Assembly: GCA_944989445.1 (NCBI GenBank)
Contig: CALYLW010000341.1
Span: 524,246 to 588,245, forward strand
Source of the DNA: Ampullaceana balthica
Lineage: Eukaryota; Mollusca; Gastropoda; Lymnaeidae
DNA length: 64,000 bases
Direction of reading: 5' to 3'
Shown here in pieces: positions 1 to 64,000 of the stretch. The notes beneath the pieces are model-generated. The model did not search any database. It saw only the letters and a program-made list of their open reading frames with translations, and was not told the DNA's origin. A program made the position numbers and the translations under genes. Positions within the stretch are counted from its first letter, which is position 1. Each line of letters opens with the position of its first letter.

Positions 1-299
1 CAATGAATTTTATGCCACCATTTAGGTGATACATAAAAGATGAGTCTGTTTAATGCATATTATAGCACTACAAAAAATCATTGAAATAAATGCTATTTTA
101 AAATGTTTATTTTAAATAATGAAGTGTAAAATGATTCTTTTTTTTTCTTCTCTGAAATGAACAAATGTGCCACGGAAAGATTATCATTAAATCTCCTTAA
201 CATATCTAGGTAAAATGGGATAACTAAACTAACATTGCTAAGAGTAATTTGGAGAGCATAATTTTTATATGAGAACCAACACTTTATCAACATTTAAAA

Positions 300-405
300 C
301 TCTAATAAGAATGCAGGACTAGACACAAACCATGGATAAGCGTAGGATAAATAATCTTCTGTATAGAAGGATCGTCTGTAACAGTTAAAATAAGATAAGA
401 TAAGA
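300..405 (+). mobile_element. SINE/LINE 3'-end fragment with GATAA tail
   Basis: The stretch GCAGGACTAGACACAAACC, the 'cttctgtatagaaggatcgtctgta' type ending and an AAGATAAGATAAG tail recur at 16,900-17,000 (inverted) and in the SINEs at 22.0, 22.3 and 23.3 kb. It is absent from the right duplication copy, so it inserted after the duplication. Confidence 0.6.
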
Positions 406-437
406 ACTTATCATTACCAACAAACAAACAATATTAC

Positions 438-3400
438 CTCTTTGATCTTATCTTCCAATTCTTTTATTTTTTCTTCAAATGATTGTATAGATTTTTCAAA
501 TTCTTGTTCTGAATTTTCCTGGGAAGTATTTAACTAATTATGTAAATATTTAAAAAACAACAACTCATACATAAAGCAATGAGCAATATCCCAATAGAAA
601 AATCCATGTTTCAATGATAGAACTTTAAGAGCCATTCCTATGACACTATCTAGCGAAACATCCTGCTTGTAAAGTTTATTTTGCATTTACATATTAACTT
701 ATATTATGGTAGTTCAATATACATTCCAGTGTTATCATATACCACAATATGTTTTTGTATTAACCTATTCTATTGATAATAAGTTTTTTGGATGATAAAG
801 AAAATACATTATAATCATTAATGAAATTTAATTTTAAATACAAGTTAATCAAGACTTAAGTATTACCTTCTTTAGAGTATGAATTGCTTTTGCTTCTTGG
901 TTTGTCTGAGAGTATAATTTATTAAAAAATACAATTAAAAAACATTATATAAATAGAAATTTAACAATCTTCTATTTAATTGTAAAATATTAATCGCTTA
1001 ATTGTTTTAACCCAAAGAACAAAATTATTAAAATCACATACCAGATAATTTAATTTTAAAAGTTTGTAATTTCACTTGAACAATATTTATATACTATTTA
1101 AATCCTCAAATGTTTATAAACATAATTTCTAATTCTTCAAAACTAAAATAGAAATAAAGTAATCAAGTTCATTAAAACTTATAAAGAGAAATGTAGTCTT
1201 TTTTCTTTTGGGCAAAAAAAGACAAATTAAAGTAGCTCTTACCTTGCAAGAAAGCTATGATCAGAATTTTAAAACAAAACGCATCAAAGGTGAAACTAAG
1301 GTTGTTAACTGTTAACCGGTCCTCTCATCAGGACCGGTCCCGTTTAATCAGGACCGGTTAACCGCAACTTCAATAAGCCCGTATTAGCTTATTACCCGGA
1401 GTTTGTTTTTGTTGTGTTACGGTTAAGATGCAGGGCAGCATATGAGACTAACGCGAGCAACAGTGTCTTCAAATCGCTTTCTCCAAATTCCGGTATATAA
1501 ATAATATAAACGTCATCACTATTAGTTTAGTGCGCCTAGAGCTAAGGAATTATTTTTTTTTAATTTTAATTTGCTTAGTTATCGAGGCACTGTACGAGAG
1601 CTAACACACAGTGCACGTTTGATCTGAACAACGGTCAAGGCCACGACTGTTACGAGTGTCATTTTATAGACGTAGCAAAGATACCGGGCGATGATTAATC
1701 GGTCCTCAAATTCAAATTCGGTCTTTTAGTGACAGTTTTCCTGCAAGTCAAAAGCATTTGACGTAAGATTACCACATTAATATCAAAACTGATATTTTCT
1801 TTTTAAAAATGTAATTGTTATGCGGTGGAAGGGGAGTACTACGAGGGTAGCTCAAACCCTATTGAAACTTGAAAAATGGGGGAACGTCGTGTGCGCCACA
1901 AAATTCAATAATTCTGACAAGTTGACGATTGAAAAATCATAGGGTATTTAAATAAATTCAATTTTATCATCACTGTTTACTCCCTAAGCTTTATAATTTT
2001 ATTATTATTATTCTTTAATTCGCGAATTGACATGCATCACACACAAGAGTGGTAAACACGACGTCCCAACGGACGAGGCGAGGCGTGGGTTTTATAAACT
2101 AAGGAAAAATACCTCGCTAACTTAACCAACGGTTTAATTGGTCCTCTTATTTAAAATGGTTAATCACGAGTCCTCACAATTAAAAATTTACTATAAACCA
2201 TCAATATTTACTTAATTCTTTGGAAGTAAATTCCCTGAATTGAGGGCATCGCGACAAAGAGCTGAACGCAAGTGGGGGAAGCGGGCATCAGACGACGCGA
2301 GGCGAAAACATTCTCTCGTTGGTTCTCAAAACATAAGGCAAATAGGGACCGATGGTTAACCTGTTAACCGGTCTTTTTTTGAACTGTTAACTGGTCCTCA
2401 AAAACGAGCGTCTTAATAACCTTAGGTGAAAAATCAAAACGTTAAATTCTAATTTTAAAAACTTCTGGCTTTCACTTTCGGGATATTGAAGGGTGGGAAA
2501 TATTTCTGTATAAGTTTAGGTTTACAATACAAAGTTAAGGTACCTGATGAAGTGGTGTTCCAGTCAATCCATACACTATATCTTGATCTTGCCTTTCAGT
2601 CTATGAATAATTATTTAAATTGATGTTTTGTTTTTATTAAGTAATTATTATGTATTTACAACATAAATTATTTAAATGACAACACAGGAAAAAATTGAAC
2701 CTGGTATCTATGTTTGAGTAAAGTTATTTTAAAATGTGATTATTCTTTGCTTTTTAAATTATTTAGTTCATATGAACATTCCCAGGGTCATGCAGTGAAG
2801 TTTTTCCTAAACATTTTTGTGCAGGCAAAGTTATTATCAACTAACAGAAAAATTATAAGTACAGAAATTTTGAATGTTTGGTTTGAGATTTAAAAGTAAA
2901 ATTTGTCACTATTCAATTTTAGGGAAAATGTTTTGCATAAAGTTTATTTTCAAAAATTGAAATATGCTTGTTTTTTAAGATTAAGTCCTGGAATTCAATA
3001 TTTTTTTCATTTCAGAAGAACATTTATAATGATATATAAAACCATCCTACCCAGGGTAAAAATTCATAGAGGTAATTGCAACTCTATTCAGTCTAATATC
3101 AAGTAGAAAAGGAAATATTAAATAAAGGAAATAAAGCTGCATTTTTTAATCCAAATTATTTAAGTTAATTTTGGTTGCTGCTTAATAAAAATCATTGTAA
3201 AATTGTAGTATAAACAATTTAGAAAAAAATAAATGGTTAAAAAAAGAAAGGATCTTAAACAAATAACTAGCAGATGTATGAACTTCAGGCAATAAGTTTG
3301 TTTATATACAACTAGCTTAACAATGCTCAGAATAATAAAAAATAAATTAGCAAATTATTGTTGATTTATACTAATAATTTTAAAATGTTAACACATTAAA

Positions 3401-6400
3401 AACAATCAATTTTTAAGCCTTAATACTTATTAATTAACAATAAGTATTACTAGGTAAAAAATGAAAAATTGTGAGCTCAACAGAAAAATATAAAAGACAA
3501 AATAAAACTAGAGTAATTTACCACCTCGCGAACGCTGTAGGCTAAAAAAAAGCACCATTTTTGGCTTTCATGACATAGTTTCTAAACCGTTCGACACAGG
3601 GTAAAAATGAAAGTACCTACAAGTAGTATGACAACAAGGCTACTATAATGAGACAGCATTCTTGTATTACTACGCGCGGTTAGAGTGTAAAGTCCAATTT
3701 TAGCTGACCCAGTTAGCTACCGCCTGCCGAACACTTTTTTGCTTAATTTACTTCAAAGCAGACACTTTTACCTCAAAGCAGACACATAACCAAAATCATC
3801 AAAGAATCAATTTTTAGTTAATGGAGTAAACAAATAACACTGGAGATGTCAATAATTTAGTAATAAACGTTTATTAAAGAAATTAGATCCCGAATAACTT
3901 AGATCTATATATACAAAATAATACTATAGGTAGATCTATAATCTATAGTCTAGTCAGGGCAGCAAACAGTGCACACAAAAGTGCCTTGTTTCAAAGATGC
4001 ACAGTTTTGCGAGCACTGTGCATGCCACCAGCCATCACACACATCACATTGGACCCAAACCTCTGCCCCTCCCCCTTTTTTGCACCCATGACACATTCCT
4101 ACCAACAAGAGATCCTCTTCTATATCTAAAGTTATCGTCATCTGCAGCCATGTCAAGCTCCATTGTTTGAACCAACTGTGGGTCCTCACTGCTGCTATCA
4201 GATAGATCTATTACTGGATATTTCTTTACTTTCTTGGACTCCACTGTTTTCATTTTATTAATCGGCTCTTCTTCTCTCTTGCGTCTTTTTTCTTCCCTTT
4301 CTTGCTCTCTTTTCCTTTTTGTAGCCTCTTTTTGTGCATCCTTTATCTTTTTGCTTTCTTCCCTCTCGATCTTTCTTTTCAGTTTATTATTTTCTATGTC
4401 TTCCTTGTCTGCTATTTTCTTTTTTAATGCTTCTCTAAACTCTTCTCCACTGACCAAGTTTGGCATGGTTGGAGCATTTGCTGTTTTCTTCTTGTTTTTA
4501 TTCCTTCTACTTCTAACAAATGCAGGCAGCTTCAAAATGTCATCTACTGTCAAGTTAGCTTTGACTGTGCAGTTTTTGGGTTCTTCTAGACTGCACGTTT
4601 CTATTAGCCCCACAGCTAAGGCTTGAAACTTGTTCTCTTCGTCCTCTTTGCTAAGGTTGTCTCCTGCAGTAGAACTTGTCATTGTCAGTTGACAAAAAAA
4701 TTTATTAAATTGGTTGCGACCCATTTCATAATATAAAAAGTTTGAATAGTCATGTAGTGCTTTAAGTTGTGCAGCAGACAAATAATTGGACTTTGGTGGT
4801 GATGATGCAGGTAATGATTCTGGTTGGGAAGATTTGTAAATGATAGACTTAATTTCATTCGCAAATGGGCTGTTTTCCTGTATAATGGGCTGGGTCTCTA
4901 TGACTACTTGTGTTTCATTCGCAATCGGTTGTGTCTCAATGAGTGCCTGTGTGTAAGATTCGATTGGCTGTGTCTCAGTGATTGTTTATGTGTAAGATTC
5001 AATTGGCTGTGTTTCAGTGGTTGCTGCTGTGTCGGATTCTATGATAGTCTATGTGTTGTGCCTCGATGATTGCTTGGTTATCGTTGGGACTCAATCAATT
5101 TGTTGTCATTTATGCGTTGCAGGTGGTTTAGCTTAATTTTCCTACATGAAAAAGTGTTCGCAACGAAGTAATATCCTACAAAAAAAAATTCTTCAACGCG
5201 AACATGCCCTCAAAACGAACACTACTATTTTCAAATAACACTAGAGGCCAAGAGCTAGACCCTTATTTAACTAAATTTTTCTGCAGAATAAAAGTGTTCG
5301 GTACGAAGTAAAATCCAACTTTAAACTTACTTCGTCGCGAACACCCCTTCGAAACGAACATTGCTATTAAAAAGCATTGTAAAGTATAACAGCGTGGTTA
5401 CTGGCCTATTTGTAAGTGATGATGCAATACCAAACAAGTGTGTTTTCCAAAGCGAACAGTAAAAGTAGTCTTAACCCGGAAATCAACTCCGTTCTTCCTA
5501 GGGACGCTGACAGCATGCATGGCGCAAGGATTAAAATGTTGACACACATTTACTCACAAAATAGTCCGTCCCGGCAAACGAAACGATAAAATAATATTGA
5601 AAACAGAACTACTTTCGACTTACGGGTGTTCGTTTTCGTATTAGACGGAAAATAAAATTACAGAGAACGCTTTATGAAATATTGTTCGCTTCGACATAGC
5701 GTTCACGAGGCGGTAACTTACTCTATATATAGAGTAACATTAACATTTTTAAATGATGGTAATGATAGTCAATTAATTTTTTGTTATAAAATCTAATAAT
5801 GTACTGAGTGTAAAGCATTAAATATTTTAGTTTTCTATTTAAAAATATTACATTGCTAAAAAAAGGATCTGTTGTGAAATAGCTATTAAAATTTTATTTT
5901 TTGGTATAAAATTATGATTTATTTGACAGCATGAAAATGTTATAATCATTGTCATTAAGAATAATATAAAAAAAATTTTAATTATGCTTTTAACGCCCAA
6001 AATTAACCTACCTTTTCAAGGAACTCAATGTCCTTTTTAGCACTTGTCGCCACTGATAATAAACAATATAGATACTTTTTATATTGTTTTTTTTCTACCT
6101 CTGTAAGTAATGACCTTAAAAAAGAATAAATAAAACTTGTAATTTACTGTATATTGTTTATGAAATTTAGGTTTAAAATGCTTATTCATGTTAAATGTGG
6201 GAGTAAGAAAGTAGTCAATGCTGCTAAACAGTATAATATATAGGAAATTGCTTAATGCTATAAGTGGTTACCCTAAACATATATTTCAAGTGATATTGGA
6301 ATTAATGTTATCCTTTGATATTAAAACATTACATATAATTACATGGCATTTTAGGGCTTTTAAATTTTAAATTGTCATGGGTTTGTATAATTGGTGAATT

Positions 6401-6924
6401 GTGTTAATTTATAGGAATATACTGTACTGTACATCATAATTTATAGGAATATAAATTGCGGCTGGATAGCAAAAGTCAATAGTGCGCTCGCCTCACAAGC
6501 TGAGGGGCGTGGGATCTAGCCCATGTTAAAGCCACAATAAAAATGTTGATGAATGACTATCACTAAAAAGTCCTCCGCTGATCTGGAGAGGGAGATGGGC
6601 GCCGCCAAGGTCTACCAAGCCCCGAGAAAGTTCTAATGGAAACATTACAACCCCCTACGACCACGAGGTTATGGGACAAATAAAAAAAAATATTTTTTTT
6701 ATTTATTTTTTTAAAAAATAGGAATATACTGTACAATATAATTCAACTTACAAACTTTTTCCCTTTAAAAATGAGTGTACAGAGGGAAGAAAAGTCTTAG
6801 CCATTTGCCTTTCCCATCCATGTTTCGATGTTTCCATCTGCATCAGTGTCTCTAGTGTGTTAGACTTAACAGCCACATTAGAACAGGTAAGATCATCTTG
6901 ATTTGTCTTAGTCATTCCTATCAT
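438..6924 (-). CDS. STAT-like paralogue, 5' exons 1-6 (partial, continues off the left edge)
   Basis: Duplicate of the 5' part of the STAT-like gene at 14,340-37,629. Exons on the minus strand: 6752-6924 (start at ATG 6922-6924, with an alternative ATG at 6913-6915), 6099-6114, 6012-6032, 2544-2600, 867-905 and 438-518. All have GT/AG borders and consistent phases. The last exon is 81 bp against 90 bp in the other copy, a loss of three codons in the coiled coil. Exons remain open although the intron DNA is invaded by transposons. Across exons 1, 4 and 5, 24 of 89 residues differ from the other copy, so the N-terminal region is diverging fast. This part alone would not be recognised as STAT; the assignment comes from the complete copy. 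Exons 2 and 3 are micro-exons placed by phase and are the least certain. Confidence 0.6.
1296..2425. mobile_element. Non-autonomous DNA transposon with CTAAGGTT termini
   Basis: Starts CTAAGGTTGTTAA and ends TTAATAACCTTAG, with internal GGTTAACCGGTCC motifs. The repeated flank is GTGAAA (6 bp), or AGGTGAAA (8 bp) if the element ends two bases earlier. The right duplication copy has an uninterrupted site near 35,400. Related termini and internal sequence (GATCAACGGTCAAGGCC type) occur inside the composite elements at 23.8-25.2 and 28.1-29.6 kb. No coding capacity was seen. Confidence 0.75.
3511..5723 (-). mobile_element. pogo/Tc1-mariner-like transposon, TA target site
   Basis: The termini GAGTAATTTACCACCTCG and, inverted at the right end, GAGTAAGTTACCGCCTCG form an inverted repeat of about 26 bp with three mismatches, flanked by TA on both sides. 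Subterminal GTTCG/CGAAC motifs recur. The paralogous site near 36,650 is empty. A decayed open reading frame with a PHD-type zinc finger lies inside on the minus strand. Confidence 0.8.
3950..5093 (-). pseudogene. Transposon-encoded protein remnant with C-terminal PHD finger
   Basis: Two overlapping minus-strand frames (4781-4044 and 4189-3950) join by a frameshift near 4,130. Upstream, the same reading continues to about 5,090 through repeats of an ETQPIESYT-like motif. The middle is a strongly charged Lys/Glu coiled-coil stretch followed by an acidic Asp/Ser cluster. The end has a C4HC3 zinc finger: CxxC, then CDVC, WWHAQC and CTVC. A C-terminal PHD-like finger is known from DDE transposases of the pogo group. 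No DDE catalytic core is visible, so this is the tail of a transposase or an accessory protein. A low-complexity plus-strand frame over it is a shadow. Confidence 0.6.
6455..6718 (+). mobile_element. tRNA-derived SINE
   Basis: A tRNA-like head (GCGGCTGGATAGC, a degenerate A box, then GGGATCTAGCCC as B box) is followed by a tRNA-unrelated body and an A/T-rich tail. It is flanked by a short repeat (about TAGGAATATA) on both sides. The paralogous locus at 37,400-37,450 lacks it, so it inserted after the duplication. Confidence 0.7.
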
Positions 6925-6964
6925 AATGGAGGCATTAAATTTTATCAGAATAAAATAAAAACAT

Positions 6965-7135
6965 ACAAAGAGAGTGAGGGGGATAGAGAGAGGAGAGAAA
7001 TTAAGGAGGAGAGGAAAGGGGAAGGAGAGGAGGGAGAGAGAGAGAGGGAAAGAGAAAATAAATGGAAGGGGAGAGGAAAAGAGAGACTGAAAGGGATGAA
7101 GGGAGAGAGGAAGGGAGAGAGAGAGGGAAATAACA
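6965..7135 (+). repeat. GA-rich low-complexity tract
   Basis: Purine tract of GGAGA-type repeats just upstream of STAT-like paralogue exon 1 (gene on the minus strand). It is shared with the right copy at 37,675-37,860, so it predates the duplication. Reading frames through it are artefacts of composition. Confidence 0.85.
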
Positions 7136-8244
7136 AGGCCCCTACAAAGATTTTTCAATTTTGAAAATAATTGAAATGTGATGTAAGCAAAAGTTATACA
7201 TTGGCATTTTAAAAATGTTGACCGCACTCATTTTATATATGTATAAAAGTATGTTTTTATTTTAATTTCACATGAAACATGTGAATGTGCTTTTCATTGG
7301 TTTTAAAAACAGAAGCCATGAATCATGATCATTAGAGGTAATGTGACAGTAAATAACTAGTTAAGCCTAAGCCGCTAAGCAATAGCCTACAACTACAGTT
7401 ACAGGCTACAGGTCTTAAATAATTAAGCAAAACTAAACAGTAACAGTGTTTTAAAAAACACAATTAGACAAAAGGAAAATTTTAATTTTAAGGTTGAAAT
7501 GAGACAAGTGGGATTGAAAAAAGTGGGAAGGGGCTGACAACAAGCTTAGTAGGACCAATGACAATGTCTTAAGTGACTTAAGTCTTACTACTCTTAACTT
7601 AAATTTAAAATGAAGTTAAATTGAGTGAATTTCAGTGCATCTGTATCTAAGTCTAAGTTAAATTAAAATTACAATAACTATTATTTAGTTAACTCTACAC
7701 TCTACTACTAATTACTACTTACTTGCGATGGAAACTGTCTTCATCAATTTTTATTAGGCATTTGATTAGTCAAATTCGTAAGATGTGAATAAGAGTGTAA
7801 CTTGTAACCATTGAGTTTGAGCAGCCTTTCTTTAGTCTTTTGTGGTACTATCTTTTAAAAGACGAGGTCTACAAACCTGCTTAGTTAGTATCATCTATAT
7901 TTGTCTATAACTATAGCTATAGGGGAAAGTCTTTACTTTGAATGCCAAGAACAAAATTATGATTACTGTATAGGAATTATAAATCGGATTTTCCCCACCT
8001 TAGCCTTACGGCTACGGTCCCCAAGGAAAACTTAAATTTCAAACTTAAATTTAAATTAAATAGTATTAAAAATTTGGCCAGAAAATAATTTATAATTACT
8101 GCATGCACTTTATCTTAATTCATTATATAATTTTTTTAAATTTGAATTATTTTTAAACTTTCCGTTTTTGCCTTGTCTTCTTTTGAATTGGAAAAAAATA
8201 ATCTTTCAATTCACTCAATTACGAGATCCAAGATGCTTGACTAT

Positions 8245-8253
8245 TTCCAAGAA
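8245..8253. promoter_or_regulatory. GAS-type STAT site (TTCCAAGAA), upstream of the left STAT-like copy
   Basis: TTCCAAGAA fits the known STAT palindrome TTCNNNGAA. It lies about 1.3 kb upstream of exon 1 in a block of roughly 70 bp that is well conserved with the right copy (41,416-41,424). Binding is inferred; a 9-bp palindrome can occur by chance. Confidence 0.35.
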
Positions 8254-8489
8254 ATAAGACGTCCAGGGGAGATCACTGTTGCAAAATTAAAATGATATGT
8301 CTCCTATAGTAACGTCTACAAACTTCATGTATTTTTAACCCAGTAAACAATATTACTGTATGCTAAACATCTGGAAAAAAATTCAGTTTTCTTCCAACCC
8401 CCACTCCACTCCACGCACGCACACATCACACACACACATTCCAAAATAATATATATCGGCATCCTTCCGTCTCGCGAGACGATGGTGCA

Positions 8490-10797
8490 TCACTGTTGAG
8501 TTGAGTTGCATTTCCTCGAGACTCGGTGGCTCTGCAGTCCTATCCTTGAGTGACAGTCTTTACCACAGCTTTTACACACGAGTTCTGTGCTTCCAAATGT
8601 TTTGGCCTTTCTCCTAGCTTTTCTTTCTGTAGCCTCCTCCATCCTTCGCTCCTCGGCTACTATGACGCCCTCTTCGACAACTGTGCGCCACGTAGATCGG
8701 TCTTCTGCCTTACACTTACACTCCCAGTCGCTTGTGCGTATTCTGGCTGCTTTCATGTCCCTTTGGCAGACATCTTTAAATCGCAGACGTGGGCGACCTG
8801 TCTCCCTCTTTCCCGATGCCAGTTCTCCATATAGGAGGTCCTTGGGGATGCGGCCAGGGCTCATTCTTTTAACATGTCCTAGCCATCTCAGGCGTCTTTC
8901 ACTAAGGATTGAGAACATGCTTTGGGTATTGGCACGCATTAGGACCTCAGTATTAGGCACCTTGTCATGCCATTTAATACCTAGGATGCGTCGCAGGCAT
9001 CTCAAGTGGAAGATATTAAGCTTGCGCTCTTGGGATGTATAAGTGGTCCATGTCTCGCTCCCGTATAGCAGTGTACTAATGACGCAGGCCAGAGCCGTCT
9101 TCACACCATTTTGGGCCCCCGGGCAAAGAAATAGTGTTGGGCCCCTCCCCCGCAGGAATAAAAAAATAAATATACATAATATATATAAATAAACATATTC
9201 CCATGGGGCCCCTATGCTCGTGGGCCACCGGGCAAATGCCCAACGGGCCTATGCGTTAAGACGGCGCTGACGCAGGCTCTATAGACACACAGTTTGGTTT
9301 TCTCTGTTAACTAGGTGTTTTGCCAGACCCGTTTGCTTAATTTAGCCATTGTGGCAGCTGCCTTGCCAATTCTACTGTTTATTTCCTCTTCGATGGACAA
9401 TGTATTGGAGACATTGGAACCCAAGTAGGTGAAGCTGTCCACAACCTCCAAGTTTTCATTGTCGATATTGATGGTAGGAGGAGGCTGTGTGTCTTGGGCC
9501 ATGGTGTGCGTCTTTTTCAAGCTGATTTGCAGACCAAATTCTTTGCAGGCATTGGAGAAGTTTGACACGAGTTGTTGCAAACCAGTTTCTGTGTGTGCTG
9601 TTAATGCCGCATCATCCGCAAAGAGTACTCACGAATTAGGATATCTGTCGTTTTGGTCTTGGCTCGGAGGCGGGCAGTGTTGAAAAGTCCTCCATCAGCT
9701 CTGGTGTGTAACCTGATTCCATCACTGCTATCCTTGAATGCGTATCGAAGCAGTACAGAGAAGAATATTGCGAACAGTGTTGGTGCAAGTACACAACCTT
9801 GTTTAACTCCGCTGCTGACTGGAAAGGCTTCTGGCGTAGCTCCATCGAACTGCACTGTGCCCTGCATATTTTCATGGAACTGTCTGATGATGGCGAGTAG
9901 GTGTGGGGGACAGCCGATTTTTACCAGGATTTGGAATAGCCCGTTGCGACTGACGAAATCAAAGGCTTTCGTAAGGTCCACAAAGGCAATGTATAGTTGC
10001 ATCTGTTGCTCTCTGCATTTTTCCTGGCGCTGCCGTATGGAGAACACCATGTCTATGGTAGACCGACCAGCCCGGAAACCGCACTGAGATTCTGGATAGA
10101 CACGGGATGCTAGACTCTGTAAACGTGTTAGTATGACACGGGCGAAGGCCTTTCCTACAATACTAAGGAGTGAGATGCCGCGATAGTTATTGCAGTCACT
10201 TCTATCACCCTTGTTTTTATATAGTGTCACTATATTTGCATCCTTTAGGTCTTGGGGGATATAGCCCTGTTCCCAGCAGAGGGACAGAAGCTCGTGCAAT
10301 GGCTGTAGTAAAGCTGTATTGCCACTCTTTAGAGCTTCTGGTGGTATGCCATCATTCCCAGGGGCTTTTCCACAAGCTAGGCTGTCAATTGCTTTACTCA
10401 GCTCTTCCTGTGTGGGCATGACATCAAGTTCTTCCATGAGTGGCATATCGGGGATGTCATCTAGAGCGGTGCTGAAGACTGTGGTAACTGTTGGGTACAG
10501 TTCCAGATAATGCTCAACCCACCGTTTTAGCTGTCCTGCCAGGTCTTGGATAATTTCTCCACTTTTGGACTTTAGGGGGGCAACTTTGGACGTCAAAGGG
10601 CCAGTTGCTCTTTTGATATTTTCGTACATGGCTTTGGCATTACCCATCTCTGCAGCTGCATTGTATGCTAGAGCAGATGTTAAGCCAGTAGGCATTGGCG
10701 GGCAACTTTTTGGACATGCAGCCTGTCAGGTGTGGGCTTTTCCTTGTAGGCCGTAAGAGCTTTCCTTTTGGCTTCGGTGACGGGTTTCATCTCGTCC
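8490..10797 (-). pseudogene. Reverse transcriptase of the LINE, frameshifted and interrupted
   Basis: RT motifs appear in order: NYRGISLLS, QCGFRAGRSTIDMVFS, FVDLTKAFD (motif A aspartate), SSGVKQGCVLAPTLF (motif B), then LFADDAAL (catalytic FADD) in another frame owing to a frameshift near 9,630. The thumb and C-terminal part carry FTYLGSNVS, LLYGSETWT and RRLRWLGHVKRM. The extreme C-terminus has a CxxC...HxxxxxxC zinc-finger-like motif. A further frameshift near 10,700 and an insertion at 9,090-9,269 show that the copy is dead. The clade is uncertain (RTE/CR1-like organisation). Confidence 0.85.
9090..9269. mobile_element. hAT-like MITE nested in the LINE
   Basis: Termini CAGAGCCGTCTT and AAGACGGCGCTG are inverted. 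The 8-bp duplication ACGCAGGC is perfect (9082-9089 and 9270-9277). The LINE reading frame resumes on the far side, so this 180-bp insertion is younger than the LINE. Confidence 0.9.
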
Positions 10798-11415
10798 CAA
10801 TATTCATACCCCCATGGACAACATCTCAAAAATATCAATAGTATTGTTCCCCTTTATTTCCCCGCAAAATATCACTTAACATTAAATAATAAAAAATATA
10901 TAATAGAAAAGCCTGTGATTCAATTTTTAATTATGTCATTTAAGATTTCCTTGAAGTTTGAATGAAATTATATTAGTTTTATAAAGTGAGTTGTGATGTG
11001 AAAAAAAACCATTGGTGGGTTCACTCATCTTAAGCAAAACACCTACTCTCAAATGCAAATTGCAAAGAAGTATTTTATCATATTAATTTCTGAATTTCTT
11101 TCTATTATCAAACCAATAAAGAGAACAAGAGAACGTATTATTATAGTGGAAATCAATGAGTAAGCTTTGGGGATATTTAAAGAGTTTTTCCAGTAAAACA
11201 GTAAAATATGTTCAATATTATGGTTTATATCACATTTTAATAAACTAAGATTCAATGTAGAATTAAGTCAGATATTAAGTAACAAGTGTTGTCTGTTTGC
11301 TGAAAAAGGCTCCAGGCTGATGAAACTGATTTGTTCATTTTTCTTTTTTTTTAGGCTTACAATTACTCCTACTTTATATTTGATTTACATTCAAAGTGGG
11401 TTCTATATTGTAAGG
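10798..11415. other. Intergenic, no feature recognised
   Basis: AT-rich sequence between the LINE and a MITE, downstream of the STAT-like gene. No splice-bounded coding segment or repeat family was recognised. Confidence 0.5.
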
Positions 11416-11632
11416 CAATGGTGGCCAAACTGCGACTCGCGAGCCGCATGGGGCTCTTCTGTTCTCACATTGCGGCTTGCGTACAATTTATGAATGCAAT
11501 GAAGGACATGTTGCAAGTATTACTGGACATTTCCACGCCAGAATTAATGACCCATAGTGCTTCAATGGGGCTCTCAAAAATTTGTTTATATTTTAAAATG
11601 GCTCTCAGCTACTACATGTCTGGCCACCCCTG
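11416..11632. mobile_element. hAT-like MITE
   Basis: Starts CAATGGTGGCCAAACTGCG and ends TGGCCACCCCTG, giving imperfect inverted ends. Flanks TTGTAAGG and ATGTAAAG match at six of eight bases. No coding sequence; the short plus-strand frame across it is incidental. Confidence 0.7.
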
Positions 11633-12628
11633 ATGTAAAGCAAAAAATACAAAAGAAAGACAGAAATTTTAAGGTGGTCTGGAAACAATTTATTTATTCA
11701 TAATGCAAAATTTGTAAATAAAACTTTATCTATAGTAATTTTTATATTTTGTATCAAATCACATTTGAATTTAACAGAATTTTTTTGAAAGTAAAAATGA
11801 TAAATTTTAATATTATAGTAATAAATTGTTTTACATTTTAAATTGCTTTTCCCAAAACAATAAATAGATAAGAATTTTTAAAAAAATTTATCAAAATGAT
11901 TTAAATTTTACACATCAAAATGATTTATTTTATGACTATACAATTTTTACAGATTAAAACAAAGTTTTTAAAAACATAACAGACATGGTATGCTAGCCAA
12001 GGGCGCATGCCGCTCAACCACTGTACAATACTGTACATATATTCATATGATTTATATCAACTGTCCAAAATGCACAGGTTCAAGTTCAAGATCACAAGCT
12101 TATTAGGATACATAATATTAGTTTTAAATTTCCTCATTTGAAATAAAAGAATACCTAAGATATTTTGTCCCCAAAGCTTAATATTTTTTAAAGAAAATTT
12201 TTCTTCATTTATTGAACTGTATATACTTTTTACCAGATAAATGCTCTGCAATGTGTTTTTTCTAAAGCTGAACAGAGAATAAGAAAATAATTTCGCCTTA
12301 TAATCAGAAATTTAATTTGTCCAGAAAAAGTGCATCATTCCTTAAAATTAAGAAATTCTTGAACTTTGCATTTTAAAAAAAAACAATTTTGAAAAAGTGT
12401 ATAAACTCATTTTTAAAAAAAATATGTTTAATGCGATTTTATATTTCTGATGTCTAATTTTGACAAATTTTGTGATGGCTCACTTAACAGCTTCTCTAAT
12501 ATGTTTCATTTTTAGAGTATGTTTTCAAATAACACTTTGTCATTTAGTTGTCAGTTTTGAACGCTAGGAATGCACATTTGGATTTGTAAATATGTTTTAT
12601 TATCAATTAAAACGCTCTTTAAGTTAAT

Positions 12629-13390
12629 TAGGGCTGTGGAAATTAACTATTAATTTCTCGATTAATCATTAAATTTTTTAAAGATTAAATTATTTTTTAA
12701 CGATTAATCGACCCATCATTTACAAATTATTAGAAGTAAAAAAATATATAAAATAGCGGCCGATAAATAATAACAAATTTCCTGACGATTACACGAACAT
12801 TTTGGTTTTAAACTATTGACTGACGGGAATGTTCAAAATGATGATAAAGTTTGCCTACCATGGTTCTAACACTTCGCCTACTGATCAAACCAAATGAAAA
12901 GCGTATTAAGCTAATGGCAGTAATGGAGTCTGACTCAGAGACAGAAAATGATGACAGCCCTTCCAATGAATTACTGCGGTACAAAATGGAGATGAAAGTT
13001 CCTGAATCCATTAACATTCTACAATGTTGGAAACCTAATGAACACCGATAGCCTATAATTTCATTCCTTGCCAAGACCGTTTTGTGCATACCAGTTACCT
13101 CATTTCCATGTGAATGATTGTTCAGTTCGGCTGGTTATAATGTCAATTAGACCCGCTCATCACTTGAACCAAATAATGTCAACACTCTTGTCTTATTGTA
13201 TAGTTGGTTAAAAGGTGACATATAAAGGAGACATTCCAGTGTTATTTAGATTTTCAACAAGAATGTTTAATAAGTGTTCCTTATGACATCATAAATTTTA
13301 ATTTTTGGCTTTAATCAAAATTAATTATTAATTAATCGTTAATTTTTCAAAAGTTAACTATTAAATTTAAATTAATCGTCAACAGCCCTA
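12629..13390 (+). mobile_element. hAT deletion derivative (copy 1 of 3)
   Basis: Ends TAGGGCTGTGG and ACAGCCCTA are flanked by a perfect 8-bp duplication AAGTTAAT (12,621-12,628 and 13,391-13,398). The interior keeps a fragment coding for the hAT C-terminal dimerisation region (ESDSETEND..., WKPNEHR) on the plus strand. Subterminal repeats of ATTAATCG-type sequence are numerous. Related copies are at 30,379-31,159 (inverted) and 59,824-60,617. Confidence 0.9.
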
Positions 13391-14339
13391 AAGTTAATAC
13401 TAATGTACTAGTAATACTCTGTCCAATTAGAAAGTATATAACATATTGTCACTGATACACTATTTTGAGATTTCATAGACTTTACCTATGTGATTACAGT
13501 CAAATACCAAAGGTGAAATAAACCGAAACAATTATATCTAAGTTTAATCTTGATGAATGTTGAATTTCTTGAAAGAAACCTCCAGATGCTTTCACAATCC
13601 ATGCTGTTTTCTAATGGTGATTTTTTTAAAAATGCTTTGAAAAATTACCTTTCCAATTAAGAAAACCTAAAAAAAGATATCTAAAATAAAATCAATCTGT
13701 AATCGTTATCTTTAGACTTAGGGTAACTTGTGACAAGAAATGATGTAATAAAATATTGGTTATTATCACAAGCAGGTAGTGAAAGACCTTATAACATTTG
13801 ATGACCCCAAGGGAAGAAACGGGCTATGTGACATTTTTGAATTTTTTTTGTTATCCCCTGTATCCGATAGAGGATCAATAATAGAATGTTCTGAATGAGG
13901 TTTTATGAAAAAAATCATATATCTGACCCTATTAAACATTCAAATCTATGTATTTAGTTAATTTATTAGAAATCTGTATAATTTTGAACTTTAAAACTTG
14001 AATATCTGAAACCTACAAAAATATGACATAGCCCTTTCTTCCCTTGAGCTCTTCATGTGGAACAAATGTTTCTTTCACAAAAATCTGTAGAGTCAAAATC
14101 AAAGTTAATTTTCATACAAAGAAGACTCCAGCTGATAAAAATAAATTGACTGTATGCAAATGAATGTAAATAACTTTCTTTAGTTGACTTTGGTTTGCAT
14201 TAACATCTCAGACTTTGTTACTTTGGTTCTGTACATACCCTTTATATACAGATGAGGTAGTGACTTTTAACAAATGGCAGAATCAAACCAGGTGCTTGGT
14301 CAGCTACACACTTACACAACTTCAAATATGCAGTCTGTG

Positions 14340-14661
14340 TTACTCTGAGCTCATATTTTCTGAATCATTTTCAAAAGGCTGGTCAAGTAAAGCATAAATT
14401 TCTGTGTCCTTTCTTAATGGACTTAAATTAGATTGCAAAAAAGCTTGATCACTTGGGCTTAAAATATCTGGCAGTAAATCATCCCTTCTTAAACACTGTA
14501 GATCATGTGGCACATCATTTGATTCATCATTAGATGGGTAACATGAGTCTGAAGATCTTGGCATTTTTGTTGGAGTTGGTTGAGCCTCATCATCATTCAA
14601 CATTGATTCAGCAGTTGGTGGTGTCTCAATAATGATCTGAGAGTTCGTTGATTGTTCGTAG
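14340..14661 (-). CDS. STAT-like exon 18 (terminal exon, transactivation tail)
   Basis: Acceptor TCTTTCCAG at the high end; the reading frame ends at a TAA at 14,340-14,342. It encodes about 107 residues, mostly acidic, Ser- and Pro-rich, without a fold signal, as expected for a STAT C-terminal activation region. A minus-strand AATAAA lies about 370 bp downstream, near 13,965. Confidence 0.75.
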
Positions 14662-17600
14662 CTGGAAAGATATCAAAAGAGATAATAAAATAAAAATTCA
14701 TATGTAATTTGAATATTCAACAGGTGGACATTAGGATTGAGAAAATGAAGGCTAATGTGGGTCATGGTGAGGACTGGTCACTGTTGGGTGTTAGAGATGG
14801 TGATGGTCACAGCTTATTACTTAGGCCTTTTACTCATTTTGGGGTAGGGCTTCTTGAAGAGTGTTTCATTCATCTTGGCCCCTATGATTTTCTTTTCTGT
14901 TGGTTGCAGGTGTATTCCAGTTATTGAATTCTGAATGTTAATTGTACAAGAAACTCTATGAATTCTTTGACCTTTTTCTCTCAATTCCTCTTTGGGCTTC
15001 ACTCATGATATGTTCTGTCCAGTAGTGTTACCTGTAGGTTTATGGAGAGAGTTCCTCTTCCAACCTCATATTTTCCATCTGCCATCTTCAGCTACAGGTT
15101 CGTGGTATATCCACTGCTGTAAGTCTTTCTTGGTGATGATTTAGGGAATTTTTAGATCAGGATTTTTTAAAGCAAACTTTTGTGCCCTAGTCATAATTGG
15201 TCTTAATGGATCATTATCATTCCGGTTGATCATAATCAGAGTCATTCGTAATTACCGTTGATCATAATCAGAGTCATTCGTAATTACCATTGATTATAAT
15301 CAGGATCAGTCTAATTGCATTCATTCATAGTTTTTGTAGGTCATAGTGATTTTTAAATAATTTTTTGGATAATGCAAATTATGAGTCAACGTTGGAGAAT
15401 GTTAATGTCAGGATAAGTCAATGCTGGTATTTGTCTATTTTGGGCTAAGTCAATATTGGGATTAGTCTGTATAAAGGGTTCAGTCAATATTAGGATTAGT
15501 CTGTATAAAGGGTTCAGTCAATATTGGGATTAGTCTGTATAAAGGGTTCAGTCAATATTAGGATTAGTCTGTATAAAGGGTTCAGTCAATATTGGGATTA
15601 GTCTGTATAAAGGGTTCAGTCAATATTGGGATTAGTCTGTATAAAGGGTTCAGTCAATATTGGGATTAGTCTGTATAAAGGGTTCAGTCAATATTGGGAT
15701 TAGTCTGTATAAAGGGTTCAGTCAATATTGGGATTAGTCTGTATAAAGGGTTCAGTCAATATTGTGATTAGTCTGTATAAAGGGTTCAGTCAATATTGGG
15801 ATTAGTCTGTATAAAGGGTTCAGTCATTGCTATGGTTAGTAATGACAGGTTTAGTTGAAAGTTAGGATTAATTATTATTGGCTTAAGTTTTAAGCCTTGC
15901 CCTTAACTTTAAAATGTTCAAATCAAGATCTCAAATTTATTTCTGTTCTTTCTGAATCTTTGTTAATGAAAGAATAGTATAACTCAAACAAAATAAATTA
16001 AATACAAGAGAGCGTAAACAAAGTTGACACTCTTCAGTTGTTTTCAAAATAACGACCAAAATGTGTTTTTGTTTTTTGTCAATCTTGTCACTGCTAGACA
16101 ATAAGTTTAAGAAATTGAAAAAAAATTTAAATATATTTAAAAATGTTAATAGGGTTAAAATTAAATTTGACAAAATGATAATTCTAAAAATGATTGTGTT
16201 CAATTTAGGAATTCTTATGCAATTACTCACTTATGAATTTGTATCACTTTCTTCTCTGATGACTTTGTGCAGTATCCATTTTCATTAATACTCTCCTGAT
16301 CTAAAGAAGAATTATAATTTCTCAGGGCTCAACAAACAAATGTTTAGAGTTTAGATCAACAAATAAATGTTTAGATCAACAGCGCTCAAAGTGAGGGCAA
16401 TGAAAGTCTTTAAAAATGTGTTGGTGGTGGGGGGCAGCACTAAGAATAGTTTTTTTCTTTTTTAAAACTAGTACAAGAAATAAAGAAGATAAAATTTAGA
16501 AATGGAAAGCAGATGTCACTGTTGATTTACTGCTGTTACCCAGAGATGAAATGTTAGAAGAGAAGAGTTCATAATAGAAGTATACAGGGATAGCATAAAA
16601 ACTAAACGAGCGAACTTTAACATATTATTATATTTTTCTTCAGTTTGCTTTAACTATTACATGTATTATTAAAATTTAGAAGGTCCCTGAAACGGATACT
16701 TTTACTTTGTCATATGTTAGGATGTAATGCAATTTTTCAAGGAAAAAGAATATCTTCATGGAGAATTCTGATGAAAATGACAGATTAGCCTCAATAACAA
16801 ATTACACACATGGTTCGCTGATGATTTAATGAAACAAAGTGTTTTATGTCTTGGTTAACATTTTCAGGTAATTTAAGATTGTTGCAGTGAATTAGTGAGT
16901 TACCCTATCTTATCTAATCTGTTACAGATACTCCTTTTATACAGAGGATTATTGCGTCCTACACTTTTTTGGATTGTGTCTAGTCCTGCATTCTTATTAT
17001 AGTTTTAAATGTTGATAAAGTGTTGGTTTTCCTGGTTACTTTAGGCAACCCATTCCACGTCTAAATTCCAGACGGGAAGAATGAGAAGTTGTATGTGTTT
17101 GTTCTTGCATAAGAAAAAGTGTTTTATCCCTATGTCTATCTGAGGGTTCACCGACAAAACGGCCCCGGACAAAACGGCCCCAGACTAATAGATGGACTAA
17201 AAGTAAAATGTCCAATCAAATATTAAATTCGTATTTTTACTCACCTATTCAGTGTCAGGTTTTTGCTAATAATAAACAATAATAATGACATCACAATAGT
17301 AAATTTAATAGCCTTTACGGGAAATGGTACCAATCGCGGCTGTTTGTTGACAAGAAACAATATAATAACTTCACAAGATATAATTTAACAATTTTACCAC
17401 TTTATTTAAGGGTGAAAAAGTTGACAAAAGCTTAAAATGAAAAAAAATTAAAGTTTTTGTTGAAAAATGTTAACAATTTGTCTGGTGCCGTTTTGACCGG
17501 GGCCGTTATGTCGGGGGCCGTTTTGACGGGTCACCCTATCTGAGAGTTGTATTAAGTTATTTTTGTGTTGTATTTCCAAGTTAGAATTAATTGCCTTATG

Positions 17601-18433
17601 TATTATGTAACACTCATTGATAATCTTTTTGAAGGTAGTTTTTACAGATATGTTTGATAAGCTTGAATAATAGAATATTATTAAATACAAGAATTAAAAG
17701 AGTTTATTCTTAGCATTCTCTCTTGTTTTACTCAAAACACAAACATTTTAAAAACGTTGATATGATTCAGTGTAACACTTGTAATAATGGAGGAAACTTT
17801 TGCGCTAAATTACCCTGCTACTGCATTGTTGAATCTCAACAACTAGAGATCCAAATTTACATTGAATTGGATTTCAATTACTTTAGGAATCAATTTATTT
17901 TGTAAATTAAAATGTACTTGTTTTTAACTTATCTTGTAAATAAATATGTGCTTGTAACATTTTTTATTATGATTAAATTTTTGTCTTTAATAAAAGGAGG
18001 CCCATCAAAACCTATTATGGATCCATGAAGTAGAAAGACAAATTTTGTGTGGTGTGTGTTGACATTGATTTTTAAAAAAGTCATGTAAATCATTTGGTTT
18101 AAATGAAGATATCGACTAATTTTAACTTGTGTAACATAAACATCTTATAAAATAATATTCTCATATCTTAATTCCTCTTCCTTTAATGTGTTTAAAGAAG
18201 AACTTTGAATCACTCATAATAATTATATTTCCTGCAGTGAGGTGTGGTTGTTGCCTTGTAATAATTGATGTATGGAGCAAAATAGAAATAATCCCATATA
18301 TATAATTATTTCTCTTATTAAATAAACATTTCTAAAAGTATCCTCAGAACAAGTCCATATAAATACCACTTCAGAGTTTTTCAACTTTATCAATATTATT
18401 CATTCAACCCCAAGCCATTTTACTGCGTTTAAA

Positions 18434-18512
<79 letters not shown>

Positions 18513-21500
18513 TTAAAAAAATTCTTTGTTACACATCTACTCTACTCTAGTTTATATTTTGCAGTTATATTGAACAAGAACATGTAGCTATAAAAATGAA
18601 ATGTTTAATAGAAATTCAGTTCAGGTGAAAATAAAAAGGTACAAACCTGGATAGCACATTTTTATGTGATCAAATGAAATATTCTGTGGATAAATGATTG
18701 TCTTAACTAACGGATCCCTATCAGGTAGAGTCAGATAAGATATCTCTCTCACAAGACTGTTTTCATCCTCACTCTCAATAATATGATGGGAGAATGAATC
18801 TTTACCACCTGTATGTAGTTGAAAATACCAGTATTAAGTACTGTCGAACTGTACTTATATATAGTCTATAATAAACTCCTAACACTATCCAATTTAATGT
18901 TAATTATCTGGAGTCTAAAACATAAAGATAGGAAATATAAGGACATCACAACCCAACTTTTCTTGCCGCCTCTCATCATTATTTATTCCATTTATTTTCT
19001 AGCTCCCATAAATTCGTGAAATTTTTGATTTTGAGTAATTTATAAATATTACACATTACAAATAATTATTTTACTTTCTATAAAAAACATTAAAGTGAAA
19101 ATTGGTGCATTATAAAGAACATAATAAAGTAAAATTAATAAATAATCTTTATAATTGACTAATAAAGAGTATTTTTAAAAAGTATTTCATATCTTTACAA
19201 AAAATAAGTGCTGAATCAAAATTAAAAAAAAGAAATCAAATATTGAAGAAAAAAACATCTCTAATTTAAATATCAATGATGGCTAAGTAATTTATTTCAG
19301 TAGGTCTGGAAGTAACACATTTTACCCAACAGAATATTGAAATATTTTTTTTTGCCTTGATAAACACAAATGGTAAATAAATCAGCAATATGAATCAACC
19401 AAAAAGAATGCAGTCATATAATATTTGAGACACTTATTAAATAACAGATTCTAATCATATCTTGGCGTTTAGACTAGACAGACACACAAACTACACTTTT
19501 ATTAAATATACATTTGCTACTAACCATTTGCCCCTGAAACCACATGAACAACAATTTTAGCACTTGGTCGGCAGGACTTTGTATAGCATACATGATTGTG
19601 TGAGATCCTTAAAATAGCACTTCCAATAGGTTTTCCTTCCAACTCTAACAAGACAGCTTCAAATGATAAAAAACTTGGAATGAACCTAAGAGAGAAAAAA
19701 AATGACAACCAACATTTGCAATACCCACAATAAATATCTGAAATAATGACAACCAAAGTTTAACATGATGACAACTAAAATTTTAATTATAACAAATTAA
19801 ATCTTGAAATATGACACCCACCCAAAAAAAAATGATTAAATAAAATTTCAATAGATTACAACATAGGATCCGAAAAACGAACATAATTTTTTTTACATTT
19901 TCATTCCTACCTTGACTTGTCTTCATTTTCACTTTTCAGGATTAAAAGTTTTTTAAATTTTTCAGCAGTGTTGCAAGCAGCAACAAACCAGGTATAGAAT
20001 GATATGTCAAGGTCGTCTTTTTTACTTTTTTCTTTGCCTCGTTTCTGGTGTGGCATCTTCTTTTGTATAAAATTATGCATCTTAACATAACTGCCTTCCT
20101 TGGTGAATGCTGAAAAATTAAGTAAAAAATGAGGAATGACAAGTTAAAATATTGCTCACCTAAGCACTGTTTAAGAGCTGAGTTTTAAAAATATTATTCA
20201 AGGTGTTGTGATAAATGAATGCTTTGTTTCTATTTAAGGGCAGGTTTTCCTTCTTAAAGTTAAACATTTAAAAATCTGATTAAATTTATTTATAATGTTG
20301 GATTGAAACAAAAAAAGCAGATGTAGGGCATTCATTTATTAGTATATTATTTGGATAAAATGGTGATGTAGTCTCTTCTGTAGTGTTCACTGTTCTCCTG
20401 GTGGTTGGTGTCCACCAGGAGAACAGTGAACACTACAGAAGAGACTACATCACCATTTTTTTATCGATATATATATATGGTGATGTAGTCTCTTCTGTAG
20501 TGTTCACTGTTCTCCTGGTGGTTGGTGTTAAACTATTTTGAGAATCAATATTAAAATAAGAAAAGTTGTTATTGCATGATAAAAAGTGTTGTGCCCAAAT
20601 GTTCATCACAAGCCAATTTAGTTTAAGGTTTGGACATTTTTAAACTTTATTTTCCCAGTAACCTATAATTGAAGAAATAACGCTTAAATAATCTCAAGTA
20701 TACTTATGTAAATACCTCACATATATATTCTAATGAAAGCCAACCCTCCACTCCTATAGGAATTTAAAAGTAGAAATGTTCAAACTACAAACATATGATT
20801 TTTAATAATCACATGTTCTGTGATGTTCTCTATGGCATATTTACATGTTACAGTTTGGATCAAAATAGTTTATGAAAAATTAATTAAGAATACTTACAGA
20901 GAATCATTTTTTGTAAAGTTTTTATATGCTCGCTGGTGAAGCCATGGGGGTCAATAACTTCATACTTTACTTGTAGCAGTGATAACACTTTTTCAATTTC
21001 CATATCTTTCAGACACTTGTATGGAGTTTCATACTACCATAAATTTATGAACAAAATATTAACTTTCTTGAAGATCATTTAGAAACGTTAACAAATAATA
21101 ATAAAACTGTCTTAAAAATAATGGTTAGGCCATTAAAACACTTAAAAAATGTTTACATTTCATTTTTGTTTTTTATGATGTTATTGAAAGGGAACTGCAT
21201 CTCTTTTATTCCCAAATAAATATTAAAGTCTTAGAAAACAATGAAGAATCGAGGATTGAAACTCAATTTTTTTAAACCTTGATTATTTAGACAACACCCC
21301 CCATGTCTATTATTTTTTTAATGAGAAATTCACTTTTTTTCGTGCTTCAGCACTTGAGGGATCATGATACTTTCACAGCTTATTTTATTTGCCATGATCA
21401 CCCACATGATTTAAAACAGCTGATTATTATTTCCCCCAACATACATAGTATCCATATTTAAAAAGAGTTGTATTTTTCCCCACTTTGTCAAGATCGAGGA

Positions 21501-24500
21501 AAACATTGATTGTGATTGATTCGACTTGTAAATCCTTAATGTGAGAAGGTCAACCTGCAGTTTACCTCAGTGACTTATGCAAATGTAGAATTTATCTGAT
21601 TTCCTTTAATATATATCAACTAGAAATGACCCGCGGCATAGCATACACCGCCAGACTTGTTCATAGATAGTGCAAAGAAAGGGGGGAAAGAACTGACACA
21701 AACTACAGGATGAAGAAATCAAAATATCTTTAAAACATCGTGAGTGAACATCCTGGGGGAACCGCCGATGAATTGTTGGTCTCGAGACATGCGCACTGCT
21801 GTTAGCTGCCTGCCCCCACCATTCACCACCCTAGCTAGCCAGCCATAAACTGTGAGTCGTCATGCTTATTTGCACTCGGCTTGTGCTTGTTCTGGTGAAT
21901 TATACATAAAGATACTTTAATTTAAATTTTATTGGTTTAATCATGTTGATGTATGTTAAATAAAGGCGGCTGGGCAATGGGTGGATCCCTTATAGCCGAG
22001 GCCTGTGAACGCTGCATCACTTGCCAACAGACTGGAATGGTCTGTTGACGCATTAATCTTCTGTATAGAAGGAGCGTCTGTATAGATAAGACAATCCTGT
22101 GAATCGCTAATCATTAGTTCACATTTACATACATCACAAGTTTATCAGCTGCACACACAGTAGGAATTTTGAGTTGTTGTTTTTTTACCAGAACTTATTT
22201 CATGTTAATTATGGTGAATGGATTTTTAAATATATACGTATTATTTATCTTATCTTATCTATACAGACGCTCCTTCTATGCAGAAGATAGTTGCGTCCAC
22301 AGACCATGACAGATGATCTGTTGGCAAGTGATGCAGCGTTCACAGGCCACGGCTTTGTGGGTTCCACGCATTACCCAGCCGCCTAACTACATGTAGTGTT
22401 CGTTACCCATTCGGAGCGGGGTGACTCAGGGATTCCCTAGGCCCCGGGAACAAACCCTTGCCTTCACACGGACTCGAACCCGTGACCATCGGTACGACAG
22501 TCCAGTGCGCTGCCACTCGACCACCGCGTCCCTATTTATGAACCCACTCTGACCACACACACCACTGTTTAAATATTTGTTATTTATCAACCCACTCTGA
22601 CCACACACACCACTGTTTAAATATTTGTTATTTATCAACCCACTCTGACCACATACACCACTGTTTAAATCGTAAAGCAGGAAAATACTTTCCACAATGT
22701 ACTTTTTGATCTCCATTTACATCACAACTCTGTGAGCAGGGCAATAGACTTTAAGTCTATTTTAACTGGGACAAGTTGTTTACATTCAAGAACAATGAAG
22801 TATACACCAGATGCTGACCAGAACAATGAAGAATACAACAGATACTGACCAGAACAATGAAGAATACAACAGATACTGACCAGAACAATGAAGAATACAA
22901 CAGATACTGACCAGAAAAATGAAGAATACACAGATACTGACCAGAACAATGAAGAATACAACAGATACTGACCAGAACAATGAAGAATACAACAGATACT
23001 GACCAGAACAATGAAGTATACACCAGATACTGACCAGAACAATGAAAGAATACACCAGATACTGACCAGATCCTCTTTAGCCCAACAGTACCAGTCTACA
23101 GCTCCAGTGTAAGGCCACAGTTGTGGGTTGCCAGTCCTGACAGTGAAAGGAAGGGAACAACACTGCAGAGAAAAGAAGGTAACATATTAATAGTTTTACG
23201 AATTGTTTAGAATTATATAACTTTTATAATTATACAAAAGCTGAACACTGTAATCACTGCAATGGTAAAATGCATGCAATGCATTATCTTATCTTATCTA
23301 TGCAGAAGATAGTTGCGTCCACAGACCATGACAGATGATCTGTTGGCAAGTGATGCAGCATTCACAGGCCACGGCTTTGTGGGTTCCACGCATTACCCAG
23401 CCGCCTAACACTATGTAGTGTTAAGTACCCATTTGGAGCGGGGTGACTCAGGGACGCCCTAAGCCCCGGGAACAAACCCTTGCCTTCACACGGATTCGAA
23501 CCCGTGACCATCGGTACGACAGTCCAGTGCGCTGCCACTCGACCACCGCGTCCGCATTAATGGCCAGCTCTTTAAAAGTCTTTAAACCTAATTTTATAAT
23601 AAAATTAGAAGTCATTAGATTTACTTGTAAGTATTAGAAAATATATTATTGTTACAGCAGATCATAACAAGGACATTTTCCTGGCATTGATGATTTTCAG
23701 CTAAATAAATAAAATTTAGACTTTGTAACAGTTAGAGCTAACAAAAAAGAGAAATAAAATATATACAGTGGGACCCGCTTAAATCGACGGCCTCGGGGTA
23801 TGAAAAATGGCGCAGAGATAACCGATAACCGAGTTAAACGAAAACCAATATGGCGGCAAAATATTAACATGCGCTTGAAATTTCTTTATAATTATATACA
23901 TGATGTGCGTTAATTAGTGATGGGACGATTAATCAGAATCGTATCGGAATATCGAGACCCTAATATTTCTTCACTCTTTCCTAAGGTTAAGACCGTTCAT
24001 TTTTAAGGACCATTTAAATATAACCCAGGGTTCCCACTCAGTCGGGAATTCTTAAAATAATTTTCCCGGTCTTGAAAGTCGGGAAATAGTCGGGAAAAGT
24101 TATGACTAGTCGGGAATTTATATATATATATTTTTTTTTGCCGAAGTAAATGACTTTGATTACGTCTCTGTGGTCATGTTTTGATTCCATTTAATAAAAA
24201 AAAAGTTACCAGTTTATAATTGTCTGCGCATGCGTTAAAGGTCAAATTTTTCACCTCGCCTCGTCCCATGGCGCGTCTTTGCAATGCCCGTCAAATCGGC
24301 GAATTTAAAAAAACAAAAACATATCAATGTGGTATTTTTAAGTTTAATGCTTTTGACATGCAGGATATCTGTCACTATGAGACCGCACTTGAATTTCCTC
24401 TGTCAATCAAATTATACGTTTAACTTGTAATATAAATAATAGTAACAAATGCGGCCTTGACCTTATCGGAATTTGACCTACAACAGTGATGACGTGTATA

Positions 24501-27500
24501 TTATATATATACTGGAATATTAAGAAAATGATTTGATTTCACCGTCACGCGCGTGTTAGTCACAGTCACGTATCGTACTGGTAACAAAGCAACAAACTTT
24601 TAAAAGAATATTAATAATTTTTTATTTAATTACATGTATATAAAAACCACCGTCCTCGATACAAACCTTTATTTTCTTTTCTAAAGATATTCGTTTATCT
24701 TAAAAAATAAAATGATTAATGCATCAGAAAATGAATTAAGTTTAATAATAATATAACATGTACAGCGAAATAATGACGGATTAAAGACCACTAACGTGAT
24801 TTTCGAGTACCTCTGGTGAATATATACTCAAACTAATTCAAAGACACGGAATCAAATTGAAAGTAAAAACATCCGGTAATTTTTATTGAAATCTCGTAGA
24901 ATCACACAATAGCCGGAAGTCTCGAAGAAAGCGAGATGTCAACACTGTTTTGAACTAAAAATGCCAAAGTACATTGCTAGGCGAACAGACGGGGATCTAG
25001 CTAACCGAAGTTAAGTTGCAAATTTGGCACTTTTTTGTGCTCGAAATATTAGGGCTCGGAATTAACCGATGAAAAAATGCAAAGACAAAGAGAGAATTTG
25101 GCGGTTCCAAAAGAAACGTGGACTTAATAGAGCTGACGAGTTAACCGGGCTCGAGTTAAGTGGGCCCAACTGTATATGAATAAATTGTTCCCCCTTGGTC
25201 AATTAACAAACGATGAACTGCATTTTAACTTTTACTAAAATAATAGACTTATACTTCAAGAATTGTAGGTTTTTTATTAATGATAAAGAAGTAGATCTAT
25301 AAGAACAAAACTCAATATTCACTTTAAAAACTGTCGGCTAATGACAAAAAATGTAAAACTTTACAAAAAAGTGTGAAATGGCCGTCAAAATAAACCACCC
25401 CTGCAAAAATTGAATCTGTGACTTTCACACCAAGACTAAAAAAATGAAAACAGGAATTTCACACAGGACAAAAAATGAAACTGGGACTTTAACATTTAGA
25501 CAGGCACTTGCTAAGGTGTAAATCAAAACAGCAAAACACACAATCATGACATAAAAATTTACTACAGACCAAGAATAAATTAAATGCCTTAATTTTGTTT
25601 AAAACATTATGTTTTTATGGTGGTTTTTACATAATACCATCATAAACTATTTATCAATGAGCATATTTAACTATCTATTTATCTGGAGTATGTCTTATCT
25701 ACAAATTTTTGTTGTGTACAATTGTTATGTTACCTCCACTTCCTTGGTGACAGGCGTTTTAAATTTAATTTTGCACAAGATTCTATTGAAGTGATCAAAG
25801 CTGTCATCGGAGGTTCGCTTAGTACTTCTTTTGTAGCTTTCCAGTTCCACAGTAGCAGAGATAAGGACTCCAAACTCAGTAGAAACCCTGGTCTCATCAA
25901 TGACTCTCAAATCTTCTTTGGAATTCTTTTTTTTTAAAATACAGACACATTTTATTAAAAATACGTATATTTAATCATATCAATGTGGATAGAATAAAAT
26001 ATTAATATTTGTATTATATGAGGCATGTATTTCATAAAATATTAAATCATGGAAATATTTTGTTTCACAAATGCCTTGCAGCATTTATATATGCTTCCAG
26101 TGATTATAAACGAGAAAATAAGCTGTCCCTAAAATTTCCTTATTAGAAATTAATATGCAGGTTTCCATACCTATGTTGATGGTGCTAATATCAATGCTAT
26201 GGATAAATGTTCTAGAATCAATACCTTGGATGATGGTGCTAGAATCAATACCTTGGATGATGGTGCTAGAATCAATACCTTGGATGATGGTGCTAGAATC
26301 AATACCTTGGATGATGGTGCTAGAATCAATACCTTGGATGATGGTGCTAGAATCAATACCTTGGATGATGGTGCTAGCCATTAAATTATGGTGCTGGTAT
26401 TGATACTATTGATGTAGCACCATATATTTCTGTACTAAATGTAGCCGAGTGGTGGTGCTGAACTACACAATTAATAAACAAATAATTGAATGAAAGAATG
26501 CAGGCTGTGAGTTGAGAGGACTATAGCTCGTATAATATTTATTTGAATATTTTCTAAGGTTGACACAGTAACTGACGTCTAAGTATTTGAACACGGGAAA
26601 CACAGTGTACAGTTCTACTACAGCCTATGTTCTACTACTGTCCCTGCAAATGCTAGCTAAGCACTGATCTCTGATATCGTTCTCCCATGTTGTTCTTCCC
26701 AAACACTCTAAACTTTCACCTAATATCCTCGGTTTCCCTCGAGGTGTCAAAGTTTAATCTATTGTCCTTCGACCCTTAATTTTCATCCCACGAATTCTTT
26801 CCCGGGTTTATCTGTGACTTTCACAATGATAAATAACCATATTGTCTTCCTTACAACCAACGCCCATTAATAGCTGACCCATCGACCAGACGTAAGGTTT
26901 TAGGTGTGTTCCTCATGTTCCGTGGTCCATTCAGAGTTCATTGATACAATTGTGTAGCCGCGGGGCGTGAGTGCATAGGAGTTTTCCCACGTCCTACATC
27001 CGACTCAGAATTCATTGATAAGATTTATGCCCATCTGACCACCCAACATCGTTGTGGCCGCAACTGAGCGTTAAGTCGAGCATGTGACTTTCCTTACAAG
27101 CAACAATGATATATATAAACGCCAATTAATAGCTCACCCCTCGACCAGATGTGTGGTTTAAGCATGTTCCGTGGTCCATTCAGATTCCATTGATACAAAG
27201 GCATGTCCCACGTCCGCATTGATAGATTTATGAGCCTCTAACCACCCAACATCGGCGTGGGCTTACTGTAACATGCGAAGCTATAGTGCATCTTATTTAC
27301 CGAAGGCACCCTATGCCCTATACTATAATTCTGAACACACTGCCACATAAATATATTTGGAAAGTTTCAAGCCCAGTAAGTTATATTTCCTTACCTTTTC
27401 ACAATTTTTTTCTAGAATATAGTGCCAGGAGATATTATCCACCACATCTTTAGAAACATTAAAGAATCTGGGGGAGGGGGGGAGCATTGAATGAGATCTT

Positions 27501-30500
27501 TAACAGGTGTTTAATTAAAAATAAGAACCATATAAATATAAAGATAGTTTTCCAATGAAAACAGTAATAAAAAAATACATGTCAAATTATTTATATTTTA
27601 ATTTAGTAATAAGTACATGTTGGCTAAGACTAATTCATATTTTAAAAATATATGTACAGAAAGAGAAAATAAAAAGACTACTGGGAATGAAAAGAAATTA
27701 CTTAAGATTTCTGTAAAATTATAAATGTTTACAGTATAAAATTAAATAAATTATATTGTTTCAATCTGATGAGCATTAACTGTTGACCCATATTCTAATA
27801 ATGCAGAGCAAAGATACAGAAACTGTTTTATAAAACTATAAATATGTCATTGTGACTACGAACATGATTTCCAATTTAAAGCTCTCTGATTTTCCTTTTG
27901 TTACTTCTACACATTTTGGTGGTTGTTGAACATAGCACCAAGCACTGAGGAGAAATAAAGACAGACAATTAGTGTCACAATAACCTTTTTAAGCCTCTAC
28001 CCCAAACTTTAAAAAATAAAAATTTGAGCCTTGTGGCATATAAGATTTACCCTTGTACAGTCGAACCCACTTAACTCCAGCTCGGTTAGCTCGACCGACC
28101 CACTAACTCGACGTTTTTTATTGGAACCGCCAAATTCTCTCTTTGTCTTAGCATTTTCTCATCGGCTAATTCGATTTTTCTAAGTCGCCGAAACCTAATG
28201 CCTCGAGCTCAAAAGAGGGCCAAATTCGCAACTTAACGTTGGTTTACCTCGATCCTCGTCGATTCGCCTAGCAATGCACTCTGGCATTTTTAGTTCAAAA
28301 CAGTGTTGACATCTCGCTTTCTTCGAGACTTCCGGATATTGTGTGATTCTACGAAATTTCAATAAAAATTACCGGATGTTTTGCGTGTGTGAATTATTAG
28401 TTCGACGTGTATCCATGGAGTATGTATTCACCAGAGGTACTGGAAAATCGCGTCAGAGGTCGTTAATCGTCATTATTTCGCAGTGCATGTTATATTATTT
28501 ATTATTAAACTTAATTCATTTTCTGATGCATTAATCATTTTATTTTTTAAGATAAACGAATATCTTTAGAAATGAAAATAAAAGTTTGTATCGAGAATCG
28601 ACGGTGGTTTTTATATAATTAAATAAAAAATTCTTCTTCTTTTAAAAGTTTGTTTTTGCTTTGTTACCAGTAAGATACGTGATTGTGACTAACACGCGCG
28701 TGACGATGAAATCAAATCATTTTCTTAATATTCCAGTACATGTATATAATATTATTAATATGCACGTCATCACTTTTGTAAGTCGAATTCTGATAATGAA
28801 TGATTTTTTTAAAAATTTGCTTAGACTTAGTTTCCGGCCGAGGTTTAACACACAGCCCACAGTGTGCTGTGATCAACGGTCAAGGCCGCAATAGTTTTAT
28901 TTATATTACAAGTTTGATTGACTGAGGAAATTCGAGAGCGCTCTGATAGTAACAGATATCCTGCACGTCCAAAAGCATTAAACTTAAAATTACCATATTG
29001 ATTTGTTTTTGTTATTTTTAAATTTGCTGATTTGACGGCAAACGCGAGCGGCTGTGACATGCCATGCCACACGCGGCATGGGGCGAGGCGAGGCGAAAAA
29101 TTTGACCTTTTAATGCATGCGCAGACAATTATAAACTGGTAACTTTTTTTTTATTAAATGGAATCGAAACATGACAGAGACGTAATCAAAGTCCTTTACT
29201 TCGGCATAAATATATATATATATATATAAAAATTGCCGATTAGTCATAACTTTTCCCGACTTTCAAGGCCGAGAAATTTTTTTAAAGAATTCCCCACTTT
29301 TTCCCGTTTTCCTGAGTGGGAACCATGGTTATATTTAAATTTTAAACGGTCCTTAAAAACGAACGGTCATTAGAACCTTAGGAAAGAGTGAAGAAATATT
29401 AGGGTTCCGATACAGATTCCGATTAATCATCCCATCACTAATTAACGCTCACTAATTAATCATGTTTAAAAAGAAATTTCAAGCACATGTTAATATTTTG
29501 CAGCCATATTGGTTTTCGTTTTAACTCGATCATCGGTTATCTCGACGCCATTTTTCATACCCCAACGCCGTCGACTTAACCAGTTTCGACTGTATTTATA
29601 ATTACAGAAATTTCAACTCATTTTTTTTTATTAACGGCCATAACACGCCAGTATTTTAGAAAAATGTTGAGGTAAAAGTGCATTCTATATACTTCCTTAT
29701 TAAACAAAATGTAATTGTCCATAAGTTCAAGTTGACTTCAGTAGCAAGAAACTTATAATTTAAACAGTTTAGGAAAAATAGATTTAGTTATTATTTCATT
29801 GGCAATGGTTCCAGGCACTAACTTTAAGTATCACAGGGATATTGGCCTATACGGCTAAAAATTCATAAACCAATAAAATTAGTCCTGAATTTTTAGTGGA
29901 ATACTAAAAAAACATACTTTTCTGTATACTTAAGTCAATATCCTTATTTGAAAATAAAAATATTAGTGGTACAACAAATTCAAAATAGAAAGTTTTTTAC
30001 ACTAGAGACATCATACTTCTCTTTTATGATTAATTCCAAATCTCTACAGAGCTTTTTTCCATGTTCAGAAAGCATCCAGCAGCTGATTCCTTCTGATGTC
30101 AGCTCACAGGCTTTTTTTAAGCTAATAGAAAATTTAAACCCACATTATTATTTTATAATGAAATTTATTTATGCACTCTACTTGGACAAAAAGTATTTTG
30201 TAACCATTTACTCCCTGTGGAAACCAACTGAGATTTTTTTCCAATGTCCTAAGCCTGATATATTGTGCTGTATTTTCAGAGCACCTGTGAATCAGAACTA
30301 AACCTAAAACAGTGCATCAGTATGGGAAATATAGTAGATAGAAAAAATATAACTTTATAATCAATTTGGTATTAAAACTAGGGCTGTTAAGAATTAATTT
30401 AAATTTAATAGTTAACTTTTGAAAAATTAACGATTAATTAATCGTTAATTTTGATTAAAGCCAAAAATTAAAATTTATGATGTCAAAAGTAACATTTATT

Positions 30501-33500
30501 AAACGTTCTTGTTGAAAATCTAAATAACACTGGAATGCCTCCTTTATATGTCATCTTTTAAGCAATTACGCAATAAGACAAGTGTGTTGACATTATTTGG
30601 TTCAAGTGATGAGCAAGTCTAATTGACAATATAACCAGCCGAGCTGAACAATCATTCACATCGAACCGAGGTAACTGGTATGCACAAAACGTTCTTGGCA
30701 AGGAATGACAATATAGGATATCGGTGTTCATTAAGTTTCCACCATTGTAGAGGGTTAATGGATTCAGGAACTTTCATCTCCATTTTGTAACGCAGTAATT
30801 CATCAGAAGAGCTGTTGTCATTTTCTGTCTCTGAGTCCATTACTCCATTACTGCCATTAGCTTAATACGCTTTTCATTTGGTTTGATAAGTAGGCGAAGT
30901 GTTAGAAATATGGTAGGCAAACTTTATCAACATTTTGAACATTCCTGTCAGTCAATAGTTTAAAACCAAAATGTTCGTGTAATCTTTAGGAAATTTGTTA
31001 TTATTTATCGGCTGCTATTATTTTTTTTTACTTTTTGACTTCCAATAATTTTTAGCTTACAATGTATGTGATGGGTCGATTAATCGTAAAAAAATAATTT
31101 AATTGTTAAAATTTTTTAACGATTAATCGAGAAATTAATCGTTAATTTCCGCAGCCCTAATTAAAACAACTCTTCTTTTAAAGAAGGTTTCACTTTGAAC
31201 AGCTAAACTTTAGCATTACACTGTTCATGAAAAAATAAATAGGAATTCTTTGTAAATTACAGCATAAATATAATGGTGTTATTGTGGTCGAGCCGCAGGC
31301 CCGCTCGGCTCGGGTACCAAGAGTGGTGGGTTTGAATCTCGGTGAAGGCAGGGGTTTGTTCCTGTGGGTTTGGGTGTCCCCTGATTCCAGCCAGATCAGA
31401 ATGGGTTTCCAGGCACTAGGGCTGGGAAAAGGGCCCCACAATCCCCTCAAAGCCATAGCCTATTCACTTGCTTAAAGTCAGCATGGTCTGTGCGTCCTTA
31501 GGTCTTATAAGTATGTAGGATGCAAGAATCTTCTGCTCAGAAGGATTATCCGTAACACTTATCAAAATTTTTTTTTCAAATTACTCACACAACTTGGAGA
31601 TGCTGTTGGTGATGCTGTATTTTAGTACATATTGCTTCTTTTGCTTTTGGATATTTGATATGTAAAACGGCTTCATGACGTCTCCATTTGGTCATCATTT
31701 CTTGAAGGTAACCACCAAGTTTGTTGAAGCATTCCTTAATATTATGTGGAAATAAATGAAAAACAGGTTTTACAAGAATGTATTAGAATAGATTGGAAAA
31801 ATAAAAATTTTCTATATTCTTTATTAGTAAATCTTGTTGTTTGATTTACATATATAAAAAAAAATAAGAAGAAAATAAGTTTAAAATTTTTATTGGATTT
31901 ACGATATTCCACCCAAAGGATAAATATTTGGTGAAGGAAAAACTAATTGATATGGGGAAAAAAAACTTGATGTACTTTTTAGGGAGATTTATTTAGATGG
32001 TTTTACAAAGAAATATTGAAAATAAAACCTAATAAATGACTCATGAATACATATGAAGTCTCAAATCATATATAGATACATTTAAATTAAATTCTGAATT
32101 GAAATTTTAAATTTAGTTACATTTTTAACTAATCTCATACAAATAAATATCAATTTTAATATTAAATTTAATAAAGTTATATGAAATAAATTTAGGTAAA
32201 ACACACACAAACACATATATATATACATTTTTAATTAACAAGTACCCACAAAAGTTCGAGCATTAAAGTGAGATATTGATGTTTTACAAGTATTGACAAA
32301 GAGCAAATATAAAGCAAACTATTTTCTGTTGCCATGATTTTTTTTTAATTGCTAAGACTTGTGTTTAAAGTGATTACAGTTAAGACTCTCATTGAATTTT
32401 TTTTTAAATTTAATGGGGAAAAAATAAACTAGCTTACTTCAAGAGAATTCAATTCATTGCATCTGATATTATTTTCATTAGGCATTGCTTGGTTGTTCTG
32501 ACTAGATTCAAGATCACCTTCATTTTGTCGAGAAGAAGCTGTTATAAAAATCAAATGGGTCAGTTATTGTAATGAATTATTTTAAATATTATCCTGTAGT
32601 TTTTCATTCACTCCACTGACACAGCATTTGAAACTAATGGTTTGGTAATGAAAAGAAGAAACTTTAAGACAACCTTACAGCCTCAGAGAGAGAATTCAAT
32701 AGTAACCGGGTCACCAGCTACCTTTGCACTAACTGTAGTCAAATATTTTGTGCTGCCATAATCAGTCTCATCTACACACACACAAAGTCAGAATTTACAT
32801 GTATAGAAAATGGATAATTAAAATAGACATAGTCAATTTTGACAGACAAATTAACAAGACTGAAACAAATAGAATTTCAATAAGAGTACTAGTACATTTT
32901 TATTTATCAAACTGGTACTAATTTGAGACAGATACATCAACTTTTGAGATTTCTTCAACATGGAATGAAATAGATATATCAACTTATGAGACTGCTAGAT
33001 CCACTACTTTTTCCAATGTTTAATTAAAACCCGTGTGTTGCTTATTAATAACATAAGTGTCAGCTGTCTATTGGTTATTGTTCTTTACAAGAATTTTATT
33101 TCTGGGATAGAAATATATTCTCAAACTGAAGTTTTGAAACATTTTTTTTTAATGTCATACTTTGTTTTATGGCCCAGCCCCTGATCCAAGGTTTTGTTTT
33201 CTTTGTTCAATAATCATTTATTCCTTTTGTCTTTAAGTTTAACATGTTTGTTTTAAAATAAAGCCAAAGGTACTGTGAGGTAATACAATAAAAAAAAACA
33301 AGGAACCAGTTATCTACATTCTAAATAGATAAATTAATTTATGCATAAAACTAATGCTCTCCAGTTAGAGACTGAACCATTCAGACTGCATCTCTTAACA
33401 CTAGTCAGCTTTTCTTATTGAGTAAGAAAAGTAATTTAAAACATCTGGTAAATACGCTTCCTTTTGATCTAACTGGAAATTAATCATATCCCTTATTAAA

Positions 33501-36500
33501 TCTTAAAATAATCATATATCACATAAAATTTCTAAATATGTTTACATGTAATTTTCTACCTACTTACATGCATTCATGCTTGCTAATATCTGTATTTGCT
33601 GTTTTAACTGTAATGTTATTTTTTAAAATCCCTTATTAGTAATTTTCTTACATTTTGAATCAATTTCTGACATTTAATAGAACTAGAGAAAACAACATCT
33701 AAAATTAATAAACAATTAAATATTACATTAACAATTTTATACCAACATTTAGCTGATACTTTAAAGATGAGTATGTTTAATGCATATTGTAACATGATTT
33801 GAAATAATGGCTATTTTAAAATGTTTATTTTAAATAATGAAATGTAAAATGATTCTTTTTTTTTCAGAAATGAACAAAGATTATCACTAAATCTCCTTTA
33901 CATAACTAAATGTGATAACTAAACTAACATACTAAGAGTAATTTGGAGAGAATAAATTTTATATGAGAAGAACTGATCATTACCAACAAACCAACAATAT
34001 TACCTCTTTGATCTTCTCTTGCATTTCTTTTATTTCTTTTATTTTTTCTTCAAATGTTTGTATAGATTTTTCAAATTCTGGTTCTGAATTTTCCTGGGAA
34101 GTATTTAACTAATTTTTTAGATCAATTTAACAAGATAATTTATTGAAAAAAAAGTCATTTAAAAAAACAAAAAAACTCTTAAAGCAATGAGCAATATCAC
34201 GATAGAAAAATCCATGTTTCAATGATAGAACTTTAATAGCCATTCTTATAACACTATCTAGCCAAAAGTCCTACTTTTAAAGTTTATTTTGTATTTATTT
34301 ACAAGGGGTCCTAGAGTTAAGACGGTGATCCGTTCTTAAGAAGCGTCATAATCCTAATTTCAGTGTAAGTTGGAACATATTAACAGTTAATGACATGAAA
34401 AAGTATTTTAAAAAGAGAAAACACAAGGGAGAGAGAGAGATGGTGTAAACAACCAAAATGGCAAATAAACTGACTGCAAACATAAATTTTTAAAATAAAA
34501 TGTAATGTACGTACAGTGCTATAAAAAATTTAACAGTTAATGACATTAAAAAAAGGTATTTCAAAAGAGAAAACAATTCCTTACCGCAAGGGAATAATAG
34601 GTTTTTAAAAACTTGAAAAAAAAGAGATGGAACGACTCGTAATATTATTTTTATATTTTAATGCAGGTCGGGGGGGAGGGTGGGAGGCATTTGTAACCAC
34701 GAAACAGCATGAGTCAGGACCGTCGTAACCTGAGGACTCCCTGTATTAACTTATTCTATGATAGTTCACTGTACATTCTTGTATTAACGTATAACACAAT
34801 AGTTCACATCATGTTTTTGCATTAACCTATTATTTTTTGTAATAAAATTTTTGGATGATAAACAAAATAAATTATAATCATTAATGAAATTTAGGTTTTA
34901 GATACAAAACAATACTTAAGTATTACCTTCTTTAGAGTAGGAATTGCTATTGCATCTTGGTTTGTCTGACAGTATAATTTATTTTAAAAAACACAATTAA
35001 AAACATTATATAAATAGAAATTTAAAAATCTTCTATTTAGTTATAAAATGCTAACTGCTTAATTGTTTTAAAACATAGAATAAAATTATTAAAATCACAA
35101 ACCTGATTATTTAATTTTATAAGTTTTTATTTCTCTTGAACAATATTTATAAACTATCTAAATCCTCAAATGTTTATAAACATAATTTCGAATTCTTCAA
35201 AACTAAAATTAAAATACGGTAATAAAGTTCATTAAAATGTTTTCAGATGCTTTAAATTTAGTAGATAAAATTTTAACCTTCTGAAAAGCTTATAGAGAGG
35301 AAATATGGTCTTTTTTCTTTTAGGTAAAAAAAAGACAAATTAAAGTAGCTCTTATCTTGCAAGAAAGCTATGATCAGAATTTTTAAACAAACTCATCAAT
35401 TGTGAAACATCAAAAAGTTAAATCCTAATTTTAAAACACTTCTGCCTTTCACTTTCATGACATTTAAGGGTGGGAAATATTTCTGTATAAGTTTAGGTTT
35501 ACAATACAAAGTTAAGGTACCTGATGAAGGGGTGTTCCAGTCAATCCGAGCACTACATCTTGATCTGGGTTTTCAGTCTATGAATAATTATTTGAATTGA
35601 TGTTTTATTTTTACTTAGAAATTATGTATTTACAGCATAAATTATTAAAATGGCAATACAGGAAACAATTGACCCTGGTTTGACTAAGTTATTTTAAAAT
35701 TTGATTATTCTTTGCTTTTTAAAGTATTTATTTCATATGAACTTTCACAGGATCATGCAATGAAGTTTTTCTTTAACACTTTTGTGCAGTTATTATCAAC
35801 AAACAGACGAATTATAATTTCAGAAGTTTGAATGTTTGGTTTGAGATTTAAAAGTAAAATTTCTCACAGTGCAACTTTCAGTGACAACGTTTTAGGAACA
35901 GTTTATTTTAAAAATTGAAATATGCTTGTTTTTTAAGTTTAAGGCATGAAATCATATATACATTTTTCATTTCAGAAGAGCATTTATAACAATATATAAA
36001 ACCATCCTACCCTGGGTACACATTCGTAGAGGTAATTGTATTTCTATTCAGTCCAATTTAGGTAATGAAAGAAAATTAAATTATACCAATAAAGCTGCAT
36101 TTTTAAAACAAATTATCGATATTTAAGTAAATTGTTGTTTTTGCTTAAGAAAAATCATTTTAAAATTGTGATATAGACAATTTAGTTTAAAAAATTAAGC
36201 TATCAAAAGAGAAAGGATCTGGAATAAATTAGATTAGTGGGTGGATGAACTTTAGTCAATAAGTTTGTTTATATACAATTTCTTAACAATGCTAAGAAGT
36301 ATAAAAATAAATTAGCTAATTATTGTGGATTTATACTAATTATTTTTAAATGTTAACACATTTAAAACAATCAATTTTTAAACCTTATTAATTATTAGTT
36401 AACAAAAAGTGTTAATAGGTAAGGGGTCATTAAATAAATTGTAAGCAATAAAATATTTAAGTTTAAATTTTAATTAAAGCTGCAAGTTTTTTCTGTGACG

Positions 36501-37629
36501 TCACATTTCTTAAACACCCCCCTCCCCCACATCACACATCGTCACAAATGGTCCACCCCCACTACCCCTTTGAGTGCGTGACGTCATTTATGAATGGCCC
36601 CTAAACCATGAAAAATTGTTATCCCAAAGAAAAATATAAAAGACAAAATAACAGTATATATGGAATAATATTAATATTTTCAAGCAATGTTAATTGATAA
36701 CTTTTTTGTTATAAAATCTAATAATGTACTGCGTGTAAAGAATATATATATTAGTTTTCTAATTAACAATAGTTATCTGCTGTGAAATATCTGTTTAACT
36801 TTTATTTTTTGGTATAAAACTACGTTATTTGACAGCATGAAAATGTTATAATCATTGTCATTAAGTATAATTAAACTTGCAATTTTTTTTTGATTATGCC
36901 CCAAAAAATGATCTTACCTTCTTAAGGAACTGAATGTCCTTTTTAGCACATGTCCCCAATGATGAAAGACAATATAGAATCTTTAAAAAAAAATTTTGTT
37001 CTACCTCTGTAAGCGATGACCTTGAAAAAGAACAAGTAAAACTTGTTGTTTGCTGTATATAGTTGAAGAAATTTAGGGTTAAAATGCTTACTCAGGCTAT
37101 ATTTTGGGAGTAAGAAAGTGTTCAATGCTGCTAAACAGTATAATAATATCTAGGAAATTGCCTAATTCTATAAGTGGAATTACTAGTCGAAACATCCTGT
37201 GGTCGATTGGCAGGGTTGAACCGTCCGGGGTCGAAGTGTTATCCCACTAAAATATTTTTGAAGTGATATTAGAATCAAAGTTATACTTTGATATTAAAAC
37301 ATTACATATATAATTACATGGCATTTTAGGGCTTTTTAATTTTAAATTGTCATGGGTTTGTATAATTGGTGAAGTGTGTTAATTTATAGGAATATTCTGT
37401 ACTGTACATCATAATTTATAGGAATATACTGTACTGTACATCATAATTCAACTTACAAATTTTTTCCCTTTAAAAAAGAAGGTAAAAAAGGAAGAATAGT
37501 CTCAGCCATTTGCTTTTCCACTCCATGTTTGGATGTTACCAGCTTCATCAGAGTCTCAAGTGTGTTGGACTTAACAGCATCATTATAACAGGTAAAATTA
37601 TCTTCATTTGTCTTAGTCATTCCTGTCAT
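14340..37629 (-). CDS. Divergent STAT-like transcription factor, 18 exons, 697 residues predicted
   Basis: STAT proteins are latent cytoplasmic factors that dimerise through SH2-phosphotyrosine contacts after receptor/JAK signalling and then bind DNA in the nucleus. Exons (minus strand, 5' to 3'): 37457-37629, 37005-37020, 36918-36938, 35521-35577, 34927-34965, 34004-34093, 33568-33607, 32438-32538, 31589-31734, 27395-27467, 25734-25925, 23067-23162, 20898-21033, 19911-20109, 19525-19685, 18647-18808, 16231-16300, 14340-14661. All phases agree and total 2,094 nt. Residues 103-250 are coiled coil, 253-348 resemble the DNA-binding region (ending in a SLPF...DWYCW strand pair), 349-460 the linker, 460-567 the SH2 domain with ILRIS (Arg486), and Tyr577 lies 11 residues after Tyr566 as in STAT5. 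It is shorter than usual STATs (750-850): the N-domain and part of the DNA-binding domain are reduced or missed. No upstream exon was found, though an acceptor-like CAG precedes the start. Confidence 0.78.
14700..15215. other. Intron 17 sequence without recognised feature
   Basis: Unique-looking intron DNA between the terminal exon and the tandem arrays. Short frames on both strands have no splice or homology support. Confidence 0.4.
15216..15310. repeat. Short tandem repeat, 32-bp unit, about 2.5 copies
   Basis: Units of the form TTGATCATAATCAGAGTCAT plus CGTAATTACC repeat with few changes in intron 17 of the STAT-like gene. Confidence 0.8.
15449..15826. repeat. Minisatellite, 34-bp unit, about 11 copies
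   Basis: Unit GTCAATATTGGGATTAGTCT plus GTATAAAGGGTTCA. Copies are nearly identical apart from TTGGG/TTAGG/TTGTG variants. It lies inside intron 17 and does not touch a splice site. Confidence 0.95.
16231..16300 (-). CDS. STAT-like exon 17 (phosphotyrosine segment)
   Basis: Bounded by TTCTTCTTTAG and GTGAGTAA. Encodes residues 568-590 including NGYCTKSS; the tyrosine is 11 residues after the Tyr at the end of the SH2 domain, the same spacing as the activating tyrosine of STAT5. Phases 1 to 2 fit both neighbours. Confidence 0.75.
16905..17720 (-). mobile_element. Old SINE/LINE 3' remnant, split by a MITE
   Basis: CTATCTTATCTAATCTGTTACAG and the following bases are the reverse complement of the 300-405 fragment family; the part after 17,030 continues on both sides of the MITE at 17,145-17,536. 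No coding capacity is seen. The limits are approximate. Confidence 0.5.
17145..17536. mobile_element. MITE with ACAAAACGGCCCC terminal motifs
   Basis: The ends carry multiple GACAAAACGGCCCC copies, inverted at the other end (GGCCGTTTTGACGGGTCACCC). The 8-bp duplication TATCTGAG is perfect (17,137-17,144 and 17,537-17,544). It is 392 bp and non-coding. Confidence 0.9.
17737..18435. other. Intron 16 sequence without recognised feature
   Basis: AT-rich intron DNA between an old transposon remnant and an AT microsatellite; no exon or element ends were recognised. Confidence 0.4.
18436..18510. repeat. (AT)n microsatellite
   Basis: About 37 uninterrupted AT dinucleotides in intron 16. Confidence 0.98.
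18647..18808 (-). CDS. STAT-like exon 16 (C-terminal half of SH2)
   Basis: Acceptor ACAG and donor GTTTGT. Encodes residues 514-567. The segment SLVREISYL...LPDRDP...IIYPQ...CY follows the STAT pattern SLA..I.DL...L.YLYPD....YY, supporting SH2 identity. Confidence 0.8.
19525..19685 (-). CDS. STAT-like exon 15 (SH2 core)
   Basis: Acceptor CTCTCTTAG, donor GTTAGT. Encodes residues 460-513. [19 protein letters not shown] followed by GSAILRIS matches the STAT layout in which a helix precedes GTFLLRFS; the conserved SH2 arginine (Arg486) is present. Confidence 0.85.
19911..20109 (-). CDS. STAT-like exon 14 (linker domain)
   Basis: Acceptor TTTTTCAG, donor GTAGGA. Encodes residues 394-459. [20 protein letters not shown] corresponds to the STAT linker helix pattern F-x-W-W/F followed by LKK. 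A lysine-rich loop (KRGKEKSKK) precedes it. Confidence 0.8.
20357..20528. repeat. Near-perfect hairpin with a third direct copy
   Basis: Arms 20,357-20,404 and 20,412-20,459 are perfect reverse complements (48 bp) around a 7-base loop (TTGGTGT). A third copy in the first orientation follows at 20,478-20,528 and includes the loop. It lies in intron 13 of the STAT-like gene, with a short AT stretch between. Confidence 0.97.
20898..21033 (-). CDS. STAT-like exon 13 (linker start)
   Basis: Encodes residues 349-393 between a weak acceptor GGTAG and a strong donor [27 protein letters not shown] and the following KTLQKMIL resemble the STAT pattern of VLSWQF...RGL...QL..L..KLL. Confidence 0.75.
21612..21935. 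mobile_element. Unclassified repeat beginning CTAGAAATGACCCGCGGC
   Basis: GC-richer block with a sharp start after an AT-rich run, containing CCGCCGATGAATTG and CATGCGCACTGCTG. No second full copy is visible in the window, so the family cannot be fixed and the limits are approximate. Confidence 0.35.
21963..22105 (+). mobile_element. tRNA-derived SINE, 3' part
   Basis: Shares GGCGGCTGGG, GTGAACGCTGCATCACTTGC and CTTCTGTATAGAAGGAGCGT with the inverted copies at 22,247-22,531 and 23,283-23,553, but lacks the tRNA-like head. Confidence 0.8.
22247..22531 (-). mobile_element. tRNA-derived SINE, full head and GATAA tail
   Basis: On the minus strand it begins GGACGCGGTGGTCGAGTGG (A box), then GGGTTCGAGTCCG (B box), the body, and a CTTATC-type simple repeat tail. 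Together with the + copy at 21,963 it makes an inverted SINE pair in intron 12 of the STAT-like gene. Confidence 0.85.
22543..22668. repeat. Minisatellite, 48-bp unit, about 2.6 copies
   Basis: CCCACTCTGACCACACACAC plus CACTGTTTAAATATTTGTTA repeats next to the SINE head. Confidence 0.9.
22797..23066 (-). repeat. Minisatellite of 31 bp anchored at a splice donor
   Basis: On the minus strand the unit starts GTCAGTATCTG and ends CATTGTTCTG. The authentic donor of exon 12 (GATCTG|GTCAGTATC) is its first member, followed by about eight copies that each repeat CTG|GTCAGTATC. Four-letter similarity extends into the exon end only. Long frames on the minus strand are repeat artefacts. Confidence 0.9.
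23067..23162 (-). CDS. STAT-like exon 12 (end of DNA-binding region)
   Basis: Acceptor TTTTCTCTGCAG and donor GTCAGTATC; 32 codons, phase 0 at both ends, fitting exons 11 and 13 exactly. [14 protein letters not shown] and GAVDWYCW correspond to the conserved STAT strands SLPVVV...Q.P.A.A...W just before the linker. Confidence 0.8.
23283..23553 (-). mobile_element. tRNA-derived SINE (second minus-strand copy)
   Basis: Same family as 22,247-22,531, with head GGACGCGGTGGTCGAGTGG and B box GGTTCGAATCC, ending in TTATCTTATC at the low side. The two copies flank exon 12 and its minisatellite. Confidence 0.85.
23766..25172 (+). mobile_element. Composite pogo/Tigger-like element, copy 1
   Basis: Ends CAGTGGGACCCGCTTAA and (inverted) CAGTTGGGCCCACTTAA with TA on both flanks. 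Inside lie nested element ends: TAGTGATGGGACGATTAATC, CCTAAGGTTAAGACCG and CAGGGTTCCCACTCAGTCGG. No transposase frame remains. It lies in intron 11 of the STAT-like gene. Confidence 0.8.
25734..25925 (-). CDS. STAT-like exon 11 (start of DNA-binding region)
   Basis: 64 codons, phase 0 at both ends, donor GTAACA. The acceptor is an unusual A-rich [30 protein letters not shown] parallels the STAT sequence around VLKTQTKFAATVRLLV, the first strands of the DNA-binding domain. Confidence 0.8.
26212..26380. repeat. Minisatellite, 27-bp unit, about 6 copies
   Basis: GGATGATGGTGCTAGAATCA plus ATACCTT. The unit length is divisible by three, so all frames stay open and short 'proteins' on both strands arise; none is credible as a gene. 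Confidence 0.95.
26440..27300. other. Unclassified intron repeat with an internal duplication
   Basis: Block with mixed composition in intron 10. A segment near 26,850-26,960 (TTCCTTACAACCAACGCCC, GTTCCGTGGTCCATTCAGAG) returns diverged near 27,090-27,200, then CCACCCAACATCG also occurs twice (near 27,040 and 27,245). It looks like a transposon or satellite remnant, with no coding frame. Confidence 0.4.
27395..27467 (-). CDS. STAT-like exon 10 (coiled-coil to DNA-binding junction)
   Basis: Acceptor CCCCCAG, donor GTAAGG. 24 codons plus a split first codon; [14 protein letters not shown] matches the STAT segment with TSTFIIEKQPP just before the DNA-binding domain. Confidence 0.8.
28058..29592 (-). 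mobile_element. Composite pogo/Tigger-like element, copy 2 (inverted)
   Basis: Ends CAGTCGAACCCACTTAA and (inverted) CAGTCGAAACTGGTTAA with TA flanks. It is the reverse complement of 23,766-25,172 over most of its length and contains the same nested ends (AACCTTAGG near 29,375, GAGTGGGAACC near 29,320). Lies in intron 9 of the STAT-like gene. Confidence 0.8.
30379..31159 (-). mobile_element. hAT deletion derivative (copy 2 of 3)
   Basis: Same TAGGGCTG ends; perfect 8-bp duplication ATTAAAAC (30,371-30,378 and 31,160-31,167). Minus-strand remnant codes for [20 protein letters not shown], then [18 protein letters not shown], a recognisable hAT C-terminal dimerisation motif. It is the best-preserved of the three copies. 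Confidence 0.92.
31278..31565 (+). mobile_element. tRNA-derived SINE, second subfamily
   Basis: Head GTGGTCGAGCCGCAGG with GGGTTTGAATCTC as B box, then a body ending CTTCTGCTCAGAAGGATTAT and CCGTAACACTTATC, the same tail motif as the SINE remnant at 300-405. It lies immediately before exon 9 of the STAT-like gene (opposite strand). Confidence 0.75.
31589..31734 (-). CDS. STAT-like exon 9 (coiled coil)
   Basis: Acceptor ATATTAAG, donor GTGAGTAA. Residues 180-227: [20 protein letters not shown] is a long amphipathic helix resembling the C-terminal helices of the STAT coiled-coil domain. Confidence 0.8.
32438..32538 (-). CDS. STAT-like exon 8
   Basis: Acceptor TTATAACAG, donor GTAAGCT. 33 polar, Asn/Gln-rich codons ([13 protein letters not shown]), probably a loop between coiled-coil helices. 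Confidence 0.65.
32715..32771 (-). CDS. Possible cassette exon of the STAT-like gene
   Basis: Acceptor TGTGTGTAG and candidate donor GTGACC bound 57 nt with the same phase at both ends, so inclusion or skipping between exons 7 and 8 keeps frame. The stretch [16 protein letters not shown] is open. A nearer GT (GTAGCT) would break the frame. Confidence 0.35.
33568..33607 (-). CDS. STAT-like exon 7 (40 nt)
   Basis: Acceptor ATAACATTACAG, strong donor GTAAGTAG. Encodes [13 protein letters not shown], continuing the heptad pattern of exon 6; phase 0 to 1 fits exon 8 (or the cassette). Confidence 0.65.
34004..34093 (-). CDS. STAT-like exon 6 (coiled coil)
   Basis: 30 codons, phase 0 to 0, donor GAG|GTAATA, acceptor [28 protein letters not shown] is a clear heptad-rich helix. 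The paralogue at 438-518 lacks three codons of this helix. Confidence 0.8.
34302..34743. mobile_element. Mariner-like MITE, TA target site
   Basis: Ends CAAGGGGTCCTAGAGTTAAGAC and, inverted, CAGGGAGTCCTCAGGTTACG, with TA on both flanks. The left duplication copy near 690 has the empty TA site. Confidence 0.8.
34927..34965 (-). CDS. STAT-like exon 5 (39 nt)
   Basis: 13 codons ([13 protein letters not shown]), phase 0 to 0, with GT/AG borders conserved in the paralogue at 867-905. Confidence 0.65.
35521..35577 (-). CDS. STAT-like exon 4 (57 nt)
   Basis: 19 codons, only one open frame, ending GLTGTPLHQ; donor CATCAG|GTACCT and acceptor TTCATAG conserved in the paralogue at 2544-2600. Confidence 0.65.
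36422..36602. mobile_element. Harbinger-like MITE, TAA target site
   Basis: GGGGTCATTAAATAAATTG at one end and, inverted, GGGGCCATTCATAAATGACG at the other; flanked by TAA on both sides. The left copy near 3,455 is uninterrupted. Related to the MITE at 47,399. Confidence 0.75.
36918..37020 (-). CDS. STAT-like micro-exons 2 and 3 (16 and 21 nt)
   Basis: Exon 2 (37005-37020) and exon 3 (36918-36938) are placed by phase: they encode (L)SSLTE and DIQFLKK and are the only combination that joins exon 1 to exon 4 in frame. The acceptor of exon 3 (CTAAAAAG) lacks a pyrimidine tract. A better AG further upstream in the left copy is mutated here and would break the frame in both. Confidence 0.45.
37457..37629 (-). 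CDS. STAT-like exon 1 (first coding exon found)
   Basis: Starts at ATG 37,627-37,629 (MTGMTKTN; a second ATG three codons on is also shared by both copies) and ends at donor TTTGTAAGTTG. 57 codons, helical, with [14 protein letters not shown] just inside the first codons could instead be an acceptor, in which case the true start lies further upstream. Confidence 0.6.
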
Positions 37630-37674
37630 AATGGAGGCATTAAAATTTATCAGAATAAGTAAAAAAGATACAAA

Positions 37675-37860
37675 GAGGGAGAGAGTGTGAGGGGGATAGA
37701 GAGAGGAGAGAAATTAAGGATGAGAGGTTCGGGGGGAGAGGGCGGGGGAGAGAGAGAGAGAGAAGAGAAATTGAGGAGAGGGAAGGGGAAAAAGAGGGGG
37801 AGAGAGAGGGAAGGAGAAAAGAAAAGGGAGAGGAAATGAGAGAGTGAGAGAGTTAACAAG
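37675..37860 (+). repeat. GA-rich low-complexity tract
   Basis: Counterpart of 6,965-7,135, immediately upstream of exon 1 of the complete STAT-like gene. Confidence 0.85.
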
Positions 37861-38263
37861 GCCCTTAATAAAGAATATTTATTAATTTTGAACATAATTT
37901 ATATGTGATGTAAGCAAATTTGAAAATCATACATTAGTTCTCTGCCTAAGAAAATGGTATTTTAAAAATATTGACCACCCATTTCAAATATTTAAAAAAA
38001 AATCTTTTATTTTAATTTCACATGCGCTTTTCATTGTAAAATAACATAAGCTATAAGAGGTAATGTGACATCAAATAAGTTAATAAGCAATGGCCTACAA
38101 CTACAGATACAGCATACAGGTGTAATGAAGCAAAACTAACAGTAACAGTTTTTTTTAAACGCACATTTAGACAAAGGTAAATTTTTATTCCCCAATTTTA
38201 AGGTTGAAATGAGAAAATGATATGAAAAATGTGGGGAGGGGCAGACAACAAGATTAGTAGGAC

Positions 38264-38736
38264 TAAGATGACCAGACGTTCCGATTTAGGCGGCACAGTC
38301 CCAATTTCAGACCTCATGTCCCGCAGACCCTTGATTGTCCCGACGGGTCGCCAGTTTGTCCCCCCTTTTTCAATACTTTATTTGATAAAATAAATACAGT
38401 TAGTTTTTGTGATTTTGGGTAAGAATGACTTAATATATTCTTAAATTTAATTAAATATTCAAAACAGTGATTTTTTAAATAAATTTAAATTCTTTATTAT
38501 TAGCTAAGCTGGTTGGTGCGTCGATTTATGTGGTTATTTACATTTTACTCCTTGATACGGTTTTCCTGTGACTTGTCGGTGATCCCGATACATAAGTTGA
38601 CCAGACATCCCAATTTCAGACTTCATGTCCTGCTAAAGTGACCAGAAGTCTCGATTTTTTGCTCCAGAAACCTGGCACCGTCCGTGAAGCCCCGTCCCGC
38701 TTTGCACCCCCCCCCCTGGAAAATCTGGTCACCTGA
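38264..38736. mobile_element. hAT-like MITE with TAAGATGACCAG ends
   Basis: Ends TAAGATGACCAG and, inverted, TCAGGTGACCAG. Perfect 8-bp duplication AGTAGGAC (38,256-38,263 and 38,737-38,744). The GACCAGACATCCCAATTTC motif is repeated inside. The left copy near 7,550 has a single AGTAGGAC. Confidence 0.9.
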
Positions 38737-38781
38737 AGTAGGACCAACCCCAATGTCAATGACTTAAACATGAAGTTAAAT

Positions 38782-40721
38782 CAGGGATGTCCAAAGTCCG
38801 GCCTGCGGCCCAAAACCGGCCCGCAAAGCTATTTTAACTGGCCTGCGGCCTCATCTGAAATAATTAATTAACTGACGTATTATTTCTGTAAAGATAGTAT
38901 ATTTATTAGAAAAGTAGAAATTTTGTACTGTTTTGAGTATGTCAAATGATGGCGAAAATCTGAATGAAAGTTGACTGAAACTGAGCGAAATGAGAAGCTG
39001 AAGGAACTGGAAGCTGGATTAACCTCACAGCAAAGCTTATTTTCAAGAATCGGTCAGGCTATTGAAAATTCCTCAAAGGCAAGTTATAAGGTAGCAAAAC
39101 TGATAGCGAAACACAGCAAGCCATTTACTGATGGCGAGTTTGTAAAATAATGCTTGATAAAAATTGTTGAAAATATCTGTCACGAGAAAAAGCGGGAGTT
39201 TGCTAATGTTTGCCTGTCACACAACACTTTGGCTCGCAGAATTGAAGAAGTCTCATCTGACATTAAGAGACAAATAGAGGCAAAAGCAGAAAAATTTGAC
39301 TTTTTTCTCGATAGCCTGTGATGAAAGCCCTGATGGATCTGACACTGCGCAACTTCTTATTTTTTTTTAGAGGAGTTAATGATGACATGTGTGTGAGTGA
39401 AGAATTACTTGACCTTCAGAGTCTTAAAGACCAAACAAGGGGAAAAGATTTATTTACTTCTGTTTGTTCTGCTGTCAATGACATTAAACTACCTTGGAAA
39501 AAAATATCTGGAATTATTACTGATGGTGCACCTGCCATGATTGGTGAGCATAGTGGACTTGCAACACTTGTCTGTAACAAAGTCAGTGAGGAGGGTGGCA
39601 AAACTATTAAACTTCACTGTATCATTCACCAACAAGTTCTTTGTGCCAAACATCTTAGATGTGATCATGTCATTAAGCCAGTAATAAAAGCTATAGACTC
39701 TATTTCGCTCTAAAGCCCTGTTTCACCGCCAGTTTCAGCAGTTTCTTCTTGACATCCAGGGAGAATACGGAGATGTTGTGTATCACAATGATGTAAGGTG
39801 GCTCAGTCAGGGAACAGCACTTCAGCGCTTTTACGCACTTAAAAAAGAAATTGGGCAATTCATGGAAGATAAGGGACAACCAATGCCAGAATAATCTGAT
39901 ACTGCTTGGCTGGCAGATTTAGCATTTTTTGTTGATATGACAAGACATCTAAACGTACTTAACACAAATCTTCAAGGTCAAAATGCAGTGGTAAGCCAAT
40001 TATATTCACATATCAAGGCCTTTGGGAACAAGCTGCGACTTTTTCATAGGCAACTGACTCAAATGCAGCTTAATACCACACATTACCCCTCACTACAGGA
40101 AATCATGACAAGTTTCCCAGAAAGAAGCTTCAATGAGCAAATGCAGAGGTATGTTGCAAATATCACATCCCTGGCTGATGAATTTCAAAGACGCTTTCAG
40201 GACTTTGCAACTATTGAAAAGGACATCATGTTATTTTCTTCACCTTTCTCTGTTAACCCATGCACAGGCTGCAGCTGGAACTCATTGAGTTGCAAAGTGA
40301 TAATGAAATTCGCAGCAGACAACAACAGCTTTCTCTCAATGACTTTTACCGACAGCTGGATAAAGATAGATTCAAAGAGATTCGAACATTTGCTTAGAAA
40401 ATGCTCAGCTTGTTTCGCTCGACATACTTGTGTAAGCAGACATTTTCAGTTATGAATTTTAACAAGAACCGTGTGAGGACAAGAATAAGTAACTCTCACC
40501 TATGTGATCTGATATCATACGTATCAAAACCAGTGGCATTGAGCCTGACCTCAACTATTTACTGCATTCAAGATCTCAGTTTCACCCTTCACATTAAAAT
40601 TTTGCTATAAAAACTTCTCAACCTATGTCACATGTCATTTTAATATAATTTTAATCCGGCCCTGCGAGGGTCTTTATTTCAAGGAATTTGGCCCGCCATG
40701 CAAAAAGTTTGGACACCCCTG
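38782..40721 (+). mobile_element. hAT transposon (Charlie/GTF2IRD2-like)
   Basis: Ends CAGGGATGTCCAAAGTCCGG and, inverted, CAGGGGTGTCCAAACTTTTT. Perfect 8-bp duplication AGTTAAAT (38,774-38,781 and 40,722-40,729). The left copy near 7,612 holds a single AGTTAAAT. The body encodes a broken transposase. Confidence 0.95.
38938..40610 (+). pseudogene. hAT transposase remnant
   Basis: Pieces in three frames: a helical N-part (AIENSSKASYKVAKLIAKHS), then ISGIITDGAPAMIGEHSGLA (RNase H-like catalytic core region with TDGAPAM), IKLHCIIHQQVLCAK, and a C-terminal dimerisation part (TFSVMNFNKNRVRTRISNSH). Several stops (near 39,150, 39,320, 39,893) and frameshifts; the BED zinc finger is missing. The family is known as GTF2IRD2/EPM2AIP1-like hAT proteins. 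Confidence 0.85.
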
Positions 40722-41415
40722 AGTTAAATGAAGTGAATTTGAATGTATCAGAATCTAAGTAATTAAAGTTAAAATATCAATAACAAACTTAAACTACTAA
40801 CTACCACTTACTTGACTTGAGTTCTTGAGACAGTTGAGAAGGCAGCTAATTTTTAATTTAGTTAGTAATAAGTCTTATTACTTATTAAGATGGGATAAGA
40901 ATATATAAGCCATGCCATAGCCTATATACTATACTGATACTATAGCCATAATTTAAAGTTAAAGTTTAAAGCATTGACAATTGAGCAGCCTTTCGTAAAA
41001 GTCTAAAGTTTAGACTTTAGGTTAGGTAGACTTTTGTGGTCTTAGCTTTTAAAAGACGAGGTCTACAAATCTGGGGGTTTTTTTTAGTGTTGTCATCTAT
41101 AGTCTATAGAACTCTATAGGGAAAAATACTTTTGATGCCAACAAAATTATGAATACTGAAAATACTGAAAAGGAATTATTAATAAAACCGGATTTTCCCG
41201 AAAGCCCCTTAAAATTTTAATTTTAAATTAAATCGTAATTAAAATGTGGCCAGAAATTTATTATAATTATCATATACACTAAATCTCTATGTATTAAATA
41301 TTGTTTAAATTTTAAATTATTTTTTAAAGTCCTATTTCTTTCTTGTCTTCTTTTGAATTGGAAAAAAAACATATTTCAGTCAACTCAAATTACGAGATCC
41401 AAGATGCGTGACTAT

Positions 41416-41424
41416 TTCCAAGAA
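41416..41424. promoter_or_regulatory. GAS-type STAT site (TTCCAAGAA), upstream of the STAT-like gene
   Basis: Identical to the left copy at 8,245-8,253 within a conserved block of about 70 bp. It lies roughly 3.8 kb from exon 1, of which 2.4 kb is younger transposon insertion. Suggests autoregulation; unproven. Confidence 0.35.
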
Positions 41425-41634
41425 ATAAGCGTCCAGGGGAGATCACTCATACAAATTCTATGTCTTAAATGTCGACCAATAATTAAGTCAACAAACTTTA
41501 TGTATTTTAACTCAGTAAACTGTAAACATCTAGGTCTAAATAATAATAATAATAAATTTAAAAATACAGTTTTTAAATGGCCCAATACATTTTATGCAAA
41601 CTCCACTCCCACGCACACATAACAAAATAAGGAA

Positions 41635-41735
41635 TTACAAAATAATAATAATAATATTTAATAATAATAATAATATTTTTTATTATTATTATTATTAATA
41701 AAATAATAATAATGACAATAATAAAAATAATAAAT
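41635..41735. repeat. (AAT)n microsatellite
   Basis: Imperfect AAT/ATT repeats in both directions at the right edge of the duplication. Confidence 0.9.
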
Positions 41736-42050
41736 AAAAATCACTAACAGACAAAGAAACAACAATGCAGATTGTTTTAATCATCAGTTTATTCTGGGTT
41801 TACACAAGAATCAAGATATAACATTAAATTTTAAAAGAAAATATTTCCTCTTATTATTATTATATAGTTGTTTAATAATTTTAATTTTAAAAAAAAATTA
41901 TTTTTTTTTGGTGGTATTTAAAATATTTGGCAATCGCCTTCACGAAGGATATTTTACCTAACGAAAATAACTTTATTCTGGAAAAATAGAAGGACGGCAC
42001 ATATTTTCTTTAAATTTATTTTACGAATCTTCTTCTTCTTTTTTAAATCC
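41736..42050. other. Intergenic, no feature recognised
   Basis: AT-rich stretch between the microsatellite and the 0.5-kb tandem units. No coding or element ends were recognised. Confidence 0.4.
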
Positions 42051-42924
42051 ATTAAATTAATTTCACCGTCTTGTCTCTCTCTGTGTCTCTCTGTGAACTC
42101 TGTGGCCCCACCCTCGGAAAAACAAAAGTAAAAAATGACCCACTTCCCATGATCCTATCGAGCTGAAATTTAGCACATAGACTTATGTCACCTAACAATG
42201 TATTGTTTCAAAATTTCAGATCGATCAAATGTTCCGTAATTAAATTAGTGAATTTTTAGTTTATCTTTATGTCATTCTATGTAGCATACTGTGCGGCGTC
42301 TGCTATAGTTGACTTCCACGAGTCACTGGAATTTCACTCCAGCCCTCGATGTCACAGGGGTGTGTCGCGCGGTGCAAATTATATTGAACATAATCAATAC
42401 TTTTAGTTATGTCTCATATATTAGGGATTTATAGTTAAAAACTTTGTTTTTACGGGTTGCTTAATTAAATCCCTTTATATTAACTTCACGGTCTTGTCTC
42501 TCTGTCTGTCGTGATCACTGTCTTGGTCGGGCGGGGGGAAAAACAAAAGTAAAAAATGACCCACTCCCGTGATGCTATCGAGCTGAAATTTTGCACATAG
42601 ACTTGTGTCACCTAACAATACAGTGTATCATAATTTGAAATCGATCGAATGTTTCTTTATTAAATTAACGAATTTTTAGTTTATCTCTATGCATCTCTAT
42701 GTAGCATGTCTGCTATAGTTGACATCCACGGGTCACTGGAGTTCACTCCAGCACTCGATGTCACGGGGGAGTGTCGCGCGGTGGGTATTATATTATATTG
42801 AACATAATCAATAATTTTAGTTATGTCTCATATAAAGGGGATTTATAGTCAAAAACTTTGTTTTTACGTGTTGTTTAATTCTTCTTCTCCCTCTTTTTAA
42901 ATCCCTTATATTAACTTCACCGGC

Positions 42925-43010
<86 letters not shown>

Positions 43011-46000
43011 GTCTGTCTTGGGCTCGGCGGGCGGAAAAACAGAAGTCAAAAATGACCCACTTCCCATGATCCGATCGAACTGAAATTTGGCACACGGACC
43101 CGTCTGACCTAACAATGCATCGTATCAAAATTTCAGATCGATCGAACGTACCATAATTAAATTAATGCATTTTTAGTTTATCCTTATATGAGGTATGTAA
43201 TTTAAATTCACGATTTGTTATTGTTTTTTTGCCACGTGAAATTTTGAGCTGACGCATTGAGGCGACCCAACGAAGCGACGGGCGCTTTTGTTTACATTTT
43301 ACGTGTCACTCTGAGCTCGGTCAAGCGAATCGGTGACCAGACTTTTCCCCTCTCCCCCCCACCCACCCCTCCCCCCCACTAGGGTTATGATGCAAAGTTG
43401 AGTTAAGACAGATTCAGTCTGTAAATGTTTGAAAATAATCAATACTGTTAGTTATGTCTCATATATAAGGGATTTATAGTCAAAAACTTTGTTTTTACGG
43501 GTTTGTTTTATTAAATCCCTTATATTAACTTCGCGGCCGTCTCTCGTCTCTCTCATCTCTCTCATCTCTCTCATGGGCTCGGCGGGCGGAAAAACAAAAG
43601 TCGAAAATGACCCACTTCCCGTGATCCGATCGAACTGAAATTTGGCACACGGACCCGTCTAACCTAACAATGCATCGTATCAAAATTTCAGATCGATCGA
43701 ACGTACCGTAATTAAATTAATGCATTTTTAGTTTATCTATATAAACTATATGTAGAGGTCACTATCGTTTACATTTTACGGGTCACTTGACTTCAGGCCA
43801 GCCACCGGTGTGAACACGTCTCGTGCTTAAACCAGGTAAAGCGGCGTGCTTTTGTTTACATTTGGCGTTTCACGGTGAACTTTCCCCAGCGATCGGTGAC
43901 AAGACCTTTCCCCTCTCCCACCCCCACCCCACCCTTTTTGGGTTAAAAGCAAAGGGGAGTAAAGACAGATTCAGTCTGTAGATATTTGTAAATACTTTAA
44001 GTTCTGTCTCATATATAAGGGATTTATAGTCAAAAACTTTGTTTTTACGGGTTTGTTTTATTAAATCCCTTATATTAACTTCACCGCCGTCTCTCTGTCT
44101 TGGGCTGGCGGGCGGAAAAACAGAAGTCAAAAATGACCCACTTCCCATGATCCGATCGAACTGAAATTTGGCACACGGACCCGTCTTACCTAACAATGCA
44201 TCGTATCAAAATTTCAGATCGATCGAACGTACCGTAATTAAATTAATGCATTTTTAGTTTATCCTTATATGAGGTATGTAATTTAAATTCACGATTTGTT
44301 ATTGTTTTTTTGCCACGTGAAAGTTTGTGAGCATTGAGGCGACCCAACGAAACGACGGTGCGCTTTTGTTTACATTTTACGTGTCACTCTGAGCTCGGTC
44401 AAGCGAATCGGTGACCAGACTTTTCCCCTCTCCCCCTCCCACCCACCCCCTAGGGTTATGAAGCAAACTTGTGTTAAGACAGATTCAGTCTGTAAATGTT
44501 TGAAAATAATCAATACTGTTAGTTATGTCTCATATATAAGGGATTTATAGTCAAAAACTTTGTTTTTACGGGTTTGTTTTTTAAATCCCTTATATTAACT
44601 TCACCGGCGTCTCTCTCTGTCTCTGGGCTGGGCGGGCGGAAAAACAAAAGTCGAAAATGACCCACTTCCCGTGATCCGATCGAGCTGAAATTTGGCACAC
44701 GGACCCGTCTCACCTAACAATGCATCGTATCAAAATTTCAGATCGATCGAACGTACCGTAATTAAATTAATGCATTTTTAGTTTATCCTTATATGAGGTA
44801 TGTAATTCAAATTCACGGTTTGTTATTGTTTTTTTTCCCACGTGAGAGTTTGAGTTGACGCTTTGACGTCGACCCATCGAAGTACCGGCGTGCTTTTGTT
44901 TACATTTTACGTGTCATGCTGAACTCGCCCCCCCCCCTTTAGGGTTATGAAGCAAAGTTGAGTTAAGACAGATTCAGTCTGTAAATGCTTGTCGCGTTTG
45001 AAAATAATCAATACTGTTAGTTATGTCTCATATATAAGGGATTTATAGTCAAAAACTTTGTTTTTACGGGTTTGTTTTTTAAATCCCTCATATTAACTTC
45101 ACCGCCGTCTTCTCTCTGTCTTGGGCGGGCGGAAAAACAAAAGTAAAAAATGACCCACTTCCCGTGATCCGATCGAGCTGAAATTTGGCACACTGGACCC
45201 GTGTCACCTAACAATGCATTGTATCAAAATTTCAGATCGATCGAACGTACCGTAATTAAATTAATGCATTTTTAGTTTATCTCTATATGAGGTATGTAAT
45301 TCAATTTCATAGTTTGTTATTGTTTTTTTTTCACATGACAGTTCAGTTCGCGCGTGACGCGATGTACCGGCGTGCTTTTGTTTACATTTTACGTGTCTCG
45401 CTGAGCTTGGTCCAGCGATCGGTGACCAGACCTTTCCCCTCTCCCACACCCCCCCCCGGGTTATAAATCAAATGGGAGTTAAGACAGATTCAGTCTGTAA
45501 ATGTTTGTCGCGTTTGAACATAATCAATACTTTAGTTATGTCTCATATATAAGGGATTTATAGTCAAAAACTTTGTTTTTACGGGTTTGTTTTATTAAAT
45601 CCATTATATTAACTTCTTGTCTCTCTGTCGTGATCGCTGTCTGTCTTGGTCGGGCGGGTGGAAAAACAAAAGTCACAATGTCCCACTTCCCGTGATGCTA
45701 TCGAGCTGAATTTTTACACATAGACTTGTGTCACCTAACAATGCATTGTTTCAAAGTTTCAGATCGATCCAATGTACCGTAATTAAATCAAATGAATTTT
45801 TAGTTTATCTCTATGTATCTCTATGTAGCCGTCTGCTATAGTTGACCTCCACGGCCTCCACGTGTCACTGGAGTTCACTCCAGCCATCGATGACCACATC
45901 CCCGTGTTTTACAGCAAGGAGGGTTCAGTCACTATTAGTCTGTAAATGTTTGTCGCGCGGTACGTATTATATTGAACATAATCAATACTTTTAGTTATTT

Positions 46001-46050
46001 CTCACATATAAGAGATTTATAGTCATAAAACTTTGTTTTAACGGGGTTGT
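42050..46050. repeat. Eight tandem units of about 0.4-0.6 kb with a conserved hairpin
   Basis: GGGATTTATAG recurs at about 42,425, 42,838, 43,470, 44,020, 44,540, 45,040, 45,553 and 46,010. Each unit has a conserved core (ATGACCCACTTCCCGTGATC, GAGCTGAAATTTGGCACAC, ATTTCAGATCGATCGAACGT). At each junction, ATATAAGGGATTTA and TAAATCCCTTATAT face each other around about 40 bp. Units differ in length mainly in a C-rich and a CT-rich segment. The family was not identified; short element ends in tandem recall Helitron/Helentron arrays, but this is only a suggestion. Confidence 0.85.
42925..43018. repeat. (CT)n microsatellite
   Basis: About 40 CT repeats then GTCT repeats, an expansion of the CT-rich segment of one tandem unit. 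The Arg-Glu 'protein' on the minus strand is an artefact. Confidence 0.97.
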
Positions 46051-46069
46051 TTATTATCCCGTAACCCGT

Positions 46070-46490
46070 GGGTGGGTCGTTGGTGCTCCATCGCAGACTG
46101 TTCGCTACTTCGTGCCATCTGTCCCGGTCCTTTGAACGACAGGCCGGTCAATTTTTTGATGTCATCCTCCCATCTCTTCTTTTACCTGCTTCTTTCTCTT
46201 CCTCCCTGGCCCTCGACTGTGGCGAGGATTGTGGTCTTTGCGAGACGTAAAGATCTTGTCCACATCGTCTTAGTTTCTTTTTCATTATTGAGGTGAGAAC
46301 GTCCTCGTATGGACCAATGAAGGTAATTATTTTATCGCAGACCGTATCATTGGTGAGATGCTCCGTGTAGGAGATGTTCAACATCTCGGGGGAAACATCT
46401 CATTTCTGGGTAACAGATAATCCTTTGGAGGCATGCAGTGAGCGTCCAGGCTTCACATCCATATAAGAAGAGTGACGTCGCCTTTGTTTA
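46070..46490 (-). pseudogene. LINE ORF2 C-terminal remnant
   Basis: The minus strand reads RWEDDIKKLTGLSFKGPGQM then MEHQRPTHGLRD-like residues across frameshifts, the typical C-terminal tail after the reverse transcriptase of many invertebrate LINEs. RT motifs are absent. It is a different family from the LINE at 8.4-10.8 kb. Confidence 0.65.
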
Positions 46491-46499
46491 TGTGCCCCA

Positions 46500-47395
46500 A
46501 TTATCAACACCCTATAGTTTTGTTTGTTGTGGATTTTCCCTGAATTGCACACATTAGAACTAGAAATGTTTCATTTTTTAAAATTACATTTTGAGTTTTA
46601 TCTGGATATTAAGAAAATCTTGTAATCGGCGTTGAAAATATTTTTAAAAAGGTGCTAGGTTTAATAATAGTATTGAAAATATCTGAAATAATTGGAACCC
46701 TTTAGGAGCGTTGAAAGCAGAGTTTTATTTTTGGGTAATGGTAATGGTGAAATGTATTTAATAAACACAACTCCGTTAAGATAAGAACTCTTGTAATCGA
46801 ACATCCACGTTTTATTTGTATAGAGTATTCGAATCGACAACGCAGTACTTGAATGGGTTGTTACCATGATGGTGGAGGTAAGACTTGTATCGATTAGTTC
46901 CTGCATTAAGAAATATATATATATATATATATATTTATAGAATACCTAGTATCTTTATCCCACGCAACCCATGGGAGAAAGGGGGGGGGGTGGTGTAACG
47001 TTTATGGTATATATCACGTATCTGACCAAAATATTTTATTAAAAGAAATTGACATGAATTACTGTAATAGTTTCTTCTTTTAGACTAGCCTACGGTGTTA
47101 ATAAATAATTACATTTTTTACGCAGGAATATATTTATTATTTTGTCAATATATTTTAGATTTAATAAACAAATAAAAAAGTGAAGTCTTGATATGATAAA
47201 AAAAAAGATTTTTTAAACAATAGGGTGTAACTAAATAGAAAATAAGACTTGTGTCTTGTGTAATTGTTTGTTAAATTAGGAACATTTTAGAGTTTTAATG
47301 TGTAGATTGGGTTAGGAAATTTTGATAATCTAGAAAAATATGTTGTTTTTTTCTCTAGAATTCTACATTGCTTCTTTAAGAGTTCTAAACTACTA
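46500..47395. other. Intergenic, only an AT microsatellite seen
   Basis: AT-rich with a short (AT)n at 46,912-46,935 and a G run at 46,981-46,990. No exon or element was recognised. The missing first exon of the DRC11 gene could lie here or further upstream. Confidence 0.4.
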
Positions 47396-47398
47396 TAA

Positions 47399-47677
47399 GG
47401 GGCCGTCCATAAAGTACGTCACGCTCCAGAGGGGTGGGGAGGGGGTCTAAGAAAGTGTTACAGTTTGTGACAGGGGGAGGGGGGTCCGGCCATGTGTGAC
47501 GTCACGGTGTTTTATATTAAATGTTATTTATTTTGTTAATAAAAAAAAATTCTTTTTGATCTAAAGTGTGACGTACTTTGGGGGGGGGGTCCCGAGATTT
47601 GTGACAGTTTGTGACAGGGGGGAGGAGGGAGTTAAAAATGGTCAAAAATAGCGTGACGTACTTTATGGACGGTCCCT
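47399..47677. mobile_element. Harbinger-like MITE, TAA target site
   Basis: GGGGCCGTCCATAAAGTACG at one end and, inverted, GGGACCGTCCATAAAGTACG at the other; TAA on both flanks. The G/C-rich interior holds further inverted copies of the GTGACGTACTTTGGG type. Confidence 0.85.
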
Positions 47678-47929
47678 AATCTAAATTCTAGAGTTTATAC
47701 TTTTTTTCTATACAAGTCTATAGATTATTCAATTAGAATATTATAAAATTTACATTGCAAAACTTATTAACACAATTTGAACTGAAAGTCATAACAGTGT
47801 GTGCGCACATCTATAGTTTTATTTTACACAACACATTAACACAACCTTCAATTTATACACATCTACGTTGAGTCACTCTTTTCTTTTGGTCACATCTACA
47901 TTCGGATAGCTTAACATTTGTGCACAACT

Positions 47930-50900
47930 ACATTGTGTATTCTTATTATTTGTACACATCTACATTGGGATATCTTATTATTTGTACACATCTACATTGC
48001 GATATCTTATTATTTGTACACATCTACATATCTTATTATTTGTACACATCTACATTGGGATATCTTATTATTTGTACACATCTACATTGGGATATCTTAT
48101 TATTTGTACACATCTACATATCTTATTATTTGTACACATCTACATTGGGATATCTTATTATTTGTACACATCTACATTGGGATATCTTATTATTTGTACA
48201 CATCTACATTGGGATATCTTATTATTTGTACACATCTACATTGCGATATCTTATTATTTGTACACATCTTCATATCTTATTAATTGTACACATCTACATT
48301 GGGATATCTTATTATTTGTACACATCTACATTGGGATATCTTATTATTTGTACACATCTACATTGGGATATCTTATTATTTGTACACATCTACATTGGGA
48401 TATCTTATTATTTGTACACATCTACATATCTTATTATTTGTACACATCTACATTGGGATATCTTATTATTTGTACACATCTACATTGGGATATCTTATTA
48501 TTTGTACACATCTACATTGGGATATCTTATTATTTGTACACATCTACATTGGGATATCTTATTATTTGTACACATCTACATTGCGATATCTTATTATTTG
48601 TACACATCTACATTGGGATATCTTATTATTTGTACACATCTACATATCTTATTATTTGTACACATCTACATTGGGATATCTTATTATTTGTACACATCTA
48701 CATATCTTATTATTTGTACACATCTACATTGGGATATCTTATTATTGTACACATCTACATTGGGATATCTTATTATTTGTGTACATCTACATTGGGATAT
48801 CTTATTATTGTACACATCTACATTGGGATATCTTATTATTTGTACACATCTACATTGCGATATCTTATTATTTGTACACATCTTCATATCTTATTATTGT
48901 ACACATCTACATTGGGATATCTTATTATTTGTACACATCTACATTGGGATATCTTATTATTTGTACACATCTACATTGGGATATCTTATTATTTGTACAC
49001 ATCTACATTGGGATATCTTATTATTTGTACACATCTACATTGGGATATCTTATTATTTGTACACATCTACATTGGGATATCTTATTATTTGTACACATCT
49101 ACATTGGGATATCTTATTATTTGTACACATCTACATTGGGATATCTTATTATTTGTACACATCTACATTGGGATATCTTATTATTTGTACACATCTACAT
49201 TGGGATATCTTATTATTTGTACACATCTACATTGGGATATCTTATTATTTGTACACATCTACATTGGGATATCTTATTATTTGTACACATCTACATATCT
49301 TATTATTTGTACACATCTACATTGGGATATCTTATTATTTGTACACATCTACATTGGGATATCTTATTATTTGTACACATCTACATTGGGATATCTTATT
49401 ATTGTACACATCTACATTGGGATATCTTATTATTTGTACACATCTACATTGGGATATCTTATTATTTGTACACATCTACATTGGGATATCTTATTATTTG
49501 TACACATCTACATTGGGATATCTTATTATTTGTACACATCTACATTGGGATATCTTATTATTTGTACACATCTACATTGGGATATCTTATTATTTGTACA
49601 CATCTACATTGGGATATCTTATTATTTGTACACATCTACATTGGGATATCTTATTATTTGTACACATCTACATTGGGATATCTTATTATTTGTACACATC
49701 TACATTGGGATATCTTATTATTTGTACACATCTACATTGGGATATCTTATTATTTGTACACATCTACATTGGGATATCTTATTATTTGTACACATCTACA
49801 TATCTTATTATTTGTACACATCTACATTGGGATATCTTATTATTTGTACACATCTACATTGGGATATCTTATTATTTGTACACATCTACATTGGGATATC
49901 TTATTATTTGTACACATCTACATTGGGATATCTTATTATTTGTACACATCTACATTGGGATATCTTATTATTTGTACACATCTACATTGGGATATCTTAT
50001 TATTTGTACACATCTACATTGGGATATCTTATTATTGTACACATCTACATTGGGATATCTTATTATTTGTACACATCTACATTGGGATATCTTATTATTT
50101 GTACACATCTACATTGGGATATCTTATTATTTGTACACATCTACATATCTTATTATTTGTACACATCTACATTGGGATATCTTATTATTTGTACACATCT
50201 ACATTGGGATATCTTATTATTTGTACACATCTACATTGGGATATCTTATTATTTGTACACATCTACATTGGGATATCTTATTATTTGTACACATCTACAT
50301 TGGGATATCTTATTATTTGTACACATCTACATTGGGATATCTTATTATTTGTACACATCTACATGGGATATCTTATTATTTGTACACATCTACATTGGGA
50401 TATCTTATTATTTGTACACATCTACATTGGGATATCTTATTATTTGTACACATCTACATTGGGATATCTTATTATTTGTACACATCTACATTGGGATATC
50501 TTATTATTTGTACACATCTACATTGGGATATCTTATTATTTGTACACATCTACATTTGGGATATCTTATTATTTGTACACATCTACATTGGGATATCTTA
50601 TTATTTGTACACATCTACATTGGGATATCTTATTATTTGTACACATCTACATTGGGATATCTTATTATTTGTACACATCTACATTGGGATATCTTATTAT
50701 TTGTACACATCTACATTGGGATATCTTATTATTTGTACACATCTACATTGGGATATCTTATTATTTGTACACATCTACATTGGGATATCTTATTATTTGT
50801 ACACATCTACATTGCGATATCTTATTATTTGTACACATCTACATATCTTATTAATTGTACACATCTACATTGGGATATCTTATTATTTGTACACATCTAC

Positions 50901-51175
50901 ATTGGGATATCTTATTATTTGTACACATCTACATTGGGATATCTTATTATTTGTACACATCTACATTGGGATATCTTATTATTTGTACACATCTACATAT
51001 CTTATTATTTGTACACATCTACATTGGGATATCTTATTATTTGTACACATCTACATTGGGATATCTTATTATTTGTACACATCTACATTGGGATATCTTG
51101 CCATTTGTACACATCTACCTTGGGATATCTTGCCATTTGTACACATCTGCATTGTGTCATCTTGTTATATGTACA
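47930..51175. repeat. Large minisatellite, 32-bp unit with a 25-bp variant, about 100 copies
   Basis: Unit CATTGGGATATCTTATTATT plus TGTACACATCTA. A shorter form lacks the seven bases TTGGGAT (CATATCTTATT...). Other marks are TTGCGATATC, TCTTCATATC and TTATTAATTG, which occur together near 48,250, 48,860 and 50,820, suggesting block duplications within the array. Copies decay towards the right end (CTTGCCATTTG, TGCATTGTGTC). All three plus frames are open for over 800 codons only because the units lack stops. Confidence 0.97.
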
Positions 51176-51194
51176 CATTGAAAGGGTTCAGACG

Positions 51195-51350
51195 GACAAC
51201 CCCCACTGTTTTTACCTTTATACTTTGGTTTACGCCAATGTTTTTACCTTTTTACTTTGGTTTACGCCAATGTTTTTACCTTTATACTTTGGTTAACGCC
51301 AATGTCTTTAACTTTATACTTTGGTTTACGCCAATGTTTTTAAAAGTCTG
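51195..51350. repeat. Minisatellite, about 33-bp unit, about 4-5 copies
   Basis: TTTTTACCTTTATACTTTGG plus TTTACGCCAATG, directly right of the large array. Confidence 0.9.
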
Positions 51351-51603
51351 CTTGGGTTAAAAAAAAGCTGTTACATACATACGTGTGTTTATATCTATAT
51401 AATATATACTTAAGTTAAATCAGTGTTTTACACATTATTATATACTTGGGTTTAACCAGTATTTTGTCATATATAATTTGACTTATACCAGTGGGTAGGT
51501 GTTCTTCTGGTAAGGAGGGTCTTACAGTGGGTTTACATGTACTTGGGTTAAACGAGGGTTTGAGCACACCTGGCATAGATGTGCCTCTGTTTCCATCTGA
51601 CAG

Positions 51604-51728
51604 ACACGAGGTAGGTCGCAGGATCAACTCCACCTGGACAACAGACGGAAGGTCACTTCCCAGCACAGACTGACAGACAAGGTCAAGTCTGTCAAGAGCC
51701 TGATCAAGAAGAAAGATGAAAATCCAAA
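51604..51728 (+). CDS. IQCA1: DRC11 exon A
   Basis: Acceptor CCATCTGACAG with an in-frame TGA just upstream, donor GTGAGT. Basic residues (VKSVKSLIKKKDENP). Divergent from the vertebrate N-terminus; accepted because its phase joins exon B exactly. Confidence 0.6.
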
Positions 51729-54700
51729 GTGAGTTGAGGTTTGACAGATGACAGTAACGTATTACCATTACAAGACATATAACAAGGAGCTGTGTTATTA
51801 TGAAGACGTTATGTTATGCATTTAGTTGTAGATTCTGGATGTAAGCGATTATTCTTTAGTCCTAAGTCTAATTTTATTGATTTCTATATCAGACTTATAT
51901 TAATTAATACGGGCTTCAAAGTTTTAATAACATGATTATAACCCAATTAAATCTCAAAATATTTGTAGTTTCACCGTAATATAATTACAATATAAATTAT
52001 ATTGTCGGGTATGTTAAGGCCCGGTCGTAGATGTCCAGATTAAACGTGAGGGCGAAGCTCAGGAGTTAGTTGTTTGAACTCACACAAGGTTAGGGTCAAG
52101 TGGTTACACTAATAAGTCGTCAACTACAATAGTAATACTTTTAACTACTAAAACAATGGTTTAAAGTTTAAATGGTAGGATGTGACAGATTTACCTATGT
52201 ACAGGTATGCTATGGTAGGACGTGACAGATTCACCTGTATACAGGTATGCTATGGTAGGACATGACTGACTCACCTGTGTACAGGTATGCTATGCTAGGA
52301 CATGACTGACTCACCTGTGTACAGGTATGCTATGCTAGGATGTGACAGATTCACCTGTGTACAGGTATGCTATGGTAGGATGTGACAGATTCACCTGTGT
52401 ACAGGTATGCTATGGTAGGATGTGACAGATTCACCTGTGTACAGGTATGCTATGGTAGGACATGACAGATTCACCTGTGTACAGGTATGCTATGGTAGGA
52501 TGTGACAGATTCACCTGTGTACAGGTATGCTATGGTAGGATGTGACATATTCACCTGTGTACAGGTATGCTATGGTAGGACGTGACAGATTCACCTGTGT
52601 ACAGGTATGCTATGGTAGGACATGACTGACTCACCTGTGTACAGGTATGCTATGGTAGGATATGACTGACTCACCTGTGTACAGGTATGCTATGGTAGGA
52701 CATGACAGATTCACCTGTGTACAGGTATGTTATGGTAGGATATGACTGACTCACCTGTGTATAGGTATGCTATGGTAGGACATGACTGACTCACCTGTGT
52801 ACAGGTATGCTATGGTAGGACATGACTGACTCACCTGTGTACAGGTATGCTATGGTAGGACATGACTGACTTTGCTTCCACCGCACAGGTACACTATCCA
52901 GCCAGGATTTGGCAATCCCCAGTGGCACAAGGCTATCAGACATCTCTATGACGTAGTAAGGGCCGAACCTGTATTTGACACGACTGGCGTACCTGTAAAC
53001 TTCAAGCCGATCAAAAAAGAGAATACTTTAAATTATTTAACTGAAAGGTCAGAGCTTTGTATAAAAATTTTTTTATTTTTTTTCATTCACTAATTTTTCT
53101 CTACATTCATTCATTCAGTTGATTAATTCATTCATTCACTTCTCTCTACATTCAATCAATTAACTAATAAAATCATTCATTCGGTTAATAATTTATTCAT
53201 TCATGGATCTCTTCATTCACTCACTCATTAAACTAAATCATTCATTCATTTATCACATCATTCATTCATTATGTTAACTAAATTATTCACTCATTTATTA
53301 CTACATTCATTCATTCAGTGGACTACTTCATTCTTTTTTTTCTCTAAGGGACGTCACCACTAACTGCCGTCGTCATCATCAGCTATTATCCCCCTTGTTC
53401 CATGTCCTTTTATTTGTAAAATAAATTCTTCTTAACTTCACGAAAACGAAAACTTAAAACATTAATTTCTTGTAGTTTTAAATGTCTATTAAATTTTATT
53501 TTATTTCAATTTTAACGACTACTTTAATATATCATTTGATATGGTTGTACATGTTCAGCAAAATCATTTCCCTTTTGATCATTAAAAAAAGCCCTTCATT
53601 CTATTTGTAACTTCTAATGATATAGTTAAGCTTTAAGAATGTAATACATTTTCCTCCTTCTATCTGATCATGTAAATTTGGATTCCCGCTTATCTATCAT
53701 TAATCTAAATTATAAGATGCCTTCAATCAGTTGTAAATGCCTTTCTAAATATCAATGCACAGAGATATAAATGCCCACACAAATGCCCACTCTAATGCCC
53801 ACACACATTACCGTACAAATACCAACACAAATACCCACAAAAATACTCATACAAAAGCCCATTTTAATGCCTAAACTTATGCCCAGAAAAATGGCAAAGC
53901 TAATGCAAAAACTAATTCCTACACAAACTCCCATATTGATGCCCACACAAATGCCAATTTTAATGCTCATACAAATGCCCAAGCTAATGCCCCCACCTGT
54001 ATCCATGTGTTGTCCCATCTCCACACAGATATGTTCGTTACATGCTAGTGTTCCAAAAACTCAGTGACTGTTTACCGAGACTCATTCACCCACAGAAGAG
54101 ACGACTCCTCAAGAACTGCATAGAATCTGTGGCTGCGAGACTTTGCGAGATTAAGGTCAGTTATATGTACATAGAATATGTGGCTGCGAGACTTTGCGAG
54201 ATTAAGGTCAGTTATACGTGCATAGAATATGTGCCTGCGAGACCTTGCGAGATTAAGGTCAGTTATACGTGCATAGAATATGTGGCTGCGAGACTTTGCG
54301 AGATTAAGGTAAGTTATACGTGCATAGAATATGTGCCTGCGAGACTTTGCGAGATTAAGGTCAGTTATACGTGCATAGAATATGTGGCTGCGAGACTTTG
54401 CGAGACTAAGGTCAGTTATACGTGCATGACGTGCATAGAATATGTGGCTTTAAACCCAATGTTCAATACCTTAAAATTATTGCCCTCCTTCCTGAACAAG
54501 CACCCTCATCTGCACGCGAACATGCGCCATAACCTACTCTAAATACCGCTTCTGCCCCACCACTCAACTTATTACTGAGCCTTCTGATGAACCTACTCAT
54601 AAACCAACTACTGAGCCTTCTCATGAACCAACTACTGAGCCTTCTCATAAACATACTACTGAGCCTGCTCATAAACCAACTACTGAGCCTTTCCATGAAC

Positions 54701-57700
54701 CTACTAGTGAGCCTTCTCATAAACCAACTACTGATCGTTCTCATGAACCTACTCATCTTTTCCTGTTAATGACCTGAAACAACCCGCTGTTTTCTCCAGC
54801 ACCAGATGATCTCTTTCAACAAGTGCATATTTCACTACTTTGACGGCTTGCTGTCTGACTTACGACTGACACCATACAACTTGGAGCTTGTCATACCCAA
54901 ATATATGCTACAGGTAAGTCCTGTTCCCAATAACCAAATACATGCGGCAGGTAAGTCCTGTACCCAATAACGAAATATATGGTACAGGTAAGTCCTGTTC
55001 CCAATAACCAAATATATGCTGCAGGTAATCCCGTTAACCATTAACCAAATATATGCTACAGAAAAACTATGTACCCATTAACTAAGAATAAGCTACAGGT
55101 ACGCCCTGTACCCAATAACCAAAGATACGTTCCTTACTCGAATTTCTGATATGACATAACCATCCTTAAAACATCATAACTTAACTTAAAACATCCTGCG
55201 TCATATTTCCAAGTGGACATCTCTTGGTCCACATTCATTTACTGTATTTATTGGGTGTCCTTGCCTTCCACCGCCTGTAGGAAAGACTCCACGTCATCGG
55301 TATGAGACAGCAGCTCCTGGCTTGGATGATAGGTCGACTGGAGACTTTGAGTGACGCCAAAATTGACGACCTGTTGAACCCACCGACCATCAGCACCAGG
55401 TCCAACAGCAAGGCTTCCCAAAGGGACCAGTCCGAGGCGGTGGTGACCAACACTTCGTCAGAGGACAGCCAAAGGTATTGTTGACATGGTCTTCAGGTGT
55501 TCTCAAACTCTATTAGTGTAGAGTCCTGTTCTAACCAAAGGCATGATGATATGGCCGTTAGGTGTTCTAAAACATTACAAACGCCGTGTTCTGTTCAAAC
55601 CAAAGGTATTGATGACATGGTCCTTAGGTGTTATAAAAGTCCCTTTGTTTACGTCCTTTCTTAAGATCCTTCCCTAAAGTGTTTAAATCCACAAATATTG
55701 GTGGTTAAAGACAATATGGGTAAAATGACATCCTGGTTGATGAAATTCGTCTCATATTTTAATGTTTATTTAATTTGCTATTCCTATTTGCGTAAAAAAT
55801 CGTATCTCATATTTTTGCTAACTCCGCCCGCTGTAGTAATTTCCCTTGATTTCATTGTAATCCTACCTCATATTATAACTTTCCCGTGATGGTCTAATGA
55901 CATCTGACAGTTGTGATGTTGATTCTACCTCAAATTAACCCCACTATTAATGGGCTCCACTATAGAACGTTAACATCTTTCGAAAGTCTCTTTCCTAAAC
56001 CACTAGCATCTAAAAACTTTAGCCTGCCATACGGCATTGTTATCTTGTCGCTACAACTAACCATCTGTATCGTATACAAATTTTTGTTTGTTTCCATCTT
56101 TACCTTTGTCGTTGGTAGAACTTCCATGCTAAATATGACAATATCGTAAGAATCTAATTTGAAAAATCCTTAAGTGAACGCAGTAATATTTTGTTCAGAA
56201 GTAGCGTCTGCAATAGATAAGATAAACTATGATCAGATCTATATGGTTGTATCTATAACATTGCTGTCTTTACAGTGACCATCTCTTAATAGTCAACTAG
56301 TCTTAGACTTAAACCAAGCTTATTCTTAGACTTAGACCAACCCTAATCTTAGACTTTGACCAATAATCTTTTAACACGCTGCTGCTCCTGCGGGGAATGA
56401 TTCTTCCTCTAGGTACACCCCGGATGGCAACTGTCTGTTCTTGATGCGAAGGATATCAAAGAACGCAGATATCGTCCACAAGATTGTCTCCCTGCAGTGC
56501 TGGTGGCGAGTGTGGCTGTGTAAGCAGAAGGTCAACAGAATGAGAGAGGAGGAGTTCGAGGACCTTGGCATGACGCTACCAAAAGGTCCTTCCCTACCAG
56601 ACGACCAGGACATGGTGAGAAACTGTCTTTTTTTTTACCCATGACCTTCGTCACATGCAGCAGGAGTAAGTACTTCAAATGTATAGATTACCAAGGCTCA
56701 TGTTGGCCGACCGTTTAGGCAGACGTCAATTCGGGATGCATTATCCCACTGCGACTTGGTTGCGCTATCTTTAGAAATACCACACACACGTGTATTTGAA
56801 TTTTCAAAGCCAAGTATTTCAGACTTTTTCGTTAACAAATATTTTAGACCTTACAGTGTCATCTATTTTAGATTGATTCAATTACATATATTTTAGGCTT
56901 ATTCAATTTTCCCTTGTTTAAACTTTTTTTTTGGTAATTCCACCTACTTTATGTACCAGCCGTCTTTGGCTGTGTCAATAAACGCTATTTTAAATGTTTT
57001 CTTCAATACGTCTTGATTAAGACGGTCTATGTACCTCACATTTTCTACGGCTAAAACCACCTAATTTAGACTGGTTTAATGAGACCTATTGTGGACTGTT
57101 TCACAACCGCCAATTATACTCTGGTTTAACTCCGCATATTTTAGACGGAATACGAAGAAAAAGAGAAAATGTTCGAAGAACGCGACGAGGAGCTGAACAA
57201 GAACAAATTCGTGGAATATGAGCAGTTCGTGGAACACAAGGGCCTTGACCTTGCCTGGCAGATGAAGCACAACCTCACCCAATGGCTGCTGGAGATGCGC
57301 GACCTCCAGGGGGAATTCCCGGACTACCCCGAGGACGATGAGGGCGGCTGCTACGAGATCTTCCGGGAGAAGACCGTCGAGCAGGTGGCGGAGGAGATTG
57401 AGGAGATGTTGGACCCCAGCCCCAAGGCGCCGCCCCAGCCGCAGCCCAAACCTAAGCCGGTGGTGAAGGAGGTCGTGAAGAAAGACAAGCACGGCAAGCC
57501 GATCATTGAGGATCCCGGGTGGGCGATGCCGCAGTCCAAGACGATGACGCGCATGATTAGACTGCTGAACGAGTACAATGAGTACTGGTACTACAAGTAC
57601 GAGACGGACAACCCGTTCCAGAGGTTCGACAGGGAGCTGATGATGGAGGAGGTCAGGTCGGAGGCGGGGAAGATAATCAGGACACAGGTGAGGGAAGGGA

Positions 57701-60700
57701 GGTTAGCGTGTGAGAAAAGGGGAGGTTAGCGTGTGAGAAAAGGGGAGGTTAGCGTGTGAGAAAAGGGGGTTAGCATGTAAGGGAAGGGAGGTTAGCCTAT
57801 GGGAAAAGGGAGGTTGGCATGTAAGGGAAGCGAGGTTAGCATGTGAGAAAGGGGAGGTTAGCATGTGAGAAAAGGGAGGCTAGCATGTGAAACAAGGGAG
57901 GTTGGCATGTTAGACAAGTGAGTTTAGCGTATGAGACAAGCGAGGTTAGAATATGAGAAAAGGGAGATTAGCGTGTAAGAAAAGAGAGGTTAGCATGTGA
58001 GACTAGGGGGGTAGCACGCGAGAAAAGGGAGGTTAGCATGTGTAAAAAAATGTAAAAAAATTAAACATCTGTAAGTCAACAGCTTTTCAATAGCTTGTTT
58101 TAACTATGTTCAAAATATTGCCTGCACATATTCTTAAAACAAATTTTTATTAACGTGATACTACAGTGATGTGCGTGGTAAAATTTTCATACATTTCGCT
58201 AAATCTCATCCCAAGGAAAACAACAACACAACAACATGAAATGGTCCCCATCACGTCTTTAAAAGTTAACATTCCTTAAAGACCAAATGTTAAAATTGCA
58301 CGTCTGTTTTACCAAGGTTCTAAAATGAAAAGTTCGTGTTCATGTAGAACACAACGACAGAAATATTGACAAATTTGATCCCCTTCAGGTTGACAAACTG
58401 ATGAGATACGAATTAGAGAAACTGAAGTTAACCATAGACGACAAGATATACAAGAGTACCAGTGACAAAATTAAGAAAGTAACAAGTGTTAGGTCAAGGT
58501 CAGTCTTTGTGGGTCACTCTTGGTGTTTTTGTGGGTCATGGTTTGCGTTTTTGTGTTGTTGTTTTTTTGGACTTTGAAATCCTGGCATTTCCTCCCATCT
58601 TCCACAGCATTAGGACCTCATAAAAAATAGTAAATACATATTTCGCTCTACACTCATATTGGATGACTGTTCTCTTGTTGACATTAGACGGCAAGGTCTT
58701 TGATAATTTAAGTATTTATCTCAGTAACATTTTGGGGCCACTCTTAAGGAAAGCGAAAATGATACCTTTTAAGAATTTAGTCCCTAGAAAGAACCTTAAT
58801 TTATTTAAATAATAAAAGGCTACAGCTATAATGGCTTTGGTAAATATTTTTTATAAGACATCATAATAAAGTGTTCAATGGATCACATACTGTGTTTATT
58901 TGTAATGCTCTTTTGTGTGTTGGCACTTCGGGTCAAATACCCACTTCTAATACGTGGGTACAAAATTTAATGTATACAGGATTTTTTATAGAAGAATTTT
59001 TGCCATGGCATCTACATTTACGTGTATTCTGACATCGCTTTAGAAATTGTTGTTTTTTAATAGAATAATAATCTGGGGGTAAGCTTCGTAAAATAAGTAT
59101 TTAAACAAATAATTAAAAAGACATCATCGATTTCTGATAATGTCTTGCTGTTGTCTTGCTGTCATGCAGGACGAAACGAGTGGCCGATCCGACAGGGGGC
59201 AAAACCATCGAGGAGCTCTACGGTGAACTCGTGCTTATGGGCCTTGTCAAACCGGTGAGGAACGTGCGGCTCAAGGATCTTCTCGGTGACTACAACTTTC
59301 AGCAGTCTGCACAGGACGACTGCATCCCCACAGCACCAGACGTGCGCAACCTGATCACCTTACTGCTGGGTCTACCGTTGAGTTCAGAGTTCATCCATAT
59401 GAGTGTGCCGCTAGTCAAGTAATTAATTTTTTTAAAATTTAAATAATTCTATTTGTTCATTAACCTTCAACTATTTTTTGACACCCTTCTGCTGCAACTT
59501 ATCAGACTTTCTTACCCGGGGCGCCTTATTTTTTTTTACCCTTTCGGTTGCTGCCCTTTGCTGGCTCTCTCCCTATGGGCTCTATAATTGCCCCCCAAAA
59601 TATTTATACATGTGTGCAGGGCCCGCTATAGGCATAGCAAAACTAGGCAACCGCCTAGGGCATCCGATTAGTCTCATCAGTAGTGGGGGCCTCGCACAAG
59701 AATCTTTCAATATTTATTTTTCATTTTTCTATTACATTTAGGGCCACCAAATTCACTTCACCTAGGGCATCCAATTTCCTTAGGCCGGGCCTGACGCGTT
59801 CGATACAAGCAAAAGTTTAGAAGTAGGACTGCGGAAATTAACGATTAATTTCTCGATAAATCGTTACAAATTGTTAACGATTATATTATTTTTAAAGATT
59901 AATCGACCCATCACTTGCAAATTATTGGAAGTCAAAAAGTAAAAAAAAATAATAATAATAATAAATAGCGGCCGATAAATAATAAATTTCCTGACGCTTA
60001 CACGAACATTTCGGTCTTAAACTATTGCCTGACGGGAATGTTCAAAATGTTTATAAAGTTTGCCTACTATGGTTCTAACACTTCGCCTACTTATAGGCTT
60101 AGTATAGGACTGTAAGACCAAATGAAAAGCGTATTAAGCTAATGGCAGTAATGGAGTCTGACTAAGAGACAGAAAATGACGACAGCTCTTCTGATGAATT
60201 ACTGCGTTACAAATGGAGAAAAAAGTTCCTGCATCCATTAACCCTCTACAATAGTGGAAACTTAATGAACACCGATATCCGATAATGTCATTTCTTGCCA
60301 AGACCGTTTTGTGCATACCAGTTACCTCAGTTCCATGTGAATGATTTTTCACCTCGGCTGGTTATATTGTCAATTAGACCCACTCATCACTTGAACCAAA
60401 TAATGTCAACAAACTTGTCTTAATGCGTAGTTGGTTAAAAGATGACATATAAAAGAGACATTCCATTGTTATTTAGATTTTCAACAATAACGTTTAATAA
60501 GTGTTACTTATGACATCATACATTTTAATTTTTGGCTTTAATCGAAATTAACGATTAATTAATCGTTAATCTTTCAAAAGTTAACGATTAAATTTAAATT
60601 AATCGTTAATTCCCCTATTTAAAAGTTAATTCACTATCCAAGAGGCTAATTAATTATGTTATAATAGTATTATTAAGTACTTTTAAATATTATTTATTTA

Positions 60701-63700
60701 TGCATTTGTGTAACAGTGCAAATATACTCTCTCTAAAAATTAAGTTAAAAGCATAAGTTGAAAGTAAAAGAATATTATTATAAATAATTAAAAATTGATA
60801 TTTCAATTCACTGTTTTAAATTTTTTTTAAAAATGCAATCGCTTTATCTCAATTCAAGTGTAATTTTGTTCCACGGAACTGGACGTAAATAATGCAAATT
60901 TTTATTAAATTTTTTTATATCAATCAAAAACATTGAAGCTATGTGCTGGAAATAGAAAATATGTGTCAGAAGACAAAGCCGGTTGATAGATATGATGCTA
61001 TGTACTGCTATTAATTTAGCATAGGACTATAAGACAGTAGGAACATAACGTTCTTCAATTCACACATTGACATTTGGCCCCTCACTTTGTGTTGTATGAC
61101 AACCTCTCTAGGATATAACGATCAGCTAATTCTCTCCCCGGCCGATCGGTTGTTCTCATTAAGTTTGATCGTGTTCAAGATTCTTCGTGTTAGCTCCCTT
61201 CCCCCTCACACTTTGTTTGTACAGCGCCATCTTGTTGGCCGGCCCACCAGGGACAGGGAAGACAACTCTAGTGCACGCCATCTGCCGGGAGACGGGAGCT
61301 AACTTGATCGACTTGTCACCGTCCAACCTGGCCGGCAAGTTTATAGGCACAATAGAGCAGAACTACCTCAAGTATGTCGCCCTAAAGGTAAGGTAGAATT
61401 ATCTCAAGTACATTGCCCTAAAGGTAAGGTAGAATTATCTCAAGTACATTGCCCTAAAGGTAAGGTAGAATTATCTCAAGTACATTGCCCTAAAGGTAAG
61501 GTAGAATTATCTCAAGTACATTGCCCTAAAGGTAAGGTAGAATTACCTCAAGTACATTGCCCTAAAGGTAAGGTAGAATTACCTCAAGTACATTGCCCTA
61601 AAGGTAAGGTAGAATTACCTCAAGTACATTGCCCTAAAGGTAATGTATAGTTACCTCAAGTACATTGCCCTAAAGGTAAGGTAGAATTACCTCAAGTACA
61701 TTGCCCTAAAGGTAAGGTAGAATTATCTCAAGTATGTCACTTTGAAGGTAGGCTAAGGTAGAATTACCTCAAGTACATTGCCCTCAAGGTAAGGTATAAT
61801 TACCTCAAGTACATTGCCCTAAAGTTAAGGTAGAATTACCTCAAATACGTCGCCCTAAAGGTAATGTAGAATTACCTCAAATACGTCGCCCTAAAGGTAA
61901 GGTAGAATTACCTCAAATACGTCTCCCTAAAGGTAATGTAGAATTACCTCAAATACGTGGCCCGAAAGTTAAGGTAGAATTACCTCAAATACGTCGCCCT
62001 AAAGTTAAGGTAGAATTACCTCAAGTATGTCACTTTGAAGGTTAGGTAGAATTACCTCAAGTACATTGCCCTAAAGGTAGGGTAGAATTACCTCAAATAC
62101 GTCGCCCTAAAGGTAATGTAGAATTACATCAAATACGTCGCCCTAAAGGTAAGGTAGAATTACCTCAAATACGTCTCCCTAAAGGTAATGTAGAATTACC
62201 TCAAATACGTGGCCCGAAAGTTAAGGTAGAATTACCTCAAATACGTCGCCCTAAAGGTAAGGTAGAATTACCTCAAATAAGTCGCCCGAAAGTTAAGGTA
62301 GAATTACCTCAAGTATGTCACTTTGAAGGTTAGGTAGAATTACCTCAAATACGTCGCCCTAAAGGTAATGTAGAATTACGTCTAATACGTCGCCCTAAAG
62401 GTAAGGTAGAATTACCTCAAATACGTCTCCCTAAAGGTAATGTAGAATTACCTCAAATACGTGGCCCGAAAGTTAAGGTAGAATTATCTCAAACACGTCG
62501 CCCTAAAGGTAAGGTAGAATTACCTCAAATACGTCGCCAGAAAGTTAAGGTAGAATTACCTCACGTATGTCACTTTGAAGGTTAGGTAGAATTACCTCAA
62601 GTACATTGCCCTAAAGGTAGGGTAGAATTACCTCAAGTACATTGCCCTAAAGGTAGGGTAGAATTACCTCAAGTACATTGCTCTAAAGGTAAGGTAGAAT
62701 TACCTCAAGTACATTGCCCTAAAGGTAAGGTAGAATTACCTCAAGTATGTCACCCTAAAGGTAGGGTAGAATTACCTCAAGTACATTGCCCTAGAGGTAA
62801 GGTAGAATTACCTCATGTATGTCGCCCTAAAGGTAAGGTAGAAATACCTCAGGTCCTTAGCCCTAAAGGTAAGGTAGAATTACCTCAAGTAGATTGCCCT
62901 AAAGGTAAGGTAGAATTACCTCAAGTATATTGCCCTAAAGGTAAGGTAGAATTACCTCATGTACATTGCCCTAAAGGTAAGGTAGAATTACCTCAAGTAC
63001 ATTGTCCTAAAGGTAAGGTAGAATTACCTCAAGTACATTGCCCTAAAGGTAAGGTAGAATTACCTCATGTACATTGCCCTAAAGGTAAGGTAGAATTACC
63101 TCAAGTACATTGCTCTAAAGGCAAAGTAGAATTACCTCAAGTACATTGAGTAAAGGTAAGGTAGAATTACCTCAAGTATGTCGCCCTAAAGGTAAGGTAG
63201 AATTACCTCAAGTACATTGCCCTAGAGGTAAGGTAGAATTACCTCATGTATGTCGCCCTAAAGGTAAGGTAGAAATACCTCAGGTCCTTAGCCCTAAAGG
63301 TAAGGTAGAATTACCTCAAGTAGATTGCCCTAAAGGTAAGGTAGAATTACCTCAAGTATATTGCCCTAAAGGTAAGGTAGAATTACCTCATGTACATTGC
63401 CCTAAAGGTAAGGTAGAATTACCTCAAGTACATTGTCCTAAAGGTAAGGTAGAATTACCTCAAGTACATTGCCCTAAAGGTAAGGTAGAATTACCTCATG
63501 TACATTGCCCTAAAGGTAAGGTAGAATTACCTCATGTACATTGCCATAAAGTAAGGTAGAATTACCTCATGTACATTGCCCTAAAGGTAAGGTAGAATTA
63601 CCTCAAGTACATTGCCCTAAAGGTAAGGTAGAATTACCTCATGTACATTGCCCTAAAGGTAAGTTATAGATTACCTCAAGTATGTCGCCCTAAAGGCAAG

Positions 63701-64000
63701 TTAGCATTACTTCAAATAGTCTTTCACGTAATGACAAATAACTTTAAGTAGGTCGCCTTACTTAAAGGTATAGCGGAATTACCTTAACTTCAAGACTGGC
63801 GCTGTAAAGGTATGTAGGAGACAAACGCTGCGAGCAATGAAAGGGACCGGACCTGCTAACGGGATATACTTTGTCCTCTGATAAGAATTGAACATGTATC
63901 TGGCTTATCATTTATCCCATAAGAGTATCCCAAAACTTTCATCATCGCTATGATCCTCTGATCCCCACCAGGTTGGCAAGGCGATGGAACCCACCGTGTT
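51604..64000 (+). CDS. IQCA1: Dynein regulatory complex subunit 11 (IQ and AAA domain protein), 11 exons, partial
   Basis: DRC11 is a subunit of the nexin-dynein regulatory complex that links axonemal doublets and controls ciliary beating. Exons: A 51604-51728, B 52889-53047, C 54029-54155, D 54800-54913, E 55281-55474, F 56413-56614, G 57145-57687, H 58389-58498, I 59170-59418, J 61225-61387, K 63972 to beyond the window. All phases agree (2,2,0,0,2,0,0,2,2,0), giving about 671 codons. Identity rests on IHPQKRRLLK (exon C), the IQ motif (F), the acidic/proline/lysine region with EFPDYPEDDEGG (G), EELYGELV (I) and AILLAGPPGTGKTTLVHAIC (J). The Met-containing first exon and the rest of the AAA+ domain are outside. 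The helix with RQGRLRA known between exons E and F of the vertebrate protein was not found. The symbol is used for the family, not as proof of one-to-one orthology. Confidence 0.9.
52165..52875 (+). repeat. Minisatellite of 40 bp, about 17 copies, ending at the acceptor of exon B
   Basis: Unit ACAGGTATGCTATGGTAGGA plus YRTGACNGAYTCACCTGTGT. The last unit runs directly into the acceptor of exon B, and the exon border itself (GCACAG|GTACACTATCC) resembles the unit (GTACAG|GTATGCTATGG). Each unit therefore carries an acceptor-like TGTGTACAG. Confidence 0.9.
52889..53047 (+). CDS. IQCA1: DRC11 exon B
   Basis: Acceptor CCACCGCACAG, donor GAAAG|GTCAGA. Reads GFGNPQWHKAIRHLYDVVRA and FDTTGVPVNFKP; clearly coding by composition and phase, but not aligned by eye to the vertebrate N-terminus. 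Confidence 0.75.
53085..53330. repeat. Degenerate ATTC-rich repeat
   Basis: CATTCATTCATTCA runs separated by variable 10-20 bp in intron B. Confidence 0.85.
53331..53764. other. Intron B sequence without recognised feature
   Basis: No repeat or coding signal apart from general AT richness. Confidence 0.4.
53765..53995. repeat. Degenerate ATGCCCACACAA repeat before exon C
   Basis: Repeats of about 12-18 bp built on ATGCCCACACAA. The acceptor of exon C, 33 bp further on, reads CTCCACACAG|ATATG and resembles the unit, but the units lack AG. Confidence 0.8.
54029..54155 (+). CDS. IQCA1: DRC11 exon C
   Basis: Acceptor ATCTCCACACAG, donor ATTAAG|GTCAGT. VRYMLVFQKLSDCLPRLIHP then QKRRLLKNCIE corresponds to the family block with YIKIFQ...VHPQKR. 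The last 27 bases are repeated in the array that follows. Confidence 0.9.
54156..54445 (+). repeat. Minisatellite of 51 bp copying the end and donor of exon C
   Basis: Unit GTCAGTTATACGTGCATAGA plus ATATGTGGCTGCGAGACTTT plus GCGAGATTAAG, about five copies after the exon. The exon end GCTGCGAGACTTTGCGAGAT plus TAAG is part of the unit. 51 is 17 codons and the exon frame stays open through the array. Donor-like sites lie at 54156, 54207, 54258, 54309 and 54360; the one at 54309 is GTAAGT. Confidence 0.93.
54555..54765. repeat. Minisatellite, 24-27-bp unit, about 8 copies
   Basis: ACTACTGAGCCTTCTCATAAACC-type units between the exon C array and exon D. Frames on both strands are open by chance. 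Confidence 0.85.
54800..54913 (+). CDS. IQCA1: DRC11 exon D
   Basis: Acceptor GTTTTCTCCAG, donor CTACAG|GTAAGT, 38 codons, phase 0 to 0. HYFDGLLSDLRLTPYNLELV then IPKYMLQ matches the family block with LQDLKVTP and IPVPKYFLQ. Confidence 0.92.
54914..55125 (+). repeat. Minisatellite of 37 bp copying the end and donor of exon D
   Basis: Unit GTAAGTCCTGTTCCCAATAA plus CCAAATATATGCTACAG, about six copies. The last 17 bases equal the end of exon D, so each unit recreates CAG|GTAAGT. 37 is not a multiple of three. Confidence 0.93.
55281..55474 (+). CDS. IQCA1: DRC11 exon E
   Basis: Acceptor CCGCCTGTAG, donor CAAAG|GTATTG. ERLHVIGMRQQLLAWMIGRL continues the family helix; the second half is a Ser/Thr-rich loop. 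Confidence 0.88.
55475..55645 (+). repeat. Diverged repeat of about 66 bp copying the donor of exon E
   Basis: GCCAAAG|GTATTGTTGACATGG at the exon border returns as ACCAAAGGCATGATGATATGG and ACCAAAG|GTATTGATGACATGG. About 2.5 copies, more diverged than the other arrays of this gene. Confidence 0.8.
55650..56410. other. Intron E, no further feature recognised
   Basis: No exon with the expected RQGRLRA helix was found here in either of the compatible phases. Weak TTAGACTTAGACC repeats lie at 56,285-56,355. Confidence 0.4.
56413..56614 (+). CDS. IQCA1: DRC11 exon F with IQ motif
   Basis: Acceptor CTTCCTCTAG, donor GTGAGA. IVSLQCWWRVWLCKQKVNRM is an IQ-type calmodulin-binding helix with the conserved Gln; the Arg is present but the Gly is replaced by Val. 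MREEEFEDLGM then follows as in the family. Confidence 0.9.
57145..57687 (+). CDS. IQCA1: DRC11 exon G (largest exon)
   Basis: 181 codons, GC-rich and unlike its flanks. Coiled coil (EYEEKEKMFEERDEELNKNK), then LQGEFPDYPEDDEGG, a proline/lysine linker (KAPPQPQPKPKPVVKEVVKK), and WAMPQSKTMTRMIRLLNEYN. The acceptor is TATTTTAG and the donor CACAG|GTGAGG. Minus-strand frames over it are shadows. Confidence 0.93.
57688..58045 (+). repeat. Minisatellite of about 23 bp starting at the donor of exon G
   Basis: GTGAGGGAAGGGAGGTTAGC followed by about fifteen GTGTGAGAAAAGGGGAGGTT plus AGC units with variation. The donor GTGAG is repeated; exon bases are not. Confidence 0.88.
58046..58388. other. Intron G, no further feature recognised
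   Basis: AT-rich, no element ends seen. Confidence 0.4.
58389..58498 (+). CDS. IQCA1: DRC11 exon H
   Basis: Acceptor CCCCTTCAG, donor AAG|GTCAGT. VDKLMRYELEKLKLTIDDKI, a charged helix matching the family segment with VDEIMRQELKNLKLAVD. Confidence 0.9.
58499..59169. other. Intron H, no feature recognised
   Basis: Begins with a GT-rich stretch (GTGGGTCA twice, TTTTTGTG). No element or exon was found. Confidence 0.4.
59170..59418 (+). CDS. IQCA1: DRC11 exon I (N-terminal part of the AAA+ region)
   Basis: Acceptor GTCATGCAG, donor GTAATT. GGKTIEELYGELVLMGLVKP, LKDLLGDYNF and PDVRNLITLLLGLPLSSEF match the segment before Walker A in the family. Confidence 0.92.
59617..59793. mobile_element. hAT-like MITE with CAGGGCCCG ends
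   Basis: CAGGGCCCGCTATAGGCATA at one end and, inverted, CAGGCCCGGCCTAAGGAAAT at the other; internal CTAGGGCATCC repeats. No clear target duplication was seen. Confidence 0.65.
59824..60617 (+). mobile_element. hAT deletion derivative (copy 3 of 3)
   Basis: Ends TAGGACTGCGG and TTCCCCTA; flanks TTTAGAAG and TTTAAAAG match at seven of eight bases. The remnant of the dimerisation domain is more decayed than in the other copies and contains a small insertion near 60,100. Confidence 0.88.
60640..61224. other. Intron I, no further feature recognised
   Basis: AT-rich up to the pyrimidine tract of exon J. Confidence 0.4.
61225..61387 (+). CDS. IQCA1: DRC11 exon J with Walker A
   Basis: Acceptor TTTGTTTGTACAG, donor CTAAAG|GTAAGG. 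ILLAGPPGTGKTTLVHAICR is a canonical P-loop GPPGTGKT, then ETGANLIDLSPSNLAGKF. Mammalian IQCA1 proteins have a weaker P-loop at this place (from memory), so ATP binding seems better preserved here. The last 27 bases are the source of the array that follows. Confidence 0.95.
61388..63690 (+). repeat. Minisatellite of 36 bp, about 64 copies of the end and donor of exon J
   Basis: Unit GTAAGGTAGAATTACCTCAA plus GTACATTGCCCTAAAG. Exon J ends AGAACTACCTCAAGTATGTC plus GCCCTAAAG|GTAAGG, so every unit is a diverged copy of 27 exon bases plus the donor. Subtypes (CAAATACGTCGCCC, CATGTACATTGCCC, CTTTGAAGGTTAGG) alternate in blocks, and 62,760-63,100 and 63,140-63,530 share a duplicated block. In the exon frame each unit carries TAG (GTA AGG TAG). 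Confidence 0.97.
63972..64000 (+). CDS. IQCA1: DRC11 exon K (start only)
   Basis: Acceptor ATCCCCACCAG, then VGKAMEPTV in phase 0, corresponding to the segment after Walker A (VAR..QPSVIWI) that leads into Walker B. Cut by the window edge. Confidence 0.85.

Follow-up and report, generated by a model that had tools for sequence, protein, structure and literature searches.

Minisatellite-like tandem duplications of exon–intron boundaries, termed 'mirages', have been reported in amphioxus (PMC3087553, PMC3902484), in the globin genes BflGb6 and BflGb9 and in Adh3 (PMC3087553), with lancelet PGBD5 and troponin C as further cases (PMC3902484). In the globins either boundary can be duplicated, the units in Adh3 measure 10–72 bp, the copy number at BflGb6 differs between two haplotypes and Adh3 shows somatic instability (PMC3087553). 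Mirages seem not to disturb regular splicing (PMC3087553, PMC3902484), and the authors proposed them as a source of new introns (PMC3087553). Intron gain by tandem duplication is also the subject of the Rogers model, in which AG|GT is duplicated (cited in PMC3087553), and of a case in the potato RdRp gene (PMC4974935). In human segmental duplications, genes contain variable internal tandem repeats, some of them at exon–intron boundaries (PMC2812944).

Here we describe arrays in the snail gene DRC11. The type of structure is already known from the amphioxus mirages, and snail DRC11 adds a case in another phylum. As in amphioxus, short junction-spanning units stand in tandem and many copies keep their AG or GT signals (PMC3087553, PMC3902484); in DRC11 the units are of minisatellite size, span the boundary at exons C, D, E and J and keep GT in many copies. 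Unit lengths vary between genes, and the 10–72 bp of Adh3 overlap the 22–66 bp found here (PMC3087553). Unlike the amphioxus cases, the arrays occur in a snail, where five donors of a single gene carry them in up to about 65 copies, and they strongly favour donors over acceptors, whereas both boundaries are reported in amphioxus (PMC3087553); this comparison is drawn from the DNA of one haplotype. The human internal repeats likewise have short units (about 30 bp on average) that alter gene structure, at times at boundaries, but half of them lie in coding sequence, they belong to primate-specific paralogues and, in the text cited, they do not start from multiple donors within a single conserved gene (PMC2812944). 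Among the literature matches listed there was no report of junction minisatellites in molluscs, and the partial texts of studies of Conus introns (PMC3862624), earthworm metallothionein (PMC12783039) and C. elegans minisatellites (PMC4039745) contain no junction array.

The DRC11 gene and its surroundings

The gene lies at 51605–64000 of the window, by which we mean the whole 64-kb stretch of DNA that was analysed, and is of the DRC11 (IQCA1) type, encoding a component of the motile cell hair. Ten exons, A–J, and the start of an eleventh, K, join into a single open reading frame across all joints, and the protein that they encode together matches DRC11 chains of known structure (PDB 8j07, E 7.4e-85). 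All lie on the plus strand. Exon A (51605–51728), whose 5′ limit is uncertain, and exons B (52889–53047), C (54029–54155), D (54800–54913), E (55281–55474), F (56413–56614), G (57145–57687), H (58389–58498), I (59170–59418) and J (61225–61387) are placed by open frame and DRC11 homology, and K, which begins at 63972, by open frame. In protein alignments the identity is 57% to DRC11 of Bulinus truncatus and 56% to that of Biomphalaria glabrata, and tblastn with snail DRC11 proteins matched nine of the ten exons with the same or nearly the same borders, exon A being without a match. On these matches the DNA very probably comes from a gastropod. The protein alignment is free of gaps at the C/D, D/E, E/F, G/H and J/K joints, where arrays sit, and these joints carry no extra residues relative to the two snail orthologues, both of which are database predictions compared by protein alignment only. 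An earlier note on this DNA had named the gene as DRC11, which the open frame from A to K, the 8j07 match and the orthologue alignments bear out.

Upstream of the gene, a minisatellite with 106 copies of a 32 bp unit occupies 3.3 kb (47851–51178), ending 427 bp before exon A; it generates spurious open reading frames of 1146, 1104 and 856 codons. An open reading frame on the minus strand at 9601–10695 contains a reverse transcriptase domain (RVT_1, E 1.7e-25, Pfam) and by its look belongs to a non-LTR-like element. It gave the only match among seven open reading frames submitted to Pfam, out of 19 listed with at least 110 codons, and those seven contained no second intron-bearing gene to serve as a control.

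Arrays at the donors

Tandem repeats were located with TRF, which returned 47 rows for the 64-kb window. Within the gene we used 13 merged arrays with a period of at least 10 bp, arrays of shorter period being excluded in every analysis. Each donor was in addition compared with its own downstream intron. By this comparison the junction recurs cleanly downstream at half of the ten donors, namely C, D, E, G and J; for A, B, F, H and I no such copy was detected. The arrays at the five donors have periods of 22–65 bp and 2.6–65 copies, and in every one of them the real donor is the outermost, that is the first, copy.

The copied stretch contains, beside the donor, about 39 exon bases at C, 21 at D, 6 at E, 0–3 at G and 29 at J. 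The C array (54117–54427, plus strand like all the arrays described here; 51 bp × 6.1) repeats the last 39 bases of exon C with the donor and about 12 intron bases, and the D array (37 bp × 6.4, ending at 55127) the last 21–26 bases of exon D with the donor, its start falling at 54893 by TRF and at 54888 by the lag scan described below. At E the array (55469–55638; 65–66 bp × 2.6) takes in the last 6 exon bases and the donor, and at J a long array (61359–63715; 36 bp × 65) takes in the last 29 exon bases, the donor and 7 intron bases. The G array (57688–58042; 22 bp × 16) starts at the donor GT itself, which makes it borderline as a boundary-spanning unit. A short repeat beyond exon H (58506–58555; 22 bp × 2.3) starts 8 bp past the last exon base and does not span the donor; an array ahead of exon B is likewise non-spanning. 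The periods given in the earlier note for donors C, D, E, G and J (51, 37, about 66, about 23 and 36 bp) agree to within about a base with those from TRF (51, 37, 65, 22 and 36 bp). Its claim that the last exon bases and the donor are multiplied together in C, D and J is confirmed by the donor–intron comparison, and E, with 6 exon bases in its copied stretch, joins these three.

A lag scan made without TRF gave a matching picture. It found 103 exon positions with a tandem copy, all in the 3′-terminal parts of exons C, D, G and J, where they make up the last 44, 24, 6 and 29 window starts, respectively; its threshold misses donor E. In none of the ten exons did the scan find a repeated exon interior.

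Arrays near the acceptors

Four arrays approach an exon from upstream, and each leaves a stretch clear ahead of it. The B array (52172–52866; 40 bp × 17.4) stops 23 bp before exon B, a degenerate 12/24 bp array (53770–53996) 33 bp before exon C, a 24 bp array (54588–54753) 47 bp before exon D and a 23 bp array (56297–56363) 50 bp before exon F. It is in these 23–50 bp that a branch point and a pyrimidine tract would ordinarily lie. The earlier note had an array ending at the acceptor of exon B; we find that its actual end is 23 bp short and that its unit resembles the acceptor only by a weak match of 11 of 13 bases at ACAGGTACACTAT, a score reached by 57 of 2,000 shuffles. The lag scan, at a threshold under which donor E is missed as well, showed no duplication at any of the ten acceptors (exons A–J), and the comparison of acceptors with introns was blind to matches below a score of 30, the query having overlapped its target. 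The arrays resemble intron gain by tandem duplication in that a splice signal is copied in tandem, but they differ from it in that no acceptor here is a clean array copy; with none of the ten acceptors duplicated in the lag scan and the partial match at B, we found no intron with both ends derived from a duplicated unit.

Probable tolerance of duplicated donors

The arrays are probably mirage-type minisatellites that arose by ordinary tandem duplication and were retained where splicing tolerates them. According to this explanation, separate short tandem duplications would straddle or touch exon ends and later expand and partly homogenise, the further copies arising by slippage or unequal exchange. 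When a duplication straddles a donor, the original would remain in first place and the later copies would fall inside the intron; the first-transcribed donor, beside the real exon, would stay in use, and the mRNA would be unchanged. Because the first donor would still be used, a duplicated donor should do little harm, and the array could survive. A segment holding branch point, pyrimidine tract and AG would be copied less freely, so that arrays on the acceptor side would stop short. A sign of exchange within an array is seen at J, where a block of 339 bp (62765–63103) recurs identically 431 bp downstream (63196–63534); the repeated block is longer than one unit and looks recent, as unequal exchange would leave it.

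Published data bear on the splicing behaviour that this supposes. Where tandem donors are of equal strength, reporter libraries show a first come, first served use that does not hold for tandem acceptors; where strengths differ, the stronger donor dominates (PMC6783452). With exon definition, pairing joins the sites nearest to each other across the exon; in short introns, with intron definition, it joins those nearest across the intron (PMC9225289). A first-come rule would account for donors being spanned and acceptors not, and for the arrays on the acceptor side ending 23–50 bp short. The earlier note had offered tolerance as one of its inferences, and the outermost position of the real donor, the duplication of five of ten donors against none of ten acceptors, the clearance of 23–50 bp and the reporter data all support it. 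Use of the first donor in the snail, an origin of the copies by slippage or unequal exchange, and a pattern set by tolerance and not by targeting are our inferences.

Excess at junctions and a possible bias of origin

Tolerance predicts that, per base, arrays at donors should be no commoner than in the intron interior. We compared this with a null in which every array was collapsed to one unit and placed anywhere except wholly within an exon or across two boundaries. Donors were spanned by five of the 13 units against 0.70 expected (P 3.7e-4), and donors and acceptors taken together by five against 1.33 (P 0.007), both values being post hoc and for one gene; the observed counts were taken by hand from the scan and the donor–intron comparison. 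With 3, 8 or 22 bp of slack, P lay between 9e-5 and 6e-4 for donors, and between 0.003 and 0.010 when acceptors were included; slack of 8 or 22 bp brings in H, making six donors, and slack of 22 bp also brings in B as an acceptor. Restricting the donor test to nine of the 13 arrays, that is omitting a CATT-rich array and three arrays of 2.0–2.3 copies, gave P 6e-5 to 6e-4. In the lag scan four of ten donors were duplicated (E being missed), compared with 3.4% of those intron positions that lie over 60 bp away from a donor (P 2e-4) and 4.5% of all intron positions (P 7e-4). The crowding extends to both ends of the introns: arrays spanning or lying within 50 bp of any junction number 11 of 13 (3.45 expected, P 2e-5), within 36 bp 9 of 13 (2.86 expected, P 3e-4) and within 25 bp 7 of 13 (2.39 expected, P 0.004). 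All these tests were made after the fact on a single striking gene, with distance limits set once the data had been seen. To that extent the donor count sustains the judgement of the earlier note that junction arrays are more numerous here than expected.

An excess of donors over intron interiors is not something the first-come rule predicts, and if it holds genome-wide it would need a bias of origin. That five of 13 units span donors and that 11 of 13 arrays lie within 50 bp of a junction are hints of such a bias and count against tolerance as the whole explanation; as a sign of biased origin the donor excess is suggestive only. It is possible, if doubtful, that duplication is aimed at exon ends, some property of the junction raising the rate of tandem duplication and tolerance then retaining the products. 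A process at junctions was the other inference of the earlier note, and the significant donor excess in this gene leaves it possible. Co-transcriptional R-loops, a stalled polymerase, or the step in base composition or nucleosomes between exon and intron might, on this doubtful reading, be the aiming factor. It draws further on first copies in the lag scan, which make up 4.5% of collapsed intron positions in the gene against 1.25% in the flanking 51.6 kb, and is weakened by its dependence on a single gene chosen for its striking look, with post hoc distance limits, and by the mostly unrelated units.

We compared eight units in all 28 pairs: those at B (40 bp), C (51 bp), D (37 bp), E (65 bp), G (22 bp) and J (36 bp), one 24 bp intron unit and the upstream 32 bp unit. 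The units in 27 pairs are unrelated, and blastn at E 1e-3 found none of the eight outside its own array. The sole exception is D and E (54893–55638), which share AGTCCTGTTC and adjoining bases, a likeness reached in 0 of 200 shuffles and then in 10 of 10,000 plain and 14 of 10,000 Markov shuffles; at about 0.03–0.04 once 28 pairs are allowed for, it is borderline, and it possibly reflects exchange between neighbouring arrays, or chance. The earlier statement that the unit sequences are unrelated thus holds for all pairs but this one. A common seed for all arrays was considered and rejected, only D/E having passed.

Splice signals and reading frame of the copies

Many copies retain the donor dinucleotide: among the segmented places, GT is present in six of seven at C, five of seven at D, two of three at E, 12 of 16 at G and 57 of 67 at J. 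Scored with a donor matrix, 38 copies in the J array, the real donor included, equal or exceed the real J donor, and one C copy outscores the real C donor (12.6 versus 8.4). The exon-like part of a C copy ends at 54308 and is followed by GTAAGT, stronger than the real GTCAGT. Copies in the G array have T or C at −1, a poor base there. If the frame is read on beyond the real donor, stops follow 55 bp on at D, 8 bp at E, 40 bp at G and 7 bp at J, those at E and J falling inside the first inserted copy, and use of the second-copy donor would shift the frame at D and G; the first donor is thus needed at these four exons for a full-length protein. At C the array continues the frame of the exon and stays open for 385 bp (54156–54540), and by its sequence each copy could in principle add 17 residues if inner donors were used.

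For our preferred explanation, tolerated duplication, the stronger C copy counts against use of the first donor, given the dominance of the stronger site in the reporter libraries (PMC6783452), and intron definition, were it to apply, would favour the inner copies (PMC9225289). The same open C array, in which donors are intact and the unit measures 51 bp (17 codons), and the 57 GT retained at J are what could be cited for a function of the arrays, in which extra donors would strengthen exon recognition or give alternative exon lengths, such as steps of 17 residues at exon C. We regard this as very unlikely: a later donor, if used, would introduce a stop or shift the frame in D, E, G and J, and both snail orthologues lack such a repeat. 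The J copies do vary most at third codon positions (9.2 minor variants per site, against 6.3 at first and 2.5 at second positions), but the copies are non-independent and the contrast counts copies, not events, so we did not rely on it as coding constraint on the exon-derived part. The least probable reading is coincidence, by which one gene in a minisatellite-rich genome would have gained several donor arrays by chance: the flanking 51.6 kb do hold 19 merged arrays (period at least 10 bp) and DRC11 was chosen after the fact, but a null using only DRC11's own arrays gave P of about 4e-4 when donors alone were counted and 0.007 with acceptors added.

Significance

A structure known from a few amphioxus genes is extended by these arrays to another phylum, at five donors of DRC11. 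That donors are copied and acceptors spared would follow from the choice among tandem donors. For annotators, repeats of exon ends carried in introns may mislead gene models. We think it rather unlikely that exon–donor boundaries are a preferred birthplace of minisatellites throughout the genome in the snail lineage, beyond mere tolerance. If they were, exon ends would steadily supply introns with arrays of decoy donors, a standing stock from which new exon lengths and introns might be drawn. This could then be relevant to haemocyanin genes of heterobranch (Tectipleura) snails, in which introns are reported to have been gained independently (PMC7931591). Such genomes are natural experiments in the choice of a splice site among up to dozens of equal donors, and they also bear on whether junctions breed repeats and introns.
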